Positions 1 to 64,000 of a stretch of DNA of 64,000 nt are shown here, piece after piece (positions within the stretch are counted from its first letter, which is position 1; the number at the start of each line of letters is the position of its first letter). Under the pieces are notes generated by a model. The model was not told where the DNA came from. It made no database searches and saw only the letters and a list, made by a program, of their open reading frames with translations. The stretch covers positions 3,188,792-3,252,791 of the forward strand of contig NZ_CWKH01000001.1 in NCBI RefSeq assembly GCF_001245615.1, given 5' to 3'. The DNA is from Mycolicibacterium neworleansense (GTDB lineage: Bacteria; Actinomycetota; Actinomycetes; Mycobacteriales; Mycobacteriaceae). The position numbers were made by a program, and so were the translations under genes.

Positions 1-264
1 GCCGTCGAGCACTCCACCGCCAGCCGCACCGTCGCCAATGTCGTCACCGCCGGCCTGCTGACCAAAACCCAGGACGTCGAGGATCAGCGCCGGTGCGTGC
101 TCACCCTTACCGAGGCGGGGCGCCAGGCGCTGGCCGATGTCACCGAACGGCGCCGCGAGATGGTCGCCGAGACCGTGGCCGGCTGGCCCGAGGCCGACGT
201 CGACAAACTCGTCGACCTGTTGGAGCAGCTGGTCTCCGATTTCGAGCGGGGGATCAGTTCGTGA
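1..264 (+). CDS. MarR-family transcriptional regulator, C-terminal part
   Basis: The frame is open from base 1 to TGA at 262-264, giving the last 87 residues of a protein whose start lies outside the window. The visible part fits the end of a MarR winged helix: STASRTVANVVTAGLL resembles the recognition helix, DVEDQRRCVLTLTEAG is the typical wing (D-x-R-R...L-T-x-x-G), and a dimerisation helix follows. MarR proteins are dimeric repressors, often of a neighbouring exporter. The downstream MFS gene starts at GTG 261 inside this stop codon (GTGA), so the two are translationally coupled. This suggests, by inference, that the regulator controls that exporter. The ligand is unknown. Confidence 0.85.
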   Translation, partial: AVEHSTASRTVANVVTAGLLTKTQDVEDQRRCVLTLTEAGRQALADVTERRREMVAETVAGWPEADVDKLVDLLEQLVSDFERGISS

Positions 265-1511
265 CGGCCCAGACCACTGCCCGCCCGCAGCCGCGCGGCG
301 CGCTGCGGCTCATGTTCGACCCGGTCTTCGGCGCCTTGTTCTGGGGCAAGATGTTCTCCGTCGTCGCGGTGTGGACGCACGGCATCGTGGCGGCCATCGT
401 CATCTTCGAGGCCACCGGCTCGGCCGTGATGGTGGGCATGGTCGGCGTCGCACAGTTCCTCCCCCAGCTGATCCTGAGCCCGACCAGCGGCAAGTGGGCC
501 GATGTCGGTAACCCGGCGCGGCAGATCCTGTGGGGCCGGGTGTTGTGCATCATCGGCTCCGGCTCGACCGCGCTCTGGCTGACCCTGTCCCCCGACCTGC
601 AGGGCACCGCCGCGGCTATACCGGTCCTGGTCGGCTCGACACTCGTGGGCTTCGGGTTCGTCATCGGCGGTCCGGCCATGCAGTCGGTGGTGCCGAGCTT
701 GATCCGTGACGGCGAACTGCCAACGGCGATGGCGCTCAACAGCATTCCGATGACCATCGGCCGCATCCTGGGCCCGGCGATCGGTGCGTTTCTGGCCGCT
801 CGTCTCGGAGCGGCACCGGGCTTCGCGATCAGCGCGGGCCTACACATGGTGTTCGCGATCTTCCTGCTGCTGGTCACCTTCCCGGCCCGGCCCGAGCGCA
901 GCCCCGACGGCGATTACCGGGTGCGCGCGGCGCTGGCCTACGTCTGGCGGGACCGTCCGCTGCTGCTGGCGCTGCTGGCGGTGACCACGGTCGGGTTCGC
1001 TTCCGATCCCTCGATCACGCTCACCCCGTCGATGGCCGAGGACCTCGGCGGCGGTGCCCACCTGGTGGGAGCGTTGTCGGCGGCGTTCGGCATCGGCGCG
1101 GCACTCGGCATGGTGGTACTAGCCACGATGCGGGGACGGATGCCCGCTGCCCAGGTGTCGACGATCGGGCTCTGGCTGTTGGTGTCCGGGTCCGGCCTGC
1201 TGGCGCTGGGCACCGTGACGGCCGTGGCCCTGGCCGGTTTCGCCATCGCGGGGCTGGGGTTCGGCTGGGCGATGACGGGTCTGAGCACGGTCGTGCAGGA
1301 GCGGGCCCCGGAGGAACTGCGCGGCCGGATCATGGCGTTGTGGCTCGTCGGCTTCCTCGGCTCGCGCCCGTTTGCCGCGGCCCTGTTGGGCGGTGCGGCC
1401 GACGTGTTCAACGTGCGGGTGGCGTTCGTCATCGCGGGTGCGGTCACGCTGCTGGTCGCCTTGGCCGCCCGGCCCGCCGCGCTTTCGGCACCAAATCCGG
1501 TGACGGCCTGA
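261..1511 (+). CDS. MFS transporter (drug-efflux type)
   Basis: This is a 416-residue integral membrane protein of the major facilitator superfamily with about 12 hydrophobic segments. It resembles the MFS_3/enterobactin-exporter-like group. GTG 261 was chosen because it overlaps the upstream stop codon as GTGA and places MTAQTTARP just before the first membrane-proximal segment (LMFDPVFGALFWGKMFS). A longer open frame upstream only reads through the marR gene out of frame. The linked MarR regulator makes export of a toxic compound plausible, but the substrate cannot be read from sequence. Confidence 0.85.
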   Translation: MTAQTTARPQPRGALRLMFDPVFGALFWGKMFSVVAVWTHGIVAAIVIFEATGSAVMVGMVGVAQFLPQLILSPTSGKWADVGNPARQILWGRVLCIIGSGSTALWLTLSPDLQGTAAAIPVLVGSTLVGFGFVIGGPAMQSVVPSLIRDGELPTAMALNSIPMTIGRILGPAIGAFLAARLGAAPGFAISAGLHMVFAIFLLLVTFPARPERSPDGDYRVRAALAYVWRDRPLLLALLAVTTVGFASDPSITLTPSMAEDLGGGAHLVGALSAAFGIGAALGMVVLATMRGRMPAAQVSTIGLWLLVSGSGLLALGTVTAVALAGFAIAGLGFGWAMTGLSTVVQERAPEELRGRIMALWLVGFLGSRPFAAALLGGAADVFNVRVAFVIAGAVTLLVALAARPAALSAPNPVTA

Positions 1512-1684
1512 CTCGAGCATCGCAGCAAGTCAGCAAATCACTTGCAGCGATTCCGGCGAACGATCATCGGCTGCAGGCACACCGCTCAAAACTTTGCTCT
1601 CGTCGCTCCAGAAGCTGAACCGAACTGGACAGCAAATTCGCTCACTGCCCGGCGTGTCAAATATAAATGCATGTAGTAACCGTG

Positions 1685-1713
1685 TTGACAGGCTATTCAT
1701 CATTGCTTACGGT
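1685..1713 (+). promoter_or_regulatory. Putative SigA-type promoter for the 1766 gene
   Basis: TTGACA at 1685-1690 is a consensus -35 box. After a 17-base spacer comes TACGGT at 1708-1713, which fits the mycobacterial TANNNT -10 pattern. The surrounding 1512-1765 gap is clearly AT-richer than its neighbours and contains no convincing gene. The position, about 50 bases before the ATG at 1766, fits transcription of the small secreted protein. Confidence 0.5.
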
Positions 1714-1765
1714 TTGCTCCATCGCGCACCCAGCGCGATCACAACATTGCTAGACGGGGGCAACA

Positions 1766-2206
1766 ATGGCAAACATTGACCGTGGAACACCTGCCGGTAC
1801 GCAACACAGCCGACGGTCCAGCAACTTCTCTAGGCACATTGGCGCCAACCGCAAGATGGCAGTAAGGCTCCTCAACGTGGCCGGAGCGATAGTCCTCTTG
1901 AGTCTGGCCCACCCCGGCATTGCCGCCGCCGACCCGATCCAGCTGCCCGACCTGCCCAACGTCGACGAATCACTCGCCTACACGTACGCGATGGACCATC
2001 AACGCGAGATCTGCAGCATCCTCGACTATCGGTTCGCTCAGACCACGCCCGCGGTCGAACCGATCGACGCGATCATGGCCGAAGTGGCCGCGCGCAGTGG
2101 CTTCAACTTGGACACAGCCGGTTTCGCGGTCGGTGTGGCGATGGGCACGTCGTGCCCTCAGTACGTCGATCGATTCGAGGCCGCCGCCGGCCAGGAGTTG
2201 GCCTGA
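1766..2206 (+). CDS. Small secreted protein, DUF732-like
   Basis: This is a 146-residue protein, or 116 residues from the internal ATG at 1856 (MAVRLLNVAG). From the internal start it has a standard Sec signal: a basic N-terminus, the core IVLLSLAHPGIA and an AxA-type site (AAADP). The short mature part has two cysteines (C in EICSIL and in GTSCPQY). That spacing and the CPQY tail resemble the many small DUF732-type mycobacterial exported proteins, although the match is weak. ATG 1766 has GGGGGC about 10 bases upstream, while ATG 1856 gives the more normal signal peptide. The function is unknown. Confidence 0.6.
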   Translation: MANIDRGTPAGTQHSRRSSNFSRHIGANRKMAVRLLNVAGAIVLLSLAHPGIAAADPIQLPDLPNVDESLAYTYAMDHQREICSILDYRFAQTTPAVEPIDAIMAEVAARSGFNLDTAGFAVGVAMGTSCPQYVDRFEAAAGQELA

Positions 2207-2308
2207 CGGTTCCGGTCGGGGACTGCAGACATCACAACCCGATCTTGAATCCGGGGGACGCCCTCGATTCTTCGCTCGCCGTCGTCTTGTCTCATATCGT
2301 GTGTGTCG

Positions 2309-5300
2309 ATGGCACTGCACCTGCACCGGGCCGAGCGCACCGATCTGCTCGCCGACGGGCTGGCAGGTCTGCTGGCGCAACCCCCGTCTGACCCGTTCGC
2401 CCAGGAGCTGGTGCTGGTCCCGGCCAAGGGAGTGGAGCGGTGGCTGAGTCAGCGCCTGTCGAACCGGCTGGGAGTGTGCGCGGCAGTTGAGTTCCGCAAT
2501 CCGCGGTCACTGATCGCCGAGCTGACCGGGACCGCCGAGGAGGATCCGTGGTCGGCCGATGCGATGGCGTGGCCGTTGCTGGCGGTCATCGACGAGAACT
2601 TGGATCAGCCGTGGTGTGCGCCGGTGGCCGCTCACCTCGGCCATTTCGAGACGGGTGACGAGTACGAGCTGCGTCAGGGCCGGCGCTATGCGGTGGCCCG
2701 CCGGCTGGCCGGACTGTTCGCCTCCTATGCGCGGCAGCGCCCCCAACTGCTGCTCGACTGGGACGGCCTGCCCGACGACCTGTCCTGGCAGGCGCCGCTG
2801 TGGCGGGCATTGACCGAGCGCATCGAGGCCGACCCGCCGCACATCCGTCATGCGAAAACCCTTGCCCGGCTGACCGAATCACGAACTGACCTACCTGAGC
2901 GGCTGTCGCTGTTCGGGCACACCCGGCTACCGGTCACCGAGATCGAGCTGCTGACCGCGCTGGCCACCCATCACGATCTGCATCTGTGGCTGCCGCACCC
3001 CAGCGACGACCTGTGGCAGTCACTGGCCGGCCACACCGGCCCGCTCCCCCGCCGTGAAGACAGCAGCCACCGCGATGTCGGCCACCCGTTGCTGGCCACC
3101 CTCGGCCGCGATCTGCGCGAGTTGCAGCGGGGCCTGCCGGTTCCCGACACCGACGAATACCTGAGTAGAACCGGCGGCACTGCCGAGCCCGACACGGTGC
3201 TGGGCTGGCTGCAGTCCGACATCGCCGCGAATGCGGTGCGCCCGGCCGGGCGGGTGCCGCGGCCGGAGGACCGTTCGGTGCAGGTGCACAGCTGTCACGG
3301 CCCGGCCCGGCAGATCGAGGTGCTGCGTGAGGTGCTGCTGGGTCTGCTCGCCGACGACCCGACGCTGGAGCCGCGCGACATCCTGGTGATGTGCCCTGAC
3401 ATCGAGACGTATGCACCGCTGATCACGGCCGGGTTCGGCCTGGGTGATGTGGTGCGCGGTGCGCATCCGGCGCACAAGCTGCGGGTGCGGCTGGCCGATC
3501 GGGCTCTGGTGCAGACGAATCCGTTGCTGTCGGTGGCGGCGTCGGTGCTGGCCCTGGCCAGTGGCCGGGCCACCGCCAGCGAGGTGCTCAATCTCGCCGA
3601 GTCGGCACCGGTGCGGGCGCGGTTCGGGTTCACCGACGACGATCTGGAGGCCATCACCGCCTGGGTGCGTGAGGCCAACATCCGATGGGGTTTCGATCAG
3701 GAGCACCGCAGCCCCTATGGCGTCGAATTCCTGCACAACACCTGGCGTTTCGGGATCGACCGGGTGCTGGCCGGGGTGGCGATGTCCGACGACTCGCACG
3801 CCTGGCTGGGCACCACGCTGCCGCTGGACGATGTCAGCAGCAACCGGGTCGAGTTGGCCGGCCGGTTCGCCGATTTCGTGGAGAAGCTCAGGGTGACTGT
3901 CGGCCGACTCAGCGGGGTGCGCCCGCTCGGCGACTGGTTGACCGCGCTGAGTGACGGCATCGACGCGCTCGCGTACTCCGATGAGGAATGGCCGGCCGCG
4001 CAGGTGCAACGCGAGTTCGCCGAGATCGCCGAGTCCGCGGGTGCGGCCGCTACGCCCATGCGGCTCAGTGATATTCGTGCCCTGCTGGATCGGCACCTGG
4101 CCGGCCGACCGACCCGGGCCAACTTCCGCACCGGCACGCTGACGGTGTGCACCATGGTGCCGATGCGCTCGGTTCCGCACCGGGTGGTGTGTCTGGTCGG
4201 GTTGGACGACGGCGTCTTTCCCCGGCTGGGTGCCGTCGACGGCGACGACGTGCTGGCCCGCGATCCGCGCACCGGCGAGCGCGACATCCGTTCCGAAGAT
4301 CGCCAGTTGCTGCTCGACGCGATCGGCGCGGCCACCCAGACGCTCGTCATCACCTATACCGGCGCCAACGAGTACTCCGGTCAGGCCCGTCCCCCGGCAG
4401 TGCCGTTGGCCGAGCTACTCGACACGCTGAAGGTCACCGCCGAGCAACCCGTGGCTGTGGTGACCACACATCCGTTGCAGCCCTTCGACATTCGCAACGT
4501 CACCCCCGGCGCGCTGCTGCCGGAGGGACCGTTCACGTTCGACCCCACGGCGCTCACCGCCGCGCAGGCCAGCGCCGGGCAGCGGGCCGAGCGTCCGCCG
4601 TTCTTCGACCATCCACTACCGGCACCGGCCACCGGGGATGTCGCGCTGGCGGATCTGGTCACGTTCTTCAAGGATCCGGTGAAGGGATTCTTCCGGGCGC
4701 TGGAGTACACGCTGCCCTGGGATGTGGACGGGGTGTCCGATGAGATGCCGGTCGACATCGACGCGCTGGAAGAGTGGACCGTCGGCGATCGCATGCTCAA
4801 CGACATCCTGCGCGGGATGACCCCGGCCGACGCCCAGCAGGCGGAGTGGCGCCGCGGCACGCTACCGCCGGGACAGCTGGGCTGGCGGCGGGCGATCGCG
4901 CTGCGCGATCAGTGCGCGCTGCTGGCCGCCGAGGCACTGCGGCACCGGAGCACCGACCCGCAGGCCTATGACGTCGACATCGACCTGGGCACCGGGCGGC
5001 GGCTCGCGGGTACGGTGTCCCCGGTGTTCGGTGACCGGCTGGTATCGGTGACCTATTCGAAGCTCGACGGCAAGCACCTGCTGCAGTCCTGGATCCCGTT
5101 GTTGGCGTTGGACGCCGGGCATCCCGGCCGGGACTGGTCGGCGGTATGCATCGGACGGCCCCGGCGCGGCGACACCCCGCGGGTCGCAGGGCTGGGCCGC
5201 CCGGATGATCCGGTCGCGCTGCTGGCCGATCTGGTCGCCATCTACGACGCGGGCCGGCGGGAGCCGTTGCCGTTGCCGATCAAGACGTCCTATGCATGGG

Positions 5301-5503
5301 CGGTGGCGCGGCACGCCGGTGATGACCCGCAGCGGGAAGCCGGATTCCGGTGGCGCAGCTCCCGATTCCCCGGTGAGGATGAGGCGCCCGCGCATGTGCG
5401 GGCGTGGGGCCGCGGCGCGCCGTTGAGCCGCCTGGCGGGGCTGGGTGAGTATTCCGAGCGGTTGTGGCTGCCGCTGCTGGAGGCCGAAAGGTCGCCGTCG
5501 TGA
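2309..5503 (+). CDS. recC: RecC, gamma subunit of exodeoxyribonuclease V
   Basis: This 1064-residue protein starts ALHLHRAERTDLLADGLAGL, the typical mycobacterial RecC N-terminus. RecC is the non-catalytic scaffold of the RecBCD helicase-nuclease. It has decayed helicase-like and nuclease-like folds, splits the duplex and hands strands to RecB and RecD. Recognisable blocks are AQELVLVPAKGVERWLSQRL near the N-terminus, a middle helicase-like block (VPHRVVCLVGLDDGVFPR) and the C-terminal nuclease-like fold. ATG 2309 is preferred over GTG 2303, which adds only two residues. The stop overlaps the recB start by 4 bases. In mycobacteria AdnAB does end resection for homologous recombination, and RecBCD serves single-strand annealing. 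Confidence 0.95.
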   Translation: MALHLHRAERTDLLADGLAGLLAQPPSDPFAQELVLVPAKGVERWLSQRLSNRLGVCAAVEFRNPRSLIAELTGTAEEDPWSADAMAWPLLAVIDENLDQPWCAPVAAHLGHFETGDEYELRQGRRYAVARRLAGLFASYARQRPQLLLDWDGLPDDLSWQAPLWRALTERIEADPPHIRHAKTLARLTESRTDLPERLSLFGHTRLPVTEIELLTALATHHDLHLWLPHPSDDLWQSLAGHTGPLPRREDSSHRDVGHPLLATLGRDLRELQRGLPVPDTDEYLSRTGGTAEPDTVLGWLQSDIAANAVRPAGRVPRPEDRSVQVHSCHGPARQIEVLREVLLGLLADDPTLEPRDILVMCPDIETYAPLITAGFGLGDVVRGAHPAHKLRVRLADRALVQTNPLLSVAASVLALASGRATASEVLNLAESAPVRARFGFTDDDLEAITAWVREANIRWGFDQEHRSPYGVEFLHNTWRFGIDRVLAGVAMSDDSHAWLGTTLPLDDVSSNRVELAGRFADFVEKLRVTVGRLSGVRPLGDWLTALSDGIDALAYSDEEWPAAQVQREFAEIAESAGAAATPMRLSDIRALLDRHLAGRPTRANFRTGTLTVCTMVPMRSVPHRVVCLVGLDDGVFPRLGAVDGDDVLARDPRTGERDIRSEDRQLLLDAIGAATQTLVITYTGANEYSGQARPPAVPLAELLDTLKVTAEQPVAVVTTHPLQPFDIRNVTPGALLPEGPFTFDPTALTAAQASAGQRAERPPFFDHPLPAPATGDVALADLVTFFKDPVKGFFRALEYTLPWDVDGVSDEMPVDIDALEEWTVGDRMLNDILRGMTPADAQQAEWRRGTLPPGQLGWRRAIALRDQCALLAAEALRHRSTDPQAYDVDIDLGTGRRLAGTVSPVFGDRLVSVTYSKLDGKHLLQSWIPLLALDAGHPGRDWSAVCIGRPRRGDTPRVAGLGRPDDPVALLADLVAIYDAGRREPLPLPIKTSYAWAVARHAGDDPQREAGFRWRSSRFPGEDEAPAHVRAWGRGAPLSRLAGLGEYSERLWLPLLEAERSPS

Positions 5504-8500
5504 AGGTATTCGACCTCCTCGGCCCGCTGCCGCAGCCCAACAGCACCACGGTGCTGGAGGCCAGCGCGGGCACCGGCAAGACGTTCGCGCTGGCGGGTCT
5601 GGTGACCCGGCTGGTGGCCGAGGGCACCGCGACGCTGGATCAGATGCTGCTCATCACGTTCGGTCGCGCCGCCAGCCAGGAATTGCGGGAGCGGGTGCGG
5701 GCCCAGATCGTCGGTGCGCTGGTGGCGTTGGCGGATCCGTCGCGGGCCGACAATGATCTGCTGCGGTATCTGGTCGCCGCGGATCAGCAGGCCCGCGCGC
5801 AGCGGCTGCGGGATGCGCTGGCCGGCTTCGATGCCGCGACCATCGCCACCACGCATCAGTTCTGCCAGATCGTGCTGAAGTCCCTCGGCGTCGCCGGGGA
5901 CAGCGATTCCGGTGTGACGCTGGTCGAGAGTCTTGACGACCTGGTGTGCGAGATCGTGGACGACCTGTATCTCGCGCATTTCGGTTCTCAACGCGATGTC
6001 CCTGAGCTCGGGTACGCCGAGGCACTCCGGCTGGCACGTGTCGTGGTGGCCAATCCCGCGACCGAGTTGCGACCGCTGGATCCCGAACCGGAGTCCCCGG
6101 CGGCCATCCGCGTGGGGTTCGCGCGGGCGGTGCTGGCGGAGTTGGAGATTCGTAAACGCCGCCGCGGTGTGCTGGGCTATGACGATCTGCTGACCCGGCT
6201 GGCCGGAGCACTGCAGTCCGACGATTCGGCCGCCCGGGTGCGGATGGCACAGCGCTGGCCGATCGTGATGGTCGACGAGTTCCAGGACACCGACCCGGTG
6301 CAGTGGCAGGTGATCGAGCGGGCCTTTTCGGGGAGGTCCACCCTGATCCTGATCGGCGATCCCAAGCAGGCGATCTACGCGTTCCGCGGCGGGGACATCG
6401 ACACCTATCTGCGGGCCGCCGCGACCGCCGGCGACAAGCAGACGCTGGGCACCAACTGGCGCAGCGACAGTGTGCTGGTGGACCGGTTGCAGGCGGTGCT
6501 GCGCGGTGCCGAGCTCGGCGGTCCGGACATCGTGGTGCACGACGTGCAGGCGAACCACCAGGGCCACCGGCTGGTTGGCGCGCCGCACAACGATCCGTTC
6601 CGGCTGCGGGTGGTGCGGCGAAACCGTGCCGGCACCAAGGTGATTCCGATCGCCGACCTACGCGGCCACATCGGCAGGGACCTGGCCGCCGACATCGGTG
6701 CGCTGCTCAGCAGTGGCGCCACCTTCGACGGCGATCCCTTGCAGGCCCGCGACATCGCGGTGATCGTCGAGACGCACAAGGATGCCCGGGCCTGTCACAC
6801 CGCACTGCTGGAGGCCGGCATCCCCGCGGTCTACACCGGGGATTCGGACGTCTTCAACTCCGAGGCCGCCGAGGACTGGCTGTATCTGCTGGAGGCCTTC
6901 GACCAGCCGCACCGTCCCGGGTTGGTGCGGGCCGCGGCGGCCACGATGTTCTTCGGGGAGACCGCGGAAACCCTTGCCGCGGGCGGGGATGCGTTGACCG
7001 ACCGGGTCGCCGACACGCTGCGCACCTGGGCCGGCCATGCCCGGGAACGCGGGGTGGCGGCGATCTTGGAGGCCGCGCAGCTGGCCGGCATGGGTAAGCG
7101 GGTGCTGTCCTGGCAGGGCGGTGAGCGGTTGATGACCGACCTGGCCCACATGACCCAACTGCTCGGCGATACCGCGCACCGGGAGGGTTTCGGGCTGGCC
7201 GCGCTGCGGGACTGGCTGCGCACACAACGCGACGAGGGCGGCGGCACATCCGAGCGCAACCGGCGGCTGGACAGCGACGCAGCCGCGGTGCAGATCATGA
7301 CGGTGTGGGTGAGCAAGGGCCTGCAGTTCCCGATCGTGTACCTGCCGTTCGCGTTCAATCGGTATGTGCCGGAACCGGATCTGGTGTTGTTCCACGACGA
7401 GGGCGTGCGCTGCCTGCAGGTCGGCGGCCCGGAGGCCGGGCGGGCCGAGGCGGCCGCCGATGACAGCCGCCTTACCTATGTGGCGATGACGCGGGCCCAG
7501 TCGCAGGTGGTGGCATGGTGGGCGCCATCGAACGACGAGCCGAACGGCGGTCTGTCGCGGCTGCTGCGCGGGCGCGCCCCCGGGCAGGCCGAGGTGCCGG
7601 ACCGGTGCGGACCGGCCAAGGTATCCGACGACGATGCGCTGGCACGGTTGCGGGCCTGGGAAGCCGTGGGCGGCCCGGTGCTGGAGGAGTCGGTGATCGG
7701 TGCGGCGACGCCGGTGCCGGTGCGCGCGATCCCGGATGATCTGGCGGCGCGGCATTTTCATCGCTCCATCGACACCACGTGGCGGCGCACGTCGTACTCG
7801 GGGCTGCTGCGCGCGGCCGAGGAGGACGGGCACGGCGGGGTGTCCAGCGAGCCAGAGGTCGCCGAGCTGGATGACGAGTCGACCGACATCGCCGTCATCG
7901 CGCCCGGCCAGGGCGCCGACGTGCCCTCGCCGATGGCATCGTTGCCCACCGGTGCTGCGTTCGGGTCGCTCGTGCACGCGGTGCTGGAGACCGCCGACCC
8001 GCTGGCCGCCGACCTGACGGCCGAACTGCGGGCCGAGGTGGGCCGTCACGCCGCCCGCTGGCCGGTCGAGGTCTCCGCCGACGAGCTGGCGGCCGCGCTG
8101 GTGCCCATGCATGACACCCCGCTGGGTCCGTTGGCGCCCGGTGTGACGCTGCGCCAGATCGGACCGGCCGACCGGTTGTGCGAGCTGGACTTCGAGTTCC
8201 CCATGGCCGGTGGCGATCTGCGCGGTGGCGACTTCGCCCGGCTTGCCGATGTCGGTGCGCTGCTGGACGAGCATCTGCCGGCCGGGGATCCGATGGCGGT
8301 GTACGCCGAGCGACTGTCGACCGGACTGCTCGGCAATCAGCCGCTGCGCGGCTATCTGTCCGGTTCGGTGGATGTGGTGCTGCGGATCGGGCGGCGCTTC
8401 GTCGTCGTCGACTACAAGACCAACTGGCTCGGTACCGGCGACGCGACGCTCACCGCGGCCGACTACGGGCGGGACCGCATGGTCGAGGCCATGCTCCACT

Positions 8501-8739
8501 CGGACTATCCACTGCAAGCGTTGTTGTACAGCGTTGTGCTGCACCGGTTCCTGAGCTGGCGGTTGAAGGACTACGACCCGGCCACCCACCTGGGCGGGGT
8601 GATGTATCTGTTCGTGCGCGGGATGTGCGGGGCACAGACACCCGTCGTCGGCGGGCACCCGGCCGGGGTGTTCAGCTGGGAACCGCCCGCGGCGTTGGTG
8701 ATCGCGATGTCAGAGCTACTGGATCAGGGAGCCTCGTGA
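5500..8739 (+). CDS. recB: RecB, beta subunit of exodeoxyribonuclease V
   Basis: This is a 1079-residue UvrD/Rep-type 3'-5' helicase with a C-terminal RecB nuclease domain. Walker A is ASAGTGKT at residues 21-28. Motif II is VDEFQDTDPVQW, near residue 257. Helicase blocks QIMTVWVSKGLQFPIVYLP and RLTYVAMTRAQ lie in the second half. The nuclease motif VVVDYKTNWLG places the metal-binding aspartate at about D971. GTG 5500 overlaps the recC TGA (GTGA) and fits VKVFDLLGPLPQPNSTTVLEA as the N-terminus. A GTG further upstream would overlap recC by about 40 bases. All expected motor and nuclease motifs are intact. Confidence 0.95.
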   Translation: MKVFDLLGPLPQPNSTTVLEASAGTGKTFALAGLVTRLVAEGTATLDQMLLITFGRAASQELRERVRAQIVGALVALADPSRADNDLLRYLVAADQQARAQRLRDALAGFDAATIATTHQFCQIVLKSLGVAGDSDSGVTLVESLDDLVCEIVDDLYLAHFGSQRDVPELGYAEALRLARVVVANPATELRPLDPEPESPAAIRVGFARAVLAELEIRKRRRGVLGYDDLLTRLAGALQSDDSAARVRMAQRWPIVMVDEFQDTDPVQWQVIERAFSGRSTLILIGDPKQAIYAFRGGDIDTYLRAAATAGDKQTLGTNWRSDSVLVDRLQAVLRGAELGGPDIVVHDVQANHQGHRLVGAPHNDPFRLRVVRRNRAGTKVIPIADLRGHIGRDLAADIGALLSSGATFDGDPLQARDIAVIVETHKDARACHTALLEAGIPAVYTGDSDVFNSEAAEDWLYLLEAFDQPHRPGLVRAAAATMFFGETAETLAAGGDALTDRVADTLRTWAGHARERGVAAILEAAQLAGMGKRVLSWQGGERLMTDLAHMTQLLGDTAHREGFGLAALRDWLRTQRDEGGGTSERNRRLDSDAAAVQIMTVWVSKGLQFPIVYLPFAFNRYVPEPDLVLFHDEGVRCLQVGGPEAGRAEAAADDSRLTYVAMTRAQSQVVAWWAPSNDEPNGGLSRLLRGRAPGQAEVPDRCGPAKVSDDDALARLRAWEAVGGPVLEESVIGAATPVPVRAIPDDLAARHFHRSIDTTWRRTSYSGLLRAAEEDGHGGVSSEPEVAELDDESTDIAVIAPGQGADVPSPMASLPTGAAFGSLVHAVLETADPLAADLTAELRAEVGRHAARWPVEVSADELAAALVPMHDTPLGPLAPGVTLRQIGPADRLCELDFEFPMAGGDLRGGDFARLADVGALLDEHLPAGDPMAVYAERLSTGLLGNQPLRGYLSGSVDVVLRIGRRFVVVDYKTNWLGTGDATLTAADYGRDRMVEAMLHSDYPLQALLYSVVLHRFLSWRLKDYDPATHLGGVMYLFVRGMCGAQTPVVGGHPAGVFSWEPPAALVIAMSELLDQGAS

Positions 8740-10400
8740 TGTTGGTCGCTTTCGCCGAGATCCTCGAACCCGCCGATGTGCACGTGGGCAGGCGGCTGAG
8801 CACGCTCGCCGAGGAGACCGATCCGTCGGTCATCTTGGCGCTGGCGCTGGCAGTGCGGGCGCTGCGCGGCGGTTCGGTATGTGTGGACCTGCGTTCGGTG
8901 GCCGAGCAGACCCAGTTGCCGCAGTTGCCGTGGCCCGATGCCGACGAGTGGCTGGCGGCCGTGGCGGCCAGCCCGCTGCTGGGCACGCCCCCGGTGCTGC
9001 GGTTGTTCGGAGACTTGCTCTACCTCGACCGGTACTGGTTGGAGGAACAGCAGGTGTGCGACGACGTGCTGGCCTTGGTGGGCGCGCGGCCTGGCGGTTC
9101 GGCGCCCGATGTGGCGCGGCTGTTCCCGCCCGGTTTCGAGGAGCAGCGGGCGGCGGCGAAAGTGGCGTTGTCGCAGGGGTTGACGGTGCTGACGGGCGGG
9201 CCGGGAACGGGCAAGACCACCACGGTGGCGCGGCTGTTGGCGCTGCTGGCCGAGCAGGCCGCGCTGGCCGGTCGCCCGTCGCTGCGGATCGCGCTGGCCG
9301 CGCCGACGGGTAAGGCCGCGGCCCGGCTGCAGGAGGCCGTGCAGCTTGAGGTGAGCCGGCTCGATGCCGTGGACCGGGAGCGGATCTCGGGTCTACAGGC
9401 CACCACGCTGCACCGGCTGCTGGGGCCGCGCCCGGATACGTCGTCACGGTTCCGTCATCACCGGGCAAATCGGTTGCCGCACGACGTGATCGTCATCGAC
9501 GAGACCTCGATGGTGTCGCTGACCATGATGGCCCGTCTGCTGGAAGCCGTGCGTCCGCAAACCCGGCTACTGCTGGTCGGTGATCCCGATCAGCTGGCCT
9601 CGGTGGAAGCCGGCGCGGTGTTGGCCGATCTGGTCGACGGGCTGGGCTCACGCGGGGTGGCGGCCCTGCAAACCTCGCACCGGTTCGGTGAGTCGATCGG
9701 CGCGCTGGCGTCAGCAATCCGGGCCGGCGACGCTTCAGCGGCGGTCGAGGTGTTGGCGGCCGGCGGCGAGCACGTCGAGTGGGTGTCGGCGGAGGCAGGC
9801 GAGCGGCTGCGGGAAGTGCTTGTGCCACATGCCCTTGCGCTGCGCCAGGCGGCGATCCTCGGGGATGGGCGTGCGGCGCTGGACATCCTCGACGAGCACC
9901 GGTTGTTGTGCGCGCACCGGCGTGGCCCGTCTGGCGTCGCGCAGTGGAACCGTCAGGTACAACGCTGGCTCGCCGAGGCGACCGGGGAGCCCATGTGGGC
10001 ATCGTGGTACGTGGGACGGCCAATCCTGGTGACGGCCAATGACTATGGGCTCAAGCTCTACAACGGCGACACCGGCGTCACGATCGCCACCCCGGACGGC
10101 CTGCGGGCCATCGTTGGTGGCACCGTGGGCGGGTCCGCGTCATTCGCGACGGGCCGGCTCACCGAGGTGGAGACCATGCACGCCATGACGATCCACAAGT
10201 CTCAGGGCAGTCAGGCCGATGAGGTGACCGTGCTGCTACCGCCGGAAGATTCCCGCTTGTTGACGAGGGAGCTCTTCTACACCGCCGTCACCCGGGCCAA
10301 GACGCGAGTTCGCGTGGTGGGGTCCGAAGCGGAGATCCGCGCGGCTATCGTCCGGCAGGCAGTCCGAGCGACCGGCCTGCGAAAGCGGCTGAAGCTCTAA
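8739..10400 (+). CDS. recD: RecD, alpha subunit of exodeoxyribonuclease V
   Basis: This is a 553-residue SF1B 5'-3' helicase subunit. Walker A is GGPGTGKT at residues 153-160 (Lys159), followed by the APTGKAAARLQEAV motif and the DEAx-type VIVIDETSMVS. LLLVGDPDQLASVEAG is motif III. The C-terminal block is MTIHKSQGSQADEVTVLLP, then LFYTAVTRAKTRV. ATG 8739 shares one base with the recB stop (TGATG), and GTG 8736 is the only close alternative. Gene order recC-recB-recD with overlaps at both junctions points to one transcript and fixed subunit stoichiometry. Confidence 0.95.
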   Translation: MLVAFAEILEPADVHVGRRLSTLAEETDPSVILALALAVRALRGGSVCVDLRSVAEQTQLPQLPWPDADEWLAAVAASPLLGTPPVLRLFGDLLYLDRYWLEEQQVCDDVLALVGARPGGSAPDVARLFPPGFEEQRAAAKVALSQGLTVLTGGPGTGKTTTVARLLALLAEQAALAGRPSLRIALAAPTGKAAARLQEAVQLEVSRLDAVDRERISGLQATTLHRLLGPRPDTSSRFRHHRANRLPHDVIVIDETSMVSLTMMARLLEAVRPQTRLLLVGDPDQLASVEAGAVLADLVDGLGSRGVAALQTSHRFGESIGALASAIRAGDASAAVEVLAAGGEHVEWVSAEAGERLREVLVPHALALRQAAILGDGRAALDILDEHRLLCAHRRGPSGVAQWNRQVQRWLAEATGEPMWASWYVGRPILVTANDYGLKLYNGDTGVTIATPDGLRAIVGGTVGGSASFATGRLTEVETMHAMTIHKSQGSQADEVTVLLPPEDSRLLTRELFYTAVTRAKTRVRVVGSEAEIRAAIVRQAVRATGLRKRLKL

Positions 10401-10546
10401 ACAGCGCGTCCGGCGAAAAATGCGCCGGAGATGAGGCCGATCGCGAGTGCCAGGGTAGGTAGGCCCATCGCCGCAGCCGTTACGACGCCGGCGACCGCGC
10501 CGATGCCGAGCACCAGCAGAAGTACGCCCACAAATGCACCGACCAT
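10397..10546 (-). CDS. Small two-helix membrane protein
   Basis: This is a predicted 49-residue protein beginning MVGAFVGVLLLVLGIGAVAG and consisting almost wholly of two hydrophobic segments. ATG 10546 was chosen because GGAAAGGG lies about 9 bases upstream. A TTG start at 10621 would add 25 residues including a CxxC-type pair (CDRC). Its stop overlaps the recD stop on the other strand, so the two genes converge. No family is recognised. The short length means it could be a chance frame, but the ribosome binding site and clean hydrophobic pattern support it. Confidence 0.5.
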   Translation of the reverse strand: MVGAFVGVLLLVLGIGAVAGVVTAAAMGLPTLALAIGLISGAFFAGRAV

Positions 10547-10706
10547 TGCACGCCCTTTCCTATGACAGCGATCACAATGTACATCGCCGGTGGGCTGAAT
10601 CACATACGGATCGCGCACCAATTTGGTTAACGATTCCGCGGCAAAATGTATAGCTGAGCTTGGTATATGCCTTGTTCGGCGCTTGTCAGCGAACTCGGGC
10701 GCAGGC

Positions 10707-11186
10707 CTATCCGGCGCCCGAGGCGCTCAGCGCTACGAGCACCAGCCCGGTGACGGTCACAAACGTCAGCAACGAGATCGCGAAGGCGCGTCCCCACCGG
10801 TGCCTGGGCGCGGCGAACGGCAACACGAGCGACCAGACGAGTCCCAGCGGGAGGTACATCAGGATGCCGAAGACGATCCCGTAACCATGCGGATCGCTGG
10901 CCGAGTCCGTGTCGAAGGCCGAACTCAGCATCACAAAGACGACCAGTGCCCAGAGCACCATCGCACCGCCGCCGATGAGCCCGGCGAAGCCGCGGATCGC
11001 GAGCGTGGTCTGGTATTGCCGCTTGGCCGCAGCGGATTGCTGGACATGGGCGTGGGGCGCGTAGGCCTGCGGGCCGTACCGGTCCACCCACTCATGCGGG
11101 TATTCCTCTGGTGGCGAATCCTCCACGGCAACCCCCGGCTCGGTGTTCTCCCCAGGATATGGGCGCAAACCTGGGGCGACGCACAC
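10707..11186 (-). CDS. Membrane protein with proline-rich N-terminus
   Basis: This is a 159-residue protein. The first 60 residues are soluble and rich in Pro, Glu and Tyr (SPPEEYPHEWVDRYGPQAY). Three hydrophobic segments follow, near residues 62-88, 101-125 and 134-157, with a basic loop (APRHRWGR) before the last. This layout is common among mycobacterial DUF4190/DUF2207-like small membrane proteins, but no family is certain. It begins 9 bases after the stop of the secreted hydrolase gene and is probably co-transcribed with it. Confidence 0.65.
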   Translation of the reverse strand: MCVAPGLRPYPGENTEPGVAVEDSPPEEYPHEWVDRYGPQAYAPHAHVQQSAAAKRQYQTTLAIRGFAGLIGGGAMVLWALVVFVMLSSAFDTDSASDPHGYGIVFGILMYLPLGLVWSLVLPFAAPRHRWGRAFAISLLTFVTVTGLVLVALSASGAG

Positions 11187-11195
11187 CGATTTCGC

Positions 11196-12767
11196 TCAGA
11201 CGGCGATCGCGACGGATTGGCCGGCCAGCGGTTCGTACACCGCGTATCGGAACAGGGCGTCGAGGAGCGGCCCTACCAGTCCGTCCCACGGTGTCGCCTG
11301 TACCGGGTCGGCCGAGGTGAACGGCAGCACCACCGCGGTGGCGGTGCCCGCTGAGGTCGGGATGTCGATGCTCTGCTGCGGCTCTCCGTGGATCCCGTCG
11401 TCGGTCCCGTTGAACATGTCGTTGATCCAGCCGGCCGAGATCGTCTTGACCGCTTCGGTGTTCTGCGGTTGCGAGAAGCCGGCGATGAAGTACTCGGCGA
11501 ATTGCAGGATCGGGTTGCCGCCGGTCATTCCGTCGATGTGGCGCCCGCCGACCAGCATAACGCCGTTGAACTGCCCGGGCCGGGCGGCCTGGAGTTCGTC
11601 GCCGACGGTGCCGTTGCGATTCCACACATAGCGTTCGGATGAAATCAGCAGTACGGGACGGTAATTGGCGCCGCTCAGCTGGTCCAGCGCGTCGGGCATG
11701 TCGTTGTGGGTGTCCACCGCGTCGAGCAGCACGATCCCCGCCAGATCGTCGACAGCACCGTTTTCGACCATGCGCCCGGCGGCGCCGGTGACCAGCATCC
11801 CGCCCAGAGAATGGCCGACGAGAACGAACTTGGCGGGCAATGTGACGGGGTGGCCTGCCGCCGCACTGGCGCTCGCGGTGAGTTCGGACCGGTCCTCGGC
11901 GAACAGGTCGGCCACGGACTGCTGCATCGGTTCTCCCCCGATCCATTCGCCGTCCGTGTCGAACAGGTTTGACGACAATGTGGGGACTACCACGATGCTG
12001 TTCGTCGACTCGGCCAGATAGGCCGCGGTGTAGCTGTACATCGGGCCGGTGGCCATGAAGCCATGCTGCAGATAGATCACGCCGGTGGCGGAGTCCGGGT
12101 CTTCGGGGAAATACCAGTCGGCGCGCACCGTCTGGTCGGTTCCCGGCATGTCGAGCGTCGACGTGCGCACCGTGACGGTGCTGCCCGGCGGGAGTGCCGG
12201 CGGACCCGAAAACACCTGCAGCGCAGCGCCGACCACGTTGAACACCAGTGATCCGACGATGTTGACCAGCGGTGCCGAATCCTGCCCGGTCGCCCGGGTT
12301 CTGATCGCCGCGGTGGGAACCTTGTCGGTGCGATCGGCGATCAGAGTGCGGCCCGGCGTGGCGATACGGTCGACGGCACCAGTGATCAAGGGCTTCTCCG
12401 CGGCGACATCGATGGCCTTCCGAATCTCTGGCATCAAACGCTTTGTCGAGAGCTTGGGCCGCGGAAGTGATTGCGCCGTCCGCAGAGTGGGCCGCCGGTC
12501 GAGGGCGCCGGTGAGCGCCGTGCGGGCCCTCGTCGCGATGTCGTCGACCCGACGCACCTTCTCCTTGCGCGGGCCCAGGCGTGCGGGCTTGTCGCGTCGC
12601 AATGACGGTTTGTCAGAGTCCTTGGCGGACTGCGTCGTTGAATCTCCGCTGCCGGGATCGGCCTGCGCCGGAGCAACTCCCACAGTCAACCCCATCCACA
12701 GGGCAACCACCAGCACACCCCACCCCAACGCCAGCACTACCCGGCCCGCACTCCCCCGTTTGGTCAC
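11196..12767 (-). CDS. Secreted alpha/beta hydrolase (lipase/esterase-like)
   Basis: This is a 523-residue exported protein. The signal segment VVLALGWGVLVVALWMGLTV ends at AQADP, and a long basic, disordered linker (residues about 40-165) follows. The alpha/beta-hydrolase domain starts around PPGSTVTVRTSTLDMPG. It has the oxyanion strand IYLQHGFMATGP and the nucleophile elbow VLVGHSLGG (Ser in G-H-S-L-G). Candidate acid and histidine residues are in LLDAVDTHND and GGRHIDGM. GTG 12767 gives the complete signal peptide. The domain resembles the lipase-like domain attached to some PE-family proteins, here with an ordinary signal sequence. The substrate is unknown, with lipid esters most likely. 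Confidence 0.8.
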   Translation of the reverse strand: MTKRGSAGRVVLALGWGVLVVALWMGLTVGVAPAQADPGSGDSTTQSAKDSDKPSLRRDKPARLGPRKEKVRRVDDIATRARTALTGALDRRPTLRTAQSLPRPKLSTKRLMPEIRKAIDVAAEKPLITGAVDRIATPGRTLIADRTDKVPTAAIRTRATGQDSAPLVNIVGSLVFNVVGAALQVFSGPPALPPGSTVTVRTSTLDMPGTDQTVRADWYFPEDPDSATGVIYLQHGFMATGPMYSYTAAYLAESTNSIVVVPTLSSNLFDTDGEWIGGEPMQQSVADLFAEDRSELTASASAAAGHPVTLPAKFVLVGHSLGGMLVTGAAGRMVENGAVDDLAGIVLLDAVDTHNDMPDALDQLSGANYRPVLLISSERYVWNRNGTVGDELQAARPGQFNGVMLVGGRHIDGMTGGNPILQFAEYFIAGFSQPQNTEAVKTISAGWINDMFNGTDDGIHGEPQQSIDIPTSAGTATAVVLPFTSADPVQATPWDGLVGPLLDALFRYAVYEPLAGQSVAIAV

Positions 12768-12907
12768 GCAGGCACGCTAACCGGCGGCATCGCCGTCGCG
12801 CAGGAAAATAGAACAAATTGGGAAAAATGTTCCTTTAATGCTGGATCGAGGAGCTCTCGGCTTCCGTCATACTGAAACCCCACAACGCCGTAGAGCAGGA
12901 CGATCGA

Positions 12908-13549
12908 TTGTCAGCACCAGTTCGACGCACCCGCGGACGGCCGGTGGGCGGGGGCAATACTGCCGAGCAGGCCCGCGAGCTGTTGATGGACGCCGCCGAG
13001 CATCTGTTCACCACTCGCGGATACCGAACCTCGACAATGGAAGTCATCGCCCACGAGGCCGGGTATTCGCGTACCGCGATCTACCGTCAGTTCGCCAACC
13101 GCAACGAGTTGATCGCAGCCATGGTGCAGCGCACCACTCAGCGCCACATGGCCTCGATCCTGGAGCGCATCCCCGCGGATGCCGGGCCCATCGACCTCCT
13201 GATCGAGAGCATGGTCATCGTGGCGACCGAGTTGGTCGCCGATCCGCTACTCAACACGATCGCCGACCAGACTCCCGATGGCACGATCGCGTCGTTGATC
13301 GCCAAGGACTCGGATCTGACGGACCTGGTGACCACCACCGTCGAGGCCATCATCGCCGACGACGCCGCCCAGTTCCGGCCCGGTCTGCACCCGCACGATC
13401 TGGCGCAGTTCATCATCGCGACGTCGCTGAGCTTCCTGGTGAAGGCCGTGCCCGTGCGCAACGATCCGGCGGTGGCACGGGACTACATCGAGACGTTCAT
13501 CCTGCCGGCGATCGTGAAGAAGCCACCGCCGCCGCGTCGCGTTTTCTGA
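12908..13549 (+). CDS. TetR-family transcriptional regulator
   Basis: This 213-residue protein has an N-terminal TetR helix-turn-helix: AAEHLFTTRGYRTSTMEVIA followed by HEAGYSRTAIYRQFANRNEL (residues about 24-66). The remaining two thirds is the helical ligand and dimer domain. The start is TTG 12908, with an AGCAGGA-type ribosome binding site at about 12893-12899. It is divergent from the secreted hydrolase at 12767. The 140-base gap is AT-rich and carries GGAAAAATGTTCC (12821-12833), a short near-palindrome that could be an operator for either gene. Confidence 0.85.
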   Translation: MSAPVRRTRGRPVGGGNTAEQARELLMDAAEHLFTTRGYRTSTMEVIAHEAGYSRTAIYRQFANRNELIAAMVQRTTQRHMASILERIPADAGPIDLLIESMVIVATELVADPLLNTIADQTPDGTIASLIAKDSDLTDLVTTTVEAIIADDAAQFRPGLHPHDLAQFIIATSLSFLVKAVPVRNDPAVARDYIETFILPAIVKKPPPPRRVF

Positions 13550-13558
13550 GCAGCAACC

Positions 13559-14440
13559 TCAGTCGAAGTAGTGCCCGCGGTCGAGATCCTCGAGCAGCCC
13601 GGCTTCGGATGGCTGCCAACCGAACCGTTCGCGGGTCAGCACGCTGGAGGTCGGGACGTCGAGGGCGAACATGCCGCCGATCCACCCGAAGTGCTCGAAG
13701 GCCTGTTCGGCCGGGACCGAGGTCACGGGGAGCCCGAGGTGGCGGCCGATGGTGGCGGCGATGTCCCGGCCTGCGATGCCCTCCTCGGCGACCGCGTGCA
13801 GAACCGTCCCCGTGGGCGCCTGCTCCAAGGCCAGCCGGAACAGCGGGGCGGCGTCGAGACGGTGGACGGCCGGCCACCGGTTGGCGCCGTCACCGATGTA
13901 GGCCGACACACCCTTTTCCCGGGCGATCTGGATCAGCCTGGGCACGAAGCCGTGATCGCCTTCGCCGTGCGTCGTCGGTGACAATCGCACGATCGAGGCC
14001 CGGACACCTTGGTCAGTGAAGGCCAGCGCCGCGGGTTCCGAGTGCCGGGGCAACCCGGGTTGAAACGCGTCGTTCTCGGTGAAGGTGCGCCCGGCGTTGT
14101 GACCGGCCACGCCGGAAGTGACGACCAGCGGTCGGCCCGAGCCCACGAGGGTCGAGCCGAGAACTTGGATGGCGCGACGGTCCAGCTCCCCGGCATCGGT
14201 GAAGTTGTCGAAGTCGTGATGAAAGGCCAGGTGAATCACACCGTCGCTGGCGCCGGCGGCGGCCCGCAGGCTGTCGTGGTCATTCAGATCGCCGCGATGG
14301 ACGCCGGCTCCGGTCGCGCGGATGTCGGCGGCCGAGGCGTCGGAGCGGGCCAGGCCGACGACGTCGTGCCCGTGCGCAACGAGATCGCGAACCACCGCGG
14401 TGCCGACGAAGCCCGATGCGCCGGTGACGAAAACCTTCAT
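13559..14440 (-). CDS. NAD(P)-dependent epimerase/dehydratase (extended SDR)
   Basis: This 293-residue protein starts MKVFVTGASGFVGTAVVRDL, the extended-SDR nucleotide-binding motif GxxGxxG. D-x-R-A follows the second strand (LARSDAS), and HRGDLNDHDSLRAAA is the adenine-binding block. The usual YxxxK is not obvious, since the region VIHLAFHHDF continues into a long atypical segment. It resembles the SDR_a5-like reductases often annotated as NAD-dependent epimerases or 3-beta-HSD-like. A strong GGAGGA ribosome binding site precedes ATG 14440. It is divergent from a TetR gene across a perfect inverted repeat, so it is almost certainly that regulator's target. Confidence 0.85.
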   Translation of the reverse strand: MKVFVTGASGFVGTAVVRDLVAHGHDVVGLARSDASAADIRATGAGVHRGDLNDHDSLRAAAGASDGVIHLAFHHDFDNFTDAGELDRRAIQVLGSTLVGSGRPLVVTSGVAGHNAGRTFTENDAFQPGLPRHSEPAALAFTDQGVRASIVRLSPTTHGEGDHGFVPRLIQIAREKGVSAYIGDGANRWPAVHRLDAAPLFRLALEQAPTGTVLHAVAEEGIAGRDIAATIGRHLGLPVTSVPAEQAFEHFGWIGGMFALDVPTSSVLTRERFGWQPSEAGLLEDLDRGHYFD

Positions 14441-14452
14441 GGAATCCTCCTG

Positions 14453-14498
14453 ATGTCAGTGACTGTCATCAGGTGAACGCGATGACAGTCACTGACAT
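14453..14498. promoter_or_regulatory. Perfect 18-base inverted repeat, TetR operator candidate
   Basis: The arm ATGTCAGTGACTGTCATC (14453-14470) is matched exactly by its reverse complement at 14481-14498, across a 10-base spacer. Each arm also contains the shorter dyad GTCA-GTGACTG. The repeat fills the gap between the two divergent starts (14440 and 14517), lying 12 bases from one ATG and 18 from the other. Binding here would block both genes, the classic arrangement of an autoregulated TetR repressor and its target. The arm length suggests a pair of dimers or a full site within each arm. Confidence 0.75.
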
Positions 14499-14516
14499 TC
14501 CCTAGGATCAGATTCC

Positions 14517-15080
14517 ATGAGCCGCTGGGAGCCCAACGCGAGTGACCGCCTGCAGGAGGCGGCCTTGCAGCTCTACCTTGAGCGCGGGTTCGACCAGAGC
14601 ACGGTCGCCGAGATCGCCGAGCGGGCCGGGCTGACCGAGCGCACCTATTTCCGCTATTTCGCCGACAAACGCGAGGCACTGTTCGGCGGACAGGCCATGC
14701 TCACCGAGATTCTGCTCGCCGGAATCGCCGACGCCCCGGCCGACGGCGCACCGCTCGACGTCATCGGTACCGCGCTGACCGCACTCGGGGCGATGTTCGA
14801 CGGCCGGCGCGACCATGCCCGGCGCCGGCAGTCGGTCATCGACGCCAACCCCGCGCTGCAGGAGCGTGAGCTGATCAAACTCGCCACCCTGTCCACCGCG
14901 ATGGCCGAAGCGCTACGTGACCGCGGCATCGACGATCCGGCGGCACAGTTGGCCGCCGAAACCGGGATGGCGGTGTTCAAGGTGGCATTCGGCCGATGGG
15001 TGCACGACAGCACCGCTGCCGGCCTGGCCGAGATCGTCACCTCGACGATGGATGACCTGAAGGCGTTGACCGCCCAGTAG
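14517..15080 (+). CDS. TetR-family transcriptional regulator
   Basis: This 187-residue regulator has a TetR helix-turn-helix near residues 10-55: QLYLERGFDQSTVAEIA, then ERAGLTERTYFRYFADKREA. The C-terminal part is the effector domain. It is divergent from the epimerase at 13559-14440 and shares the perfect inverted repeat at 14453-14498, so autorepression and control of the epimerase are likely. The effector is unknown. Confidence 0.9.
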   Translation: MSRWEPNASDRLQEAALQLYLERGFDQSTVAEIAERAGLTERTYFRYFADKREALFGGQAMLTEILLAGIADAPADGAPLDVIGTALTALGAMFDGRRDHARRRQSVIDANPALQERELIKLATLSTAMAEALRDRGIDDPAAQLAAETGMAVFKVAFGRWVHDSTAAGLAEIVTSTMDDLKALTAQ

Positions 15081-15089
15081 CCGCGACGC

Positions 15090-16343
15090 TCAGCGCAGGG
15101 CGCTGCCCTTGACCCATTCGGCCCAGGGCACCGACCAGTCGCCGTTGTTCTCGGGCTTCAGCGGATCCCCGCCGGTGTTGCGGATCTCGACGATGTCACC
15201 GGGCACCGAGAAGTTGTAGAACCACTCGGCGTTCTCGCCGCTGAGGTTCAGACAGCCGTGGCTGACGTTCTCCTTGCCCTGCGCCCAGATCGTCGAGTTC
15301 AACTGGTGCAGGTAGATGCCGTCGATGCTGATCCGCGTGGCCCACGGGATGGTGGTCTTGTAGCCCAGGCGCGAGTTGACCGGCAGGCCGTAGGTCGATG
15401 AGTCCATCACCACCGGATTGGCCTTGTCCATCACGGTGTAGACGCCGCGCGGGGTCCAGAAGCTCATCGTGGTGCCGCCGACGGTTTCGGTGCCGCCCAT
15501 GCCCATCGAGGTCGGCATGGTGCGCACCAGCTTGCCGTTCTCGTAGACCCGGACCTGCTTGTCGGTGTCGTCGGCGACGGTGACGTGCGAGGCGCCGATG
15601 GTGAAGGAGACCTTCTCGTCCTGCGCGCCGTAGAGATCGTCGCCGAGCTTGGCGCCGTAGATGCCGGCGTCGACGGTCACCTTGGTGCCCGGGGCGTAGT
15701 ACTTCTCCGGGCGCCAGTGCGCGGTCTGGTCATCGATCCAGTTCCACGCGCCGACGGCCTTGGGCTCGGTGATGACCCTCATCCGGTTCTCGGCGCTGGC
15801 CTTGTCGGTGACCGGCTCGTCGAACCGCGCGACGATCACCATGCCGACGCCGTAGGTGGCGCCGTCCTGCAGCGGGGCGTAGTTCGTCCCGTTGAGATAG
15901 ACGCGGGCCTGGTAGCCGGGGGTCACGGTACTGAACGAGACGGTCTTGCGGGTCGGCATGCCGCCGGGACCGCGCGCATCGACCTTGAGCGTGTAGGTGC
16001 GGCCATAGCCGAGCGTGGTGGTCGGCTTCCAGGTCCTGGCGTCGGGGGTGAGGACGCCGGGGATTTCCTTGCCCGCGTCGTTGAGCATCGTCACGCGCGC
16101 CACGGTGCCGGTGTCGGCGGTGACCATGATCCGGGCCAGCGGGTCGACCTCAGCGTCAGGCTTGGGGGTGATGGTCAGTTTGGCCGGCTCGGTGGGTGAG
16201 GGCTGCGGGACGCCTTGTGGCGGCGCGGCCAACGTCTGGCAGTGCTCGGCGCAGTCCGGCAGGGCCGAGACAACGACACCACCTGACACGGCCAACACAG
16301 CAAGTGCGACCGCGAGGTAGGCACGACGAACAGACGTCAACAT
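15090..16343 (-). CDS. L,D-transpeptidase (YkuD) with Ig-like domains
   Basis: This 417-residue exported enzyme makes 3-3 (DAP-DAP) cross-links in peptidoglycan. ATG 16343 gives an N-terminal anchor or signal segment (RRAYLAVALAVLAVSGGVVV). A longer frame from 16430 lacks support. Next come two Ig-like modules (about residues 60-260, e.g. KLTITPKPDAEVDPLARIMV). The YkuD catalytic domain starts near HVTVADDTDKQVRVYENGKL. The active site is SHGCLN with His362 and Cys364, and LHQLNSTIWAQG is the second conserved block. The order matches the mycobacterial Ldt enzymes targeted by carbapenems. Which paralogue this is cannot be assigned, and an ordinary lipobox is not clear. Confidence 0.9.
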   Translation of the reverse strand: MLTSVRRAYLAVALAVLAVSGGVVVSALPDCAEHCQTLAAPPQGVPQPSPTEPAKLTITPKPDAEVDPLARIMVTADTGTVARVTMLNDAGKEIPGVLTPDARTWKPTTTLGYGRTYTLKVDARGPGGMPTRKTVSFSTVTPGYQARVYLNGTNYAPLQDGATYGVGMVIVARFDEPVTDKASAENRMRVITEPKAVGAWNWIDDQTAHWRPEKYYAPGTKVTVDAGIYGAKLGDDLYGAQDEKVSFTIGASHVTVADDTDKQVRVYENGKLVRTMPTSMGMGGTETVGGTTMSFWTPRGVYTVMDKANPVVMDSSTYGLPVNSRLGYKTTIPWATRISIDGIYLHQLNSTIWAQGKENVSHGCLNLSGENAEWFYNFSVPGDIVEIRNTGGDPLKPENNGDWSVPWAEWVKGSALR

Positions 16344-16470
16344 CACTCCAATGTGGTTCGGCGAGGGCCATATTGATCGAGGTTCCGATCGTGCATCAAT
16401 CGTAACCGGAGCCCATGATCTTCCACACAAGGGCTACCCGCCGTAGGCGAGTCGTGATCGTCTCGTTGCC

Positions 16471-17004
16471 TCAGGTTCCGGCGCTGTCCAGATACGCCAT
16501 TGCCGCGGCCGGTTCCTCGGTGACGAACACCAGGTCGTCCAATGGCACGGGCAGGAACCCGTCCTGCTCCATCCGGCGCAGCTGGATCACCAGGCCGTCG
16601 TAGAAGCCGGCGGTGTTCAGCAGCACCACGGGCTTGTCGTGACGACGGTGCTTGCGTAACTCCAGGATCTCGGTGGCCTCATCGAGGGTGCCCAGCCCGC
16701 CGGCCATCACCACCAGTGCGTCGGAACGCGCCAACAGCGTCGCCTTGCGCTCGGCCAGATCTGCGGTGATCACCATTTCGTCAGCGCCCGGTCTGGCGTG
16801 CGAGCGCAGAAACTCGACCGAGATGCCCACCAGCCGGCCGCCGCTGTTCTGCACTTCGTCGGCCACGACTTTCATCAGCCCTTTGTCGGAACCGCCCCAG
16901 ACCAGGGTGTGGCCTGCCTTGCCGAGCAGTTCGGCGAAGGTGCGCGCCGGTTCGGTGTAGCGCTCATCGAGGTCGGCGGCCGAGAGGAAGACGCAGATGT
17001 TCAT
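16471..17004 (-). CDS. LOG-family Rossmann-fold nucleotide hydrolase
   Basis: This is a 177-residue TIGR00730/LOG-family protein. Members cleave cytokinin-riboside 5'-monophosphates or other nucleotide monophosphates to free base plus ribose phosphate. Diagnostic blocks are LVWGGSDKGLMKVVADEV and the catalytic MAGGLGTLDEATEIL (usual form PGGxGTxxE, here with Ala for Pro), followed by HDKPVVLLNTAGFYDGL. ATG 17004 is used, and a GTG three bases earlier is equally possible. It is divergent from prfC, 63 bases away. Confidence 0.85.
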   Translation of the reverse strand: MNICVFLSAADLDERYTEPARTFAELLGKAGHTLVWGGSDKGLMKVVADEVQNSGGRLVGISVEFLRSHARPGADEMVITADLAERKATLLARSDALVVMAGGLGTLDEATEILELRKHRRHDKPVVLLNTAGFYDGLVIQLRRMEQDGFLPVPLDDLVFVTEEPAAAMAYLDSAGT

Positions 17005-17067
17005 CACGCCCGATCATGCCCTCGATTACGGGTTTGCCCTCAAACCCCCATACCATCGCTAGTCGAC

Positions 17068-18690
17068 ATGACCGACAATGCCCTGGCCACTCCCGCCGCC
17101 AACACCCCGCAAGCTGCCAAGATCTCCGCCGAGGCGGCCCGTCGCCGTACCTTCGCCGTCATCAGCCACCCCGACGCCGGTAAGTCGACGCTGACCGAGG
17201 CGCTGGCGCTGCACGCCCGGGTGATCACCGAGGCCGGCGCGATCCACGGCAAGGCGGGCCGGCGCTCCACCGTGTCGGACTGGATGGAGATGGAGAAGGC
17301 CCGCGGCATCTCGATCACATCGACCGCGCTGCAGTTCCCTTACCGCGACTGCGTCATCAACCTGCTCGACACCCCCGGTCACGCCGACTTCTCCGAGGAC
17401 ACCTACCGGGTGCTGACCGCGGTGGACTGCGCGGTCATGCTCATCGACGCCGCGAAAGGCCTTGAGCCGCAGACCCTCAAACTGTTCCAGGTGTGTAAGC
17501 ACCGCGGCATCCCGATCATCACGGTGATCAACAAGTGGGACCGCCCGGGTCGGCACGCGCTGGAGTTGATGGACGAGATCCACGAGCGGATCGGGCTGCG
17601 CACCACTCCGCTGACCTGGCCGGTGGGTATCGCAGGGGATTTCAAGGGCGTGATGGATCGCCGGGAGAACAAGTTCATCCGGTTCACGCGTACCGCGGGT
17701 GGCGCCACCGCGGCGCCCGAGGAACACATCGCCGCCGACGACGCCCACGCTGCCGCCGGGGACGACTGGGACACCGCCGTGGAGGAGTCCGAGCTGCTGT
17801 CGGCCGACGGGTCCGACTACGACCGCCAGACTTTCCTGTCCGGCGAATCCTCGCCGGTGCTGTTCACCTCGGCCGCGTTGAACTTCGGTGTCAACCAGCT
17901 GCTGGACGTGCTGGTGGAGTTGGCCCCGGCGCCCAGCGGCTCGCTCGATGTCGACGGGAACCGCCGGGCGGTGGACTCGCCGTTCAGCGCGTTCGTGTTC
18001 AAGGTGCAGGCCGGCATGGACTCCTCGCACCGCGACCGCATCGCGTATGCACGCGTGGTGTCGGGGACGTTCGAGCGCGGCGACGTGCTCACCCACGCCG
18101 CGACCGGCAAGCCGTTCGTCACCAAGTACGCGCAGTCGGTGTTCGGTCAGCAGCGCTCGACGCTCGACGACGCGTGGCCCGGCGATGTGATCGGGTTGGC
18201 CAACGCCGCGGCGCTGCGCCCCGGCGACACGCTGTACCGCGACATCCCCGTGGTGTATCCGCCGATCCCGAGCTTCTCCCCCGAGCATTTCGCGGTGGCC
18301 CGCGGCACCGATCCCAGCAAGCACAAGCAGTTCCGCAAGGGCATCGAGCAGCTCGAGCAGGAAGGCGTCGTGCAGGTCCTGCGCTCGGACAAGCGCGGCG
18401 ATCAGGCGCCGGTGTTCGCCGCGGTCGGGCCGATGCAGTTCGAGGTGGCCGCCCACCGGATGGCCACCGAACTCAGCGCGCCGATCTCGCTGGAGAACCT
18501 GCCCTATCAGGTGGCGCGGGTCGTCCGCCCCGAGGACGCCGAGTTCGTGAACCGTCAGGTGTCCTGTGAGGTGTTGACCCGGTCCGATGGCGTCATGCTC
18601 GTGCTGTTCTCCACTCCGTGGCGACTGGAGGGCTTCCAGCGGGACAACCCCGACATCAAGCTCGGGTCACTGGTCGCCGCTGAGGGCTGA
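17068..18690 (+). CDS. prfC: Peptide chain release factor 3
   Basis: This is a 540-residue translational GTPase that recycles RF1/RF2 from the ribosome after termination. The G domain shows FAVISHPDAGKSTLTEAL (G1), the switch region RRSTVSDWMEMEKARGISIT, LLDTPGHADFSEDTYR (G3) and VINKWDRPGR (G4, NKxD). After this come domain 2 and the RF3-specific C-terminal domain (LPYQVARVVRPEDAEF). ATG 17068 is the only start with the correct N-terminus, and the long upstream extension overlaps the divergent LOG gene. It is complete, with about the usual length. Confidence 0.95.
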   Translation: MTDNALATPAANTPQAAKISAEAARRRTFAVISHPDAGKSTLTEALALHARVITEAGAIHGKAGRRSTVSDWMEMEKARGISITSTALQFPYRDCVINLLDTPGHADFSEDTYRVLTAVDCAVMLIDAAKGLEPQTLKLFQVCKHRGIPIITVINKWDRPGRHALELMDEIHERIGLRTTPLTWPVGIAGDFKGVMDRRENKFIRFTRTAGGATAAPEEHIAADDAHAAAGDDWDTAVEESELLSADGSDYDRQTFLSGESSPVLFTSAALNFGVNQLLDVLVELAPAPSGSLDVDGNRRAVDSPFSAFVFKVQAGMDSSHRDRIAYARVVSGTFERGDVLTHAATGKPFVTKYAQSVFGQQRSTLDDAWPGDVIGLANAAALRPGDTLYRDIPVVYPPIPSFSPEHFAVARGTDPSKHKQFRKGIEQLEQEGVVQVLRSDKRGDQAPVFAAVGPMQFEVAAHRMATELSAPISLENLPYQVARVVRPEDAEFVNRQVSCEVLTRSDGVMLVLFSTPWRLEGFQRDNPDIKLGSLVAAEG

Positions 18691-18707
18691 TCGGTTCCGT
18701 TCCCGAC

Positions 18708-19259
18708 TCAGTTGTCGTCGATCCTTCCGCCGCCCTGGAATACGATGCGCCAGGTCCGCGACGGGTGGTCATCACAGGTGAATTGCAGTGCGTCGACGTT
18801 GTTTTCGGTGCTCACCCCACCCGCGATGGTCAGGCACTTGCGGGTTTGGACATTGCGGATCTGATAGGTCCCGTCGCCCTGGAAGTCGAGTATCCAACGG
18901 CGTGACGGGTGATCGTCGCAGTTGAACTGCAATGCGCGCACGTTGTTTTCCGTGCTCACCCCACCGGCGATGGTCAGACACTTGTTGGTTTGCACATTCC
19001 TGATCTGCACGGTGCCGTCACCCATGTCGTCGAGCATCCAGCTGCGGGACGGATGGCCGTCACAGTCGAACTGCAGTGCCAGCACGTTGTTCTCCGTGCT
19101 CACCCCACCGGCGATCGTCAGGCACTTGCCGGTTTGGGTGTTGGCGAGCAGGGCTTTCCGAGACCCGGCCTGCGCCGCCGGCCCGAACATCAGACCGACC
19201 GCACACACGCCCGTGAGGGCCACGCCGGCGAATGCACGCCGGGCTGTCGAAGCGTCCAT
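18708..19259 (-). CDS. Secreted ricin-type beta-trefoil lectin
   Basis: This is a 183-residue exported protein with a signal peptide (ARRAFAGVALTGVCAVGLMF, cleavage near AAQAG), followed only by a beta-trefoil. Three repeats of 48 residues each contain KCLTIAGGVSTENNV...ALQF-C-D-HPSR-W. At DNA level the shared block recurs every 144 bases (18808, 18952, 19096), so the copies arose by tandem duplication and remain very similar. CLTIAGG and QF.C are typical QxW/ricin-B carbohydrate-binding signatures, with the final QxW replaced by R-x-W. No catalytic domain is attached. ATG 19259 is preceded by a GGGG ribosome binding site. A glycan-binding role is inferred. Confidence 0.85.
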   Translation of the reverse strand: MDASTARRAFAGVALTGVCAVGLMFGPAAQAGSRKALLANTQTGKCLTIAGGVSTENNVLALQFDCDGHPSRSWMLDDMGDGTVQIRNVQTNKCLTIAGGVSTENNVRALQFNCDDHPSRRWILDFQGDGTYQIRNVQTRKCLTIAGGVSTENNVDALQFTCDDHPSRTWRIVFQGGGRIDDN

Positions 19260-19402
19260 GGCATTACCCCTGTGTTGACTCGTTTGTCGGGCACGGACGG
19301 TTTCACTCCTTGGCGTAAATCCGCCGCGTATCCACAGAGTGACGAGCAGCACGGTGCGGCCACACGCGTAGCCGACTACCTGATTCGTCGGCGGCTGATC
19401 CG

Positions 19403-20491
19403 TCAGCCCCACCAGAACGAGGCGGCGATGACGCAGTACAGGGCGATCAGTGCCGCGCCTTCCAACCAGGTGGATTCGCCGTCGAAGGCGATGATCGCGG
19501 CCAAGATGACGGCGACCAGCAGGGCGACGATCAGCATCGGCCCGAACACCAGGGTCAGCGAGGCCAGCCCGAAGATCTGACTCACCAACACCAGCACCGG
19601 TGCCAGCACCAGCGCGATCTGGATCGGGCTGTTCAGGATGATCGAGAAGGCGTACTCCGACTCGTTTTTGGCGGCCAGTTGCACACCGACGACGTTCTCC
19701 ACCGCGTTGCCGGCGATGGCCACGATCACCAGACCGGCGAATGCCTGCGAGATGTGCAGCGAGTCCATCGCCGGTTCCAGCGCGGCAACGAACCAGTCCG
19801 AGACGAACGCCGCCGCCCCGCCCGCGATGGCCAGCATGCCGATCGCCAATCCGACCGGCCACCGCGGTGCCTCCTTGGCCGGCTGCGGCACCGGGTCACT
19901 GGTCTTGGTCTTGTCCCGGCTCAACGAGTACGGCAACGACAGCCCGAACAGCACCAGCAGGACGACCGACACGATCATCGAGAAGGACACTTCGTGTTCG
20001 GAGGCGGGAGCGTGCACCTCGTGCGCGATCGAGGGAATCGCCATCGCGGTGACCGACAAGACCATCAGCACCAGGATGGTGCGGACCTGGGCCGAGCCAA
20101 GTTTCTGTGGGCCGTGCTTCAATCCACCGACCAGGAACGCCAAGCCCAGCACCAGCAGCAGATTGGCCAGGATCGAGCCGATCAGCGCGGCCCGCACCAC
20201 GTCGACCAGTCCGGCCTTGAGGGCGAAGATGCAGATGAACAGTTCGGGCAGATTACCGAGGGCGGACTGCAGCACCCCGGTCGCGCCGGGGCCGAACCGG
20301 TCTCCGAGTTGATCGACGGCCAGGCCCACGACCGAGGCCAATACGGTGACTGCCAGCGCACTGACGACGAAGCCGACCAGGTGCGGCCAGCCGCCGTAGT
20401 GGGACAGCCCCGCGACCACACAGATGGCCAGGCCACCGAAGATCAACAGCTTGTCGGATCGGATGAGCGCCGTCCCCATGCGCGTCATCAT
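19403..20491 (-). CDS. CaCA-family cation exchanger (Ca2+/H+ antiporter type)
   Basis: This is a 362-residue membrane protein with about 11 hydrophobic segments in two homologous halves. Each half carries the CaCA alpha-repeat with its acidic residue: LQSALGNLPELFICIFALKAG in the first and VIVAIAGNAVENVVGVQLAA in the second. GN.PE and GNA.EN are the ion-binding motifs of ChaA/CAX exchangers. A soluble linker (RDKTKTSDPVPQPAKEAPR) separates the halves. The start is ATG 20491 or 20488. The longer open frame to 20674 runs antisense into the next gene's tail and is rejected. Confidence 0.85.
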   Translation of the reverse strand: MMTRMGTALIRSDKLLIFGGLAICVVAGLSHYGGWPHLVGFVVSALAVTVLASVVGLAVDQLGDRFGPGATGVLQSALGNLPELFICIFALKAGLVDVVRAALIGSILANLLLVLGLAFLVGGLKHGPQKLGSAQVRTILVLMVLSVTAMAIPSIAHEVHAPASEHEVSFSMIVSVVLLVLFGLSLPYSLSRDKTKTSDPVPQPAKEAPRWPVGLAIGMLAIAGGAAAFVSDWFVAALEPAMDSLHISQAFAGLVIVAIAGNAVENVVGVQLAAKNESEYAFSIILNSPIQIALVLAPVLVLVSQIFGLASLTLVFGPMLIVALLVAVILAAIIAFDGESTWLEGAALIALYCVIAASFWWG

Positions 20492-20525
20492 GTCACTTCG
20501 GCCCCGTTCCAAGGCCGAACCAGGG

Positions 20526-22832
20526 CTACCCCTGCAGCGCGTCGGCCGCCGGGCCGAGGTCGAGGAATACGGTCTCCCCGTTGGCGTCGTCGAGCCCGTC
20601 GTTGTCGGTGACCACGTACAGGTTCTGGTTGCCGGCGATCGCGAAGCCCTCGACTTTCTCCTGCACGTAGCCATTGGGGGCCTGCAGGTCGGGCAACAGG
20701 TTGCGGGCCAAGGTCTTCGGCAGCACCCGGGGCTTTTCGGTAGAGGTCACGCCTTGGCCGTCGGGAATCGCCACCCGGTACAGCGCCTTCACCCGCGCGT
20801 CGGGGCCGTTCAGCTTGTCGCGTTCGAGAATCAACAATTCACCGTTGTGGACGGCGATCTCGGACACTCCGACCCAGTCATCCTTGGTGCTGGTGGGCTC
20901 CAGCTGATAGCCAAACCACTCCCACTTGTCCTCGGCCGGGGTGTAACGCCCAAGGCGGACCACGCCTTTCGGATCGGACTTGAGCTCACGTTGCAGCGCC
21001 ACCCAGACCGAGCCTCCGTCGACAGCGACCCCTTCGAGACCGTTGCTGCCGAGTTGTGCCGCAATGTCTTTGGGCAAGGGCACCCGCTTTTCGATCTTGC
21101 CGTCGGCCGCGACGTAGACGATCTGGTTACCCGCGCCGTCTTCGCCTTCCACCGCCAGCACGAATCCACCGTCGGGGCGGGCGGATACACCCTCGGTGTC
21201 GAGGGCCAGGGGCTTGCCGTCCTCGGTGACCGGCAGCGCGGTGTCGATCAGGGCCGGCTTCTGGCTGACGTCGACACCCAGGATGCGGGCCGGGCCGTAG
21301 GCGATGTCGGTGGCGGTGTAGAGCCGGTTGGCGTCGTTCGGGTCCGCCGTCAGCGCGCCGAGCGCTCCCCATCCGATCGGCGCCCCGTCGACGTCGCGAG
21401 AGACGATGGAGGGAAAGTCCGGTTTGCCTGTGGTGGCGAAGGATTCGCCATAGCCGTAGAGGTTGACCGACGCCCGCACGCGGTTCTCGGCATCGTCGGA
21501 CTCCGACGAAATCGCCAGCAGGTTGCGCGACGGGATCGGCAGGACGCCCTCGGGGCCCGGTGTGGTCGGCAGGATCTGCCGGAACCTCGGCGCGGCCGGT
21601 TCGCTGACGTCGTAGACCGCGACGAAATTGCTGCGTTCGGAGGCGATCAACGCAGTGGGTCGCCCACCGATGGTGGTGATGGCCAGGCCTTCTGGCTCGG
21701 GCCCCTTGGATTCCGTACGGCTTTCGATGTGCAGGCCGGTGCGCACCGCGAGCTGTTCGAGGGAGTTTCCGGCGTCCCACACCACCTCACCGGTGTTGGC
21801 GTTGAAGATCGTCCAGCCGCGGGTGCCGCCCTTCCAGTCGCCTTCGTTGGCGGTGGCGAGGTAGTCGTCATGGATCCAGCCGATGGCGTCCGGCTCGCGC
21901 GGAGTGTCGGGGATCGACCCGGTCTGGTCGATCGCGTCGTCCTCTTTGGTGTCGATGCGGTCGACGGATTGGCCTCCAGCGCCGAAGATCTTGGTGACGG
22001 TGCCGGTGTGGCCGTCGATGACGGCGATGCCGTTGTTCTCCTGCAGGGTCACCGCGACCTGGCCGCGGGAGTTGATGCTGACGTATTCCGGTTCCAGATC
22101 TTCGGGGGTGTCCAGGCCCGCCTTTCGCGCGGCTTCGACGTCGAAGTCGACCTTGCGAGGCTTCCAGGTGTTCGGTGCACCGGTGAGGTCGATGAGTTGC
22201 ACGAAACCCGTTGGCGGCTGCGGCAAATCACCTTCCTCCTTGCCGGGCGGGGTGAATTCCTCATCGCGCTGGTTTTCCATGGCGATCGCGGCGAAGGAGC
22301 CGTCAGGGCTGATGGCGATCGAATCCGGCTGGCCGCCCAGGTCGACGCTGTGCACGCGGGTGCGGTCGCTGACCCGGACGATGTCGACGCGGCCTGACGG
22401 GTGCGCGAAGTCGCCTCCGGTGGTGTCGACGACGACCAGGACGACGTCTTGTACGGCGGCCACCGAGGTGGGCTGGTCGTCTTTGTGGCCCAGCTCCGCG
22501 AGCGAAAGGGTGCCCTTGCCAACCGGTTTGGCTGGGTCTTTGATGTCGACGAAGCCGATGCGCTTGGCGGCGGCGTCGGTGTATATGACGGTGTTGCCAT
22601 CGGGAGTGACGGTGGAGATCTCGGCGACGGTTTCTTTGTCTACCGGATCTTCGGCCGGCTTGTTGAGATACACCGGGTAGGTGGCGGTGCGGTGGTAACG
22701 GTCCGGGTCGGGAAGGTTCCAGTCGATCGGCGAGGTCGCGTTGGGGGTCTGCGGCTTCTGGTCCTCGCCGGTGCAGCCTGCCAGGATCAGCGCTGCCGCG
22801 GTGGTCACCGCTGCGGCCCGTGCCGTTCTCAT
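20526..22832 (-). CDS. Phytase-like/esterase-like beta-propeller lipoprotein
   Basis: This is a 768-residue exported lipoprotein with lipobox LILAGC near residue 19. The body is rich in beta-propeller-like repeats: ISPDGSFAAIAMENQRDEEF resembles YVTN/choice-of-anchor blades. The C-terminal 350 residues match the PF13449 phytase-like (esterase-like) family, for example EGVAVDGGSVWVALQRE, YKVEGFAIAGNQNLYVVTDNDG-type and RPDGGFVLAVEGEDG. Activity is not established for most of this family. Calcium-dependent phosphoester hydrolysis is only a possibility. It probably faces the periplasm. Confidence 0.75.
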   Translation of the reverse strand: MRTARAAAVTTAAALILAGCTGEDQKPQTPNATSPIDWNLPDPDRYHRTATYPVYLNKPAEDPVDKETVAEISTVTPDGNTVIYTDAAAKRIGFVDIKDPAKPVGKGTLSLAELGHKDDQPTSVAAVQDVVLVVVDTTGGDFAHPSGRVDIVRVSDRTRVHSVDLGGQPDSIAISPDGSFAAIAMENQRDEEFTPPGKEEGDLPQPPTGFVQLIDLTGAPNTWKPRKVDFDVEAARKAGLDTPEDLEPEYVSINSRGQVAVTLQENNGIAVIDGHTGTVTKIFGAGGQSVDRIDTKEDDAIDQTGSIPDTPREPDAIGWIHDDYLATANEGDWKGGTRGWTIFNANTGEVVWDAGNSLEQLAVRTGLHIESRTESKGPEPEGLAITTIGGRPTALIASERSNFVAVYDVSEPAAPRFRQILPTTPGPEGVLPIPSRNLLAISSESDDAENRVRASVNLYGYGESFATTGKPDFPSIVSRDVDGAPIGWGALGALTADPNDANRLYTATDIAYGPARILGVDVSQKPALIDTALPVTEDGKPLALDTEGVSARPDGGFVLAVEGEDGAGNQIVYVAADGKIEKRVPLPKDIAAQLGSNGLEGVAVDGGSVWVALQRELKSDPKGVVRLGRYTPAEDKWEWFGYQLEPTSTKDDWVGVSEIAVHNGELLILERDKLNGPDARVKALYRVAIPDGQGVTSTEKPRVLPKTLARNLLPDLQAPNGYVQEKVEGFAIAGNQNLYVVTDNDGLDDANGETVFLDLGPAADALQG

Positions 22833-22925
22833 TCGCCACCCTCTTCAGTTGTGCCGGTGCGTCGCACGAGCTTGACGCGCACAGGTGACTGACAGGGGTT
22901 GCCCAGGTGAACGGACGGCAACGGG

Positions 22926-23330
22926 TTAAAGCGGCGCCGACAGCGGTCCCAACACCTGGCACTGCGGGGCGATCTCGGCGATACCCATCCAACCGCCGCA
23001 TGCCCGGCCGGTGGACACATACGTCGCGCCGGGTCGGTAGGGCGTCCGTATCTCGGCCGGTTGCGCTCCCCTGCCCTGATTGCATTGCACGGGTGAGGCA
23101 TTGTCCTGACGCTGCAGGCAGGCCACGCTGAACCGGGGATCTGCCGGTGCCCCACATGCAGTTGCCGTGACGGTGGCGCTGACCATGTCGGCGCCATCGA
23201 CGTACACGACAGCCGGTGGTGACAGCGTGAAAGCGCACGGCGGCGCAGGTTCGGCGTGGGCAGGTGTGGCGACGCCCACGAACCCCGCGATCACGACCCC
23301 TGACAACAGCACCAATCTGGCCCGAGCCAT
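22926..23330 (-). CDS. Secreted small cysteine-containing protein
   Basis: This is a 134-residue protein with a clear Sec signal (ARLVLLSGVVIAGFVGVATP, cleavage after AHA). The 110-residue mature part has six cysteines in an Ig-like beta pattern (PCAFTLSPPAVVYVDGADMV...VTATACG...ACLQRQ...QCNQGRG). Such spacing is common in small mycobacterial secreted proteins of unknown function. It lies 93 bases upstream of the phytase-like lipoprotein on the same strand, so co-transcription is possible. Confidence 0.75.
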   Translation of the reverse strand: MARARLVLLSGVVIAGFVGVATPAHAEPAPPCAFTLSPPAVVYVDGADMVSATVTATACGAPADPRFSVACLQRQDNASPVQCNQGRGAQPAEIRTPYRPGATYVSTGRACGGWMGIAEIAPQCQVLGPLSAPL

Positions 23331-23438
23331 GTGCGGATCATAGTTCTTTCGCGCGGCGTTGAGGTCTGAACGCGCATGTCGCGGAGGTGCGCGACCCGGT
23401 TATCGTAGAGGTAGATCAAGAGATGCGGAGCCACGAGA

Positions 23439-24422
23439 ATGACAGATTCCACCGCTCAGGGCTACGACATCATCGGCGACGTCCACGGGTGTGCCACTCA
23501 ACTGCAAGCATTGCTCGCCGAGCTCGGCTACCAGAAGGCCAGCAACACAAGCGAATACCGCCATCCCGAGCGCCAGGCCATCTTCGTCGGTGACCTGATC
23601 GACCGCGGTGATGAGCAATTGCAGGCATTGCAGATCGTCAAGGACATGGTCGAGGCCGGCAGCGCGAAGATCGTGATGGGCAACCACGAGTTCAACGCTC
23701 TGGCCTACGACACCGAGTGGCCGGTCGGCAGCGGCCAATACCTTCGCCCACGGTCAGCGAAGAACGCCAAGCAGCACGCGGCGTTTCTGGCGCAGGTCAC
23801 CGGCGCCGATCGGCGGCGATACCTGGACTGGTTCACCACCATTCCGCTGTGGCTGGACCTCGGCGGCCTGCGCGTCGTACATGCCTGCTGGCACCCGGAT
23901 TCGATCGCCGCCGTCGAAAAGCACTGTGGCTCAAGTACCCCGTTCCGCGACATCGCCCACCTGGTGGCGGCCACCGACAAGGCCCACCCGCTGTACCAGG
24001 CGATCGAGACACTGCTCAAGGGACCAGAGATCAGCCTGGTCGACCGCGACCAGCCCGAATACCACGACAAGGACGGTCATCCCCGGGCCAACGCCCGGAT
24101 TCGCTGGTGGCACAGCGAGGCCCGCACCCTGCGGGATATCGCTGAAATGGGCGGCAACTTCACGACGCCCACTGGTGAGCCCTACCCGCTGCTACCCGAA
24201 CTTGAGTTGTCAGACCGCGACCATACCTACGTCTACCCGCCGGGCGTGCCGGTGTTCTACGGGCACTACTGGCGGCAGCGTCCGGCCCAGCGCCTGCATG
24301 ACTGGACGGACTACACCGCTTGCGTGGACTTCAGCGCGGTGAAGGGCGGCGCGTTGACGGCCTACCGGTGGTCGGGTGAGACGCGGATCGACCCGGCCAA
24401 TTACGTGCCGTTGGTCTCCTGA
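23439..24422 (+). CDS. Calcineurin-like metallophosphoesterase (PrpE/ApaH type)
   Basis: This is a 327-residue cytoplasmic phosphoesterase. The metal-binding motifs are complete and in order: GDVHG (residues 13-17), VGDLIDRGDEQLQ, MGNHEFNAL and VVHACW. The late histidine is in FYGHYW. The order matches the PPP-type phosphatase fold used by diadenosine tetraphosphatase and bacterial protein phosphatases. The substrate cannot be assigned. Its 3' end overlaps the convergent mscS gene by 22 bases. Confidence 0.85.
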   Translation: MTDSTAQGYDIIGDVHGCATQLQALLAELGYQKASNTSEYRHPERQAIFVGDLIDRGDEQLQALQIVKDMVEAGSAKIVMGNHEFNALAYDTEWPVGSGQYLRPRSAKNAKQHAAFLAQVTGADRRRYLDWFTTIPLWLDLGGLRVVHACWHPDSIAAVEKHCGSSTPFRDIAHLVAATDKAHPLYQAIETLLKGPEISLVDRDQPEYHDKDGHPRANARIRWWHSEARTLRDIAEMGGNFTTPTGEPYPLLPELELSDRDHTYVYPPGVPVFYGHYWRQRPAQRLHDWTDYTACVDFSAVKGGALTAYRWSGETRIDPANYVPLVS

Positions 24423-25366
24423 CCACCGACGACGGCGTGAATGCGGCCCTGCGGGTACGGCAGGTTGATTCCGTTTTCGTCGTAGGCGCGCAGAATCTCG
24501 CGACGGAGCTTGCGCTGCACGGACCATTGGGCGTTCGGCCGGGTCTTCAGGGTCATCCGCAGCGTGAGCTGGTCGGCCGCCAGCGACTGCACGCCGAGCA
24601 TCTCCGGTTCACCGATGACCTTGCCGGACATCGACGGATCCGCGATGACATCGTGTGCGGCTTCGACGGCGACCTGCTCGGCGCGGTCCACATCCGCGGT
24701 CAACGCGACGGGCACCTCGACGCGGGCCACGGCATAGTCCTGGCTCATGTTGCCGACGCGGGTGATCTCGCCGTTGCGCACGTACCAGAGCGTGCCGTCG
24801 ATGTCGCGGACCGTGGTGATGCGCAGCCCGACGGACTGCACTTCCCCGGACACCTCGCCCAGGTCGACGTTGTCGCCGACGCCGTACTGGTCTTCGAGCA
24901 ACATGAAGACGCCGCTGACGAAATCGCGGACCAGATTCTGGGCGCCGAAGCCGATCGCGAGGCCGACCACACCGGCCGAGGCGATGAACGGTGCGATGTT
25001 GACCCCGAGCACGCTGAGAATCGCCAGCACCACCCAGACCAGCAGCACGATCGACACCGTGGACTTGAGGACCGACCCGATGGTCTGGGCCCGCTGCTGT
25101 CGACGTTCGGCCGCCCGGATCCCGTTGGTCGTCGCCGAGGCCCGATCACGCAGATAACGCAGCAGCGGCGGCTTTTTCGCTTGCCCTTCCAGCTCCGCGC
25201 TACTGGACTTCTTTGGCCTGCCGGTGGTGGCGCGGTCGATCGCACGATGCAGCAAAAACCGAATGATTAACGCGACGGCGACGTACGCCACGACCCTGAT
25301 GGGGACCTCAACGAGCCAATGTCGATTCGTTTCCGTCCATTCAAAAGCCTGGTTGTACACAGCCAT
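24401..25366 (-). CDS. MscS-family mechanosensitive channel
   Basis: This is a 321-residue small-conductance mechanosensitive channel protein. It has an N-terminal membrane segment (VVAYVAVALIIRFLLHRAI), a basic loop, and TM2 and TM3. Pore helix 3 is GVVGLAIGFGAQNLVRDFVSG, the Gly/Ala-packed MscS signature. The beta domain follows (VDLGEVSGEVQSVGLRITTV) and then the alpha/beta C-terminal domain. These channels open on osmotic downshift. ATG 25366 (MAVYNQAFEW) is preferred to an upstream start at 25438, which adds a basic stretch with no homologue pattern. Confidence 0.85.
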   Translation of the reverse strand: MAVYNQAFEWTETNRHWLVEVPIRVVAYVAVALIIRFLLHRAIDRATTGRPKKSSSAELEGQAKKPPLLRYLRDRASATTNGIRAAERRQQRAQTIGSVLKSTVSIVLLVWVVLAILSVLGVNIAPFIASAGVVGLAIGFGAQNLVRDFVSGVFMLLEDQYGVGDNVDLGEVSGEVQSVGLRITTVRDIDGTLWYVRNGEITRVGNMSQDYAVARVEVPVALTADVDRAEQVAVEAAHDVIADPSMSGKVIGEPEMLGVQSLAADQLTLRMTLKTRPNAQWSVQRKLRREILRAYDENGINLPYPQGRIHAVVGGQETNGT

Positions 25367-25663
25367 ATTTTCGACCGTACGACAGAACTGACGTACGCGT
25401 CGAATGCGCTGGGGCTTCTCACGTTTGGTGACGCTCAATTCGGCTCAGCGCAAGGCACATTCGATACCCCAGATATTGAGAGTCACATCTCCCGAGGTTG
25501 CCCGTCGCCAACGGCGTCGTGAACCAGGCCACGAGACTGGCAAGGCAGCCTTCTCACCCCAGCAAATGGTCGAGCGGTCCGTCACACCCGTGTCCGATCA
25601 TCCCGCGACAACGCGGCCCAGCGCCTACCGTTAGTCAGCAACTGCGACCGAGAGGATGCCGAG

Positions 25664-27655
25664 TTGGCCACGGAAAGTCCGGTAACCCCTGCCACGCCGA
25701 CCCTGCGCGAACTCACCGTTCGCGGGATCCTGCTCGGCGGCGCGATCACGCTGGTGTTCACCGCCGCCAACGTCTATCTCGGCCTCAAGGTCGGCCTGAC
25801 GTTCGCCACTGCCATCCCGGCTGCGGTGATCTCGATGGCCATCCTGCGTAACTTCGCCAACCACTCCATCGTGGAGAACAACATCGTGCAGACCGTCGCC
25901 TCGGCGGCCGGCACGCTTTCGGCGATCATCTTCGTGCTGCCCGGGTTGATCATGATCGGCTGGTGGACGGGGTTCCCGTACTGGATCACGGTGGCGGTGT
26001 GCGCCGTGGGCGGCATCCTCGGCGTGATGTACTCGATCCCGCTGCGCCGGGCCCTGGTCACCGGATCTGATCTCCCCTATCCGGAGGGAGTGGCCGCCGC
26101 CGAGGTGCTGAAGGTCGGCGACAGCAGCGGCGGCGCCGAGGAGAACCGCGTCGGTATCCGGGTCATCGCATTCGGCGCATTGGTGTCGGCGGGATTCGGA
26201 CTGCTGGCCAATCTCAAGGTGCTGGCCAATTACGTTGCGGCGTATTTCCGGGTGGGTGCCGGCGGGTCGATGTTCGGCGCGAGCCTGTCGCTGGCGTTGA
26301 TCGGCGTGGGGCATCTGATCGGGATGACCGTGGGCATCGCGATGCTCGTGGGGCTGGTCATCTCGTTCGGAGTGCTGCTGCCGATCCGCACCATCGGGGC
26401 ATTCGGGACCGACGAATCGGTGGCCGACATCATCGACGGCGTGTTCGTCCATGAGGTGAGGTTCATCGGCGCCGGGGCGATCGCGGTGGCCGCGGTGTGG
26501 ACGCTGCTGAAGATCCTGCGGCCGATCGTCAAGGGCATCACCGAGGCGATGGCCTCGGCGCGGGATCGGCGAGAAGGCCAGCTGGTCGACATCACCCAAC
26601 GCGACATCCCGTTCCCTCTCGTGGTGGGCACCGTGGTGGCGATGCTGGTTCCAATTGCCGTGCTGCTGTGGGTTTTCAGTCACGGCACCGTGCTCAACGG
26701 CAGCGCAACCGGGATCATCGTGGCGAGCCTGGTGTTCATCTTCGTCATCGGCCTGGTGATCGCCGCGGTGTGCGGCTACATGGCCGGTCTGATCGGCTCG
26801 TCGAACAGCCCGATCTCCGGGGTCGGCATCCTGACGGTGCTGATCGCCGCGCTGGTAATCAAGCTCGTGTTCGGCCGGGCTGACGATGAGCAGTCGGTCG
26901 CGTTGATCGCCTTCACGTTGTTCGTCGCGGCCATCACCTTCGGGGTGGCCACCATCTCCAACGACAACCTGCAAGACCTCAAGACCGGCCAGCTCGTCGG
27001 CGCCACCCCGTGGAAACAACAGGTGGCGCTGGTGATTGGCGTGTTGTTCGGCTCGGCGATCATCCCGCCGGTGCTCGACTTGATGCAGCGCGCCTTCGGG
27101 TTCCTGGGCGCACCGGGCGCCACCGACCACGCCCTGGCCGCACCACAAGCCGCCCTGATCTCCTCGCTGGCCAAAGGCGTGTTCGGCGGATCCCTGGACT
27201 GGTCACTGATCGGGCTGGGTGCGGCGATCGGAGTGGTGATCGTCATCGTCGACGAAATCCTCACCCGGACTTCGCGATTCAGCCTGCCACCGCTGGCTGT
27301 CGGGATGGGCATGTACCTGCCCATGAGCCTGACCCTGATCATCCCGCTCGGCTCACTGCTGGGCTGGTTCTACAACAAATGGGCCGACCGCACCGGCGGG
27401 AACGTCGAGCGCAAGAAGCGGCTCGGCGTGCTGCTGGCCACCGGCATGATCGTCGGCGAAAGCCTCTATGGCGTGGTCTTCGCCGGGTTCGTCGCCGGCA
27501 CCGGAAGCGACGACCCGTTCGCGATCTTCACCGGCAACGACGGGACGTTGGCTGAAGTGCTCGGGGTGATCGGGTTCGCGGCGGTGCTTCTGTGGCTGTA
27601 CAAACGGACGCGGCAGATCTCGGGGCGCGAGCCAGCCTCGGTTCAGTCGAGTTAG
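25664..27655 (+). CDS. OPT-family oligopeptide transporter
   Basis: This is a 663-residue membrane protein with about 15 hydrophobic segments, matching the oligopeptide transporter (OPT/TIGR00728-TIGR00733) superfamily. Diagnostic blocks are ELTVRGILLGGAITLVFTAA, NVYLGLKVGLTFATAIPAAV, SIVENNIVQTVASAAG and LPYPEGVAAAEVLK. The start is TTG 25664 with AGAGGA about 8 bases upstream. Members carry peptides or metal-chelate complexes by proton symport, but the substrate here is unknown. It converges on the GltS-type gene with a 16-base gap. Confidence 0.9.
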   Translation: MATESPVTPATPTLRELTVRGILLGGAITLVFTAANVYLGLKVGLTFATAIPAAVISMAILRNFANHSIVENNIVQTVASAAGTLSAIIFVLPGLIMIGWWTGFPYWITVAVCAVGGILGVMYSIPLRRALVTGSDLPYPEGVAAAEVLKVGDSSGGAEENRVGIRVIAFGALVSAGFGLLANLKVLANYVAAYFRVGAGGSMFGASLSLALIGVGHLIGMTVGIAMLVGLVISFGVLLPIRTIGAFGTDESVADIIDGVFVHEVRFIGAGAIAVAAVWTLLKILRPIVKGITEAMASARDRREGQLVDITQRDIPFPLVVGTVVAMLVPIAVLLWVFSHGTVLNGSATGIIVASLVFIFVIGLVIAAVCGYMAGLIGSSNSPISGVGILTVLIAALVIKLVFGRADDEQSVALIAFTLFVAAITFGVATISNDNLQDLKTGQLVGATPWKQQVALVIGVLFGSAIIPPVLDLMQRAFGFLGAPGATDHALAAPQAALISSLAKGVFGGSLDWSLIGLGAAIGVVIVIVDEILTRTSRFSLPPLAVGMGMYLPMSLTLIIPLGSLLGWFYNKWADRTGGNVERKKRLGVLLATGMIVGESLYGVVFAGFVAGTGSDDPFAIFTGNDGTLAEVLGVIGFAAVLLWLYKRTRQISGREPASVQSS

Positions 27656-27671
27656 GCGATCTCACAACCCG

Positions 27672-29072
27672 TCACGCACCGCTTCGGTTCGTGTTCCGGC
27701 GGCGCATCCCCCACACTCCCACCAGGACCAGCAAGACGAAGCTGGCGATCGTGAAGGCGGGCAACCCAATTCCGGTGATCAGGGGTACGGACATCGCGGT
27801 GAGCAACCCGCCGCCGAGGATCGGCTCATAGGGCAGCTGCTTGTACCCGTAGTCGTCAGCAGTGCTCGTGCGCCGTTCCGGGTCGACCATATCGGCCAGT
27901 ACGAACCCGGTGGCGACGTTGCCTTGTGACTGTCCGAAATCGGCGATCGCGTGCTCGAACCAATGGGTCGGATGAAATCGGCGTCCCAACCACAGAAGGG
28001 CAACCGTGCTCCACAGCACGCCGATCACGGTGAAGATGAGTATTGCCGGCACATTTGAGCCGAGTACCGTCAAGGACATCGTGCCGATCGCGCACACCAG
28101 CAGCGCGTCCAGTGCGACCGAAGAAATGCCGGCGACCGACCGTTTGTCGATCTTGTGCGCCTGTCCTGTCCTGGTGGCCACCCACTGAACGACGAAGCCG
28201 CCGATCACCGCCAAGGGGAACAGCGGAAAGGTGTCGAAGATGTCCGAGCTGAACAGGTGCGCCGCTGCCCGCAACGACCACAGCAGCCCGACGGCCACCA
28301 GGATCGCCGCAGCGATCAACGCGAAAGCGAACGTGGCCGGATGGATGCCGGCGTCGGAAACGGGCCGCTGATCGGCGGGTGAGACGTGGACGCGGTCGAC
28401 GTCGTAATCCTCGGTGGCCTCGGGAACCGAGTTGCGCATCACTGTCACCTTGGGGCTGCGGACCGCCCACCGCACCAGGGCCGTTCCAACGACGACACCG
28501 GTGATCATGCTGATCGTGGCGAGCGCGAGACCCACGTCGATGAGTTCGGGAGCTCCCGCGTCGGTCAGCAGTTCGCCCATGCCGGCGATCGTGCCGTGGC
28601 CGCCGGCGAACGACATCTCCAGCAGGGAACCGGATTCGGGCGGAAGATCGAAGACGGGCTCGAGCAACAGCAGCACCGCGGCGCCTCCCAAGGCGAACTG
28701 CCCCAGCGACAGGAACGTGCCGAACAGGGCGTGGGGCGCAGCGGCCTGCCACAGTTGCCTGGGCCTGGGCAGCGTTTTGCCGATCATGATCGCGCCGAAC
28801 ACGACGTTGATCATCAGGCCGGGCATCACCCGCCAGACGTCCACGACGGCGCTGGGGAACAGACCGTTCGTCCCGGTGATCCGGCCGAGGACCTGGGGGC
28901 CGAGCGCCAATACGAGGAATCCGGCGACGACGCTGGCCGGGATGTACAACGCCCGCAGAACGCGGATGCGACGCAGCAGCCATCCGGCGATGAACATTAC
29001 GCCCAGGATCGCCATCGCCAGGCCGACTGTTTGAGCGTCGGTCAGCCGCTCGATCATCGCGCGTTCCCCCAT
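27672..29072 (-). CDS. GltS-type sodium/glutamate symporter family protein
   Basis: This is a 466-residue membrane protein with about 12 hydrophobic segments in two inverted halves. It matches the GltS (ESS) family of sodium-coupled glutamate carriers: YIPASVVAGFLVLALGPQVL, the hairpin SFAGGHGTIAGMGELLTD in half one, and IADFGQSQGNVATGFVLADM with DPERRTSTADDYGYKQ in half two. The paired GGHGT and GQSQGN loops are the substrate and ion site. ATG 29072 is used, with ATG 29057 (MIERL) as an alternative. Glutamate transport is family knowledge, not demonstrated here. Confidence 0.85.
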   Translation of the reverse strand: MGERAMIERLTDAQTVGLAMAILGVMFIAGWLLRRIRVLRALYIPASVVAGFLVLALGPQVLGRITGTNGLFPSAVVDVWRVMPGLMINVVFGAIMIGKTLPRPRQLWQAAAPHALFGTFLSLGQFALGGAAVLLLLEPVFDLPPESGSLLEMSFAGGHGTIAGMGELLTDAGAPELIDVGLALATISMITGVVVGTALVRWAVRSPKVTVMRNSVPEATEDYDVDRVHVSPADQRPVSDAGIHPATFAFALIAAAILVAVGLLWSLRAAAHLFSSDIFDTFPLFPLAVIGGFVVQWVATRTGQAHKIDKRSVAGISSVALDALLVCAIGTMSLTVLGSNVPAILIFTVIGVLWSTVALLWLGRRFHPTHWFEHAIADFGQSQGNVATGFVLADMVDPERRTSTADDYGYKQLPYEPILGGGLLTAMSVPLITGIGLPAFTIASFVLLVLVGVWGMRRRNTNRSGA

Positions 29073-29301
29073 CTGCCGCGGGCGTCGTCAGGGCGGAGCC
29101 GCAGCGGGCGCCCGATCACCAACGCACCGCGGGCTCGTCCGGAGTCTTCCACACCGATCGCGGGCAGTCGTGCTGAGCCGGAACCAGTTCAGGTCGGATT
29201 CACGGGGCCGCACACCATGGATCACCGCCGACCGCGGGCGGCACGCGTTATTGTTTGCAGGTTGGGGGCGTGGCCCCTGATGCCCCGGAGGTGGTGACTG
29301 G

Positions 29302-30738
29302 ATGGCCTCGTGGATCCAACGGCAGCTGCGCTGGGCTGCAATGACGTTCGTCGTCGTATTGATGGTGTCGGGTTGTGGCTCGCGCCTTGGCGGCAAGACC
29401 GATTCCTTTGATCCCGCCGTCGTGGCGGGCATGCGCGTCACCGAAGGGCCGTCGGGGCTACGGGCAGGGGCGCCGAAACCGGCACGCACGGCGAAGGGCA
29501 CCGATGGGGGTTCTGTCGACGTCCTTGCCGCACAAGCGGTCAGCGACGTCGAAGACTATTGGAAGGGAGCCTGGGGCGATGCCTTCCCGGGCACGTTCTC
29601 CCCTGTGCAGCAGCTCATTTCGTGGGATTCCGAAGCCCGGGGCGGATCCTTCTGCGGATCGGGCACCGTCGGCCTGGTCAACGCCGCCTTCTGCTCAGCG
29701 GACAGTTCCATCGGGTGGGACCGCGGGGTTCTGCTGCCCGGCCTGCGCACGGCGTACGGCGATATGGCCGTCACCATGGTGCTGGCACACGAGTACGGCC
29801 ACGCCGTGCAGTACCAAGCCCGACTCAATTCCCCCAACACGTCGGTACTCGTCGCCGAGCAGCAGGCCGACTGCTTTGCAGGCGCCTATATGCGCTGGGT
29901 CGCCGAAGGAAAATCGCGCCGCTTCACCTTGTCCACCGGTTCCGGACTCAACAACCAACTGGCGGGCATGCTGTCCTTCCGCGATCCCCTGCTCACCGGG
30001 AAGAGGACGCCGGCCGGCGGCGGTGGCGAACACGGCTCGGCGTTCGAGCGCATTTCGGCATTCCAGTTCGGGTTCGCCGACGGCCCGTCGGAATGCAAAC
30101 GCATTGACGCCGCCGAGGTCAAGGGGCGCCGCGGCGATCTGCCGGTCGCCCTGCAGCGGGGGCAGTCGGGTGAATGGCCGGTGTCGGGCGAGTCGGTGAA
30201 ATCCGTCGTCGCGGCGTTGACCATCCTGTTCAAACCGGCCGATCCGCCTGCTCTGTCTTTCAATGTGGCGTCCGCCGCCAAATGCCCGGATGCGCGGCCA
30301 ACGCCTCCGGTGTCGTTTTGTCCGGCCACCAACACCATCGCCGTCGATCTGCCTGCGCTGAAGAAAATGGGCGCTCCCCGCGGCGGGAACGGGCTCTCCG
30401 GTGACAACACCGCCTACTCCGTGCTGATCTCGCGCTACATGCTGGCGCTGCAGCATGCCCAGGGTCTGCCGCTGGATTCCCCCGAGGCGGGGCTGCGTAC
30501 CGCCTGCTTGACGGGCGTGGCGACGGCAAAGCTGGCTCGCCAGGTCAGCACTCCAGACGGCAACACGGTGGCACTCACCGCGGGTGATCTCGATGAGGCA
30601 GTGGCCGGTCTGCTCACCAATGGGTTGGCTGCCTCGGACGTGAACGGGAAGTCGGTGCCGGCAGGCTTTGCCCGCATCGACGCTTTCCGGGCCGGGGTGT
30701 TGGGCGACGTCCAACGCTGTCTTGCGCTGCACGTGTGA
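29302..30738 (+). CDS. Neutral zinc metallopeptidase lipoprotein (YpfJ-like)
   Basis: This is a 478-residue exported lipoprotein with signal LRWAAMTFVVVLMVSGC, whose lipobox is MVSGC. The metallopeptidase motif HEYGH is at residues 163-167 (zinc ligands His163, His167, catalytic Glu164). The downstream block EQQADCFAGAYMRW supplies the third ligand. This is the arrangement in the putative neutral zinc metallopeptidase family (PF04228). The C-terminal half has no recognised domain. The substrate is unknown. The 230-base gap before it (29073-29301) holds no gene. Confidence 0.85.
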   Translation: MASWIQRQLRWAAMTFVVVLMVSGCGSRLGGKTDSFDPAVVAGMRVTEGPSGLRAGAPKPARTAKGTDGGSVDVLAAQAVSDVEDYWKGAWGDAFPGTFSPVQQLISWDSEARGGSFCGSGTVGLVNAAFCSADSSIGWDRGVLLPGLRTAYGDMAVTMVLAHEYGHAVQYQARLNSPNTSVLVAEQQADCFAGAYMRWVAEGKSRRFTLSTGSGLNNQLAGMLSFRDPLLTGKRTPAGGGGEHGSAFERISAFQFGFADGPSECKRIDAAEVKGRRGDLPVALQRGQSGEWPVSGESVKSVVAALTILFKPADPPALSFNVASAAKCPDARPTPPVSFCPATNTIAVDLPALKKMGAPRGGNGLSGDNTAYSVLISRYMLALQHAQGLPLDSPEAGLRTACLTGVATAKLARQVSTPDGNTVALTAGDLDEAVAGLLTNGLAASDVNGKSVPAGFARIDAFRAGVLGDVQRCLALHV

Positions 30739-30782
30739 TTGTGGGAATCACCCTCCGGTCTCGCCGTTTCTGGGAGGCATGT

Positions 30783-30887
30783 TCAGTCGGTCAAGCCCAG
30801 GAGCTTGTGCGGGTTGACCTTCACCACCGTGTGGATCTCCTCGGCGGTGAAATTCAGGTCGAGCAGTGAGCTGATCAGGATGCGCAT
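30783..30887 (-). pseudogene. Possible 3' remnant of an amidohydrolase-family gene
   Basis: A minus-strand frame encodes ILISSLLDLNFTAEEIHTVV, then KVNPHKLLGLTD and a stop. Such an end (helix, then NxxKLLGL) is typical of amidohydrolase or TatD-like C-termini, where a nascent N-terminal barrel should precede it. Upstream sequence in this frame does not look like that barrel, so only about 34 residues of the family remain. It sits between an intact peptidase gene and a frameshifted EEP gene. The call rests on a short motif. Confidence 0.4.
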
Positions 30888-31040
30888 CCTCCGGGCGCAT
30901 AACACTACGCCGCGCGGTCGTAGCCGGCTGCCGGGCGACCACGGCATGGCCGGTCACCATCGTTCGGCCGACTTGTCGGTGGCTTCGCACATACTGTCCG
31001 GCTCGCTGGAGATTCCACGTCGAGCGAGAGGACACTCCCG

Positions 31041-31735
31041 ATGACGCTGCGAATCGCCACACTGAACATCCGCCACGGCGGCAAGAACGCTGACGCACTC
31101 ACCACACGGCTACTGGGGTATGACGCCGACCTGCTCGTGGTCACCGAGTTCCGGGCCAACGACACCGGAGCGCGCCTGGTCACTCGGCTCGAACGCGCCG
31201 GATATGAGACCTCGCATCCCCTGGCAGACCCGAAACAGAACACCGTGCTCATCGCATCGCGCACCCCGATCGACCGGGCGTCGCGCTTCACCCGGGATCT
31301 GCCCGGCCACCACCTGTGGTGCGTCGAGTTCGACGGGACCATCGTGGCCGGCGTCTACCTGCCGCAGGCCCACGCCAAACTCCCCTACTGGGAGGCGCTG
31401 ATCGATCGGGCCCGACGCAGCGAGGTCGACCTGCTCATCGGTGACTTCAACACCGGCAACAACGATCTCGACAAAGACCCCAAGGGCGCGAGGTTCATCG
31501 GGCCCGAGATGCCGGGGCGTCTGATCGCGTCGGGTACGTCGACGTGTGGCGGTCTCTGCATCCGACGGTCCGTGAGTACTCGTGGTTCAGCCGCCCCGGT
31601 GACAACGGGTTCCGCCTCGACTACATCTTCGCCACGCCCGAGTTCGCGCGACGCGTCCGCAGCTGCGAGTTCGACCATGCGCCGCGACTTGCCGGCGAGA
31701 CCGACCACTCAGGGCTGGTCCTGCTGTTGGACTAG
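31041..31735 (+). pseudogene. Endonuclease/exonuclease/phosphatase-family gene with one-base frameshift
   Basis: The first 165 codons encode a clear EEP-fold start (MTLRIATLNIRHGGKNADAL, LLVVTEFRANDTGARLVTRL, LLIGDFNTGNNDLD). The frame then turns to nonsense after LIASG at about 31531-31536. The correct C-terminus continues in the +1-shifted frame: YVDVWRSLHPTVREYSWFSR, FRLDYIFATPEF, and AGETDHSGLVLLLD with the catalytic His. Restoring one G (TCGGGTAC read as TCGGGGTAC) would give an intact protein of about 231 residues. This is either a recent pseudogene or a sequencing undercall in a G run. The metal and catalytic residues are present in both pieces. Confidence 0.8.
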
Positions 31736-31744
31736 CACCCGCCT

Positions 31745-32437
31745 GTGGACAGCGATGTGGCTAATAGGCTGTGCCAGGTGATCGACTGGTTGGCCCGGAT
31801 GGTGGAGCCGCTCAACAGTGCGCTCTTCACGATCGGCACCGATGCAGTCAGCTGGGCCGAGTTCCTCGGCTTTGGCACCGGCGGCCTGTGCGTCGCCCTG
31901 ACGGTCCGGCGCAACATTCTCAACTTCCCCGTCGGGATCGCCAACAACGCGTTCTTCCTCGTGTTGTTCACCTCAGCCAGCCTGTGGGCGGCCTCGGGCC
32001 TGCAGGTGCTCTACATCGCCCTGGGGTTCGCCGGGTGGTGGCAGTGGCTGAGAGGCCGAGCCGACACCGGCACCACCGTGGTGCGCCGCAGCGGTCGAAC
32101 CGAGTTGGCTTGGTGTGCCGTGTTCTTGGTACTCGGTACCGGGGTTCTGTACCTCATCCTGACGGCCGCGCACGACGCGGCACCATTCCTGGACGCGGTG
32201 ACGACGTGCCTGTCGCTGGTCGCGCAATGGCTGCTCAATACTCGGCGGATCGAGACCTGGTACTTCTGGATCGCCGCCGACTGCATCTTCATCCCGCTCT
32301 ACCTCAGCCAGGGTCTGGTCCTCACCGCGGCGGTGTACGTGTTGTTCCTCGGCCTGTGCATCGCGGGGCTGCGCGCCTGGACTCGGCAGCAGGCCCCGGC
32401 CGACGCGGCCCTGCCGGCCGACAGCGCGGCGCGATGA
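31745..32437 (+). CDS. pnuC: Nicotinamide riboside transporter PnuC
   Basis: This is a 230-residue membrane protein with about seven hydrophobic segments and the PnuC signatures: NILNFPVGIANNAFF (substrate motif N-F-P-x-G), LGFAGWWQWLRG, and ETWYFWIAADCIFIPLYLSQ. PnuC takes up nicotinamide riboside by facilitated diffusion, driven by phosphorylation inside. GTG 31745 is used, and GTG 31778 (VIDWLARM) is an alternative. The stop overlaps the next gene's ATG by 4 bases (ATGA), consistent with a functional pair with the kinase NadR. Confidence 0.9.
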   Translation: MDSDVANRLCQVIDWLARMVEPLNSALFTIGTDAVSWAEFLGFGTGGLCVALTVRRNILNFPVGIANNAFFLVLFTSASLWAASGLQVLYIALGFAGWWQWLRGRADTGTTVVRRSGRTELAWCAVFLVLGTGVLYLILTAAHDAAPFLDAVTTCLSLVAQWLLNTRRIETWYFWIAADCIFIPLYLSQGLVLTAAVYVLFLGLCIAGLRAWTRQQAPADAALPADSAAR

Positions 32438-33522
32438 CCGAGTTCCGGCACGGCCTGATGATCGGCAAGTTCTACCCGCCGCGGATCGGGCATCACGAGG
32501 CGATCCGGGATGCCGCGGCACGCTGCGACCAATTCACCGTGCTGGTCATGGCCGCAGCGGTCGAGACGATCCCGCTGGCCGACCGGATGGCGTGGCTACG
32601 TGAGGAGCACGTGGGCGATGCCAACGTGCGGATCACCGGAATCCCTTGTGATGCACCGGTCGACGTGACCGATCAGCGGGTGTGGGCGGCGCAGGTCGCC
32701 GCGATGCGGGCCGGCGTGCGTGCCGCCGGTGCGGCTCCGGGCGTCGATGCGGTGTTCAGCGGCGACGACTATGTCGACGAGCTCGCCCGGTGGTTCGGCG
32801 CCACTGCCGTGCAGACCGGACGCACGGGCAGCAGCACCGCGGTGCGTGGCGATCTCGCCGGGCACTGGCACGAGCTGGCTCCCGCGACGCAGGCGGGTTT
32901 GGTGACGCGGGTTGTGGTGGTGGGCGCCGAATCTTCTGGTACCACGACTGTGGCCGAACAGTTGGCCCGCCACTATGCCGCGCGCGGTGGGGCGTGGGCC
33001 GCGACGCAATGTGTGCCCGAGTACGGGCGTGAGTACACCGAGCTCAAGTGTGCTACCGACCCCGCCGTGGATATCACCGAACTGCAATGGGATGCCAACG
33101 ATTTCGATGTCATCGGACCTGAGCAAACCAGGCTGGAGGAACTTGCCGCGCGCTCGGGTGCTCCGGTGTTGATCTGCGACACCGACGCGTTCGCGACTGC
33201 CATCTGGAAGCGCCGCTACCTCGGCGACGCATCCGGCGGACCTTGGACGGACGTCCCGCCGCGGGCCGTGTACCTACTCACCGATCATGAGGGCGTGCCC
33301 TGGCACGACGATGGGATGCGGGAAGGCGATCTGGCCATCCGCGCCGCGATGACGGGTTGGTTCGCCGATGCGCTCACCGCTGCCGGGCATTCCTGGGTGC
33401 TGTTGACCGGGACGCTTCAGGACCGGATCGATCTCGCAGTGCGCACGATCGAGCCGTTGTTGGAGCTCCGGGCACGGTTCGGGGAGCCGTTGCGGGGGCC
33501 TGGGTTCGAGGGCGCCTCTTAG
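32434..33522 (+). CDS. NadR-like NMN adenylyltransferase/NR kinase
   Basis: This is a 362-residue bifunctional enzyme for salvage of nicotinamide riboside. The N-terminal nucleotidyltransferase domain (residues 1-160) starts with MIGKFYPPRIGHHEAIRDAA, the GxFxPxHxGH motif (here R-I-G-H-H), and GRTGSSTAVRGDL is the ISSTxIR block. The C-terminal kinase domain has P-loop GAESSGTTT (residues 164-172), where the usual Lys is Thr170. ICDTDAFATAIWKRRYLG is the lid and base region. It lacks the N-terminal DNA-binding domain of enterobacterial NadR. The ATG overlaps the pnuC stop, so import and phosphorylation are coupled. Confidence 0.85.
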   Translation: MTEFRHGLMIGKFYPPRIGHHEAIRDAAARCDQFTVLVMAAAVETIPLADRMAWLREEHVGDANVRITGIPCDAPVDVTDQRVWAAQVAAMRAGVRAAGAAPGVDAVFSGDDYVDELARWFGATAVQTGRTGSSTAVRGDLAGHWHELAPATQAGLVTRVVVVGAESSGTTTVAEQLARHYAARGGAWAATQCVPEYGREYTELKCATDPAVDITELQWDANDFDVIGPEQTRLEELAARSGAPVLICDTDAFATAIWKRRYLGDASGGPWTDVPPRAVYLLTDHEGVPWHDDGMREGDLAIRAAMTGWFADALTAAGHSWVLLTGTLQDRIDLAVRTIEPLLELRARFGEPLRGPGFEGAS

Positions 33523-33963
33523 GCACAGTCTAGGGATCCTTTGCTTATCTCAACTGCCACGACGATGCAGCAAAACTAATCACGCTGCCGTCGATGAGCG
33601 CGATATCGGTTCCGGGACGGCTCTCGCCCCGGCGACGGACTCGTTACCGAACCCGGGCAACCTCATTCGCCAATGCCAGAAATTCTGATCGCAAAGGCTG
33701 CAACGGACGAACAACGAGTGGCCGGTTAGCACAACAAGCCCGGAATTACTGCTCACGATGCCTGGTTCGCCGCTTCCCGCCGGCCGAAGTCGTCACGGGC
33801 AGTCAAATGGGTTTGGGGCACACGGTTGTCTTGAAAGCCGGAATGAATGGCGGTCACGCAGCACCTGAAATGGGCGAGGTACATCAGTGACGAGACATGA
33901 TGGCGCACGGCGCTATCCGCGTAAGCACTAGCGGTGAGTGTTCGAAGACGCTGAGCGGCGAGG
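33523..33963. other. Gene-free gap at left edge of accessory region
   Basis: These 441 bases lie between the nadR-like gene and the convergent DUF2357 gene. Short open frames exist on both strands, but none has a ribosome binding site, protein-like composition or family signature. No tRNA, integrase, direct repeat or strong hairpin was seen. Base composition is slightly lower in GC than the flanking housekeeping genes. It probably contains the left boundary of the inserted segment. Confidence 0.4.
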
Positions 33964-36222
33964 TTACCCGAGCGCAACGGCACTAACAACGTCCCACCAA
34001 GTCACGACAATCGGCGCCCCGGCACGGTCGTCCGCCGTCAGGAGTTCGAGATCGATCGAACCAACCCACTTGGGCAGCGGTTCGACGAAATCGAGTTCGG
34101 CTACGAAATACAGATTCCCGCGTGGATTCGGGTACCCAGCCGCCATCAAGTCAGCTGCCGTTGCTGGTCGCCAGCGCACTAACCGCGCGATCCGAGCCAC
34201 TTGGAGGGCGCCATTCCGGTTCTCGTACAAGAGCAGCAGCTTGGCCCCGAGCTCTCGTCCACCGACCTCGACGGCGCCAATTCGGTTATCAGCACGTATG
34301 TTGTACTGCCGCACCCGTTCTATCCATTCACGATGCTCAAAGCTTCGGACGAAACCAAGGAGAACGTCGGTATCGGCAGGAGGTTCATCTAGGAATTCAG
34401 TCGTCGGTGCCGACGTGAGGGTGGGCTCGCCTGGACGATGTACGATCGCGGTCCAGAAGCGATGCCGTTCATCACGCGTGACCTGGCTGGCGGCATGGTC
34501 CAGCACATCGTTGAAGAACTGATCAAGCGCTTCCGATGACGCCCGTAGGCCGTCGCTGCTCGGCCTCAGCGGGAATGCGCCGATACCGGGCAACAATTCG
34601 TTGAAGCCCGGATGTCGTCGAATGCTGAGGATCTCTGACCCTGGATACAACACGTACGCTCCCGCCGTTCGCGCGATCGCATCTCGATATGCGTGCATCT
34701 TTAGTAGGTCATCGCGCTTGGCGGCCCCAGAGGTCGTCGGCCCCTCTTCCGAGTCGTCCGAATCAGCTGCTGACGTCAGCTGCGTAAGGTTGTCCACGCG
34801 ATACTTCGCATCGAAATGCAACCAGACCTCGAGATCCTTTGTGGGCACGCTCGACGGCGTGCTGCCTTCCGGTCGAACACGCACCGAGCAGTCGGGGCGC
34901 ATCGCTCGGCTCCATGACCCCCGTCGATCGTCTCGTCCGGCAAAGGTTCGATTGAAGTAGACATCGACCTGCAGCAGACGGCCTCCCCGTTTGATCGTCC
35001 ACGACAGCTTCGACGCACGCCCCGACCGCATTGTGAGGGACATGCCATCTCCAGCGACGGTGAATGCGCGCGCTGTTCGGTCGTCCCCGCACACTCTCCC
35101 GAGTGAATCCACCACCGCGAGAAAGCACCAAAACTCATAAAGCGTGGCGATGTTCCGTTGCGACGCTGAAAAGATATCGGCCATGTGCCCGGGATCAAAA
35201 CGCAGCGTAGGGCCAGATTCAGTCAACGCAAACGTCCTGAACACTTCCCGGTAGCCCGCGCGCTTGAGCAACACCTGGTCCGACGTCGGCATTCTTCCTA
35301 GTGAGCTGACCTCTCGGAAGATCGGGTGCGCAAGGTATTCGTCCAATTGGGCGCCGATTTCAGCAGCGATCTGCAGACCGCGACGGAGAGGTCCGGACTC
35401 GACATTCTGTGAGGCTAAAGACAGCACGTCAAGCAATTCCAACGCGACGGCTCGCCAGCGCTCCAACGCAAACTTAACGAACTGGTTCGCCGAATTGTCC
35501 ACACTGGCTTCGGCACGACCACGGGTCAGAGCGACGGGCAGAGATGCGAGTGCCGACGGACCGCCCGTCCATGGGACCCGCGGACCCGGTGCACAAACCG
35601 CACGACGAAAAGCGGATCCCGCCGGAAACGGTGATCCGATCGGACGAACCTCCTGCTCCGACACCCATGTTCGGTGTGGCTCAGAGGTGATACGCGCAAT
35701 CGCGGCTTCGCACGCTGCACCCTGCAGGTATGCCGCGATCACGGCAAAGCGGTGGTAGAGCAGTTCGGCTGGCAGCTCGCTTGGCGCAAGCTCCAGCACA
35801 CTAGGCGCGAACCCTTGCAACACTGCCTCAGCGGCGAACGTGGAGATGTCAGTGAGCATCTGGCGATATTCAGTCTGGTGGTCCAGCTTGACTGCCAGAA
35901 CTTCGACATCCACAGTCGCTGCTAGACCGGCAGCTCGATCAACAACTTGGATACGAATACGCCCAACCGCTTGACCCGGACGTAACCGCCCCTTCATCCA
36001 GCTCGAATCATCAGGATCGAACAGCTCGCGCGGCTCGATATCGACATTCGTTGCGCCATTGCTTATTTCGTAGCGGTAAGTCGCACCTTCATGCAGCGAA
36101 ACGTCTCCGCCCGACGACAACGCGGTGTCTTGTCGACCCGGAAGGTTGGCGACAAGCAGCTCGCCGACAACCTGGCCTTCTCGTGTTCGAAGCGGTAACA
36201 GCACCGCCGAATCCTGAGACAT
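33964..36222 (-). CDS. DUF2357 PD-(D/E)XK nuclease, McrC-like partner
   Basis: This is a 752-residue protein matching the DUF2357/COG1700 group of predicted defence nucleases. Residues 1-300 are the DUF2357-type N-terminal region with beta-rich and helical parts. The nuclease core is near residues 355-530: RPDCSVRV gives Asp444, and VWLHFDAKYRVDNL gives Asp471-Ala-Lys473, a complete PD-(D/E)XK site. The next helix carries LLKMHAYRDAIA, and AYVLYPGSE is another conserved core block. In this family the nuclease is paired with an McrB-like motor. Here the EVE-McrB gene ends 3 bases upstream, so one operon is certain. It probably cuts DNA, presumably modified or foreign DNA selected by the partner. 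Confidence 0.8.
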   Translation of the reverse strand: MSQDSAVLLPLRTREGQVVGELLVANLPGRQDTALSSGGDVSLHEGATYRYEISNGATNVDIEPRELFDPDDSSWMKGRLRPGQAVGRIRIQVVDRAAGLAATVDVEVLAVKLDHQTEYRQMLTDISTFAAEAVLQGFAPSVLELAPSELPAELLYHRFAVIAAYLQGAACEAAIARITSEPHRTWVSEQEVRPIGSPFPAGSAFRRAVCAPGPRVPWTGGPSALASLPVALTRGRAEASVDNSANQFVKFALERWRAVALELLDVLSLASQNVESGPLRRGLQIAAEIGAQLDEYLAHPIFREVSSLGRMPTSDQVLLKRAGYREVFRTFALTESGPTLRFDPGHMADIFSASQRNIATLYEFWCFLAVVDSLGRVCGDDRTARAFTVAGDGMSLTMRSGRASKLSWTIKRGGRLLQVDVYFNRTFAGRDDRRGSWSRAMRPDCSVRVRPEGSTPSSVPTKDLEVWLHFDAKYRVDNLTQLTSAADSDDSEEGPTTSGAAKRDDLLKMHAYRDAIARTAGAYVLYPGSEILSIRRHPGFNELLPGIGAFPLRPSSDGLRASSEALDQFFNDVLDHAASQVTRDERHRFWTAIVHRPGEPTLTSAPTTEFLDEPPADTDVLLGFVRSFEHREWIERVRQYNIRADNRIGAVEVGGRELGAKLLLLYENRNGALQVARIARLVRWRPATAADLMAAGYPNPRGNLYFVAELDFVEPLPKWVGSIDLELLTADDRAGAPIVVTWWDVVSAVALG

Positions 36223-36224
36223 GG

Positions 36225-38372
36225 CTACTCAGCGAAACTTACGAACTGATTCGCGCGAACTGACTCGATCATGCGGGTGATCTTCTGATGCGAAATGGGC
36301 AGCCGCGGGGCCGAGCCCGCTCCCAGAGCCAGCTCCCCCAAGGTATTCAGAACTGGTTCGACGCGTCGTCGTGACCCGTGCACCTTCGGCAGGACCTTCT
36401 GCATCATCGCGAGATCTATTGCGGTATGTACGTCAGGGTCTCCCGTCGCCGCGAAAAACGCGCAGAACCGGAGGATCTCGTACAGCGTCCGGTGCCCGAA
36501 CTCTTGATTGGCACCTGCCAAGATCGCGTGCACGTCTTTGAGCGTCGACACAATCACATCGCGATCCGGGTGCGGACGCTCCTGCTGCCAATCGTCCTTT
36601 TCCGCCAGCGATGCAAAGGCGCGCACTCGGTGGTCCTCACCTGACGGCGCTGCAATGGGTCGTTGGAGGTCAGCGTCGAGTTCGTCAGCAGTCACGCGAA
36701 ACTCGAAAGTAAATGCCCTGTCGAGAACCTTCGGCGAGAACATGTACGTCGTTTCATCTACGTTGACTGTGCCGACAACGAACAGGTTCCGTGGCAGCGG
36801 GAGCCGCTGCGCTTCCACGTCACGCAGGACCCACTGACGAGAGGGTTGATCGAAGACCAGATCCGGTAAGACCGGACGGCGCGATTCGACCCCCGAGAGA
36901 AAGTCCGAGAAATATCGCTCGACGTGGGCCAAGTTCATCTCGTCCAAGATCAACAAGTACGGGTGCGCGGGATCGTTCGCCGCGCGAAGAACGAATTCGA
37001 AGGCTTCTGGAACAAACCAGACCGGTGCTCCGGACGCGGACGTACGGAGCGCATCCTCGTACCCGAAGATGGATTCCGGGCCCGTCCAGTCTGGCCGCAC
37101 AGGTACCACGACGTGGCGATGTCGTCCGTCTTCGCCGGTGCCGAACCATTCACCGAGTCTCATTGCGAGCTGGGTCTTGCCGGAACCAGCGAGCCCGGTC
37201 AGGATCACGAAAGGTTTGGCCAGCAGACTGCTGACAAACGATCGAACGAGGTTCGACCCTGTTGGGAAACGAAGTCCCGAAGCATTCACCGCGTCGGCGA
37301 AGTCTTGAAACAGTTCGTCTGGCATCGGCGTCTCCGGTGACTGTCTGGGAGCAGGGGTCGAAACCGGAGGTAAGTGTTCCGCGAGCTCGGGGAACCGCTG
37401 GGCCAATTCATAGACGAACTCGTCCTCCAGACGGACCAAGTAAACCTGCTGAACGGATCCGGCGACAGTGAACGGCGAACCCTGCCTTATGCGGGCGCCC
37501 TCGTCGATAGCGGCAAGCGCGACCGGCTCATTCAGTTCCTCATACTGCGACTCGACCAGTCTGCCCGCAGCATCCCAGGATTGGTCGTCGAGCGGATTCG
37601 GCGCCGACGTCGCCGCTGCGGTGACACGGCTTACCGCTCGCAATGAGCCATTGCTGTAATGCAGAACGACGTCGCCTACACGAACCTCATCCATGGTGTC
37701 CCAGTGGTATTGCGGGCGACCCGCTTTATTCAGCATCGGCGCCCACAGGAACCCGCCATCGCGTTCTTTCGTGTAGGTGGCACCTTGATTCACCCACCAG
37801 ACCGAAGCCTGCTGCCTGAGGAAGGTAGCGCCCTGCTCAGTCAATTCGCCTCTGCGATCAATAAGCCCACTCTCGATGAGGAGTTCTCGGTAGCGAGCGC
37901 CCTGAGATTCGAAGGTTCGGTCGGCTTGCCACTGGCCGGTACTCGCCTGCATTGCAAGCGCTCGCCCTAAATCGTCGTTGGAGAAGCTGGCAGGCAAGTC
38001 ACGAACAACTTGAAGGGCGATGCGGACATCCCCAGCGATCGGAGCGCTGCCCTCAGATAGCGCGTCACGAAGGACACCGGCCTGGATCTCATTAACTATC
38101 CAGGGGTTGCTTCCGTCAACATTGTCGGCGTATGCGGTACCCGATTCAGTGAGCTTCCATCTACCCTCGTCGTCAACGGCGAGCCCAACCATCCGCGCGA
38201 ACCTCAGACAATCGGTAGCTCGCCTCTTCGGACTCTCATGCGGACCGTCGGACTTGAACCGTCGCTCTGGATCGTCGACGAGCAGCTCATCGACAGTGGC
38301 CGAGCCAAGCTCGCGAAGACGGGCAAGCAGCAGATTGCCATAGCTGAACTTTAGAGTCGGTATGGACAGCAC
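36225..38372 (-). CDS. EVE-domain McrB-type AAA+ GTPase
   Basis: This is a 715-residue fusion protein. Residues 1-90 look like a winged-helix module (FSYGNLLLARLRELGSATVD). Residues about 190-325 form an EVE/PUA-like domain, starting WWVNQGATYTKERDGGFLWA, with DEVRVGDVVLHYSNGSLRAV in the middle. EVE domains bind modified cytosines. Residues 370-620 are an McrB-type AAA+ motor: Walker A GLAGSGKT (Lys399), Walker B LLILDEMNLAHVERYF (Asp477), and sensor VVGTVNVDETTYMFSPKVLD with an R finger (DRAF). The McrB family hydrolyses GTP. The recogniser-motor pairs with the downstream nuclease, making a type IV (modification-dependent) restriction system likely. Confidence 0.85.
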   Translation of the reverse strand: MLSIPTLKFSYGNLLLARLRELGSATVDELLVDDPERRFKSDGPHESPKRRATDCLRFARMVGLAVDDEGRWKLTESGTAYADNVDGSNPWIVNEIQAGVLRDALSEGSAPIAGDVRIALQVVRDLPASFSNDDLGRALAMQASTGQWQADRTFESQGARYRELLIESGLIDRRGELTEQGATFLRQQASVWWVNQGATYTKERDGGFLWAPMLNKAGRPQYHWDTMDEVRVGDVVLHYSNGSLRAVSRVTAAATSAPNPLDDQSWDAAGRLVESQYEELNEPVALAAIDEGARIRQGSPFTVAGSVQQVYLVRLEDEFVYELAQRFPELAEHLPPVSTPAPRQSPETPMPDELFQDFADAVNASGLRFPTGSNLVRSFVSSLLAKPFVILTGLAGSGKTQLAMRLGEWFGTGEDGRHRHVVVPVRPDWTGPESIFGYEDALRTSASGAPVWFVPEAFEFVLRAANDPAHPYLLILDEMNLAHVERYFSDFLSGVESRRPVLPDLVFDQPSRQWVLRDVEAQRLPLPRNLFVVGTVNVDETTYMFSPKVLDRAFTFEFRVTADELDADLQRPIAAPSGEDHRVRAFASLAEKDDWQQERPHPDRDVIVSTLKDVHAILAGANQEFGHRTLYEILRFCAFFAATGDPDVHTAIDLAMMQKVLPKVHGSRRRVEPVLNTLGELALGAGSAPRLPISHQKITRMIESVRANQFVSFAE

Positions 38373-38467
38373 GGTCTCAGGCTAGTGCGACAGTCCAGCG
38401 ACTGGCGGCATTCAACACTGCACTCGCGCAATACTCCGCAGGTCTTCATCGCCTAGCGCCTGAATAC

Positions 38468-38496
38468 TTGAACGTGGAAAGTGCTCCGCCTACGGT
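38468..38496 (+). promoter_or_regulatory. Putative SigA-type promoter of the GIY-YIG gene
   Basis: TTGAAC (38468-38473) and TACGGT (38491-38496) are separated by 17 bases, giving a near-consensus -35 box and a TANNNT -10 box. The likely start site is about 30 bases before ATG 38533, which has AGGGGAT as ribosome binding site. The 160-base gap (38373-38532) also holds the promoter of the divergent McrB-nuclease operon, so the two units share one control region. Confidence 0.5.
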
Positions 38497-38532
38497 GGCC
38501 ACTATTCGACCACGCTGAGGGGATAGGCCAAT

Positions 38533-39339
38533 ATGACCGACGAGCTGGTTGGACAGGACGATGGTCTTGGTGCAGTTCGACCGTCTCGAGAGGTGCAGGC
38601 CGAAATCGTTGAGCTCCTTCGCAACGACACGACTCGGTTAGGTCAAGTTTTCCAGGGCCGGGAGCGCGAACTCAGTGCGGACGACATTGCGGCCGAGCTT
38701 GGTGTTGCCACCTCCGGCTTCGTATTCAACTACACCCGGACAATCCGTTCCCTCGTTGACGGCGACTTGGCGACAGCACCCACCCTCGCCTTACAAGCTG
38801 CACGAACGTTCCGTCGCCTCCTCCGAGACCACGATTGGTCACCCGAGGCCCATAGATACCTCGAACGAAATCTCGCCGAACTGGAGCGCCGTGCCAATGA
38901 TGAGACAGCTCGGACAGTGGAAGCCGAACAAGCAAAAGCACAAACGGAACGTGCAGAGTCTGAGAACGTGCCGGGGGTCTACGTGTACGCACTGCCCCAC
39001 TACCTGCGCTACCCATACGAAAAGAGCGGACGAACGCTGATGAAAGTCGGACGCAGCGACAGCGACGTGATCCAGCGATTCATGAACCAAACCCGCACCA
39101 CCGCGCTGCCCGAGGAGCCGATCCTGCTCAGGATCTATCAGACAGACCCTCAATCGTCAGCTATCGCTGAGGACCGTTTCCATCGGCTTCTCGAAGCAGC
39201 CGATCATCACAGGAGCGTTGCTCGAACAGCTGGACGCGAATGGTTCGTCACTAGCACTCGGTTTTTGGACGAGGTGGCTATGACTCTCGCTCTTCGAATA
39301 GAAGTGGTGAACGAAGCGGAGATCACCGACGACGAATAG
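38533..39339 (+). CDS. GIY-YIG (T5orf172-type) nuclease-like protein
   Basis: This is a 268-residue protein. Residues 47-75 resemble a helix-turn-helix (ELSADDIAAELGVATSGFVF), followed by an alpha-helical linker (about 85-145). The C-terminal domain, residues 148-250, matches the T5orf172/MUG113 branch of GIY-YIG nucleases: GVYVYALP (core Tyr pair), TLMKVGRSDSDVIQRF (K-x-G-x-S), AIAEDRFHRLL (catalytic Glu213) and REWFVTSTRF. It stands alone on the plus strand, head-to-head with the EVE-McrB operon, and has similar lower-GC composition. It may be a third component, a regulator of the system or an independent defence gene. Confidence 0.75.
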   Translation: MTDELVGQDDGLGAVRPSREVQAEIVELLRNDTTRLGQVFQGRERELSADDIAAELGVATSGFVFNYTRTIRSLVDGDLATAPTLALQAARTFRRLLRDHDWSPEAHRYLERNLAELERRANDETARTVEAEQAKAQTERAESENVPGVYVYALPHYLRYPYEKSGRTLMKVGRSDSDVIQRFMNQTRTTALPEEPILLRIYQTDPQSSAIAEDRFHRLLEAADHHRSVARTAGREWFVTSTRFLDEVAMTLALRIEVVNEAEITDDE

Positions 39340-39470
39340 CCGTCGCCGACGACTTGTCTCGCTATGCCGGCAGGCAATATCTGCCCAGTAGTGGGTCACT
39401 CCAAATGCCGTCTTTCTCGCAGCCGCGCAAACTTATCGTCAAGAACTTTGATGACTCTCCCGAACGCATG

Positions 39471-39790
39471 TCACGCAGAAGCCAGCCCGCCAAACCTCAC
39501 CCGCACCGACACCGGCACCGCCATGTGCAGCGCCAGTTGACCTTCGGTGACGACATTGAGCTGGATGGTCTTGATCGTCTTGAGAGCCCGCAAGTCGTCG
39601 GCCATCCGGCCATGCCCGATCTGCAGATCCACACGCCGAGGAAAGCGCGCGGTCCCCTCCGACAACACGTTGGTCTGACTCAGCGTGGAATGCCAGGCAC
39701 CACCCAATGACGTGTACGACGTGAGCGTCGAGACCCGCTCCCCCGTCTCAAACTTCGCCTGGCGCGTGGTCGCATCAGTGAGTACCTCAG
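39471..39790 (-). pseudogene. C-terminal fragment of an unrecognised gene
   Basis: The minus-strand frame ending at TGA 39471 has strong genomic codon bias (GC-rich third positions) and normal protein composition: TSLGGAWHSTLSQTNVLSEG, FPRRVDLQIGHGRMADDLRA, VTEGQLALHMAVPVSVRVRF. There is no plausible start. Going further 5' the frame runs into the antisense of a TetR remnant at about 39756-39790. It therefore looks like a truncated 3' part about 100 residues long. The family is not recognised. The beta-rich end could be part of a larger enzyme or surface protein. Confidence 0.5.
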
Positions 39791-40004
39791 ATCGATTGTG
39801 CAGCAATCGATTCCCACGTCTGACCCGGAAGCGATGGCCAAAGCGGTGTGGGCGCTGGTCCACGGCCTGGCGTTCTTGCATCTCGATGGCAAGTTCGACG
39901 CGTCCTCCCCTGACGCCGTCGCCGCCACGGTCCGCGCCCGGTGTCCGCAGCGCTCGGACAGCTCGCCTGACGGGCCGAGCGCCTACCAGCTCGCCTTCGC
40001 GTAA
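39756..40004 (+). pseudogene. TetR-family regulator, 3' remnant
   Basis: The plus-strand frame reads LARGRISEYLRSIVQQSIPT, then SDPEAMAKAVWALVHGLAFL and HLDGKFDASSPDA. The WALVHGLAFLHLDGK segment is the hallmark of the C-terminal WHG domain of a TetR subgroup. The N-terminal DNA-binding part is missing, and the frame has a TGA at 39708. Only about 80 residues remain, ending at TAA 40002-40004 and overlapping the convergent SDR stop by 22 bases. The regulator is non-functional. The loss abuts the right edge of the accessory region. Confidence 0.65.
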
Positions 40005-41401
40005 TCCTTCAAGAAACACCCGTACAGATCCTCGCCCAACTCCCCACGCACGATCGGGTCGTACACGCGCGCAGCACCATCCACCAGATCCAGCGGTGCG
40101 TGGAAACCCTCTTCGGCCAGCCGCAGCTTGGTCGGGTGCGGACGCTCGTCGGTGATCCACCCGGTGTCGACGGCCGTCATCAGGATGCCGTCCTGCTCCA
40201 GCATCTCCCCGGAACTGGTGCGGGTCAGCATGTTCAGCGCGGCCTTGGCCATGTTGGTGTGTGGATGACCGGGCCCCTTGTAGCCGCGGCCGAACTGGCC
40301 TTCCATCGCTGACACGTTCACCACGTACTTGCGCCGGGCCGACGAAGCGGCCAGCGCCGGGCGCAGCCGGCTCACCAGAATGAACGGCGCGGTCTGATTG
40401 CACAGCTGCACTTCGAGCAGTTCCATCGCGTCGACCTCGTGCACGCGTTGGGTCCAGCTGTTCACCGACGCGGTATCGGGCAGCAGCCCACCCGCGTCGA
40501 TCGCAATCCCGGCCGCGATGCGCTCCGGCGAGGCGCTGCGGGCCTCCAAAGCAAGCGACGTCAGCGCGTGCGCCGTGGGATGTTCGCCGAGGCTGCCGGC
40601 CAGGGCGTGCGGATGCGCGTCACTGACATGGTCGAAGGTGACCACGTCCACCAATGCCGGCGGCGGCGTGCGCTCGGCCTCGACCAGCGCGGCATACGAC
40701 CCCGGCGGGCGACGCACCGTCTGCGCCGCGTTGTTGATCAGGATGTCCAGCGGCCCCTGCGCGGCCACCTCGTCGGCCAGGGCCACCACCTGGGCCGGGT
40801 CCCGCAGGTCGATCCCCACCACCCGCAGCCGGTGCAACCAGTCGGCGCTGTCCTCCATCGCGGCGAAGCGGCGCACCGCGTCGTTGGGAAACCGGGTGGT
40901 GATCGTGGTGTGCGCGCCGTCGCGCAACAGCCGCAGCGCGATGTACATCCCGATCTTCGCGCGCCCACCGGTGAGCAGGGCCCGGCGCCCGGTCAGATCG
41001 GTGCGGGCATCGCGCTTGGCCCGGTTGACCGCGGCGCAGTCGGGACAAAGCTGGTGGTAGAAGGCATCGACGACGGTGTGGTGGTTTTTGCAGATGTAGC
41101 AGGCCCGCGACCGCAGCAGTGTGCCCGCAGTGGCCCCGACCGCGGTGGACACCAGCGGCAACCCCTGGGTTTCGTCGTCGATTCGTCCGGGGGCACCCGT
41201 GGCCGTGGCGGCGATGACGGCGCGGTCGGCGGCCGCAACCGCGTCGCGTGCGGCGGCCCGGCGCTCCTTCTTCAGCGCCTTGAACATCTTCGCGGTGGCC
41301 CGGCGCACAGCAACGGCGTCGGGGTGCTCGGGAGGCAGCGTGTGCACCTCGGACAGCACCCGCAGGCACGTTCTGAGCTGGTCGGGGTCGATCGCGTTCA
41401 C
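39983..41401 (-). CDS. Short-chain dehydrogenase/reductase with zinc-ribbon N-terminus
   Basis: This is a 472-residue protein. Residues 1-100 are a helical extension rich in Arg and Ala (FKALKKERRAAARDAVAAAD). A zinc-ribbon-like CYIC...CPDC pair (residues about 100-122) follows. The SDR Rossmann fold begins at RRALLTGGRAKIGMYIALRL, with ILINNAAQTV (NNAG-like) and a distal VVNVSAMEGQF serine block. A YxxxK-type site is YKGPGHPHTNMAKAALNMLT, with K in NMAKAAL. ATG 41401 is used. The extension and ribbon are unusual for SDRs. Similar long SDRs occur in actinobacteria, but their substrates are unknown. Confidence 0.8.
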   Translation of the reverse strand: MNAIDPDQLRTCLRVLSEVHTLPPEHPDAVAVRRATAKMFKALKKERRAAARDAVAAADRAVIAATATGAPGRIDDETQGLPLVSTAVGATAGTLLRSRACYICKNHHTVVDAFYHQLCPDCAAVNRAKRDARTDLTGRRALLTGGRAKIGMYIALRLLRDGAHTTITTRFPNDAVRRFAAMEDSADWLHRLRVVGIDLRDPAQVVALADEVAAQGPLDILINNAAQTVRRPPGSYAALVEAERTPPPALVDVVTFDHVSDAHPHALAGSLGEHPTAHALTSLALEARSASPERIAAGIAIDAGGLLPDTASVNSWTQRVHEVDAMELLEVQLCNQTAPFILVSRLRPALAASSARRKYVVNVSAMEGQFGRGYKGPGHPHTNMAKAALNMLTRTSSGEMLEQDGILMTAVDTGWITDERPHPTKLRLAEEGFHAPLDLVDGAARVYDPIVRGELGEDLYGCFLKDYAKASW

Positions 41402-41465
41402 GATGGAAGGGTACGGGGAGTGGGCACAAATCCCCGTATCGAGCGAACCAGCGGGGGCCCTGAGA

Positions 41466-41894
41466 TCAGTCGTAGATGACGTCCAGCCCTTGCCGTCGAA
41501 GGTCAGCCAACCCGTCTCGCATGGCTTGTAGCTGCTCGGGCGTGTGCCCCACCCAGTCGGTGATCTCGCCGACGATTTTCACCGGCTCGCGAGTGCGGTA
41601 GGAGTGGGTCGGGTTCCCGGGTAGCTTCTTGTCGGTCACGTTCGGGTCGTCTTCCAGCACTCCTTCGGGTTCGACGATGTAGATGCGGCCGGGCTCCTCA
41701 CCGGCGGCCATCTCGGCGCCCCAAACCGCGGCATCCAGGGTGCGGGTGACGTACACGTGGTTCATGATCCGTCCGGCTTCGTAGTTCGACTCACGTCCGG
41801 GCACCAAATACTCCCCCACCGCCAGATCCGCCTTGGTGCCGTGCAGCAACGCACCGGACTCGTGCACTTCAAATGGTTTCGGCGTACTCGTCAC
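41466..41894 (-). CDS. arr: Rifampin ADP-ribosyltransferase Arr
   Basis: This is a 142-residue enzyme that transfers ADP-ribose from NAD+ to the rifamycin ansa hydroxyl, giving rifampicin resistance. VHESGALLHGTKADLAVG, NHVYVTRTLDAAVWGAE and RIYIVEPEG.LEDDPNV are the signature blocks. His18, Tyr48 and Asp83 match the M. smegmatis Arr residues His19, Tyr49 and Asp84. GTG 41894 is preferred because GGGGGAG lies just upstream. The longer frame to 41960 adds an unrelated leader. It is chromosomal and has no mobile element nearby, as in other rapid-growing mycobacteria. Confidence 0.92.
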   Translation of the reverse strand: MTSTPKPFEVHESGALLHGTKADLAVGEYLVPGRESNYEAGRIMNHVYVTRTLDAAVWGAEMAAGEEPGRIYIVEPEGVLEDDPNVTDKKLPGNPTHSYRTREPVKIVGEITDWVGHTPEQLQAMRDGLADLRRQGLDVIYD

Positions 41895-42020
41895 AATCTC
41901 CCCCTTCGTCACGGACCGAAAGATTGTGCAGCACGTCAGGGGCCTTGCCGCAAGCCCCACCCTCGGCCGTATAGTGAGAGTGGGAGCAGATCGAAACTCC
42001 CTCGCGCCCAGCTAATCCGA

Positions 42021-42767
42021 TCAGAGTCGCTCGAGGAGCCGGTCGACGAGACTGGCCAGCCGCACGAAATGTGTTCCGGGCCAATAAATCCGACCGCAGC
42101 CGGGGCACTGGCTGAATTCGTCGTAGTACCGCCGGGTCAACGGTTCGAGGCGGTCGATCACCTGTTCTTTCGGCACCGCCGCCAGCCTGCCGTTGCATCG
42201 CACACACCGGGTGAACGGCGCCACCCGCCGCCGCAGATCCAGCCGTCGCAACACTTCCAGCGTCTGCTCCTCCGGTGATTGGGAATGCACGAACAGGCCG
42301 TGGGTGATCACACGACGCTTCAACAATCCCCGGTCTCGGGTCAGCAAGATCCGCTGCTGCTCGACGCTGATGGCGGCCAGGCTTTGATCATCGGCGTCGC
42401 TGGACCACCACACATCGAACCCGAGCACGCGTAGCAGCCGCGCCAACCGACCGAGGTTGACGTCGATCACGAACCGCGGGTTCCGCAGCGGCACCGGACG
42501 CAGCCGCGCGGTCTGCCCGATGTCGAGCGCCTCGAACATCGGATACACCGCGATACGGTCACCGACGGCCGGGCGATGCCCGAAGCCGGCCGGATCCCCG
42601 TTCACCAGGATCAGATCGACCTCGGTGTGCGGAATGCCCATCGCCTCGAGCAGATCCTTGACGGTCTGATGGCTCCGGCACGGCCGGCGCACGGGCACAC
42701 CCCGCGCCTGCGGATCCAGGAAGTCGTTGAGCTCCGCATAGGCCCGGACGGTGACGAAACCGGCCAT
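42021..42767 (-). CDS. Mut7-C RNase-domain protein with ubiquitin-like N-terminus
   Basis: This is a 248-residue protein. Residues 1-85 form a ubiquitin-like (Mut7-C ubiquitin, PF14451) fold: FVTVRAYAELNDFLDPQARG and VDLILVNGDPAGFGHRPAVG. Residues 95-248 are the Mut7-C RNase domain (PF01927): FVIDVNLGRLARLLRVLGFD, with the metal-site aspartates DVN and DADDQS, then LLTRDRGLLKRR. A zinc ribbon follows (TRCVRCNGRL with QCPGCGRIYW). ATG 42767 is chosen over an upstream GTG, because the fold starts here. The role is inferred as RNA or tRNA-related. Confidence 0.85.
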   Translation of the reverse strand: MAGFVTVRAYAELNDFLDPQARGVPVRRPCRSHQTVKDLLEAMGIPHTEVDLILVNGDPAGFGHRPAVGDRIAVYPMFEALDIGQTARLRPVPLRNPRFVIDVNLGRLARLLRVLGFDVWWSSDADDQSLAAISVEQQRILLTRDRGLLKRRVITHGLFVHSQSPEEQTLEVLRRLDLRRRVAPFTRCVRCNGRLAAVPKEQVIDRLEPLTRRYYDEFSQCPGCGRIYWPGTHFVRLASLVDRLLERL

Positions 42768-42824
42768 AGCGCCATGGTCCCGCGCGGGCTGGGCAACGTC
42801 CAACTATCGGCCTAGCGTGAGGTC

Positions 42825-43310
42825 ATGACCGAGCAGTCACCCGCGATCACGGTGGCTCATCCGCCGAAAGGGATGATGCGCGTTGTCAACCCGGCACTGC
42901 GCTTCATGCTGCGCACACCGTTCGCCGGCGCCACCCGCAAGCAGTTCATGGTTCTGACCGTGCACGGCCGAAAGACCGGGCGGCAGTATGCGATTCCGTT
43001 GAGCGCACACGTCATCGACAACACGCTGTATGCCATGACCGACGCCGGATGGAAGCACAACTTCCGCGACGGCGCCGACGCCGAAGTCCTCCGGAATGGC
43101 CAGACGACCACCATGCGCGGCGAACTCATCACCGACCGCGCGACCCTCGCCGACCTGTTCCACCGCTGCGCGGTGTCGTACGGCGCCAAACGCGCCCAGC
43201 GCATGATGGGGCTGACTTTCCGTGATCAGCGCATCCCCACGCTGGAGGAGTTCACTGAGGCGGTCGATCGTGAGCACCTCGCCGCCATCAAGCTCACCCC
43301 AGCTACTTGA
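42825..43310 (+). CDS. Deazaflavin (F420)-dependent nitroreductase-family protein
   Basis: This is a 161-residue split-barrel protein of the DDN/FDOR-B group (PF04075) that binds F420H2 or a related cofactor. NPALRFMLRTPFAGATRKQF, VLTVHGRKTGRQYAIPLSAH (cofactor-binding R-K-S/T-G-x-x-R) and YAMTDAGWKHNFRDGADAEV (W-x-x-N) are the family blocks. These proteins reduce quinones, nitro-prodrugs or other substrates. Divergent from the Mut7-C gene, 57 bases away. Confidence 0.85.
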   Translation: MTEQSPAITVAHPPKGMMRVVNPALRFMLRTPFAGATRKQFMVLTVHGRKTGRQYAIPLSAHVIDNTLYAMTDAGWKHNFRDGADAEVLRNGQTTTMRGELITDRATLADLFHRCAVSYGAKRAQRMMGLTFRDQRIPTLEEFTEAVDREHLAAIKLTPAT

Positions 43311-44262
43311 GACAGGTGTCGAACTCGTCGCGGATGCGTTGTTGCAGCGCCATCGCATCGGGCACGAGCGGTTCGCTCTTGGTGCGGTCACCACTGGGGT
43401 AGTCGCATTTGCCGATCATCGCGCCGCCCGCCCAGCGTGGCTCGTTGTAGCGGGCCGGATCGCCGGCCCAGCGCCAGAGGAGGTCGACGGGATGCGCCGG
43501 ACCAGCCTCGATCGCGTGAATGGTGCGCACCACGTCCTCGTAGGCCGTTGCGGGGTTGGGCACGGTGATGGTCAGGCGCTCGACCTGCCCGTCGCGGATG
43601 CCGATCCACCCGGGGAGGGCAGGCGCTGCCGCGGCCAGTTGCCGGTCGATGCGCTGCTTATCGGCGAGGGTGAACGGGTTGAAGATCATCCAGTGCGGAT
43701 CGGCGACCCGGTCTGCGGCGGACACTTCGATGTCGCGGGGTGGCCGGTCGGCGAAGATGCGCAGGATCGCGTCCACCGCAGCGCCGGGTTCCGCGGCCTC
43801 CTGGACCCGCATTCTCGATGCGTCCGGCGCAGCACCGGCGAACCAGGTGATGTCACCGGCCGGAGCGTCTGCACGTAGGCGACGCAGCTGTCCGGCCACC
43901 TGCTCGATGTCATCGGGCAGATCAGCGCTGCCGGACAGCGAGGTCCGTTCGGCCACACGGATTTCCATCCGCTGGTCGAACTTCGCAAAGTCCTTGCCGC
44001 GCTGCTCATCGAGTTGCGCGGCCACCGCGCCGACCTGCTGATCGCTGGCCTGCTCCATGTCGACCTTGAGTTCGAACCGAGTGCCTTCCAGGACACCGTT
44101 GTCATAGATCATGTCGACGTCAGACACCCCGGGCATCGCCGCGATGCGGTCTCGGATGTCGAGGGCTTCTTCCTCGCGGTCAGGCGCACCGGTGCAGCCA
44201 CTCAGGCCGACCGTCACCGCGACAAACAGTGCAGCAGCAACGGCGGTGAGTCGCATGCTCAT
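43303..44262 (-). CDS. Lipoprotein of unknown function
   Basis: This is a 319-residue exported lipoprotein with signal MRLTAVAAALFVAVTVGLSGC and the lipobox LSGC. The mature part is a mostly alpha/beta soluble domain with repeated units such as RDRIAAMPGVSDVDMIYDNG and PGWIGIRDGQVERLTITVPN. No catalytic motif is recognised. ATG 44262 is chosen. The frame runs open to 44757 on paper, but that part is antisense to the next gene and has no signal. It overlaps the convergent nitroreductase by 8 bases. Confidence 0.75.
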   Translation of the reverse strand: MSMRLTAVAAALFVAVTVGLSGCTGAPDREEEALDIRDRIAAMPGVSDVDMIYDNGVLEGTRFELKVDMEQASDQQVGAVAAQLDEQRGKDFAKFDQRMEIRVAERTSLSGSADLPDDIEQVAGQLRRLRADAPAGDITWFAGAAPDASRMRVQEAAEPGAAVDAILRIFADRPPRDIEVSAADRVADPHWMIFNPFTLADKQRIDRQLAAAAPALPGWIGIRDGQVERLTITVPNPATAYEDVVRTIHAIEAGPAHPVDLLWRWAGDPARYNEPRWAGGAMIGKCDYPSGDRTKSEPLVPDAMALQQRIRDEFDTCLK

Positions 44263-44370
44263 CAGCGTAAGGCTGCTGCCGGGACCGGCGACGCGCCAAT
44301 TGCCGCTGAGCGGCGCCGCGGCCTCCCGGGCAGCTCCCGATGCGCTAGCGTTGCCGCCCGAGGGGGCGTC

Positions 44371-44724
44371 ATGGTTGAAAACCTGCTGGCCGACGGCGGA
44401 ATCGCCTATCAGATCGGCTCCACGATCGGCGCAATACTCTGGCCCACTGTCGGCGCCCTTTTGCTGACCATCGGTGTCCGGCGTCGAATAGCCCATACCC
44501 GCTGGGTCCGTCACGACGACGACCGATTGCTTCACCCGGACGGTTCCGGGCCGGCCGACGATCGTCCGCCGCCGCAGGCGTCCAACGGAACCTGGTTCAT
44601 GATCAGCGGCACCGTGCTGCTGATCATCGGGGTTCTCCACCTCGCTGCACTCGCCATCGACCCGGGAACGACACAGAACCTGCCGTCCCCCGCGTTGCAC
44701 ACGATCGTCGCACCGCTCATTTGA
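44371..44724 (+). CDS. Small two-helix membrane protein
   Basis: This is a 117-residue protein beginning MVENLLADGGIAYQIGSTIG, with two clear hydrophobic segments (ILWPTVGALLLTIGV and GTWFMISGTVLLIIGVLHLA). A short basic and acidic loop separates them. ATG 44371 has AGGGGG about 8 bases upstream. No family is recognised. It precedes the repeat element at 44763. Confidence 0.6.
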   Translation: MVENLLADGGIAYQIGSTIGAILWPTVGALLLTIGVRRRIAHTRWVRHDDDRLLHPDGSGPADDRPPPQASNGTWFMISGTVLLIIGVLHLAALAIDPGTTQNLPSPALHTIVAPLI

Positions 44725-44762
44725 CGGCGTTGCGGTCGCAGCGCGCAGAAGTACCACCGGTT

Positions 44763-44926
44763 GCCCGCCTATCAGCGACAGTGTCGCTGATAGGCGGGCG
44801 TTGGACTGCTGATATTGATTGTGCCATCGGTGCTGGATGGACGAAACCGCTCAGCGACAAAGGGTTTGGTGAGGTGGGCGTGATAGGTGTGGCGATTGTC
44901 GCTGAAAAGTCGCTGACAGCCGGGCA
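44763..44926. repeat. Repeat-element copy with perfect palindrome
   Basis: The left end is a perfect palindrome: GCCCGCCTATCAGCGACA (44763-44780), one G, then its exact reverse complement (44782-44799). The right end (44888-44926) matches 38 of 39 bases of the reverse complement of a block at 61389-61427. The palindrome-to-end distance is 164 bases, the same as in the copy at 61382-61688. An internal block CAGCGACAA also lies 88 bases from the palindrome start in both copies. This looks like a partial copy lacking the left third. It contains no gene. Confidence 0.65.
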
Positions 44927-45080
44927 CATCGACAATCCCTCCGAAATCCGTGACCGATGTGACTGACGGGGTCACGGCGCTTCCGCCGAGAGCCAACACC
45001 TCCACACACCAAATGCCCCAATAACCGCCACCCGCCACACCCATCTCGGTAACGTCGAAAGCGATGAGCGGGGCAGCGAC

Positions 45081-46130
45081 GTGTTGATCGCGGCGTTACG
45101 CGATCTGCAATGGCGCCGACGGCGATTCATGATCGCCGCGGTCGGCACCGCGTTGGTCTTTGCCATGACCTTGGTGTTGACGGGCCTGGCGAACGGTTTC
45201 CGGGTCGAGGCCGAACGCAGCGTCGACGCGCTGCACCTCGACGCATTCATGATCAAGGCCGGCGCGGCAGGTCCGTTCCTGGGCTCAGCACCGTTGCCGC
45301 TGAGCGACGTTCAACGCGCGGCCCGGCTGCCAGGCGTCACCACGGCCGTACCACTGGTCTACGGCTCATCGACGATCCCCGCCGGCGGTTCACCGCGGAA
45401 CGTGAACGTGTTCGGTGTTCCGGAGCAGGGCCCAGGTGCCCCGACCTTGAAGGAGGGCAGGGCACCGCGCACTCCCGACGAAGTCGCGGTGTCGACGACG
45501 ATGGGCCGCCCGGTCGGCGCCGACGTCGCCGTCGGTGCGTCGAACCTGCGGGTCGTCGGGCTGGTCGACGACCTCACCGCCCTGGCCGCCCAGGACAACG
45601 TCTACCTGACGGTTCCCGGCGCCCAACAACTGCTGTTCTCCGGGCAGAAGCTCATCTCCTCGGTCGGCATCATCGGCAACGCGGGACCGCCGCCACCGGA
45701 ATTCCGCATCGTCGACCGGGCCGGCGCCATCGACGACATGGTCCGCCCACTGCGCGGCGCCAACCAGGCGATGAGCCTGATGGCCGGCCTGCTGTGGGCG
45801 GTCGCGGCGCTGATCGTCGGCTCGGTGATCTACCTGTCCGCCCTGGAACGCACCCGCGACTTCGCGGTGTTCAAGGCGGTCGGGGTGGCCACCCGGTCCA
45901 TCATGGCCGGGTTGGCGATGCAGGCCATCGCCGTCGCCCTGCTGGCCGCGCTGCTGGGCGCGGGCCTGTCCCTCGTGCTCGGGCCGCCGTTCCCGATGCG
46001 CTGCGACGTCCCGACCCTGGCGTTCATCGCGCTGCCGATCGTCGCGGTCGTGATCGGCCTGCTGGCCAGCGTCGCGGGCCTGCGCCGCGCCGTCACCATC
46101 GATCCCGCCCTGGCGTTCCGAGGACCCTGA
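45081..46130 (+). CDS. ABC transporter permease, MacB/FtsX type
   Basis: This is a 349-residue membrane protein of the FtsX/MacB permease family. An N-terminal transmembrane helix (RFMIAAVGTALVFAMTLVLT) is followed by a large extracellular domain, about residues 45-230. Three C-terminal helices follow: SLMAGLLWAVAALIVGSVIY, then IMAGLAMQAIAVALLAALLG, then TLAFIALPIVAVVIGLLASV. The R-D-F-A-V-F-K-A-V-G motif after the second helix is the typical coupling loop. It is followed after one base by its ATPase, as in MacAB-like exporters. GTG 45081 is used, and the upstream ATG 45064 is out of frame. Confidence 0.85.
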   Translation: MLIAALRDLQWRRRRFMIAAVGTALVFAMTLVLTGLANGFRVEAERSVDALHLDAFMIKAGAAGPFLGSAPLPLSDVQRAARLPGVTTAVPLVYGSSTIPAGGSPRNVNVFGVPEQGPGAPTLKEGRAPRTPDEVAVSTTMGRPVGADVAVGASNLRVVGLVDDLTALAAQDNVYLTVPGAQQLLFSGQKLISSVGIIGNAGPPPPEFRIVDRAGAIDDMVRPLRGANQAMSLMAGLLWAVAALIVGSVIYLSALERTRDFAVFKAVGVATRSIMAGLAMQAIAVALLAALLGAGLSLVLGPPFPMRCDVPTLAFIALPIVAVVIGLLASVAGLRRAVTIDPALAFRGP

Positions 46131-46131
46131 C

Positions 46132-47121
46132 ATGGCCGACCTTCTCGTCAAAGACCTCGTCGTGGAGTACTCCAGCGGCGGCTACGCGGTACGCCCGATC
46201 GACGGCCTCGACCTGGAAGTCCCGGCCGGTTCACTGGCAATCCTGTTGGGACCCAGTGGTTGTGGAAAGACCACCCTGCTGTCGTGCCTGGGTGGAATCC
46301 TCAAGCCGACCGCCGGCCGCATCGAATTCGGCGAGGTCGACGTGACCACCCTGAACAAGAAGGCGCTGTCGGACTACCGGCGCGACACCGTCGGCATCGT
46401 GTTCCAGGCCTTCAACCTCGTGCCCAGCCTGACCGCGATGGAGAACGTGATGGTGCCGCTGCGCGCCGCCGGCATGAGCCGCTACGGCTCCCGCGAACGC
46501 GCCATGGAACTGCTCACGCGCGTCGGGCTCAAAGACCGACTGCACCACCGCCCCGGCAATCTCAGCGGCGGACAACAACAGCGCGTCGCGGTGGCCCGGG
46601 CAATCGCGCTCGACCCGCCCCTGATCCTTGCCGACGAGCCCACCGCCCATCTGGACTTCATCCAGGTCGAAGAGGTGCTGCGGCTGATCCGGGAGCTCGC
46701 CAGCGACGAACGCGTCGTCGTCGTCGCCACCCACGACACCCGCATCCTGCCGCTCGCCGACCAGGTGGTGGAGCTCGTCCCGCACGTCGCCGTCGAGCAC
46801 CAAGGCCCCGAAACCGTGACCATCGACGCCGGCGATGTGCTGTTCGCCCAAGGCGAGATGGGTGATCTGATCTACATCATCACCGACGGCGAGGTCGAAC
46901 TCTCGCGCGAATTGGCCAGTGGCGGTGAGGAAATCATCAAGACTATCGGCCCCGGCGACTATTTCGGGGAGATGGGGCCGCTGTTCAGCCTGCCCCGCTC
47001 GGCCACGGCACGCGCGAAAACCGACGCCACCATCGTCGGCTACACCGTCCAGGCGTTCCGAGAACTGCTCGGCCCCACCGGCGCCAAGAATCTCATCGGG
47101 CGATCCGAAGCCGACGAATGA
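46132..47121 (+). CDS. ABC transporter ATPase with cNMP-binding domain
   Basis: This is a 329-residue protein. Residues 1-215 are an ATPase: Walker [17 protein letters not shown]-loop [20 protein letters not shown], signature [14 protein letters not shown], Walker [14 protein letters not shown], and H-loop VVATHD. Residues 220-325 are a cyclic-nucleotide-binding (CAP-type) domain: [20 protein letters not shown] and the phosphate-binding cassette [20 protein letters not shown]-type Arg (PRSATARA) is retained. Such a fusion would link export to cAMP or similar signals. It is one base from the permease, so one complex is expected. A related two-gene set occurs as Rv0072-Rv0073 in M. tuberculosis. 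Confidence 0.85.
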
Positions 47122-47239
47122 TCCCGGTTTTCCCAAGGGGTACCCGAAGGGAAACGAAAGGAGTAACGTCCGAACACGGCGTATGAAGAAAGCGGTGCGC
47201 CGAGTCAGCTACCGAGTCCGAAGATGTACGGGGCGGATA

Positions 47240-48163
47240 GTGACGGACACCAAGCACCAGGAAAAAGCCACAACAGCAACATTTATCGGCGCACCACCCG
47301 GCGAGCGCCACGGATCGACGGCAGATGAAGTCCGATCCCACTACGACCTGTCCAACGAGTTCTTCCGGCTCTGGCAGGACCCGACCCAGACCTACAGCTG
47401 CGCCTACTTCGAGCGCGACGACATGACGCTGGAGCAGGCCCAGATGGCGAAAGTCGATCTGGCGCTTGGCAAACTCGGGCTGCAACCCGGAATGACGTTG
47501 CTCGACATCGGCTGCGGGTGGGGCTCGACCATCATGCGCGCGGTCGACAACTATGACGTCAATGTGATCGGTCTGACCCTGTCACACAATCAGCTGGCCC
47601 ACATCGAACAACGCTTCGCCGAATCCGACAGTCCCCGTAGCAAAGAGGTGCGGCTGCAGCCGTGGGAGGAGTTCGACGAGCCCGTCGACCGTATCGTCTC
47701 CATCGGCGCCTTCGAGCATTTCGGCTTCGAGAAGTACGCCGACTACTTCAAGAAGACCTATGACCTGATGCCCGACGACGGCGTGATGCTGCTACACACC
47801 ATCGTCTCGACCAGCAAAGAAGAAGTGGCCGAGCTGGGCCTGCCCACCACCATGTCGCTGATGCGCTTCTTCCGGTTCATCGTCACCGAAATCTATCCCG
47901 GCGGCCGCATTCCGCTGATCAAGATGGTCGAGGACCGTGCGACCGAGGCCGGTTTCCACGTCACCCGCAAACAACGTCTGCGCCCGCACTATGCCCGCAC
48001 GCTGGACACGTGGGCGGCAAACCTGCAGGCCAAGAAGGACGAGGCCATCGCCATCACGTCCGAAGAGGTCTACGAGCGCTACCTGAAATACCTGACCGGC
48101 TGCGCGGACCTGTTCCGCGTCGGATACACCGACGTGTGCCAATTCACCTGCGAAAAGATGTAA
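47240..48163 (+). CDS. Mycolic acid/cyclopropane fatty acid synthase family (CmaA/MmaA-like)
   Basis: This is a 307-residue SAM-dependent methyltransferase acting on unsaturated meromycolate chains. The SAM motif is [20 protein letters not shown]. Bicarbonate and active-site blocks are [20 protein letters not shown] (Cys), [20 protein letters not shown] (Glu/His) and [10 protein letters not shown] (His). [12 protein letters not shown] gives the catalytic Tyr. All expected active-site residues are visible. GTG 47240 is used, with GGGGCGGA upstream. The exact paralogue (cyclopropane, methoxy or hydroxy) cannot be told from sequence alone. Confidence 0.88.
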
Positions 48164-48184
48164 CTACCGGGGAGGTTCGTGCGC

Positions 48185-49072
48185 ATGGCCGACGGTATGG
48201 CGGGGACGGCCCCGATGCGGCCGCACTTCGAGGACGTTCAAGCCCACTATGACCTCTCCGACGACTTCTTCGGGCTCTTCCAGGACCCCTCCCGCACCTA
48301 CAGCTGCGCGTTCTACTCCCGCGACGACATGACGCTGGAAGAAGCCCAGATGGCCAAGATCGACCTGGCTCTGGACAAACTGGGCTTGCGGCCCGGCATG
48401 ACGCTGCTGGACGTCGGCTGCGGCTGGGGCGCGCTGATGAAACGAGCGCTGGAGCGCTACGACGTCAACGTCATCGGTCTGACCCTGAGCCGCAACCAAT
48501 ACGCCTACTGCCAAAGCCTTCTGGATCAGCTCGATACTCGCCGCTCACACCTGGTGTGCCTGCAGGGCTGGGAGCAGTTCGACCAGCCGGTGGACCGCAT
48601 CGTCAGCATCGAGGCGTTCGAGGCGTTCGGAAAGTCGCGCTATGCCGCCTTTTTCGATACCGTCCACCGGGTGATGCCACCCGATGGACGCATGGTGATC
48701 GAGACCATCTTCACCCACCCGATCAACTACTGGCGCGAGCACGGCATCGCCATCACCTTGACCGACATGAAGTTCACCCGATTCATCGGACGGGAGATCT
48801 TCCCCGGCGGGCAACTGCCGTCCGATCAGGACATGCTCGAATTCTCCTCCGACGCCGGCTTTTCCACCGATGAACTGCAGCTGATGAACACCCACTACGT
48901 GCGGACACTGGACACCTGGGCGGCCAACCTGATCGCCCACCGCGACGAGGCGATCGCCACCACCTCCGAGGAGGTGTACGACCGCTACATGCACTACATC
49001 ACCGGCTGCGCCGACTTCTTCCGCCGCGGGATCTCCGAAGTCGCCCAGTTCACCTTCAACAAACGGCCCTAA
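48185..49072 (+). CDS. CmaA/MmaA-like methyltransferase, second copy
   Basis: This is a 295-residue paralogue of the preceding gene, 21 bases downstream, with the SAM motif LLDVGCGWGALMKRALERYD. TYSCAFYSRDDMTLEEAQMA is kept. Two active-site positions differ from the first copy and typical family members: FEAFGKSRY (for FEHFG.ERY) and VIETIFTHP (for LLHTIV), losing the His residues of the bicarbonate site. ATG 48185 has GGGGAGGT about 9 bases upstream, whereas GTG 48179 sits too close to it. It may have a changed reaction. Its 3' end overlaps the convergent ketosynthase by 4 bases. Confidence 0.82.
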   Translation: MADGMAGTAPMRPHFEDVQAHYDLSDDFFGLFQDPSRTYSCAFYSRDDMTLEEAQMAKIDLALDKLGLRPGMTLLDVGCGWGALMKRALERYDVNVIGLTLSRNQYAYCQSLLDQLDTRRSHLVCLQGWEQFDQPVDRIVSIEAFEAFGKSRYAAFFDTVHRVMPPDGRMVIETIFTHPINYWREHGIAITLTDMKFTRFIGREIFPGGQLPSDQDMLEFSSDAGFSTDELQLMNTHYVRTLDTWAANLIAHRDEAIATTSEEVYDRYMHYITGCADFFRRGISEVAQFTFNKRP

Positions 49073-50316
49073 TAGGCCCCGAACGCCAACGCGACGTTGT
49101 TACCGCCGAACCCGAACGAATCGGTGATCGCGTAGTGGTAGCTGCCGAAGCGCGGTTGATCGACCACCACGTCCAGATCGATCTCAGGATCGCGGTTCTT
49201 CAAGTTGAGCGTGGCCGGGATGACACCGTCGCGCAGCGCCTGCACGGTCAGCACCGCCTCCACCGCCCCCGCTGAGCCCAGGGAGTGGCCCAGCGCCGCC
49301 TTCGGCGCGTACACCGCCGGAACCTCCCGGCCGAGGGCCCGGTGGATGGCACGGGCCTCGGCCGCATCCCCGCAGGTCGTACCGGTGGCGTGGGCGTTGA
49401 CGTGGTCGATGTCGGCCGGGGTTAGTCCTGCCAGCTCCACGGCCCGGGTGATGGCGTCGGCAGCGCGCTCCCCCGTCGGGTCGGGCCGGACCGCGTCGTA
49501 GCAATCGCAGGTGATGCCGCAGCCCATCAACCGAGCCAGGATCGGGGCGCCGCGCGCCTTGGCGTGCTCCTCGGTCTCGATCAGCATCAAGGCCCCGGCC
49601 TCACCGAACACCATGCCGTCGCGGTCGCTGTCGAACGGGCGGCACGCTGCCGCCGGATCCTCGTTGTACGTCGACATCATCCCGGCCTGCGCAAACGCCG
49701 CGATGGGCACGGCCTCGATGCAGGTCTCGACGCCACCGCAGATAGCGATGTCGGCGTCACCGAGGATGATCTGTCGCCACGCCTGCGCAATGGCCGCCGC
49801 ACCTGAAGCGTCGGCCATCACCGGGGACATCACGCCGGCGCGCGCGTGGCGCTGTAAAGCCACCGCCACCGCGGGGGCATTGGGCATGTACTTCTGGATC
49901 GACGTCGGCGCCACGGCGCGCAGCCCTTTTTCTTTCCAGGTGTCGTATTGGAGGATCATTTCCTCGGTGGTGCCCAACGCCAAGCCGATCGAGACCAGCA
50001 GGCGCCTGGTGTCGATGTCGGGTGAGCCGGCGCTCTCCCAGAGCCGCTGACCCAGCACCGTGGACATCTGGCCCATGTACGAAAGTTTGCGCCGCTCAAC
50101 GCGAGTGAGGATCTCGTCGAAGCTCTCGGTGAGCTGCCCGGCGATCCGTACCGGGAAGTCGAACTCCTCGACGAACGGCTTGTCCAGTGGACGAATCCCG
50201 CTTCGGCCCTCCAGCAGCAGTGCCCACGTGTCCTCGGCATCGGGCGCAAGGGCAGTGGTCGATGCGATCGCGGTGACGACGACATCGGCGAATGGACCTG
50301 CGGCCTTCGCGGACAT
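49069..50316 (-). CDS. KasA/KasB-like ketosynthase lacking the catalytic cysteine
   Basis: This is a 415-residue thiolase-fold beta-ketoacyl-ACP synthase most like mycobacterial KasA/KasB, which elongate meromycolates in FAS-II. Matching blocks are AIAQAWRQIILGDADIAICGG, FDSDRDGMVFGEAGALML, DHVNAHATGTTCGDAAEARA (His) and APKAALGHSLGSAGAVEAVL (Lys/His). At the nucleophile elbow the usual S-A-C-S-S-G reads M-A-D-A-S-G, with Asp169 (codon 49810-49812) replacing Cys. The two His and the Lys remain. It may be a decarboxylase, a chain-length partner or an inactive protein. It faces the methyltransferase genes convergently and starts at ATG 50316. Confidence 0.85.
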   Translation of the reverse strand: MSAKAAGPFADVVVTAIASTTALAPDAEDTWALLLEGRSGIRPLDKPFVEEFDFPVRIAGQLTESFDEILTRVERRKLSYMGQMSTVLGQRLWESAGSPDIDTRRLLVSIGLALGTTEEMILQYDTWKEKGLRAVAPTSIQKYMPNAPAVAVALQRHARAGVMSPVMADASGAAAIAQAWRQIILGDADIAICGGVETCIEAVPIAAFAQAGMMSTYNEDPAAACRPFDSDRDGMVFGEAGALMLIETEEHAKARGAPILARLMGCGITCDCYDAVRPDPTGERAADAITRAVELAGLTPADIDHVNAHATGTTCGDAAEARAIHRALGREVPAVYAPKAALGHSLGSAGAVEAVLTVQALRDGVIPATLNLKNRDPEIDLDVVVDQPRFGSYHYAITDSFGFGGNNVALAFGAY

Positions 50317-50424
50317 GTGCTGGGTTCCCCGGTTCTCCTTTGCGAGCGAAACAATTGCGAGAAAGTAGTTCCCACTTTAGAACTGCATATACCCACATAC
50401 AGCCGATTTGCCAGACTGGAACAC

Positions 50425-51258
50425 ATGACCGAACTCGACACCCGCGTCGCGGTCTACCTGGACTTCGACAACATCGTCATCTCCCGGTATGACCAGGTCA
50501 ACGGCCGCAATTCTTTTCAGAAGGACAAAGCCAAAGGCCTGGAACCCGACAAGCTCACCAAGGCCACCGTCGACGTCGCCGCCATTCTCGACTTCGCCTC
50601 CTCGTTCGGCACGCTGGTGCTCACCCGCGCCTATGCCGACTGGTCGGCAGACGTCAACGCCGGCTACCGCCAGCAGCTCGTCGGCCGCGCCGTCGACCTC
50701 GTGCAACTGTTCCCGGCCGCCGCCTACGGCAAGAACGGCGCCGACATCCGGCTGGCCGTCGACGCGGTGGAGGACATGTTCCGGCTCCCCGACCTCACCC
50801 ACGTGGTGATCGTGGCCGGCGACTCCGACTACATCCCGCTCGCCCAGCGCTGCAAACGGCTGGGCCGCTATGTCGTCGGCATCGGGGTGGCCGGCTCCTC
50901 GAGCCGGGTGCTGGCCGCCGCGTGCGACGAATTCGTCGTCTACGACGCGCTGCCCGGCATCCCGACGGCCAGTTCCGAGCCCGAACACACGCCGCAGAAA
51001 CGCACCCGCAAGAAGGAGGAGCCGGATCCGCAGGCACAGGCCACCGCGTTGCTCACCCGGGCGCTGCGGATCGGCCTGGAGAAAGACGACGTGGAATGGC
51101 TGCACAACTCCGCGGTCAAGGCGCAGATGAAACGGATGGACCCGTCGTTCAGCGAGAAGTCGTTGGGCTTCAAATCGTTCAGCGACTTCCTGCGGTCGCG
51201 GTCCAAAGTCGTCGAGCTGGATGAGAGTTCGACGACGCGGATGGTCAAGCTTCGTTAG
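50425..51258 (+). CDS. NYN-domain RNase with OST-HTH/LOTUS C-terminus
   Basis: This is a 277-residue protein. The N-terminal NYN (PIN-like) domain has its acidic metal site in [31 protein letters not shown] and [20 protein letters not shown]. The C-terminal 75 residues ([20 protein letters not shown]...[17 protein letters not shown]) form an OST-HTH/LOTUS RNA-binding module after an acidic-basic linker. The pair suggests RNA cleavage or processing. ATG 50425 is selected. The longer frame from 50317 has no support. It is divergent from the ketosynthase. Confidence 0.85.
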
Positions 51259-52333
51259 CCGGACCCGCGCCGGCGCCCGCATGCGTCCTGGTGATCACCG
51301 GCGCCGGATACCCGGCGTCGCGCACCGCCCGGCCCACCGCCTCGCTGACCGCGTGGACCTGATCCTGCGGAACCAGGGCGATGACACAGCCACCGAACCC
51401 GCCGCCGGTCATCCGCGCACCCAAGGCACCCGCCTGCACCGCGGCCGCAGCGATCAAATCAAGCTGCGGTGTGGTGATCTGGAAGTCGTCACGCATCGAG
51501 GCATGCGAGGCCGTCCACAGCGCACCGACCGCCGCGAAATCTGAAGTGGCCATCGCCGCAACGCAATCGAGCACCCGCTGGTTCTCGGACAGCACATGAC
51601 GTGCCCGACGGGCATCGACCGGATCCGTTATCCGTTGCAGGGCGGCCGGTTCGACCTCTCGCAGCGAAGCCGCGCCGAGTTCAGCGGCCGCCCGCTCACA
51701 GGAGGCTCGCCGTGCGGCGTACTCACCACCGGCATGCGCATGCCGGGCCCGGGAGTCGATCAACAGCAGGGCCACCCCGGCGGCCTCGGGGTCGAAGGGC
51801 ACCGGCTGCACGGTGACGTCGCGGAAGTCGATCAGCAGCGCCTGCGCGGGCGCGCCGAACAACGACGCCAGCTGATCGAGCAGTCCCGTTGGGGCGCCCA
51901 CGTACTCGTTCTCAGCCTGCTGGGCGATCCGGGCCTGCTCGACGCGGTCGAGATCGACACCCACCGCCGCGAGCAGGGCACCGAGCACCGCGCATTCCAG
52001 CGCAGCCGATGACGAGAGTCCCGACCCGATCTCGACGTCGCTGGTGATCGCCATGGTCCCGCCGGGCGCCGCAATCCCGGCATTCAGTAGGGCCCACACC
52101 ACCCCGGCGACATACGCCGCCCAGCCCGTCACGTCTCCGGGCACGGTATCCAGACCGATCCGCACCGGCCCGTCGCCCAGCGAACTCGATACGGACAGCA
52201 CACCCGACGGGTCAGGGTCAAAGCGCACAAAGGTTCGCTGCGGCAAGGCGATCGGCAGCGCGAATCCCGCGTTGTAGTCGGTGTGTTCGCCGATCAGATT
52301 GATCCGGCCCGGCGCGGAGTATCTGATGCGCAC
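51245..52333 (-). CDS. galK: Galactokinase
   Basis: This is a 362-residue GHMP kinase for the first step of the Leloir pathway (galactose plus ATP to galactose 1-phosphate). The sugar motif is [20 protein letters not shown], the ATP loop [17 protein letters not shown] and the C-terminal motif [19 protein letters not shown] 52333 shares one base with the patatin stop, so the two are co-transcribed. No galT or galE lies adjacent. The 3' end overlaps the NYN gene by 14 bases. Confidence 0.92.
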
Positions 52334-53367
52334 TAGCCCGGGCCCACCCGCGTGGCCCGGCGGAAGCGGTCCAGGTACGCCGGCCAATCCCAGGTGGTCA
52401 GGAACTCCGTCGTCGCCGCGTACCCCTTGTCGTACAGTGCCTCGGCCTCGTCGCGGGTGATGTCGAAGTCCAGCACCCCGACGTCGGTCGAATCCACTTC
52501 GATCGCCCGCACCTTCACCCACGGCAGGCTCAGATGCGCCTGGTCGTGGCCCACCAGCATCGTGGTGATCAGGCTTTCCAGCAGAGTGGGGCGACCGAAG
52601 CTCAACATCCCCAAACCGGGGATGAGTTGCTCGGCCGACGGCGCCGGCAGATACGGCACCACCGTCACCCCGAACGTGGGCCAGCGTGGCTCGGCGCCGT
52701 CGGGACGGTCGAAAGAGTCGATCGGGAAGTTCGACAACACGCCGCCGTCCACCAGCGTGCATGGTTGTCCGTCAGCGGTTTCCAGCGTGACCGGGTGAAA
52801 CAGGAACGGAATGGCCATCGAGGCCCGCACCGCATCGGCGACGAGCTGCTCATCGGGATCCAGTCCGTACACCCGGCGGTAATCCCATGGCAGACGTACC
52901 AATTGGCCGGTCGTCAGGTCGGTCACCGTGACCGCGAGCCGGTAGCGCCGCTCGGGCAGGAGGGTGTCATCTTTGATCGCCAGATCACCAAAGGTCGTGA
53001 CGCCCAGGTTCTTCAGCTCGCCACGGATCCAGTCGTAGGCGAAGTCGCCGCGGTAGATGCCGGTCTCTCGCAGCAGACCCCAGGCGGTGCCGAGCACTGG
53101 GATGCGCTCGATGGGCCCGCTGTCGCGGAACTTGTGGTACGGCACGCTCAGCGCCAGGTCGCGCAACTGGTAACTGGTCAACTCGTTGCCCTGCACCGCC
53201 GCAGCCACCACCGCACCGACGAGAGACCCGGCCGAGGTGCCCGAGATCCGCTCGATCGCATGCCCCGCGTCTTTGAGTGCGACGACGGCGCCCACCAGGC
53301 CGATGCCCTTGACCCCGCCCCCGGAGAGCACGAGGTCGGCACGGCGCGGAGAACGTTTCGCAGCCAT
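52333..53367 (-). CDS. Patatin-like phospholipase
   Basis: This is a 344-residue lipid acyl hydrolase with the Ser-Asp dyad. The oxyanion motif GGGVKG is at residues about 16-21, the nucleophile elbow is [11 protein letters not shown] (Ser in G-T-S-A-G), and the Asp is in [14 protein letters not shown] (D-G-G). Length and order match the cytosolic RssA-like patatins. ATG 53367 is used. The longer frame to 53508 adds an unlikely leader. It lies upstream of galK in one operon. No link between the two functions is obvious. Confidence 0.88.
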
Positions 53368-53434
53368 GGCCTCAGCTTGGCACGACCGCCTGACAATCAG
53401 CCGCAGATCGCGCCGCGCGTAGCATCGAATCACC

Positions 53435-53578
53435 ATGCGAATCGCCATCAGTGGGGCCGGAGTCGCCGGCACGGCGTTGGCACATTCGCTGCACCGCACC
53501 GGCCACACCCCGACACTGATCGAGCGGGCACCGGCATTCCGTACCGGCGGCGATCACCACCGCGCGTTCGGGCGATGA
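53435..53578 (+). pseudogene. N-terminal stub of a FAD-dependent monooxygenase
   Basis: The 47 codons read MRIAISGAGVAGTALAHSLHR, then TGHTPTLIERAPAFRTGG. This is the dinucleotide-binding start (GxGxxG and E at the strand end) of a PF01494 hydroxylase. It then breaks to DHHRAFGR and a stop. The remaining roughly 350 residues are absent, and the next gene is a P450 on the opposite strand. This is probably a deletion remnant. Confidence 0.6.
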
Positions 53579-53583
53579 ACCTC

Positions 53584-54957
53584 TCACGCCCCGTGGCGAG
53601 CCCGTTCGCCGGCAGTGTGCGCGACAACCTCGACCTGCCCGACTACCGGATCGGCTAGCGGCGAACCCACCGCCCGCACACAGATCCGTGCCCCGCGGTG
53701 CGGCACCAACGTCACATGCTTGACGCGCTGTCGTTCGCCCGCGGCCGTCGTGGTGAAAAGATCCACCCGGCGCAGGATTTCCCGCAGTACGACACGTAGC
53801 TCGACCATCGCGAAGGTCGCGCCGAGACAGCGGCGGTTGCCGCCGCCGAACGGGAACCAGGTGGTGGGGCCGAGGGCCACACCGAGCATCCGGTCCGGGT
53901 CGAACCGGTCCGCGTCGGGATATACGTCGTCACTTTCGTGCACCAGGCCGATGCCCGGGGCCACCATCACCCCGGCCGGCAGCAGGTGGCCGGCCAGCTC
54001 GACCGGCTGCTTGAGCACCCGGCCCACGTCGAACACTACCGGCCGGATCCGCAGTATCTCCTTGGCGACCGCATCCAGGTACTCGTCATCACCGTAGCGC
54101 GCGGCCCGTACCGCCTTGTCCAGCACCGCGGGGTGACGGGTCAGCCGCTCCAGCGCCCACGACAGGGCGGTCGCCGTGGTCTCGTGCCCGGCGACGATCA
54201 ACGTCATCAGCTGATCTCGCAGTTCACGATCGGTCATCGTGTGGCCGCCCTCGTCGGCCGAGCGCACCAGCATGGCCAGCACGTCGGTGCGGGTCGCGAC
54301 CTGCGGGTCGGCACGCCGATCAGCGATCTCGGCGTACAACAACCGGTCGGCCTCCTCGACCTTGCGTTGCAGGTTCCGCCATGGGCGCCGCCACTGCAGG
54401 CCGGGGCTGGCCAGCGCCAGCGTCTCCCACGGACCCACACTCAGCAGCCGCGGCATCACCGAACGCAGCGCGGCCAGCCGCGCCGGATCCGACGCCCCGA
54501 TCACCGTCCGCAGGATCACCTCCAAGGTGATCTCAGCCATCTTCGGCGCCACCGGAAACATGGTGCCCACCGGCCAGTCCGCGATGTTCGCCGCGGCGAT
54601 CTCAGTCATGATCGCGGTCTGGCGGGCCACGGCGTCGCGGTGGAACGGTGGCAGCATCTGCCGCCGGCGTTCGCGGTGCTCCTCCTCGTCGATCACCAGC
54701 ACCGAACTGTCCCCGAGCAGGGTACCGAGCACCGAATTCGCTTCTCCGGCATGGAAGATCGTCGGATCGCCGGCGAAAACCACCTTGATGTCGGCGGGGT
54801 CGGCCAGGTACACCATGGTGCCCATCGCCGGAACCCGCAGCGTGAATACGTCGCCGTAGCGGCGTCGGCACGCCGAGACGAAGCGCGGCCAGTACCGCAA
54901 CATCAACAAGCCCTGTACCGACGGGGGCAACGGAGGCCCCGGAGGTAACCCCACCAT
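53584..54957 (-). CDS. Cytochrome P450
   Basis: This is a 457-residue P450 monooxygenase. The I-helix is LMTLIVAGHETTATALSWAL, the K-helix is AVAKEILRIRPVVF (ExxR), and the heme loop is FPFGGGNRRCLGATFAMVEL with Cys377 as ligand. PPGPPLPPSVQGLLMLRYWP is the proline-rich N-terminus without a clear membrane anchor. The sequence resembles the CYP135/CYP138 group of mycobacteria, but the number cannot be assigned. ATG 54957 is preferred. Redox partner genes are not adjacent. Confidence 0.9.
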   Translation of the reverse strand: MVGLPPGPPLPPSVQGLLMLRYWPRFVSACRRRYGDVFTLRVPAMGTMVYLADPADIKVVFAGDPTIFHAGEANSVLGTLLGDSSVLVIDEEEHRERRRQMLPPFHRDAVARQTAIMTEIAAANIADWPVGTMFPVAPKMAEITLEVILRTVIGASDPARLAALRSVMPRLLSVGPWETLALASPGLQWRRPWRNLQRKVEEADRLLYAEIADRRADPQVATRTDVLAMLVRSADEGGHTMTDRELRDQLMTLIVAGHETTATALSWALERLTRHPAVLDKAVRAARYGDDEYLDAVAKEILRIRPVVFDVGRVLKQPVELAGHLLPAGVMVAPGIGLVHESDDVYPDADRFDPDRMLGVALGPTTWFPFGGGNRRCLGATFAMVELRVVLREILRRVDLFTTTAAGERQRVKHVTLVPHRGARICVRAVGSPLADPVVGQVEVVAHTAGERARHGA

Positions 54958-55054
54958 TCCCCCACCCTACGAGCCGCACAGCCCCGGCGGACCAAAAGCC
55001 CGCACAGCCAGAAGCCCGGACGCCGGCTGCGTCCGGGCTCTGCCTCCCCCTGGC

Positions 55055-55267
55055 TTACTTGCCGTGGTTGTGCTGGTGGTGATGGTGGGTCGCGGACCCG
55101 GGCTGCGGCATGTTGTGCTGGTTCGGGAAGGCCTGATGCGTGCTGACCGACGGGCCGGTGTTGGCGACGGAAGCGTCGGCGTGCGCGGTGGCGGCGCCCA
55201 GGGCGATCAGTGCGGGAGCGGCGGCCAGGGTGAAACCGGCGGCGATGCGGCGGGTGATGGTGCTCAT
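55055..55267 (-). CDS. Small secreted histidine-rich protein
   Basis: This is a 70-residue protein with a clean signal sequence (RRIAAGFTLAAAPALIALGA, cleavage after AHA) and a mature peptide of about 40 residues that ends in HHHHQHNHGK. A strong GGAG-type ribosome binding site precedes ATG 55267. The His-rich tail could bind Zn, Cu or Ni. No family is recognised. The longer frame towards 56182 is antisense to the next gene and is rejected. Confidence 0.6.
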   Translation of the reverse strand: MSTITRRIAAGFTLAAAPALIALGAATAHADASVANTGPSVSTHQAFPNQHNMPQPGSATHHHHQHNHGK

Positions 55268-55501
55268 GTCGACTCCTTTGTCGGATAAGGCTTTTGGTGT
55301 GCGTTCCGGTGTGTTCCGGCGTTGAGATAAGAATGCGCCGCCACGGCTGCCGGCTGTATCGACCGACCGGCCCCCGCACCGGACGAATCCGCTGTCCCCC
55401 GATCGGGGGAACGAGCCAGTTGGCACGCACTGGCCACCAAACTGCCGCCTGGCAAAACCCCCGTTCACGTTTAGGATCAGCAAAGATCCAAGGGGGTTCT
55501 G

Positions 55502-56164
55502 ATGGGCATCGATCCGAGACTGGCCGCGGCGGCGCTGTGCGCTGCACTGCTGACCGCCTGCACCCCGACCGTCCCCGATTCCGATGGCCCGCATGTCGAT
55601 GTTCTCGGCAGCATGATGGCCAGCGAATCCGAGATCAACACCGTGATGCACGCCGAGGTCCGGCCCAAGACCGCGCTGCGCAGCCCGATGACCAACGCCA
55701 ACTTCGAGCCGTTGTCCCGCCCGGAGTGCATCGTCGTGATCGGCAATGGGATGGAGTGGGTCTACGGCGACAGCGGCTACCGCGAGTTCCGCGAAACCCA
55801 GCTCGCCGATGATGCCGACGACATAGAGGTCGATCAGGCGATCGCCAGATTCGACACTCCCAGCGAGGCCCAGGCCATGGTGACCCGCACCGTCGACATC
55901 TGGCGCCGCTGCGGCGACGACACCCTGACCTTCAGCTACGACGGTGGCGAGACGCAGGACGCCCGGCGGATGTACGCCCCGACCGTGCTCGAGGGCATCG
56001 ACATCACGCACGACGAGCCGCTGGATATCGCCGACCGCATCACCCACCGCGCGATCCTGGCCGTCGACGCCTACGTCGTCGACCTGCGGATCAGCGGTTA
56101 TGAGATCACCGACCGCCAGACCGTCCAGCTGGCCAAGATCATCGCCGGCCGCAACGCGCTCTGA
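55502..56164 (+). CDS. PknH-C-like sensor-domain lipoprotein
   Basis: This is a 220-residue lipoprotein with signal AALCAALLTAC and the lipobox LLTAC. The mature domain matches PF14032, the extracellular sensor domain found at the end of PknH and in many mycobacterial lipoproteins: MASESEINTVMHAE, RPECIVVIGNGMEWVYGDSG, GYREFRETQLADD and VDIWRRCGDDTLT. Paired cysteines (in RPEC and RRCG) are typical. A second copy follows at 56248, and a kinase sits beyond. A role in sensing or ligand binding at the envelope is inferred. Confidence 0.82.
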   Translation: MGIDPRLAAAALCAALLTACTPTVPDSDGPHVDVLGSMMASESEINTVMHAEVRPKTALRSPMTNANFEPLSRPECIVVIGNGMEWVYGDSGYREFRETQLADDADDIEVDQAIARFDTPSEAQAMVTRTVDIWRRCGDDTLTFSYDGGETQDARRMYAPTVLEGIDITHDEPLDIADRITHRAILAVDAYVVDLRISGYEITDRQTVQLAKIIAGRNAL

Positions 56165-56247
56165 CCGCAGAGCCCCGAGCAACGCACGAACGCTGCGCCA
56201 CCCCGGGCTGACCGATTACGATCAGCAAATACGGTCAAGGGGGTTTC

Positions 56248-56927
56248 ATGGACGTGAAGCGGGCGGCTATCCCGGCTGTCGCGGCCATCGCACTGGCAGG
56301 TTCGGCGCTCAGCGGGTGCAGCACCGGGCAAACCGAGGAGGACGCAGGCCCACAGGTCGACGTCCTCGGCAGCATGCTGGCCAGCGAATCAGAGCTCAAC
56401 ACGATTCTGTCCACCACGGGCCTGCGCCCCAAGACCGCGCTGCGCCAGCCCGCCCGGCTCGACGCCGACGAGCACGCATCGCGTCCGGTGTGTCTGGCCG
56501 TCATCGGCAATGCCATGGACGAGATCTACCGCGACAGTGGATTCCGGCAATTCCGGGAATCCCTGTTCGCCGACGAGGGCAACGACCTCGAGGTCGACCA
56601 GGCCGTCGCCGCGTTCGATACGCCAACGGCGGCAAAGACACTCGTCGCCCGCACCGTCGACAGCTGGCGGCAGTGCGCCGGTGACAGCCTGAAGATCACC
56701 TACGGCGGCAACCGCCGCCCAGCACCTTCGTGCTCGGCAACCCCAGCGTCGTCGACGACATCGACGTCACCAACGAGCAGTCCCCGACCAACCCGCAGCA
56801 GGGCAGCCGGCGCGCGATCGTGGCCGTCGACAACCTGGTCGTCGATGTGCGGATCACCGGAACCAACGTGACCGACGGTCAGGTGGTGCAACTGGCGCAG
56901 GCCATCGCCGGCCGCAACGCGGTATGA
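56248..56927 (+). pseudogene. PknH-C-like sensor lipoprotein, one-base frameshift
   Basis: This is a paralogue of the preceding gene with lipobox LSGC. The frame is intact through SLKITYGGNRRP (about 56718) and then goes out of phase. The proper C-terminus continues in the next frame: STFVLGNPSVVDDIDVTNEQ and VVQLAQAIAGRNAV, matching the ending of the 55502 copy. Adding one C to the CCC run (56718-56720) restores a protein of about 226 residues. This is either a new pseudogene or a sequencing undercall. Tandem duplication with the upstream gene is evident. Confidence 0.75.
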
Positions 56928-56937
56928 GCGAGAACCC

Positions 56938-58737
56938 TTAGCGGAAGGCCCCGTTGATCACCGGCTCGGTGATCATGCCCTTCTCCACACCCCACATGGT
57001 GGCGATGGTGCGGTACTCCCCGGAGTCGATCACGTGCTCCAGCGCCAGCCGCAGCGACTCGGCCAGACCGGACCCCTTGGCCACCGGCCAGCCATACGGC
57101 GCGGAGTCGAATACCTCACCGGCCGGCTCGAGTGCGCCACCGCTGAGCTTGATCGCGAACCCCGTGACGGGTGAATCGGCCGTCATGGCGTCGACCTCAC
57201 CGGCGACCAGCGCGGCCGTCACTTCATCCTGATGGGTGCGCACCACTTTCTCGATCGGCGGCAGCCCGGCAGCCACGCACGCATCGGACTTGGCCGGAAT
57301 CTCCTGGGTCTCCTGAATCGTGCTGTATGCCACGCCCACTCGCAGCCCGCACGGTGATCCCGGGTCGGCCGCCGAGCCTGCTCGCCGCGCCCACAACGTG
57401 CCCGCCTGGAAGTAGGTGACGAAGTCGGCCTGCTGCTCGCGCTCGACGGTGTCGGTGATCGACGACATCCCGACGTTGAAGTTGCCGTCGGCCACCGACG
57501 GGAGGATCCCCTCGAAACCGGTCTCGCGGAAATCGGGCACCAGCCCCATGGTGCGGGTCACGGCCTTCATCAGATCAATGTCGAACCCGACGATCTCGCC
57601 GCTGGAATTCTTGAACTCGTTGGGCGCGTAGGGCACATTCACCCCGATCACCAGCCGGCCGGAGTCGCGGATCTCCGACGGCACCGTCTCGGCGATCTTG
57701 TCGACCGCACCGGCAGGCACATCCACCGGACCGGAGCCCGCTGAACCGGCGACATTGGCGACACCGCCCGAACCGTTGTCGCGCAGCTGCCACACCCCCA
57801 CCGCGCCCAGCGCCGCCACCGCAACCGTCGCTCCCACGATTGCGGCCACCTTCTTGGACACCCGGACGCGGGTCGGAACCCGTTGTGCCGAATGACGTCC
57901 CGACCGTCCGGTGGAGCGCACCGGAACCGCCAGGGCAGCGCGCGCCGCCGCGGCCAGCGCGCCACCGGTCTGGTACCGCTTGGACGGCTTCTTGGCCATG
58001 CCCTTGGCGATCACCTCATCGAAGGCCGCCAGCCGGGGATCCTTGTCCGACGCGCGCGGCGCCGGGGACACCATGTGCCCGGCGATCTGCTGCTCGAGGC
58101 TGTCCCCTGGGTAGGGCCGCGCCCCGGTGAGACACTCGTAGAGCACGCACGCCAGTGCGTAGATGTCCGAACGCGGATCGGCCTTCCCGCCTTCGAACCG
58201 CTCCGGGGCCATGTAGGCCAACGTGCCCACCGTGCTGCCCGCGGTGGTGATCCCCACGTCGTCGGCGCAGCGAGCCAGACCGAAATCGATGAGATAGACG
58301 AAGTCGTTGTCGGCGATCAGGATGTTCGACGGTTTGACATCGCGGTGCACCAGCCCCACCTTGTGGGCGGCGTCGAGCGCCATCCCGACCTGCTCCACCA
58401 AGCTCACCGCAAGGGCAGGGTCCATCGGCTTGCCGGAGTTGGCGAGCACAGCGCCGAGATTGCGTCCCTCGATCAGCCGCATGTCCAGATAAAGCCGGCC
58501 GTCTATCTCGCCGTAGCCGTGGATCGGCACCACGTGCGGATCGTTGACCCCGGCCGCGGCATGCGACTCCTGACGGAAACGCCCCTGGAAAGCCTCGTCC
58601 TGCGCCAGATGAGGGGGCAGAACCTTGAGCGCGACGATGCGGTCGGTGTCGGAATCGTAGGCCTGGTAAACCTCGCCCATCCCGCCCCGACCGATCAGCT
58701 TTTGCAGCTGATAGTGCCCGAATGGGGTCGAATCCAC
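56938..58737 (-). CDS. Ser/Thr protein kinase fused to a periplasmic binding domain
   Basis: This is a 599-residue membrane kinase. Residues 9-260 form a PknB-type kinase with GRGGMGEVY, Lys38, HRDVKPSN (Asp133), DFGLA (Asp151) and a TT-containing activation loop. A basic linker (about 270-295) leads to one transmembrane helix (297-318, VAAIVGATVAVAALGAVGVW). Residues 360-599 form a type 3 (GlnH-like) solute-binding domain: VIGVNVPYAPNEFKNSSGEI, GFDIDLMKAVTRTMG, VGMSSITDTVEREQ. It is therefore a one-component receptor in which an external solute, probably an amino acid, sets kinase activity. It converges on the sensor lipoproteins, 10 bases apart. Confidence 0.9.
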   Translation of the reverse strand: MDSTPFGHYQLQKLIGRGGMGEVYQAYDSDTDRIVALKVLPPHLAQDEAFQGRFRQESHAAAGVNDPHVVPIHGYGEIDGRLYLDMRLIEGRNLGAVLANSGKPMDPALAVSLVEQVGMALDAAHKVGLVHRDVKPSNILIADNDFVYLIDFGLARCADDVGITTAGSTVGTLAYMAPERFEGGKADPRSDIYALACVLYECLTGARPYPGDSLEQQIAGHMVSPAPRASDKDPRLAAFDEVIAKGMAKKPSKRYQTGGALAAAARAALAVPVRSTGRSGRHSAQRVPTRVRVSKKVAAIVGATVAVAALGAVGVWQLRDNGSGGVANVAGSAGSGPVDVPAGAVDKIAETVPSEIRDSGRLVIGVNVPYAPNEFKNSSGEIVGFDIDLMKAVTRTMGLVPDFRETGFEGILPSVADGNFNVGMSSITDTVEREQQADFVTYFQAGTLWARRAGSAADPGSPCGLRVGVAYSTIQETQEIPAKSDACVAAGLPPIEKVVRTHQDEVTAALVAGEVDAMTADSPVTGFAIKLSGGALEPAGEVFDSAPYGWPVAKGSGLAESLRLALEHVIDSGEYRTIATMWGVEKGMITEPVINGAFR

Positions 58738-58983
58738 CGTTCAACTCCTCCGGAGCGGCCAATTCGGCGTTGGCATGTCGCTCGAAGTTACATCACGTCT
58801 GCTGCGTACGTCGGCCTAGATCACATCGCACCGGCAAAAATTGTCGCCCGCGGTGACTAATGAGACCGATGTGAATTCGTAACGGTCCAGATCGCCACCA
58901 AATGCCGATATCGGTGTCCGATCCCGCTACCTTGGTCGCGGGCTTTGGTAGCGGGTCTTGGTAACGGGTCAGGAAGGGGGAAC

Positions 58984-61352
58984 ATGCGCGTTGACGGACG
59001 GGACATCACCGTCACCGGCAGCCTCCTGCAACCGCCGACCCGTCGCACCAATGACATCCTGCGCCTGATCCTGGCCGCGATCTTCCTGGCGACGGTAATC
59101 ACCAGCTCGCTGATCACCCGCTACGAGTGGGTGGCACTGGAGAAGTCGATCTCCGAAATCGTCGGCGTGCTGACCCCGACCCAGTCCAACCTCGTCTACC
59201 TGGCCTACGGCATCGCGATCCTGGCCCTGCCGTTCGTGATCCTGGTCAGCCTGATCCTCGGACGACAGTGGAAACTGCTCGGCGCCTATGCGGCCGCGGC
59301 CCTGATCACCATGTTGTCGCTGTCGATCACCGCCAACGGTATCGCCGCACCCCGATGGCATTTCGACCTCTCCGACCGGCTCAGCTCGCAGCTGTCTCAG
59401 TTCCTCGACGATCCTCGCTGGATCGGCATGCTCGCCGCGGTGCTGACCGTGTCCGGGCCGTGGCTGTCCCGCCGGCTGCGCCGGTGGTGGTGGACGCTGC
59501 TGCTGGCATTCGTCCCGATCCACCTCGTGGTCAGCGCCGTCGTCCCGGCCCGCTCCCTGCTGGGCCTGACCGCGGGCTGGTTCGTCGGCGCGCTGGTGGT
59601 GTGGCTCGTGGGCACCCCCGCACTGGAGGTCCCGCTCCGGTGCGCGCGCTGGCCCGGCGCGGGTTCGTCGTCTCGGCGTTCACCGTCATCCGCCCGGCCG
59701 GCGCGGGCCCACTGACGCTGACGGCACAGTCGCCGGATCCCGACTCCAGCGCCGTCGTCGAGCTCTACGGACCCAACCAGCAGAGCGGCGGCGCGGTACG
59801 CCAGGTCTGGCGCAAGCTGCGGCTGCGCTCCAACGAGACTGCGCCCCTTCAGACCTCGATGCGCCGCGCCGTCGAGCACCGGGCCTTGATGGCCATCGCC
59901 ATCGGCGACTTGGGCCTGGCCAGCACATCGACCATGTCGGTGGCCGCGCTGGACCGCGGCTGGACGCTGTACGCGCACAACCGCAAACGCGGTATCCCGC
60001 TGGATCAGAGCACCGACGAGATCACCGTCGGGCGGGTGTGGAACGCGCTGCGCACCCTGCACGACCACCAGATCTCCCATGGCGACCTGCGCAGCAAGGA
60101 GATCACCGTCGACGACGGGGCCGTGCTGTTCGGCGGGTTCGGCAACGCCGAATACGGCGCCACCGACGCGCAATTGCAGTCCGATATCGCCCAACTGCTC
60201 GTCACCACCACCGCGCTGTACGACCCGAAGTCGGCGGTCGCCGCGGCCATCGATGCATTCGGCCGGGACACCGTGCTCACCGCCTCACGCCGGCTGACCA
60301 AGGCCGCGGTGCCGGCCCGGGTGCGGGCGGAGATCCCCGACGCCAAAGAAGTGATGACCGCCGCGCGCGACGAGGTCAAACGCCAGACCGGCGCCGACCA
60401 GATCCAGGCCGAGACCATCACCCGCTTCACCCGCACCCAGGTGATCCAGCTGGTGCTGCTGGTGGCCCTGGTCTACGTGGCCTACCCCTTCATCAGCACC
60501 GTGCCGACGTTCTTCTCCGAACTGCGCACCGTGGACTGGTCGTGGGCCCTGCTCGGGCTGACGGTTTCGGCGCTGACCTACGTGGGTGCGGCGGCCGCGC
60601 TGTGGGCCTGCGCCGACGGGCTGGTGAGTTTCCGCAACCTCTCGATCATGCAGGTGGCCAACACCTTTGCCGCCACTACCACGCCCGCGGGCGTCGGCGG
60701 TCTCGCCCTGAGCACCCGGTTTTTGCAGAAGGGCGGACTGAGCACGGCGCGCGCCACCGCCGCTGTGGCGCTGCAACAGTCGGTGCAGGTGATCGTGCAC
60801 GTGATCCTGCTGATCTTCTTCAGCACGTTGGCCGGGGCCTCTGCCGACCTGTCGCATTTCGTCCCGAGCTCGACCGTCCTCTACCTCATCGCCGGCCTCG
60901 CGCTCGGGCTCGTCGGAGCGTTCCTGGCCGTGCCCAAACTGCGACGCTGGCTGGCCTCCTCGTTGCGCCCGAAGCTCAAAGAGGTCACCGACGACCTGAT
61001 CAAACTGGCCCGCGAACCGCAGCGGCTCGCCCTCATCGTGTTGGGTGCCGGGGGCACCACCCTCGGTGCGGCCCTGGCCCTGTGGGCCAGCGTCGAGGCA
61101 TTCGGCGGCACCACCTCATTCGTCACCGTCACCGTCGTCACCATGGTCGGTGGCACCCTGGCCTCGGCCGCTCCCACTCCCGGCGGCGTCGGCGCCGTCG
61201 AGGCGGCCCTCATCGGTGGTCTGGCCGCGTTCGGCGTGCCCGCCGCGATCGGGGTGCCCGCGGTGCTGCTCTACCGGGTGCTGACCTGCTGGCTGCCGGT
61301 GTTCATCGGCTGGCCGGTGATGCGCTGGCTCACCAAGAACGACATGATCTGA
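58984..61352 (+). pseudogene. UPF0104/LPG-synthase-type membrane protein with kinase-like insert (frameshift)
   Basis: The start is ATG 58984, with AGGAAGGGGG upstream. Part 1 (to about 59635) has six hydrophobic segments (LAYGIAILALPFVILVSLIL). The frame then breaks near 59639-59641. The rest continues one frame on (VRALARRGFVVSAFTVIRPAG). Part 2 has a kinase-like block with SHGDLRSKEITVDDGAVLFG. Part 3 (about 60440-61352) is the UPF0104/LPG_synthase_TM domain, with TTTPAGVGGLALSTRFLQKG and TPGGVGAVEAALIGGLA. Adding one G to CCGG/TGCG restores about 789 residues. It is related to flippase or lysyl-PG transfer modules, but its own function is unknown. Confidence 0.78.
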
Positions 61353-61381
61353 GGCCGGCGTGTCGAGACCGGACGACGGAT

Positions 61382-61688
61382 GCCGAGTTGCCCGGCTATC
61401 AGCGACTTTTCAGCGACAATCGCCACACGCACACCGTGAGCACCTTGTGCCACAGACGGGTTCTGCACTTTTGTCACTCAAATGCGTGTCCGCCTCGTGT
61501 GTCACAGAAATCGGGCTGCCCGCCTACGAGCGACAGTGTCGCTATTAGCCGGGCACTGGACAGCTGAGGCTATTGGGGCCGAAGGTGCAGAGGGGTCAAT
61601 GAGTTCCAGCGACAACGTGATTGACGATCCTCATGTGGCTGATGTGGCGATTGTCGCGGGAAAGTCGCTAGCAGGCGGGCAACTCGGC
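61382..61688. repeat. 307-base element with 46-base terminal inverted repeats
   Basis: The left end (61382-61427) and the reverse complement of the right end (61643-61688) match at 40 of 46 positions, both starting GCCGAGTTGCCCG and ending GCGACAATCGCCACA. An inner palindrome (61518-61535 and 61537-61554) matches at 15 of 18 positions. This is the architecture of a MITE or similar small non-autonomous element, although no target-site duplication is clear. The right part is colinear with 44763-44926. It contains no credible gene. Confidence 0.65.
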
Positions 61689-61808
61689 CATCGCCGACAA
61701 ATCGCGATCGGCGCGGTCTGCGGCGGCTAACTCACACCAGCTCCGTGACGTGACTTCCGGATAATCCGTGCCCCCGGCACCCCTGGCGAGATGCCATGAT
61801 GATGAGTC

Positions 61809-63755
61809 ATGGACAGCGCCGACCCCACCGAGCTGATCCGTCATGCCGACGCCACCCTGGCCCGCGTTGGCAAACTCCGGGCCGAGATCGCCGACCGGAT
61901 CCGCGCGAGCACCGATGAGGTCGTGACCGAGACGCTGCAATCGGCGCCGCTGCCGCACCTGCGCCCGTACCTGGCGCGCGGCGCCCGTCTCGGCGCGCTC
62001 ACCAACAGCTACCGCACCGTCGCCGAAGTCCACACCGTGCCGGCCCGGGTCTTGACCCAGGTGCCGGGTGTCGACATCGAGGCCGCGCAGTCGGTGCAGG
62101 CCGCGGCCCAGGCCATGGCTGACCACATCCGCACCACCACGCGGCCCCGGCTGCGCGCCGGGCAGGACACCGAGCTGCTCACCTCACTGCTGACACTGGT
62201 GCGGGCCGAGGCGCCGGTCAAACAACTGCGGCGGCTCATGCCGCGACTACGCAGCAACACCGCATCAGAGCAGCTGCTCGAATCGGTGCATGTTCTCCTC
62301 GACCGCATCGACGACGCCCATCACAGCGACGGTGACGTGTGGGCGCACTACCGCGCCGACCCGCGCCCCGTCGACCAGATGTTGAGCGATTTCGCCTCCG
62401 GGACAACCGATGTGGACGCCGCACAGGGATTTGTCGGCGCCGAGGTCGCCGCACAGGTCGAGCAGACCAGGTTGAACCGCACCCTGTTGCGGACCGAATT
62501 ACGCGGATACCAGGAATTCGGCGCCCGCTACGCGCTGGCACGGGAGCGGGTCCTGCTGTGCGACGACCTGGGCCTGGGCAAGACCTTGCAGGCGCTGACC
62601 GTCGCCGCCCACCTGGCCGCCACCCAACAGCTGCGCCACACCCTGGTGGTGTGCCAGCCGCACACCGGCATCCATTGGGCCGCAGAAACCGCCAAGCACA
62701 CCGCCCTGCGGGCGATCGAGATCCGGGGCAGCGAACGCGATGCGCGCCTTGAGAATTGGAAGAGCTCCGGCGGCGTGGCCATCCTCTCCTACGACACCCT
62801 GCAACGCATCAAACTGCCCGAGCGCCCCGGGCTGGTCATCGTCGACGAGGCCCACCTGCTGCGTGACCCGAAGTCCGACCGGGCCCGGGCCGTCCGCAAC
62901 GTGCTGGCCTCCGACAACCGCGTGCTGTTCCTGTCCGGAGTGCCAATGCACCAGCGGATCGGTGGTTTTCGCCATCTCGCCGACTTCCTGCAACCCGACG
63001 TCGCCGGCAAGGTCGCGCCCAACGCGGGTGACCGCGGGTCGATCGCGTTCCGCCGCGCGGTGGACCGGGTGTACCTGCGACGCGACTTCCGCGACGTCGT
63101 CGACGAACTGCCGGTGCGCATCGCCACCGAGGAATGGGTGCGGCCCAGCCGCGCCGACCGGGAGCGCTACCGCCAGGCCGTCACCAGCGGCAACTTCACC
63201 GCGATCCGCCAGGCGGCCTGGCCGTCCGGGGCACCCACACCGGCAGCCAAGCTGGACCGGCTCGTCGAGCTCACCAACGAGGCCCACATCAACGGCGCCC
63301 GGGTGGTGGTGTTCTCACACTTTCCCGCGGTGCTGGACGTGGTTCGGAAAGCCTTGCCGGGCAATATCTTCGGGCCGGTGGACGCATCGGTGCCCGATCA
63401 GCAGGCAGTCGTCGACGCGTTCGCGACCGACCGCGGCCCGGCCACCCTCCTGGCCCACATCGGAACCGGAGCCCTGGACCTGCGTCGCCTCAGCACCCCG
63501 GCGGTCTTCATCATCACCGAACCGCAGTGGCAGCCGCGCACCGAACGGCAGGTGATCGGACGCACCCAGCGGCTCAGCGAACTGCACACCGTGCGGGTGT
63601 ACCGGCTGCTGGCCCGGGGCACCGTCGACGAACCGATCCGGCGCCTGGCACAACATCCCGATCAAGCCCCGCCGCATCAGGACGAGGTGGTGCGCGCCGA
63701 GCAGGCCCGGCTGGCCCGGGCCGGGCTCACCGCCAAGTTCAGTGGAAGCGGTTGA
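61809..63755 (+). CDS. SNF2-family DNA-dependent ATPase
   Basis: This is a 648-residue SF2 motor. Residues 1-235 are helical and not recognised. The first RecA lobe begins RTELRGYQEFGARYALARER, with Walker A CDDLGLGKTLQAL (Lys258), VVCQPHTGIHWAAE, and motif II LVIVDEAHLLRD (Asp346-Glu-Ala-His349). Lobe two has VVVFSHFPAVLDVV and motif VI IGRTQRLSELHTVRVYRLLA. The usual Q-x-x-x-R-x-x-R-x-G-Q is modified to RQVIGRTQRL. It is likely a nucleic-acid translocase or remodeller. Partner genes are not evident. Confidence 0.85.
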   Translation: MDSADPTELIRHADATLARVGKLRAEIADRIRASTDEVVTETLQSAPLPHLRPYLARGARLGALTNSYRTVAEVHTVPARVLTQVPGVDIEAAQSVQAAAQAMADHIRTTTRPRLRAGQDTELLTSLLTLVRAEAPVKQLRRLMPRLRSNTASEQLLESVHVLLDRIDDAHHSDGDVWAHYRADPRPVDQMLSDFASGTTDVDAAQGFVGAEVAAQVEQTRLNRTLLRTELRGYQEFGARYALARERVLLCDDLGLGKTLQALTVAAHLAATQQLRHTLVVCQPHTGIHWAAETAKHTALRAIEIRGSERDARLENWKSSGGVAILSYDTLQRIKLPERPGLVIVDEAHLLRDPKSDRARAVRNVLASDNRVLFLSGVPMHQRIGGFRHLADFLQPDVAGKVAPNAGDRGSIAFRRAVDRVYLRRDFRDVVDELPVRIATEEWVRPSRADRERYRQAVTSGNFTAIRQAAWPSGAPTPAAKLDRLVELTNEAHINGARVVVFSHFPAVLDVVRKALPGNIFGPVDASVPDQQAVVDAFATDRGPATLLAHIGTGALDLRRLSTPAVFIITEPQWQPRTERQVIGRTQRLSELHTVRVYRLLARGTVDEPIRRLAQHPDQAPPHQDEVVRAEQARLARAGLTAKFSGSG

Positions 63756-64000
63756 TGATCGGGATGCGTTCGATGATCCGGTCGCGCAACCGTGGCTGCG
63801 GATAGGTCACCGGCGGCGGCACATACGGCGGCGGCGTGTAGACCGGGGCCGGCGGAGGTGTGTAGACCGGTGCGGGTGCCGGCGGAACGTAGACGGGTGC
63901 AGGTGCGGGCGCCGGGGCGGCAGGTGCCGGCGGTACCTGAGCGGGCGGCTGATGCGCCGGCGGGTTGGCGACGTCGACCGCCTGAGCCGGTGGTGGCGCG
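63739..64000 (-). CDS. Proline-rich protein, C-terminal part
   Basis: The minus-strand frame from the window edge to the stop at 63739-63741 gives 86 residues, about half of them Pro or Ala. Repeats such as APAPVYTPPPAPVYTPPPYV are followed by the basic tail RLRDRIIERIPIINRFH. The start lies beyond the window. It overlaps the SNF2 stop by 17 bases. The composition suggests a cell-envelope or secreted protein, but no family can be named. Confidence 0.65.
   Translation of the reverse strand, partial: APPPAQAVDVANPPAHQPPAQVPPAPAAPAPAPAPVYVPPAPAPVYTPPPAPVYTPPPYVPPPVTYPQPRLRDRIIERIPIINRFH

What the first reader, a model, noticed from the sequence alone, without database searches (positions are those of the whole stretch)
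33964..39339. EVE-McrB plus DUF2357 nuclease operon beside a divergent GIY-YIG gene
Seen: an EVE-type domain (residues about 190-325) fused to an McrB-like AAA+ motor, and 3 bases on, a DUF2357 protein with a complete PD-(D/E)XK site (Asp444, Asp471, Lys473). Known: McrBC and EVE-containing systems cut DNA with modified bases. Inference: a modification-dependent restriction system in which EVE reads the base, the motor moves and the nuclease cuts. The lower-GC, head-to-head GIY-YIG/T5orf172 gene is not a standard partner, and the trio may be an undescribed three-component system. This is the best candidate for a new system in the window.
Basis: partly seen in the sequence, partly recalled or inferred. 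Interest (0 to 1): 0.8.

Follow-up and report, generated by a model that had tools for sequence, protein, structure and literature searches.

The report
Mycobacterial EVE-type McrBC restriction pair
This is a two-gene bacterial defence system that most likely reads methylated or hydroxymethylated cytosine in foreign DNA and cuts that DNA; the third gene beside it looks like an independent neighbour rather than a part of the machine.

Summary
The three genes are real and placed as stated. Two form a type IV (modification-dependent) McrBC pair. McrB has helical/winged N-terminal domains, an EVE reader and an AAA+ motor; McrC has DUF2357 and an intact PD-(D/E)XK site. EVE-McrB fusions are in print as the commonest EVE defence architecture. 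New here: all seven pocket/wedge residues of the crystallised 5mC/5hmC reader VcaM4I are present, and the motor has the shortened NxD motif, a branch with no characterised member as of 2024. In a mycobacterial sample, carriers of this McrB have a C5-cytosine methylase match less often (2 of 13) than non-carriers (60 of 111; Fisher p 0.016, kinship uncorrected, p 0.11 with very strong matches only). Adenine methylases are not depleted. This fits a 5mC target.

The trio is not supported as one system. McrC is found with McrB in 76 of 80 loci, the GIY-YIG gene in 1 of 80, a broken copy. It also occurs without this McrBC. It is probably a separate defence nuclease. Weak hints of a link remain: a relative is head-to-head with an EVE-HNH enzyme in one genome, and its N-terminal module is fused to a McrB motor in another.

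The parts
36225..38372 (-). mcrB-like gene, 715 aa: N-terminal helical/winged domains, EVE, AAA+ motor with NxD motif (N537-V-D539-E540)
37809..38372 (-). McrB residues 1-188: winged-helix-like units (inference from predicted secondary structure; not fold-searched alone); not part of the ORF called in the Actinoplanes relative L016
37398..37808 (-). McrB residues 189-325: EVE domain; T199 E203 W210 P212 W266 Q309 Y311 equal VcaM4I T11 E15 W22 P24 W82 Q128 Y130
36228..37265 (-). McrB residues 370-715: AAA+ motor (Walker A 393-400, Walker B 473-480, NxD 537-539; motif names recalled)
33964..36222 (-). mcrC-like gene, 752 aa
35230..35991 (-). McrC residues 78-331: DUF2357
34633..35145 (-). McrC residues 360-530: PD-(D/E)XK nuclease, D444 D471 K473
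38373..38532 (.). 160-base space between the divergent McrB and GIY starts; no sigma-70-like promoter in a consensus scan
38533..39339 (+). GIY-YIG/T5orf172 gene, 268 aa; neighbour, probably not a component of the pair
38584..38772 (+). [not shown]
38962..39333 (+). [not shown]

Best explanation
33964-38372 is a self-sufficient type IV restriction pair of the McrBC kind. McrB's EVE domain flips a modified cytosine (5mC or 5hmC) into its pocket (inferred from identical pocket residues). The AAA+ ring, stimulated by the DUF2357 part of McrC, moves on DNA by NTP hydrolysis (inferred from the McrBC family; the nucleotide is unknown because this is an NxD motor). The PD-(D/E)XK domain of McrC makes the cut (inferred from intact catalytic residues). 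The N-terminal helical region probably adds DNA contacts (inference). The divergent gene is a separate DNA-binding GIY-YIG nuclease of the mobile defence pool that shares the islet and is not needed by the pair.
Against: No experiment. The C5-MTase depletion rests on 13 carriers and is not corrected for kinship; it is not significant if only very strong matches (E < 1e-50) count: 1 of 13 against 35 of 111, p 0.11 (at 1e-30, 47 of 111, p 0.016). Two carriers (G085 with a full-length match, G166 with a partial one) do have such a match. The pocket Glu is Ala or Gly in 4 of the 18 aligned rows that keep at least six of the seven residues, although E15A impairs VcaM4I. No NxD motor has been characterised (PMC11090510), so NTP use and movement on DNA are assumptions; CoCoNuTs of that branch are predicted to target RNA. 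Model pTM for McrB is only 0.55.
Confidence: 0.76

Rival explanations
1. A three-component system: the HTH-GIY-YIG protein is a second effector or regulator of the EVE-McrBC pair, expressed from the shared divergent region.
For: Head-to-head placement with a 160-base space; the same arrangement, with a broken GIY gene, in M. porcinum, and probably the trio in Mycobacteriaceae bacterium Msp059 (both proteins on a 9888-base contig). A 34%-identical GIY relative in G948 is head-to-head with an EVE-HNH enzyme matching VcaM4I at E 3.1e-86. The GIY protein's N-terminal module is fused to a McrB motor with McrC beside it in G599 (37%, E 6e-22).
Against: GIY hit in 1 of 80 McrB loci, 7 of which have under 1 kb before the match; at 2 of 13 orthologue loci in the genus sample, one broken; McrB open beside a broken GIY; 8 genomes with GIY-family hits lack this McrB; in the order of G948 only G948 itself matched, 1 of 151.
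Confidence: 0.12
2. The GIY gene is itself a modification-dependent (type IV) endonuclease, working like the wH-GIY-YIG enzymes Ahi29725I/Apa233I that cut near 6mA, so the islet holds two independent type IV systems.
For: Similar order (DNA-binding N-terminus, GIY-YIG C-terminus); such enzymes are shown in PMC11037411 (section 23); conserved catalytic-type residues; restriction-type neighbours in several loci.
Against: The model's N-terminus is all-helical and weakly resembles sigma-4/LuxR HTH, without the strands of a wing; no sequence comparison with those enzymes was made; all 13 sampled carriers of the pair, this genome included, have an adenine-methylase family match, several of them weak.
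Confidence: 0.3
3. The GIY gene is a free-standing homing-type or selfish nuclease that hitch-hikes beside defence genes.
For: A paper on homing endonuclease genes of phages uses the word T5orf172 82 times (PMC10448857, search listing and start of abstract only); patchy distribution and broken or partial copies.
Against: No phage record match and none of 18 pattern-matched viral stretches confirmed; 58-91% identity among the 120 listed relatives, with repeated defence-type neighbours.
Confidence: 0.25
4. The pair targets RNA or acts in abortive infection, as predicted for other NxD-branch systems (CoCoNuTs).
For: NxD motif and the predictions of PMC11090510.
Against: No long coiled-coil arm in the McrB model (longest helices about 17 residues); intact PD-(D/E)XK residues; EVE pocket equal to that of a DNA 5mC/5hmC reader; C5-MTase depletion.
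Confidence: 0.09

Closest known systems
E. coli K-12 McrBC (type IV)
   Same: Two genes, McrB first; AAA+ motor on McrB, DUF2357 + PD-(D/E)XK on McrC
   Different: EVE plus N-terminal helical domains instead of DUF3578/ADAM; NxD instead of NxxD motif
EVE-McrB proteins (Bell et al. 2020, PMC7641849, passages)
   Same: EVE as specificity domain fused to the McrB motor; described as the most common EVE defence architecture, in nearly 300 genera
   Different: An added ~188-residue N-terminal region, seen here in the mycobacterial relatives and not in the ORF of L016
VcaM4I EVE-HNH endonuclease (6YEX; PMC7897488, passages)
   Same: EVE fold and all seven pocket/wedge residues
   Different: Single-chain HNH nuclease, no motor
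NxD-branch McrBC / CoCoNuT systems (Bell et al. 2024, PMC11090510, passages and section 6)
   Same: NxD motif followed by E
   Different: No long coiled coils in the model, intact nuclease residues, no helicase, HEPN or methyltransferase family among the neighbours searched
wH-GIY-YIG type IV enzymes Ahi29725I, Apa233I (PMC11037411, passages and section 23)
   Same: For the third gene: N-terminal DNA-binding domain plus C-terminal GIY-YIG
   Different: All-helical HTH in the model, T5orf172 subtype; 6mA dependence untested
PADLOC candidate PDC-M26A
   Same: McrB profile match E 1.1e-37
   Different: Listed without description; best stretch is the motor, residues 375-499

Membership tests
McrBC type IV restriction | McrB-like AAA+ motor | tested here: met
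   E. coli McrB chains, residues 376-556, E 2.6e-5, and 1e-7 with profile; below the curated cut-off of NCBIfam's McrB equivalog (23 of 637 bits)
McrBC type IV restriction | Adjacent McrC with DUF2357 and PD-(D/E)XK | tested here: met
   Pfam E 1.1e-35 and 3.9e-31; D444/D471/K473. All three residues are kept in the window plus 27 of the loci L001-L031, but those ORFs were picked with a D-x-K-Y pattern, so only D444 is a free test; the four loci without such an ORF (L002, L005, L009, L011) are cut by contig ends
McrBC type IV restriction | Specificity domain for modified DNA | tested here: met
   EVE domain; binding itself not tested
McrBC type IV restriction | NTP-dependent cleavage of modified DNA | not testable with these tools
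   needs biochemistry
EVE 5mC/5hmC reader (VcaM4I type) | Pocket/wedge residues T11 E15 W22 P24 W82 Q128 Y130 | tested here: met
   7 of 7 in the window; 7 of 7 in 14 of 23 aligned rows, 6 of 7 in 4 more, fewer in 5
NxD branch of McrB motors | N-x-D in place of N-x-x-D, usually followed by E or D | tested here: met
   N537 V538 D539 E540; N, D and E invariant in 23 of 23; no tree was built
CoCoNuT system | Long coiled coils on the motor protein, McrC often without active PD-(D/E)XK, nuclease or helicase partners | tested here: not met
   model without long coiled coil, intact nuclease residues, neighbours are SDR, Arr and a NadR-like gene
Three-component EVE-McrBC-GIY system | Recurrent co-occurrence of the three genes | tested here: not met
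   1 of 80 loci; 2 of 13 orthologue carriers including this one; 0 of 8 genomes with GIY-family hits
wH-GIY-YIG m6A-dependent endonuclease | Winged-helix m6A reader | tested here: inconclusive
   helical HTH in the model, weak matches only
GIY-YIG nuclease | Conserved GIY/YIG-equivalent, Arg and Glu residues | tested here: met
   G148 Y150 K171 G173 R182 E213 in 32 of 32; their roles are assigned from recall

The most novel reading that the evidence does not exclude
HTH-GIY-YIG proteins are an exchangeable second arm of EVE/McrB modification-dependent loci in actinobacteria: the same N-terminal module guides either a GIY-YIG nuclease standing head-to-head with an EVE enzyme (EVE-McrBC in this window, EVE-HNH in G948) or a McrB motor with McrC (G599), so the islet would deliver two cuts under one targeting logic.
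Probability: 0.13. Interest if true: 0.6.

Novelty: new member of a known kind. Interest (0 to 1): 0.36.

Why it matters
The McrBC pair is a compact, open, two-gene system with the NxD motif, a branch of which no motor had been characterised by 2024 (PMC11090510), and its reader pocket matches a crystallised 5mC/5hmC reader. It offers a simple way to ask whether NxD McrBC systems restrict modified DNA, which nucleotide they use, and whether they shape which mycobacteria can keep cytosine methylases. The third gene is useful mainly as a caution: a neighbour in a defence islet is not a component.

Full report
Observation. The three genes are present as described. McrB is 36225-38372 on the minus strand, McrC 33964-36222 on the minus strand with two bases between them, and the GIY-YIG gene 38533-39339 on the plus strand. 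No Pfam family reaches its curated cut-off for McrB, but solved structures show its parts: residues 191-322 match the EVE domain of VcaM4I (6YEX) and 376-556 the motor of E. coli McrB. McrC carries DUF2357 and PDDEXK_7 with Asp444, Asp471 and Lys473. The third protein carries T5orf172.

Motor type. The window reads N537-V-D539-E540, with N, D and E invariant in 23 of 23 aligned relatives. Bell et al. 2024 (PMC11090510; passages, section 6) split McrB motors by this motif and state that no NxD motor has been characterised. I built no tree, so the placement rests on the motif. It is not a CoCoNuT by its anatomy: no long coiled coil in the model and an intact nuclease.

Distribution of the pair. 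A scan of genome contigs kept the best 80 of 276 relatives. McrC is detected in 76 of 80; the other four matches have 2 to 1145 bases left before the contig ends. Fifteen loci (L001-L015) match near full length (L011 to residue 686) at 73-84% identity; all are labelled mycobacteria except L009, an Acidobacteria MAG contig. Of six flanking window genes only PnuC hit any locus, once and at 22%, so the pair stands in other settings elsewhere. With GC 0.596 against 0.662/0.668 in the flanks, it looks like a transferred cassette; no insertion boundary or empty site was found. In a sample of 297 genomes of the genus, 13 have a near-full-length orthologue at 78-100% identity; one more, G248, has residues 2-233 only, in a 250-residue frame. 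The two samples share genomes (L002 and G165 have the same 5774-base contig).

Self-avoidance test. If the pair cuts 5mC DNA, carriers should tend to lack C5-cytosine methylases. PF00145 is found in 2 of 13 carriers, in 17 of 31 non-carriers and in 43 of 80 further non-carriers. Pooled, 2 of 13 against 60 of 111 gives a two-sided Fisher p of 0.016. With matches of E below 1e-30 the counts are 1 of 13 and 47 of 111 (p 0.016); below 1e-50, 1 of 13 and 35 of 111 (p 0.11). The control N6_Mtase is in 13 of 13 carriers and 53 of 67 non-carriers; several carrier matches are weak, and strong ones (below 1e-50) are 5 of 13 and 33 of 67, p 0.55. So carriers are not simply poor in methylases. The window's own genome has no PF00145 match. 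Against: kinship is not corrected, the threshold matters, and G085 has a full-length C5-methylase match in the same genome as an open pair.

The third gene. A protein search found 611 relatives, of which the best 120 are listed; those with organism names are actinobacteria. The model is a helix-turn-helix, a helical linker and a GIY-YIG domain (mean pLDDT 83.7), with weak fold matches to sigma region 4 and Slx1 and invariant catalytic-type residues. In the genus sample 11 of 297 genomes match: the window's genome with the whole gene, G165 (M. porcinum) with pieces at the same divergent place, G271 with an N-terminal part, G273 with a 36-residue fragment, and seven with weak matches (E above 1e-5), all over the N-terminal part. 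Alignment of L002 with the window runs from McrB through the gap into the GIY gene at 76% (with gaps) and stops near GIY residue 177. I read this as one old arrangement in which the GIY gene decayed while McrB stayed open; the L002 contig ends within McrC, so its McrC could not be checked whole. Msp059 probably has the trio too, judged only from names and an equal contig length. An order-wide sample of 397 and a class-wide sample of 394 genomes each had 8 matching genomes, this one and several shared ones included. Eight of the genomes with whole or part GIY-family hits were searched for McrB: none has this orthologue.

Neighbours of the GIY family. I inspected the 9 regions (L137-L145) and two plasmid regions. 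Whole relatives: L137, L138, L139, L143, L144 and L102. L144 is head-to-head with an EVE-HNH enzyme matching VcaM4I at E 3.1e-86. L143 overlaps an EcsC gene and an AAA_21 gene, with a type ISP enzyme nearby; L139 lies between two helicase genes; L137 has a ResIII protein upstream, not directly adjoining; L138 and L102 have no clear defence gene at their side. Partial ones: in L140 the N-terminal module is fused to a McrB motor followed by McrC; L145 has a distant T5orf172 protein after HsdM; L141 (N-terminal part) is near an N6 methylase and L142 (fragment) near an HNH gene; L103 is a fragment. So among six whole relatives one has an EVE partner and three others have restriction- or helicase-type neighbours. 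That fits an independent defence nuclease best and leaves a small chance for a real link with EVE systems. In the order of G948 only G948 itself matched, 1 of 151 genomes.

Comparison with the known. EVE-McrB fusions are reported in nearly 300 genera (PMC7641849, passages). McrB followed by a DUF2357-PD-(D/E)xK McrC is the classical layout (PMC11090510). A DNA-binding domain plus GIY-YIG acting as a type IV enzyme is shown for Ahi29725I and Apa233I (PMC11037411; passages, section 23); the third gene may work like these, but its N-terminus is not shown to be of their kind.

Verdict. An open new member of a known kind with a sharp target prediction, and a neighbour that is not a demonstrated component.

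Noticed in passing
L140 (G599) 7271-10232: McrB motor (596 aa) whose first ~140 residues are the helix-turn-helix module of the GIY protein, followed by a McrC (PF10117, E 5e-54), near GmrSD_N and UvrD-helicase genes: a domain swap between GIY-YIG and McrB proteins.
   Followed up: partly
L144 (G948) 8639-10425: VcaM4I-like EVE-HNH endonuclease head-to-head with a GIY/T5orf172 relative, mirroring the window arrangement.
   Followed up: partly
window 41466-41960: Rifampin ADP-ribosyltransferase gene (arr), NCBIfam rifampin_ARR_Ms above cut-off, next to an SDR-like gene at 39983-41401.
   Followed up: no
window 36225-38372: A database entry (P0059) for this protein is 575 aa long (100% identity over 80%), possibly a mis-called start that drops N-terminal residues.
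   Followed up: no
L115 (G248): Only residues 2-233 of the McrB orthologue remain, in a 250-residue frame: perhaps a decayed copy.
   Followed up: no
L009: A contig labelled Acidobacteria MAG carries the mycobacterial-type pair at 80% identity; possibly a mis-binned contig.
   Followed up: no
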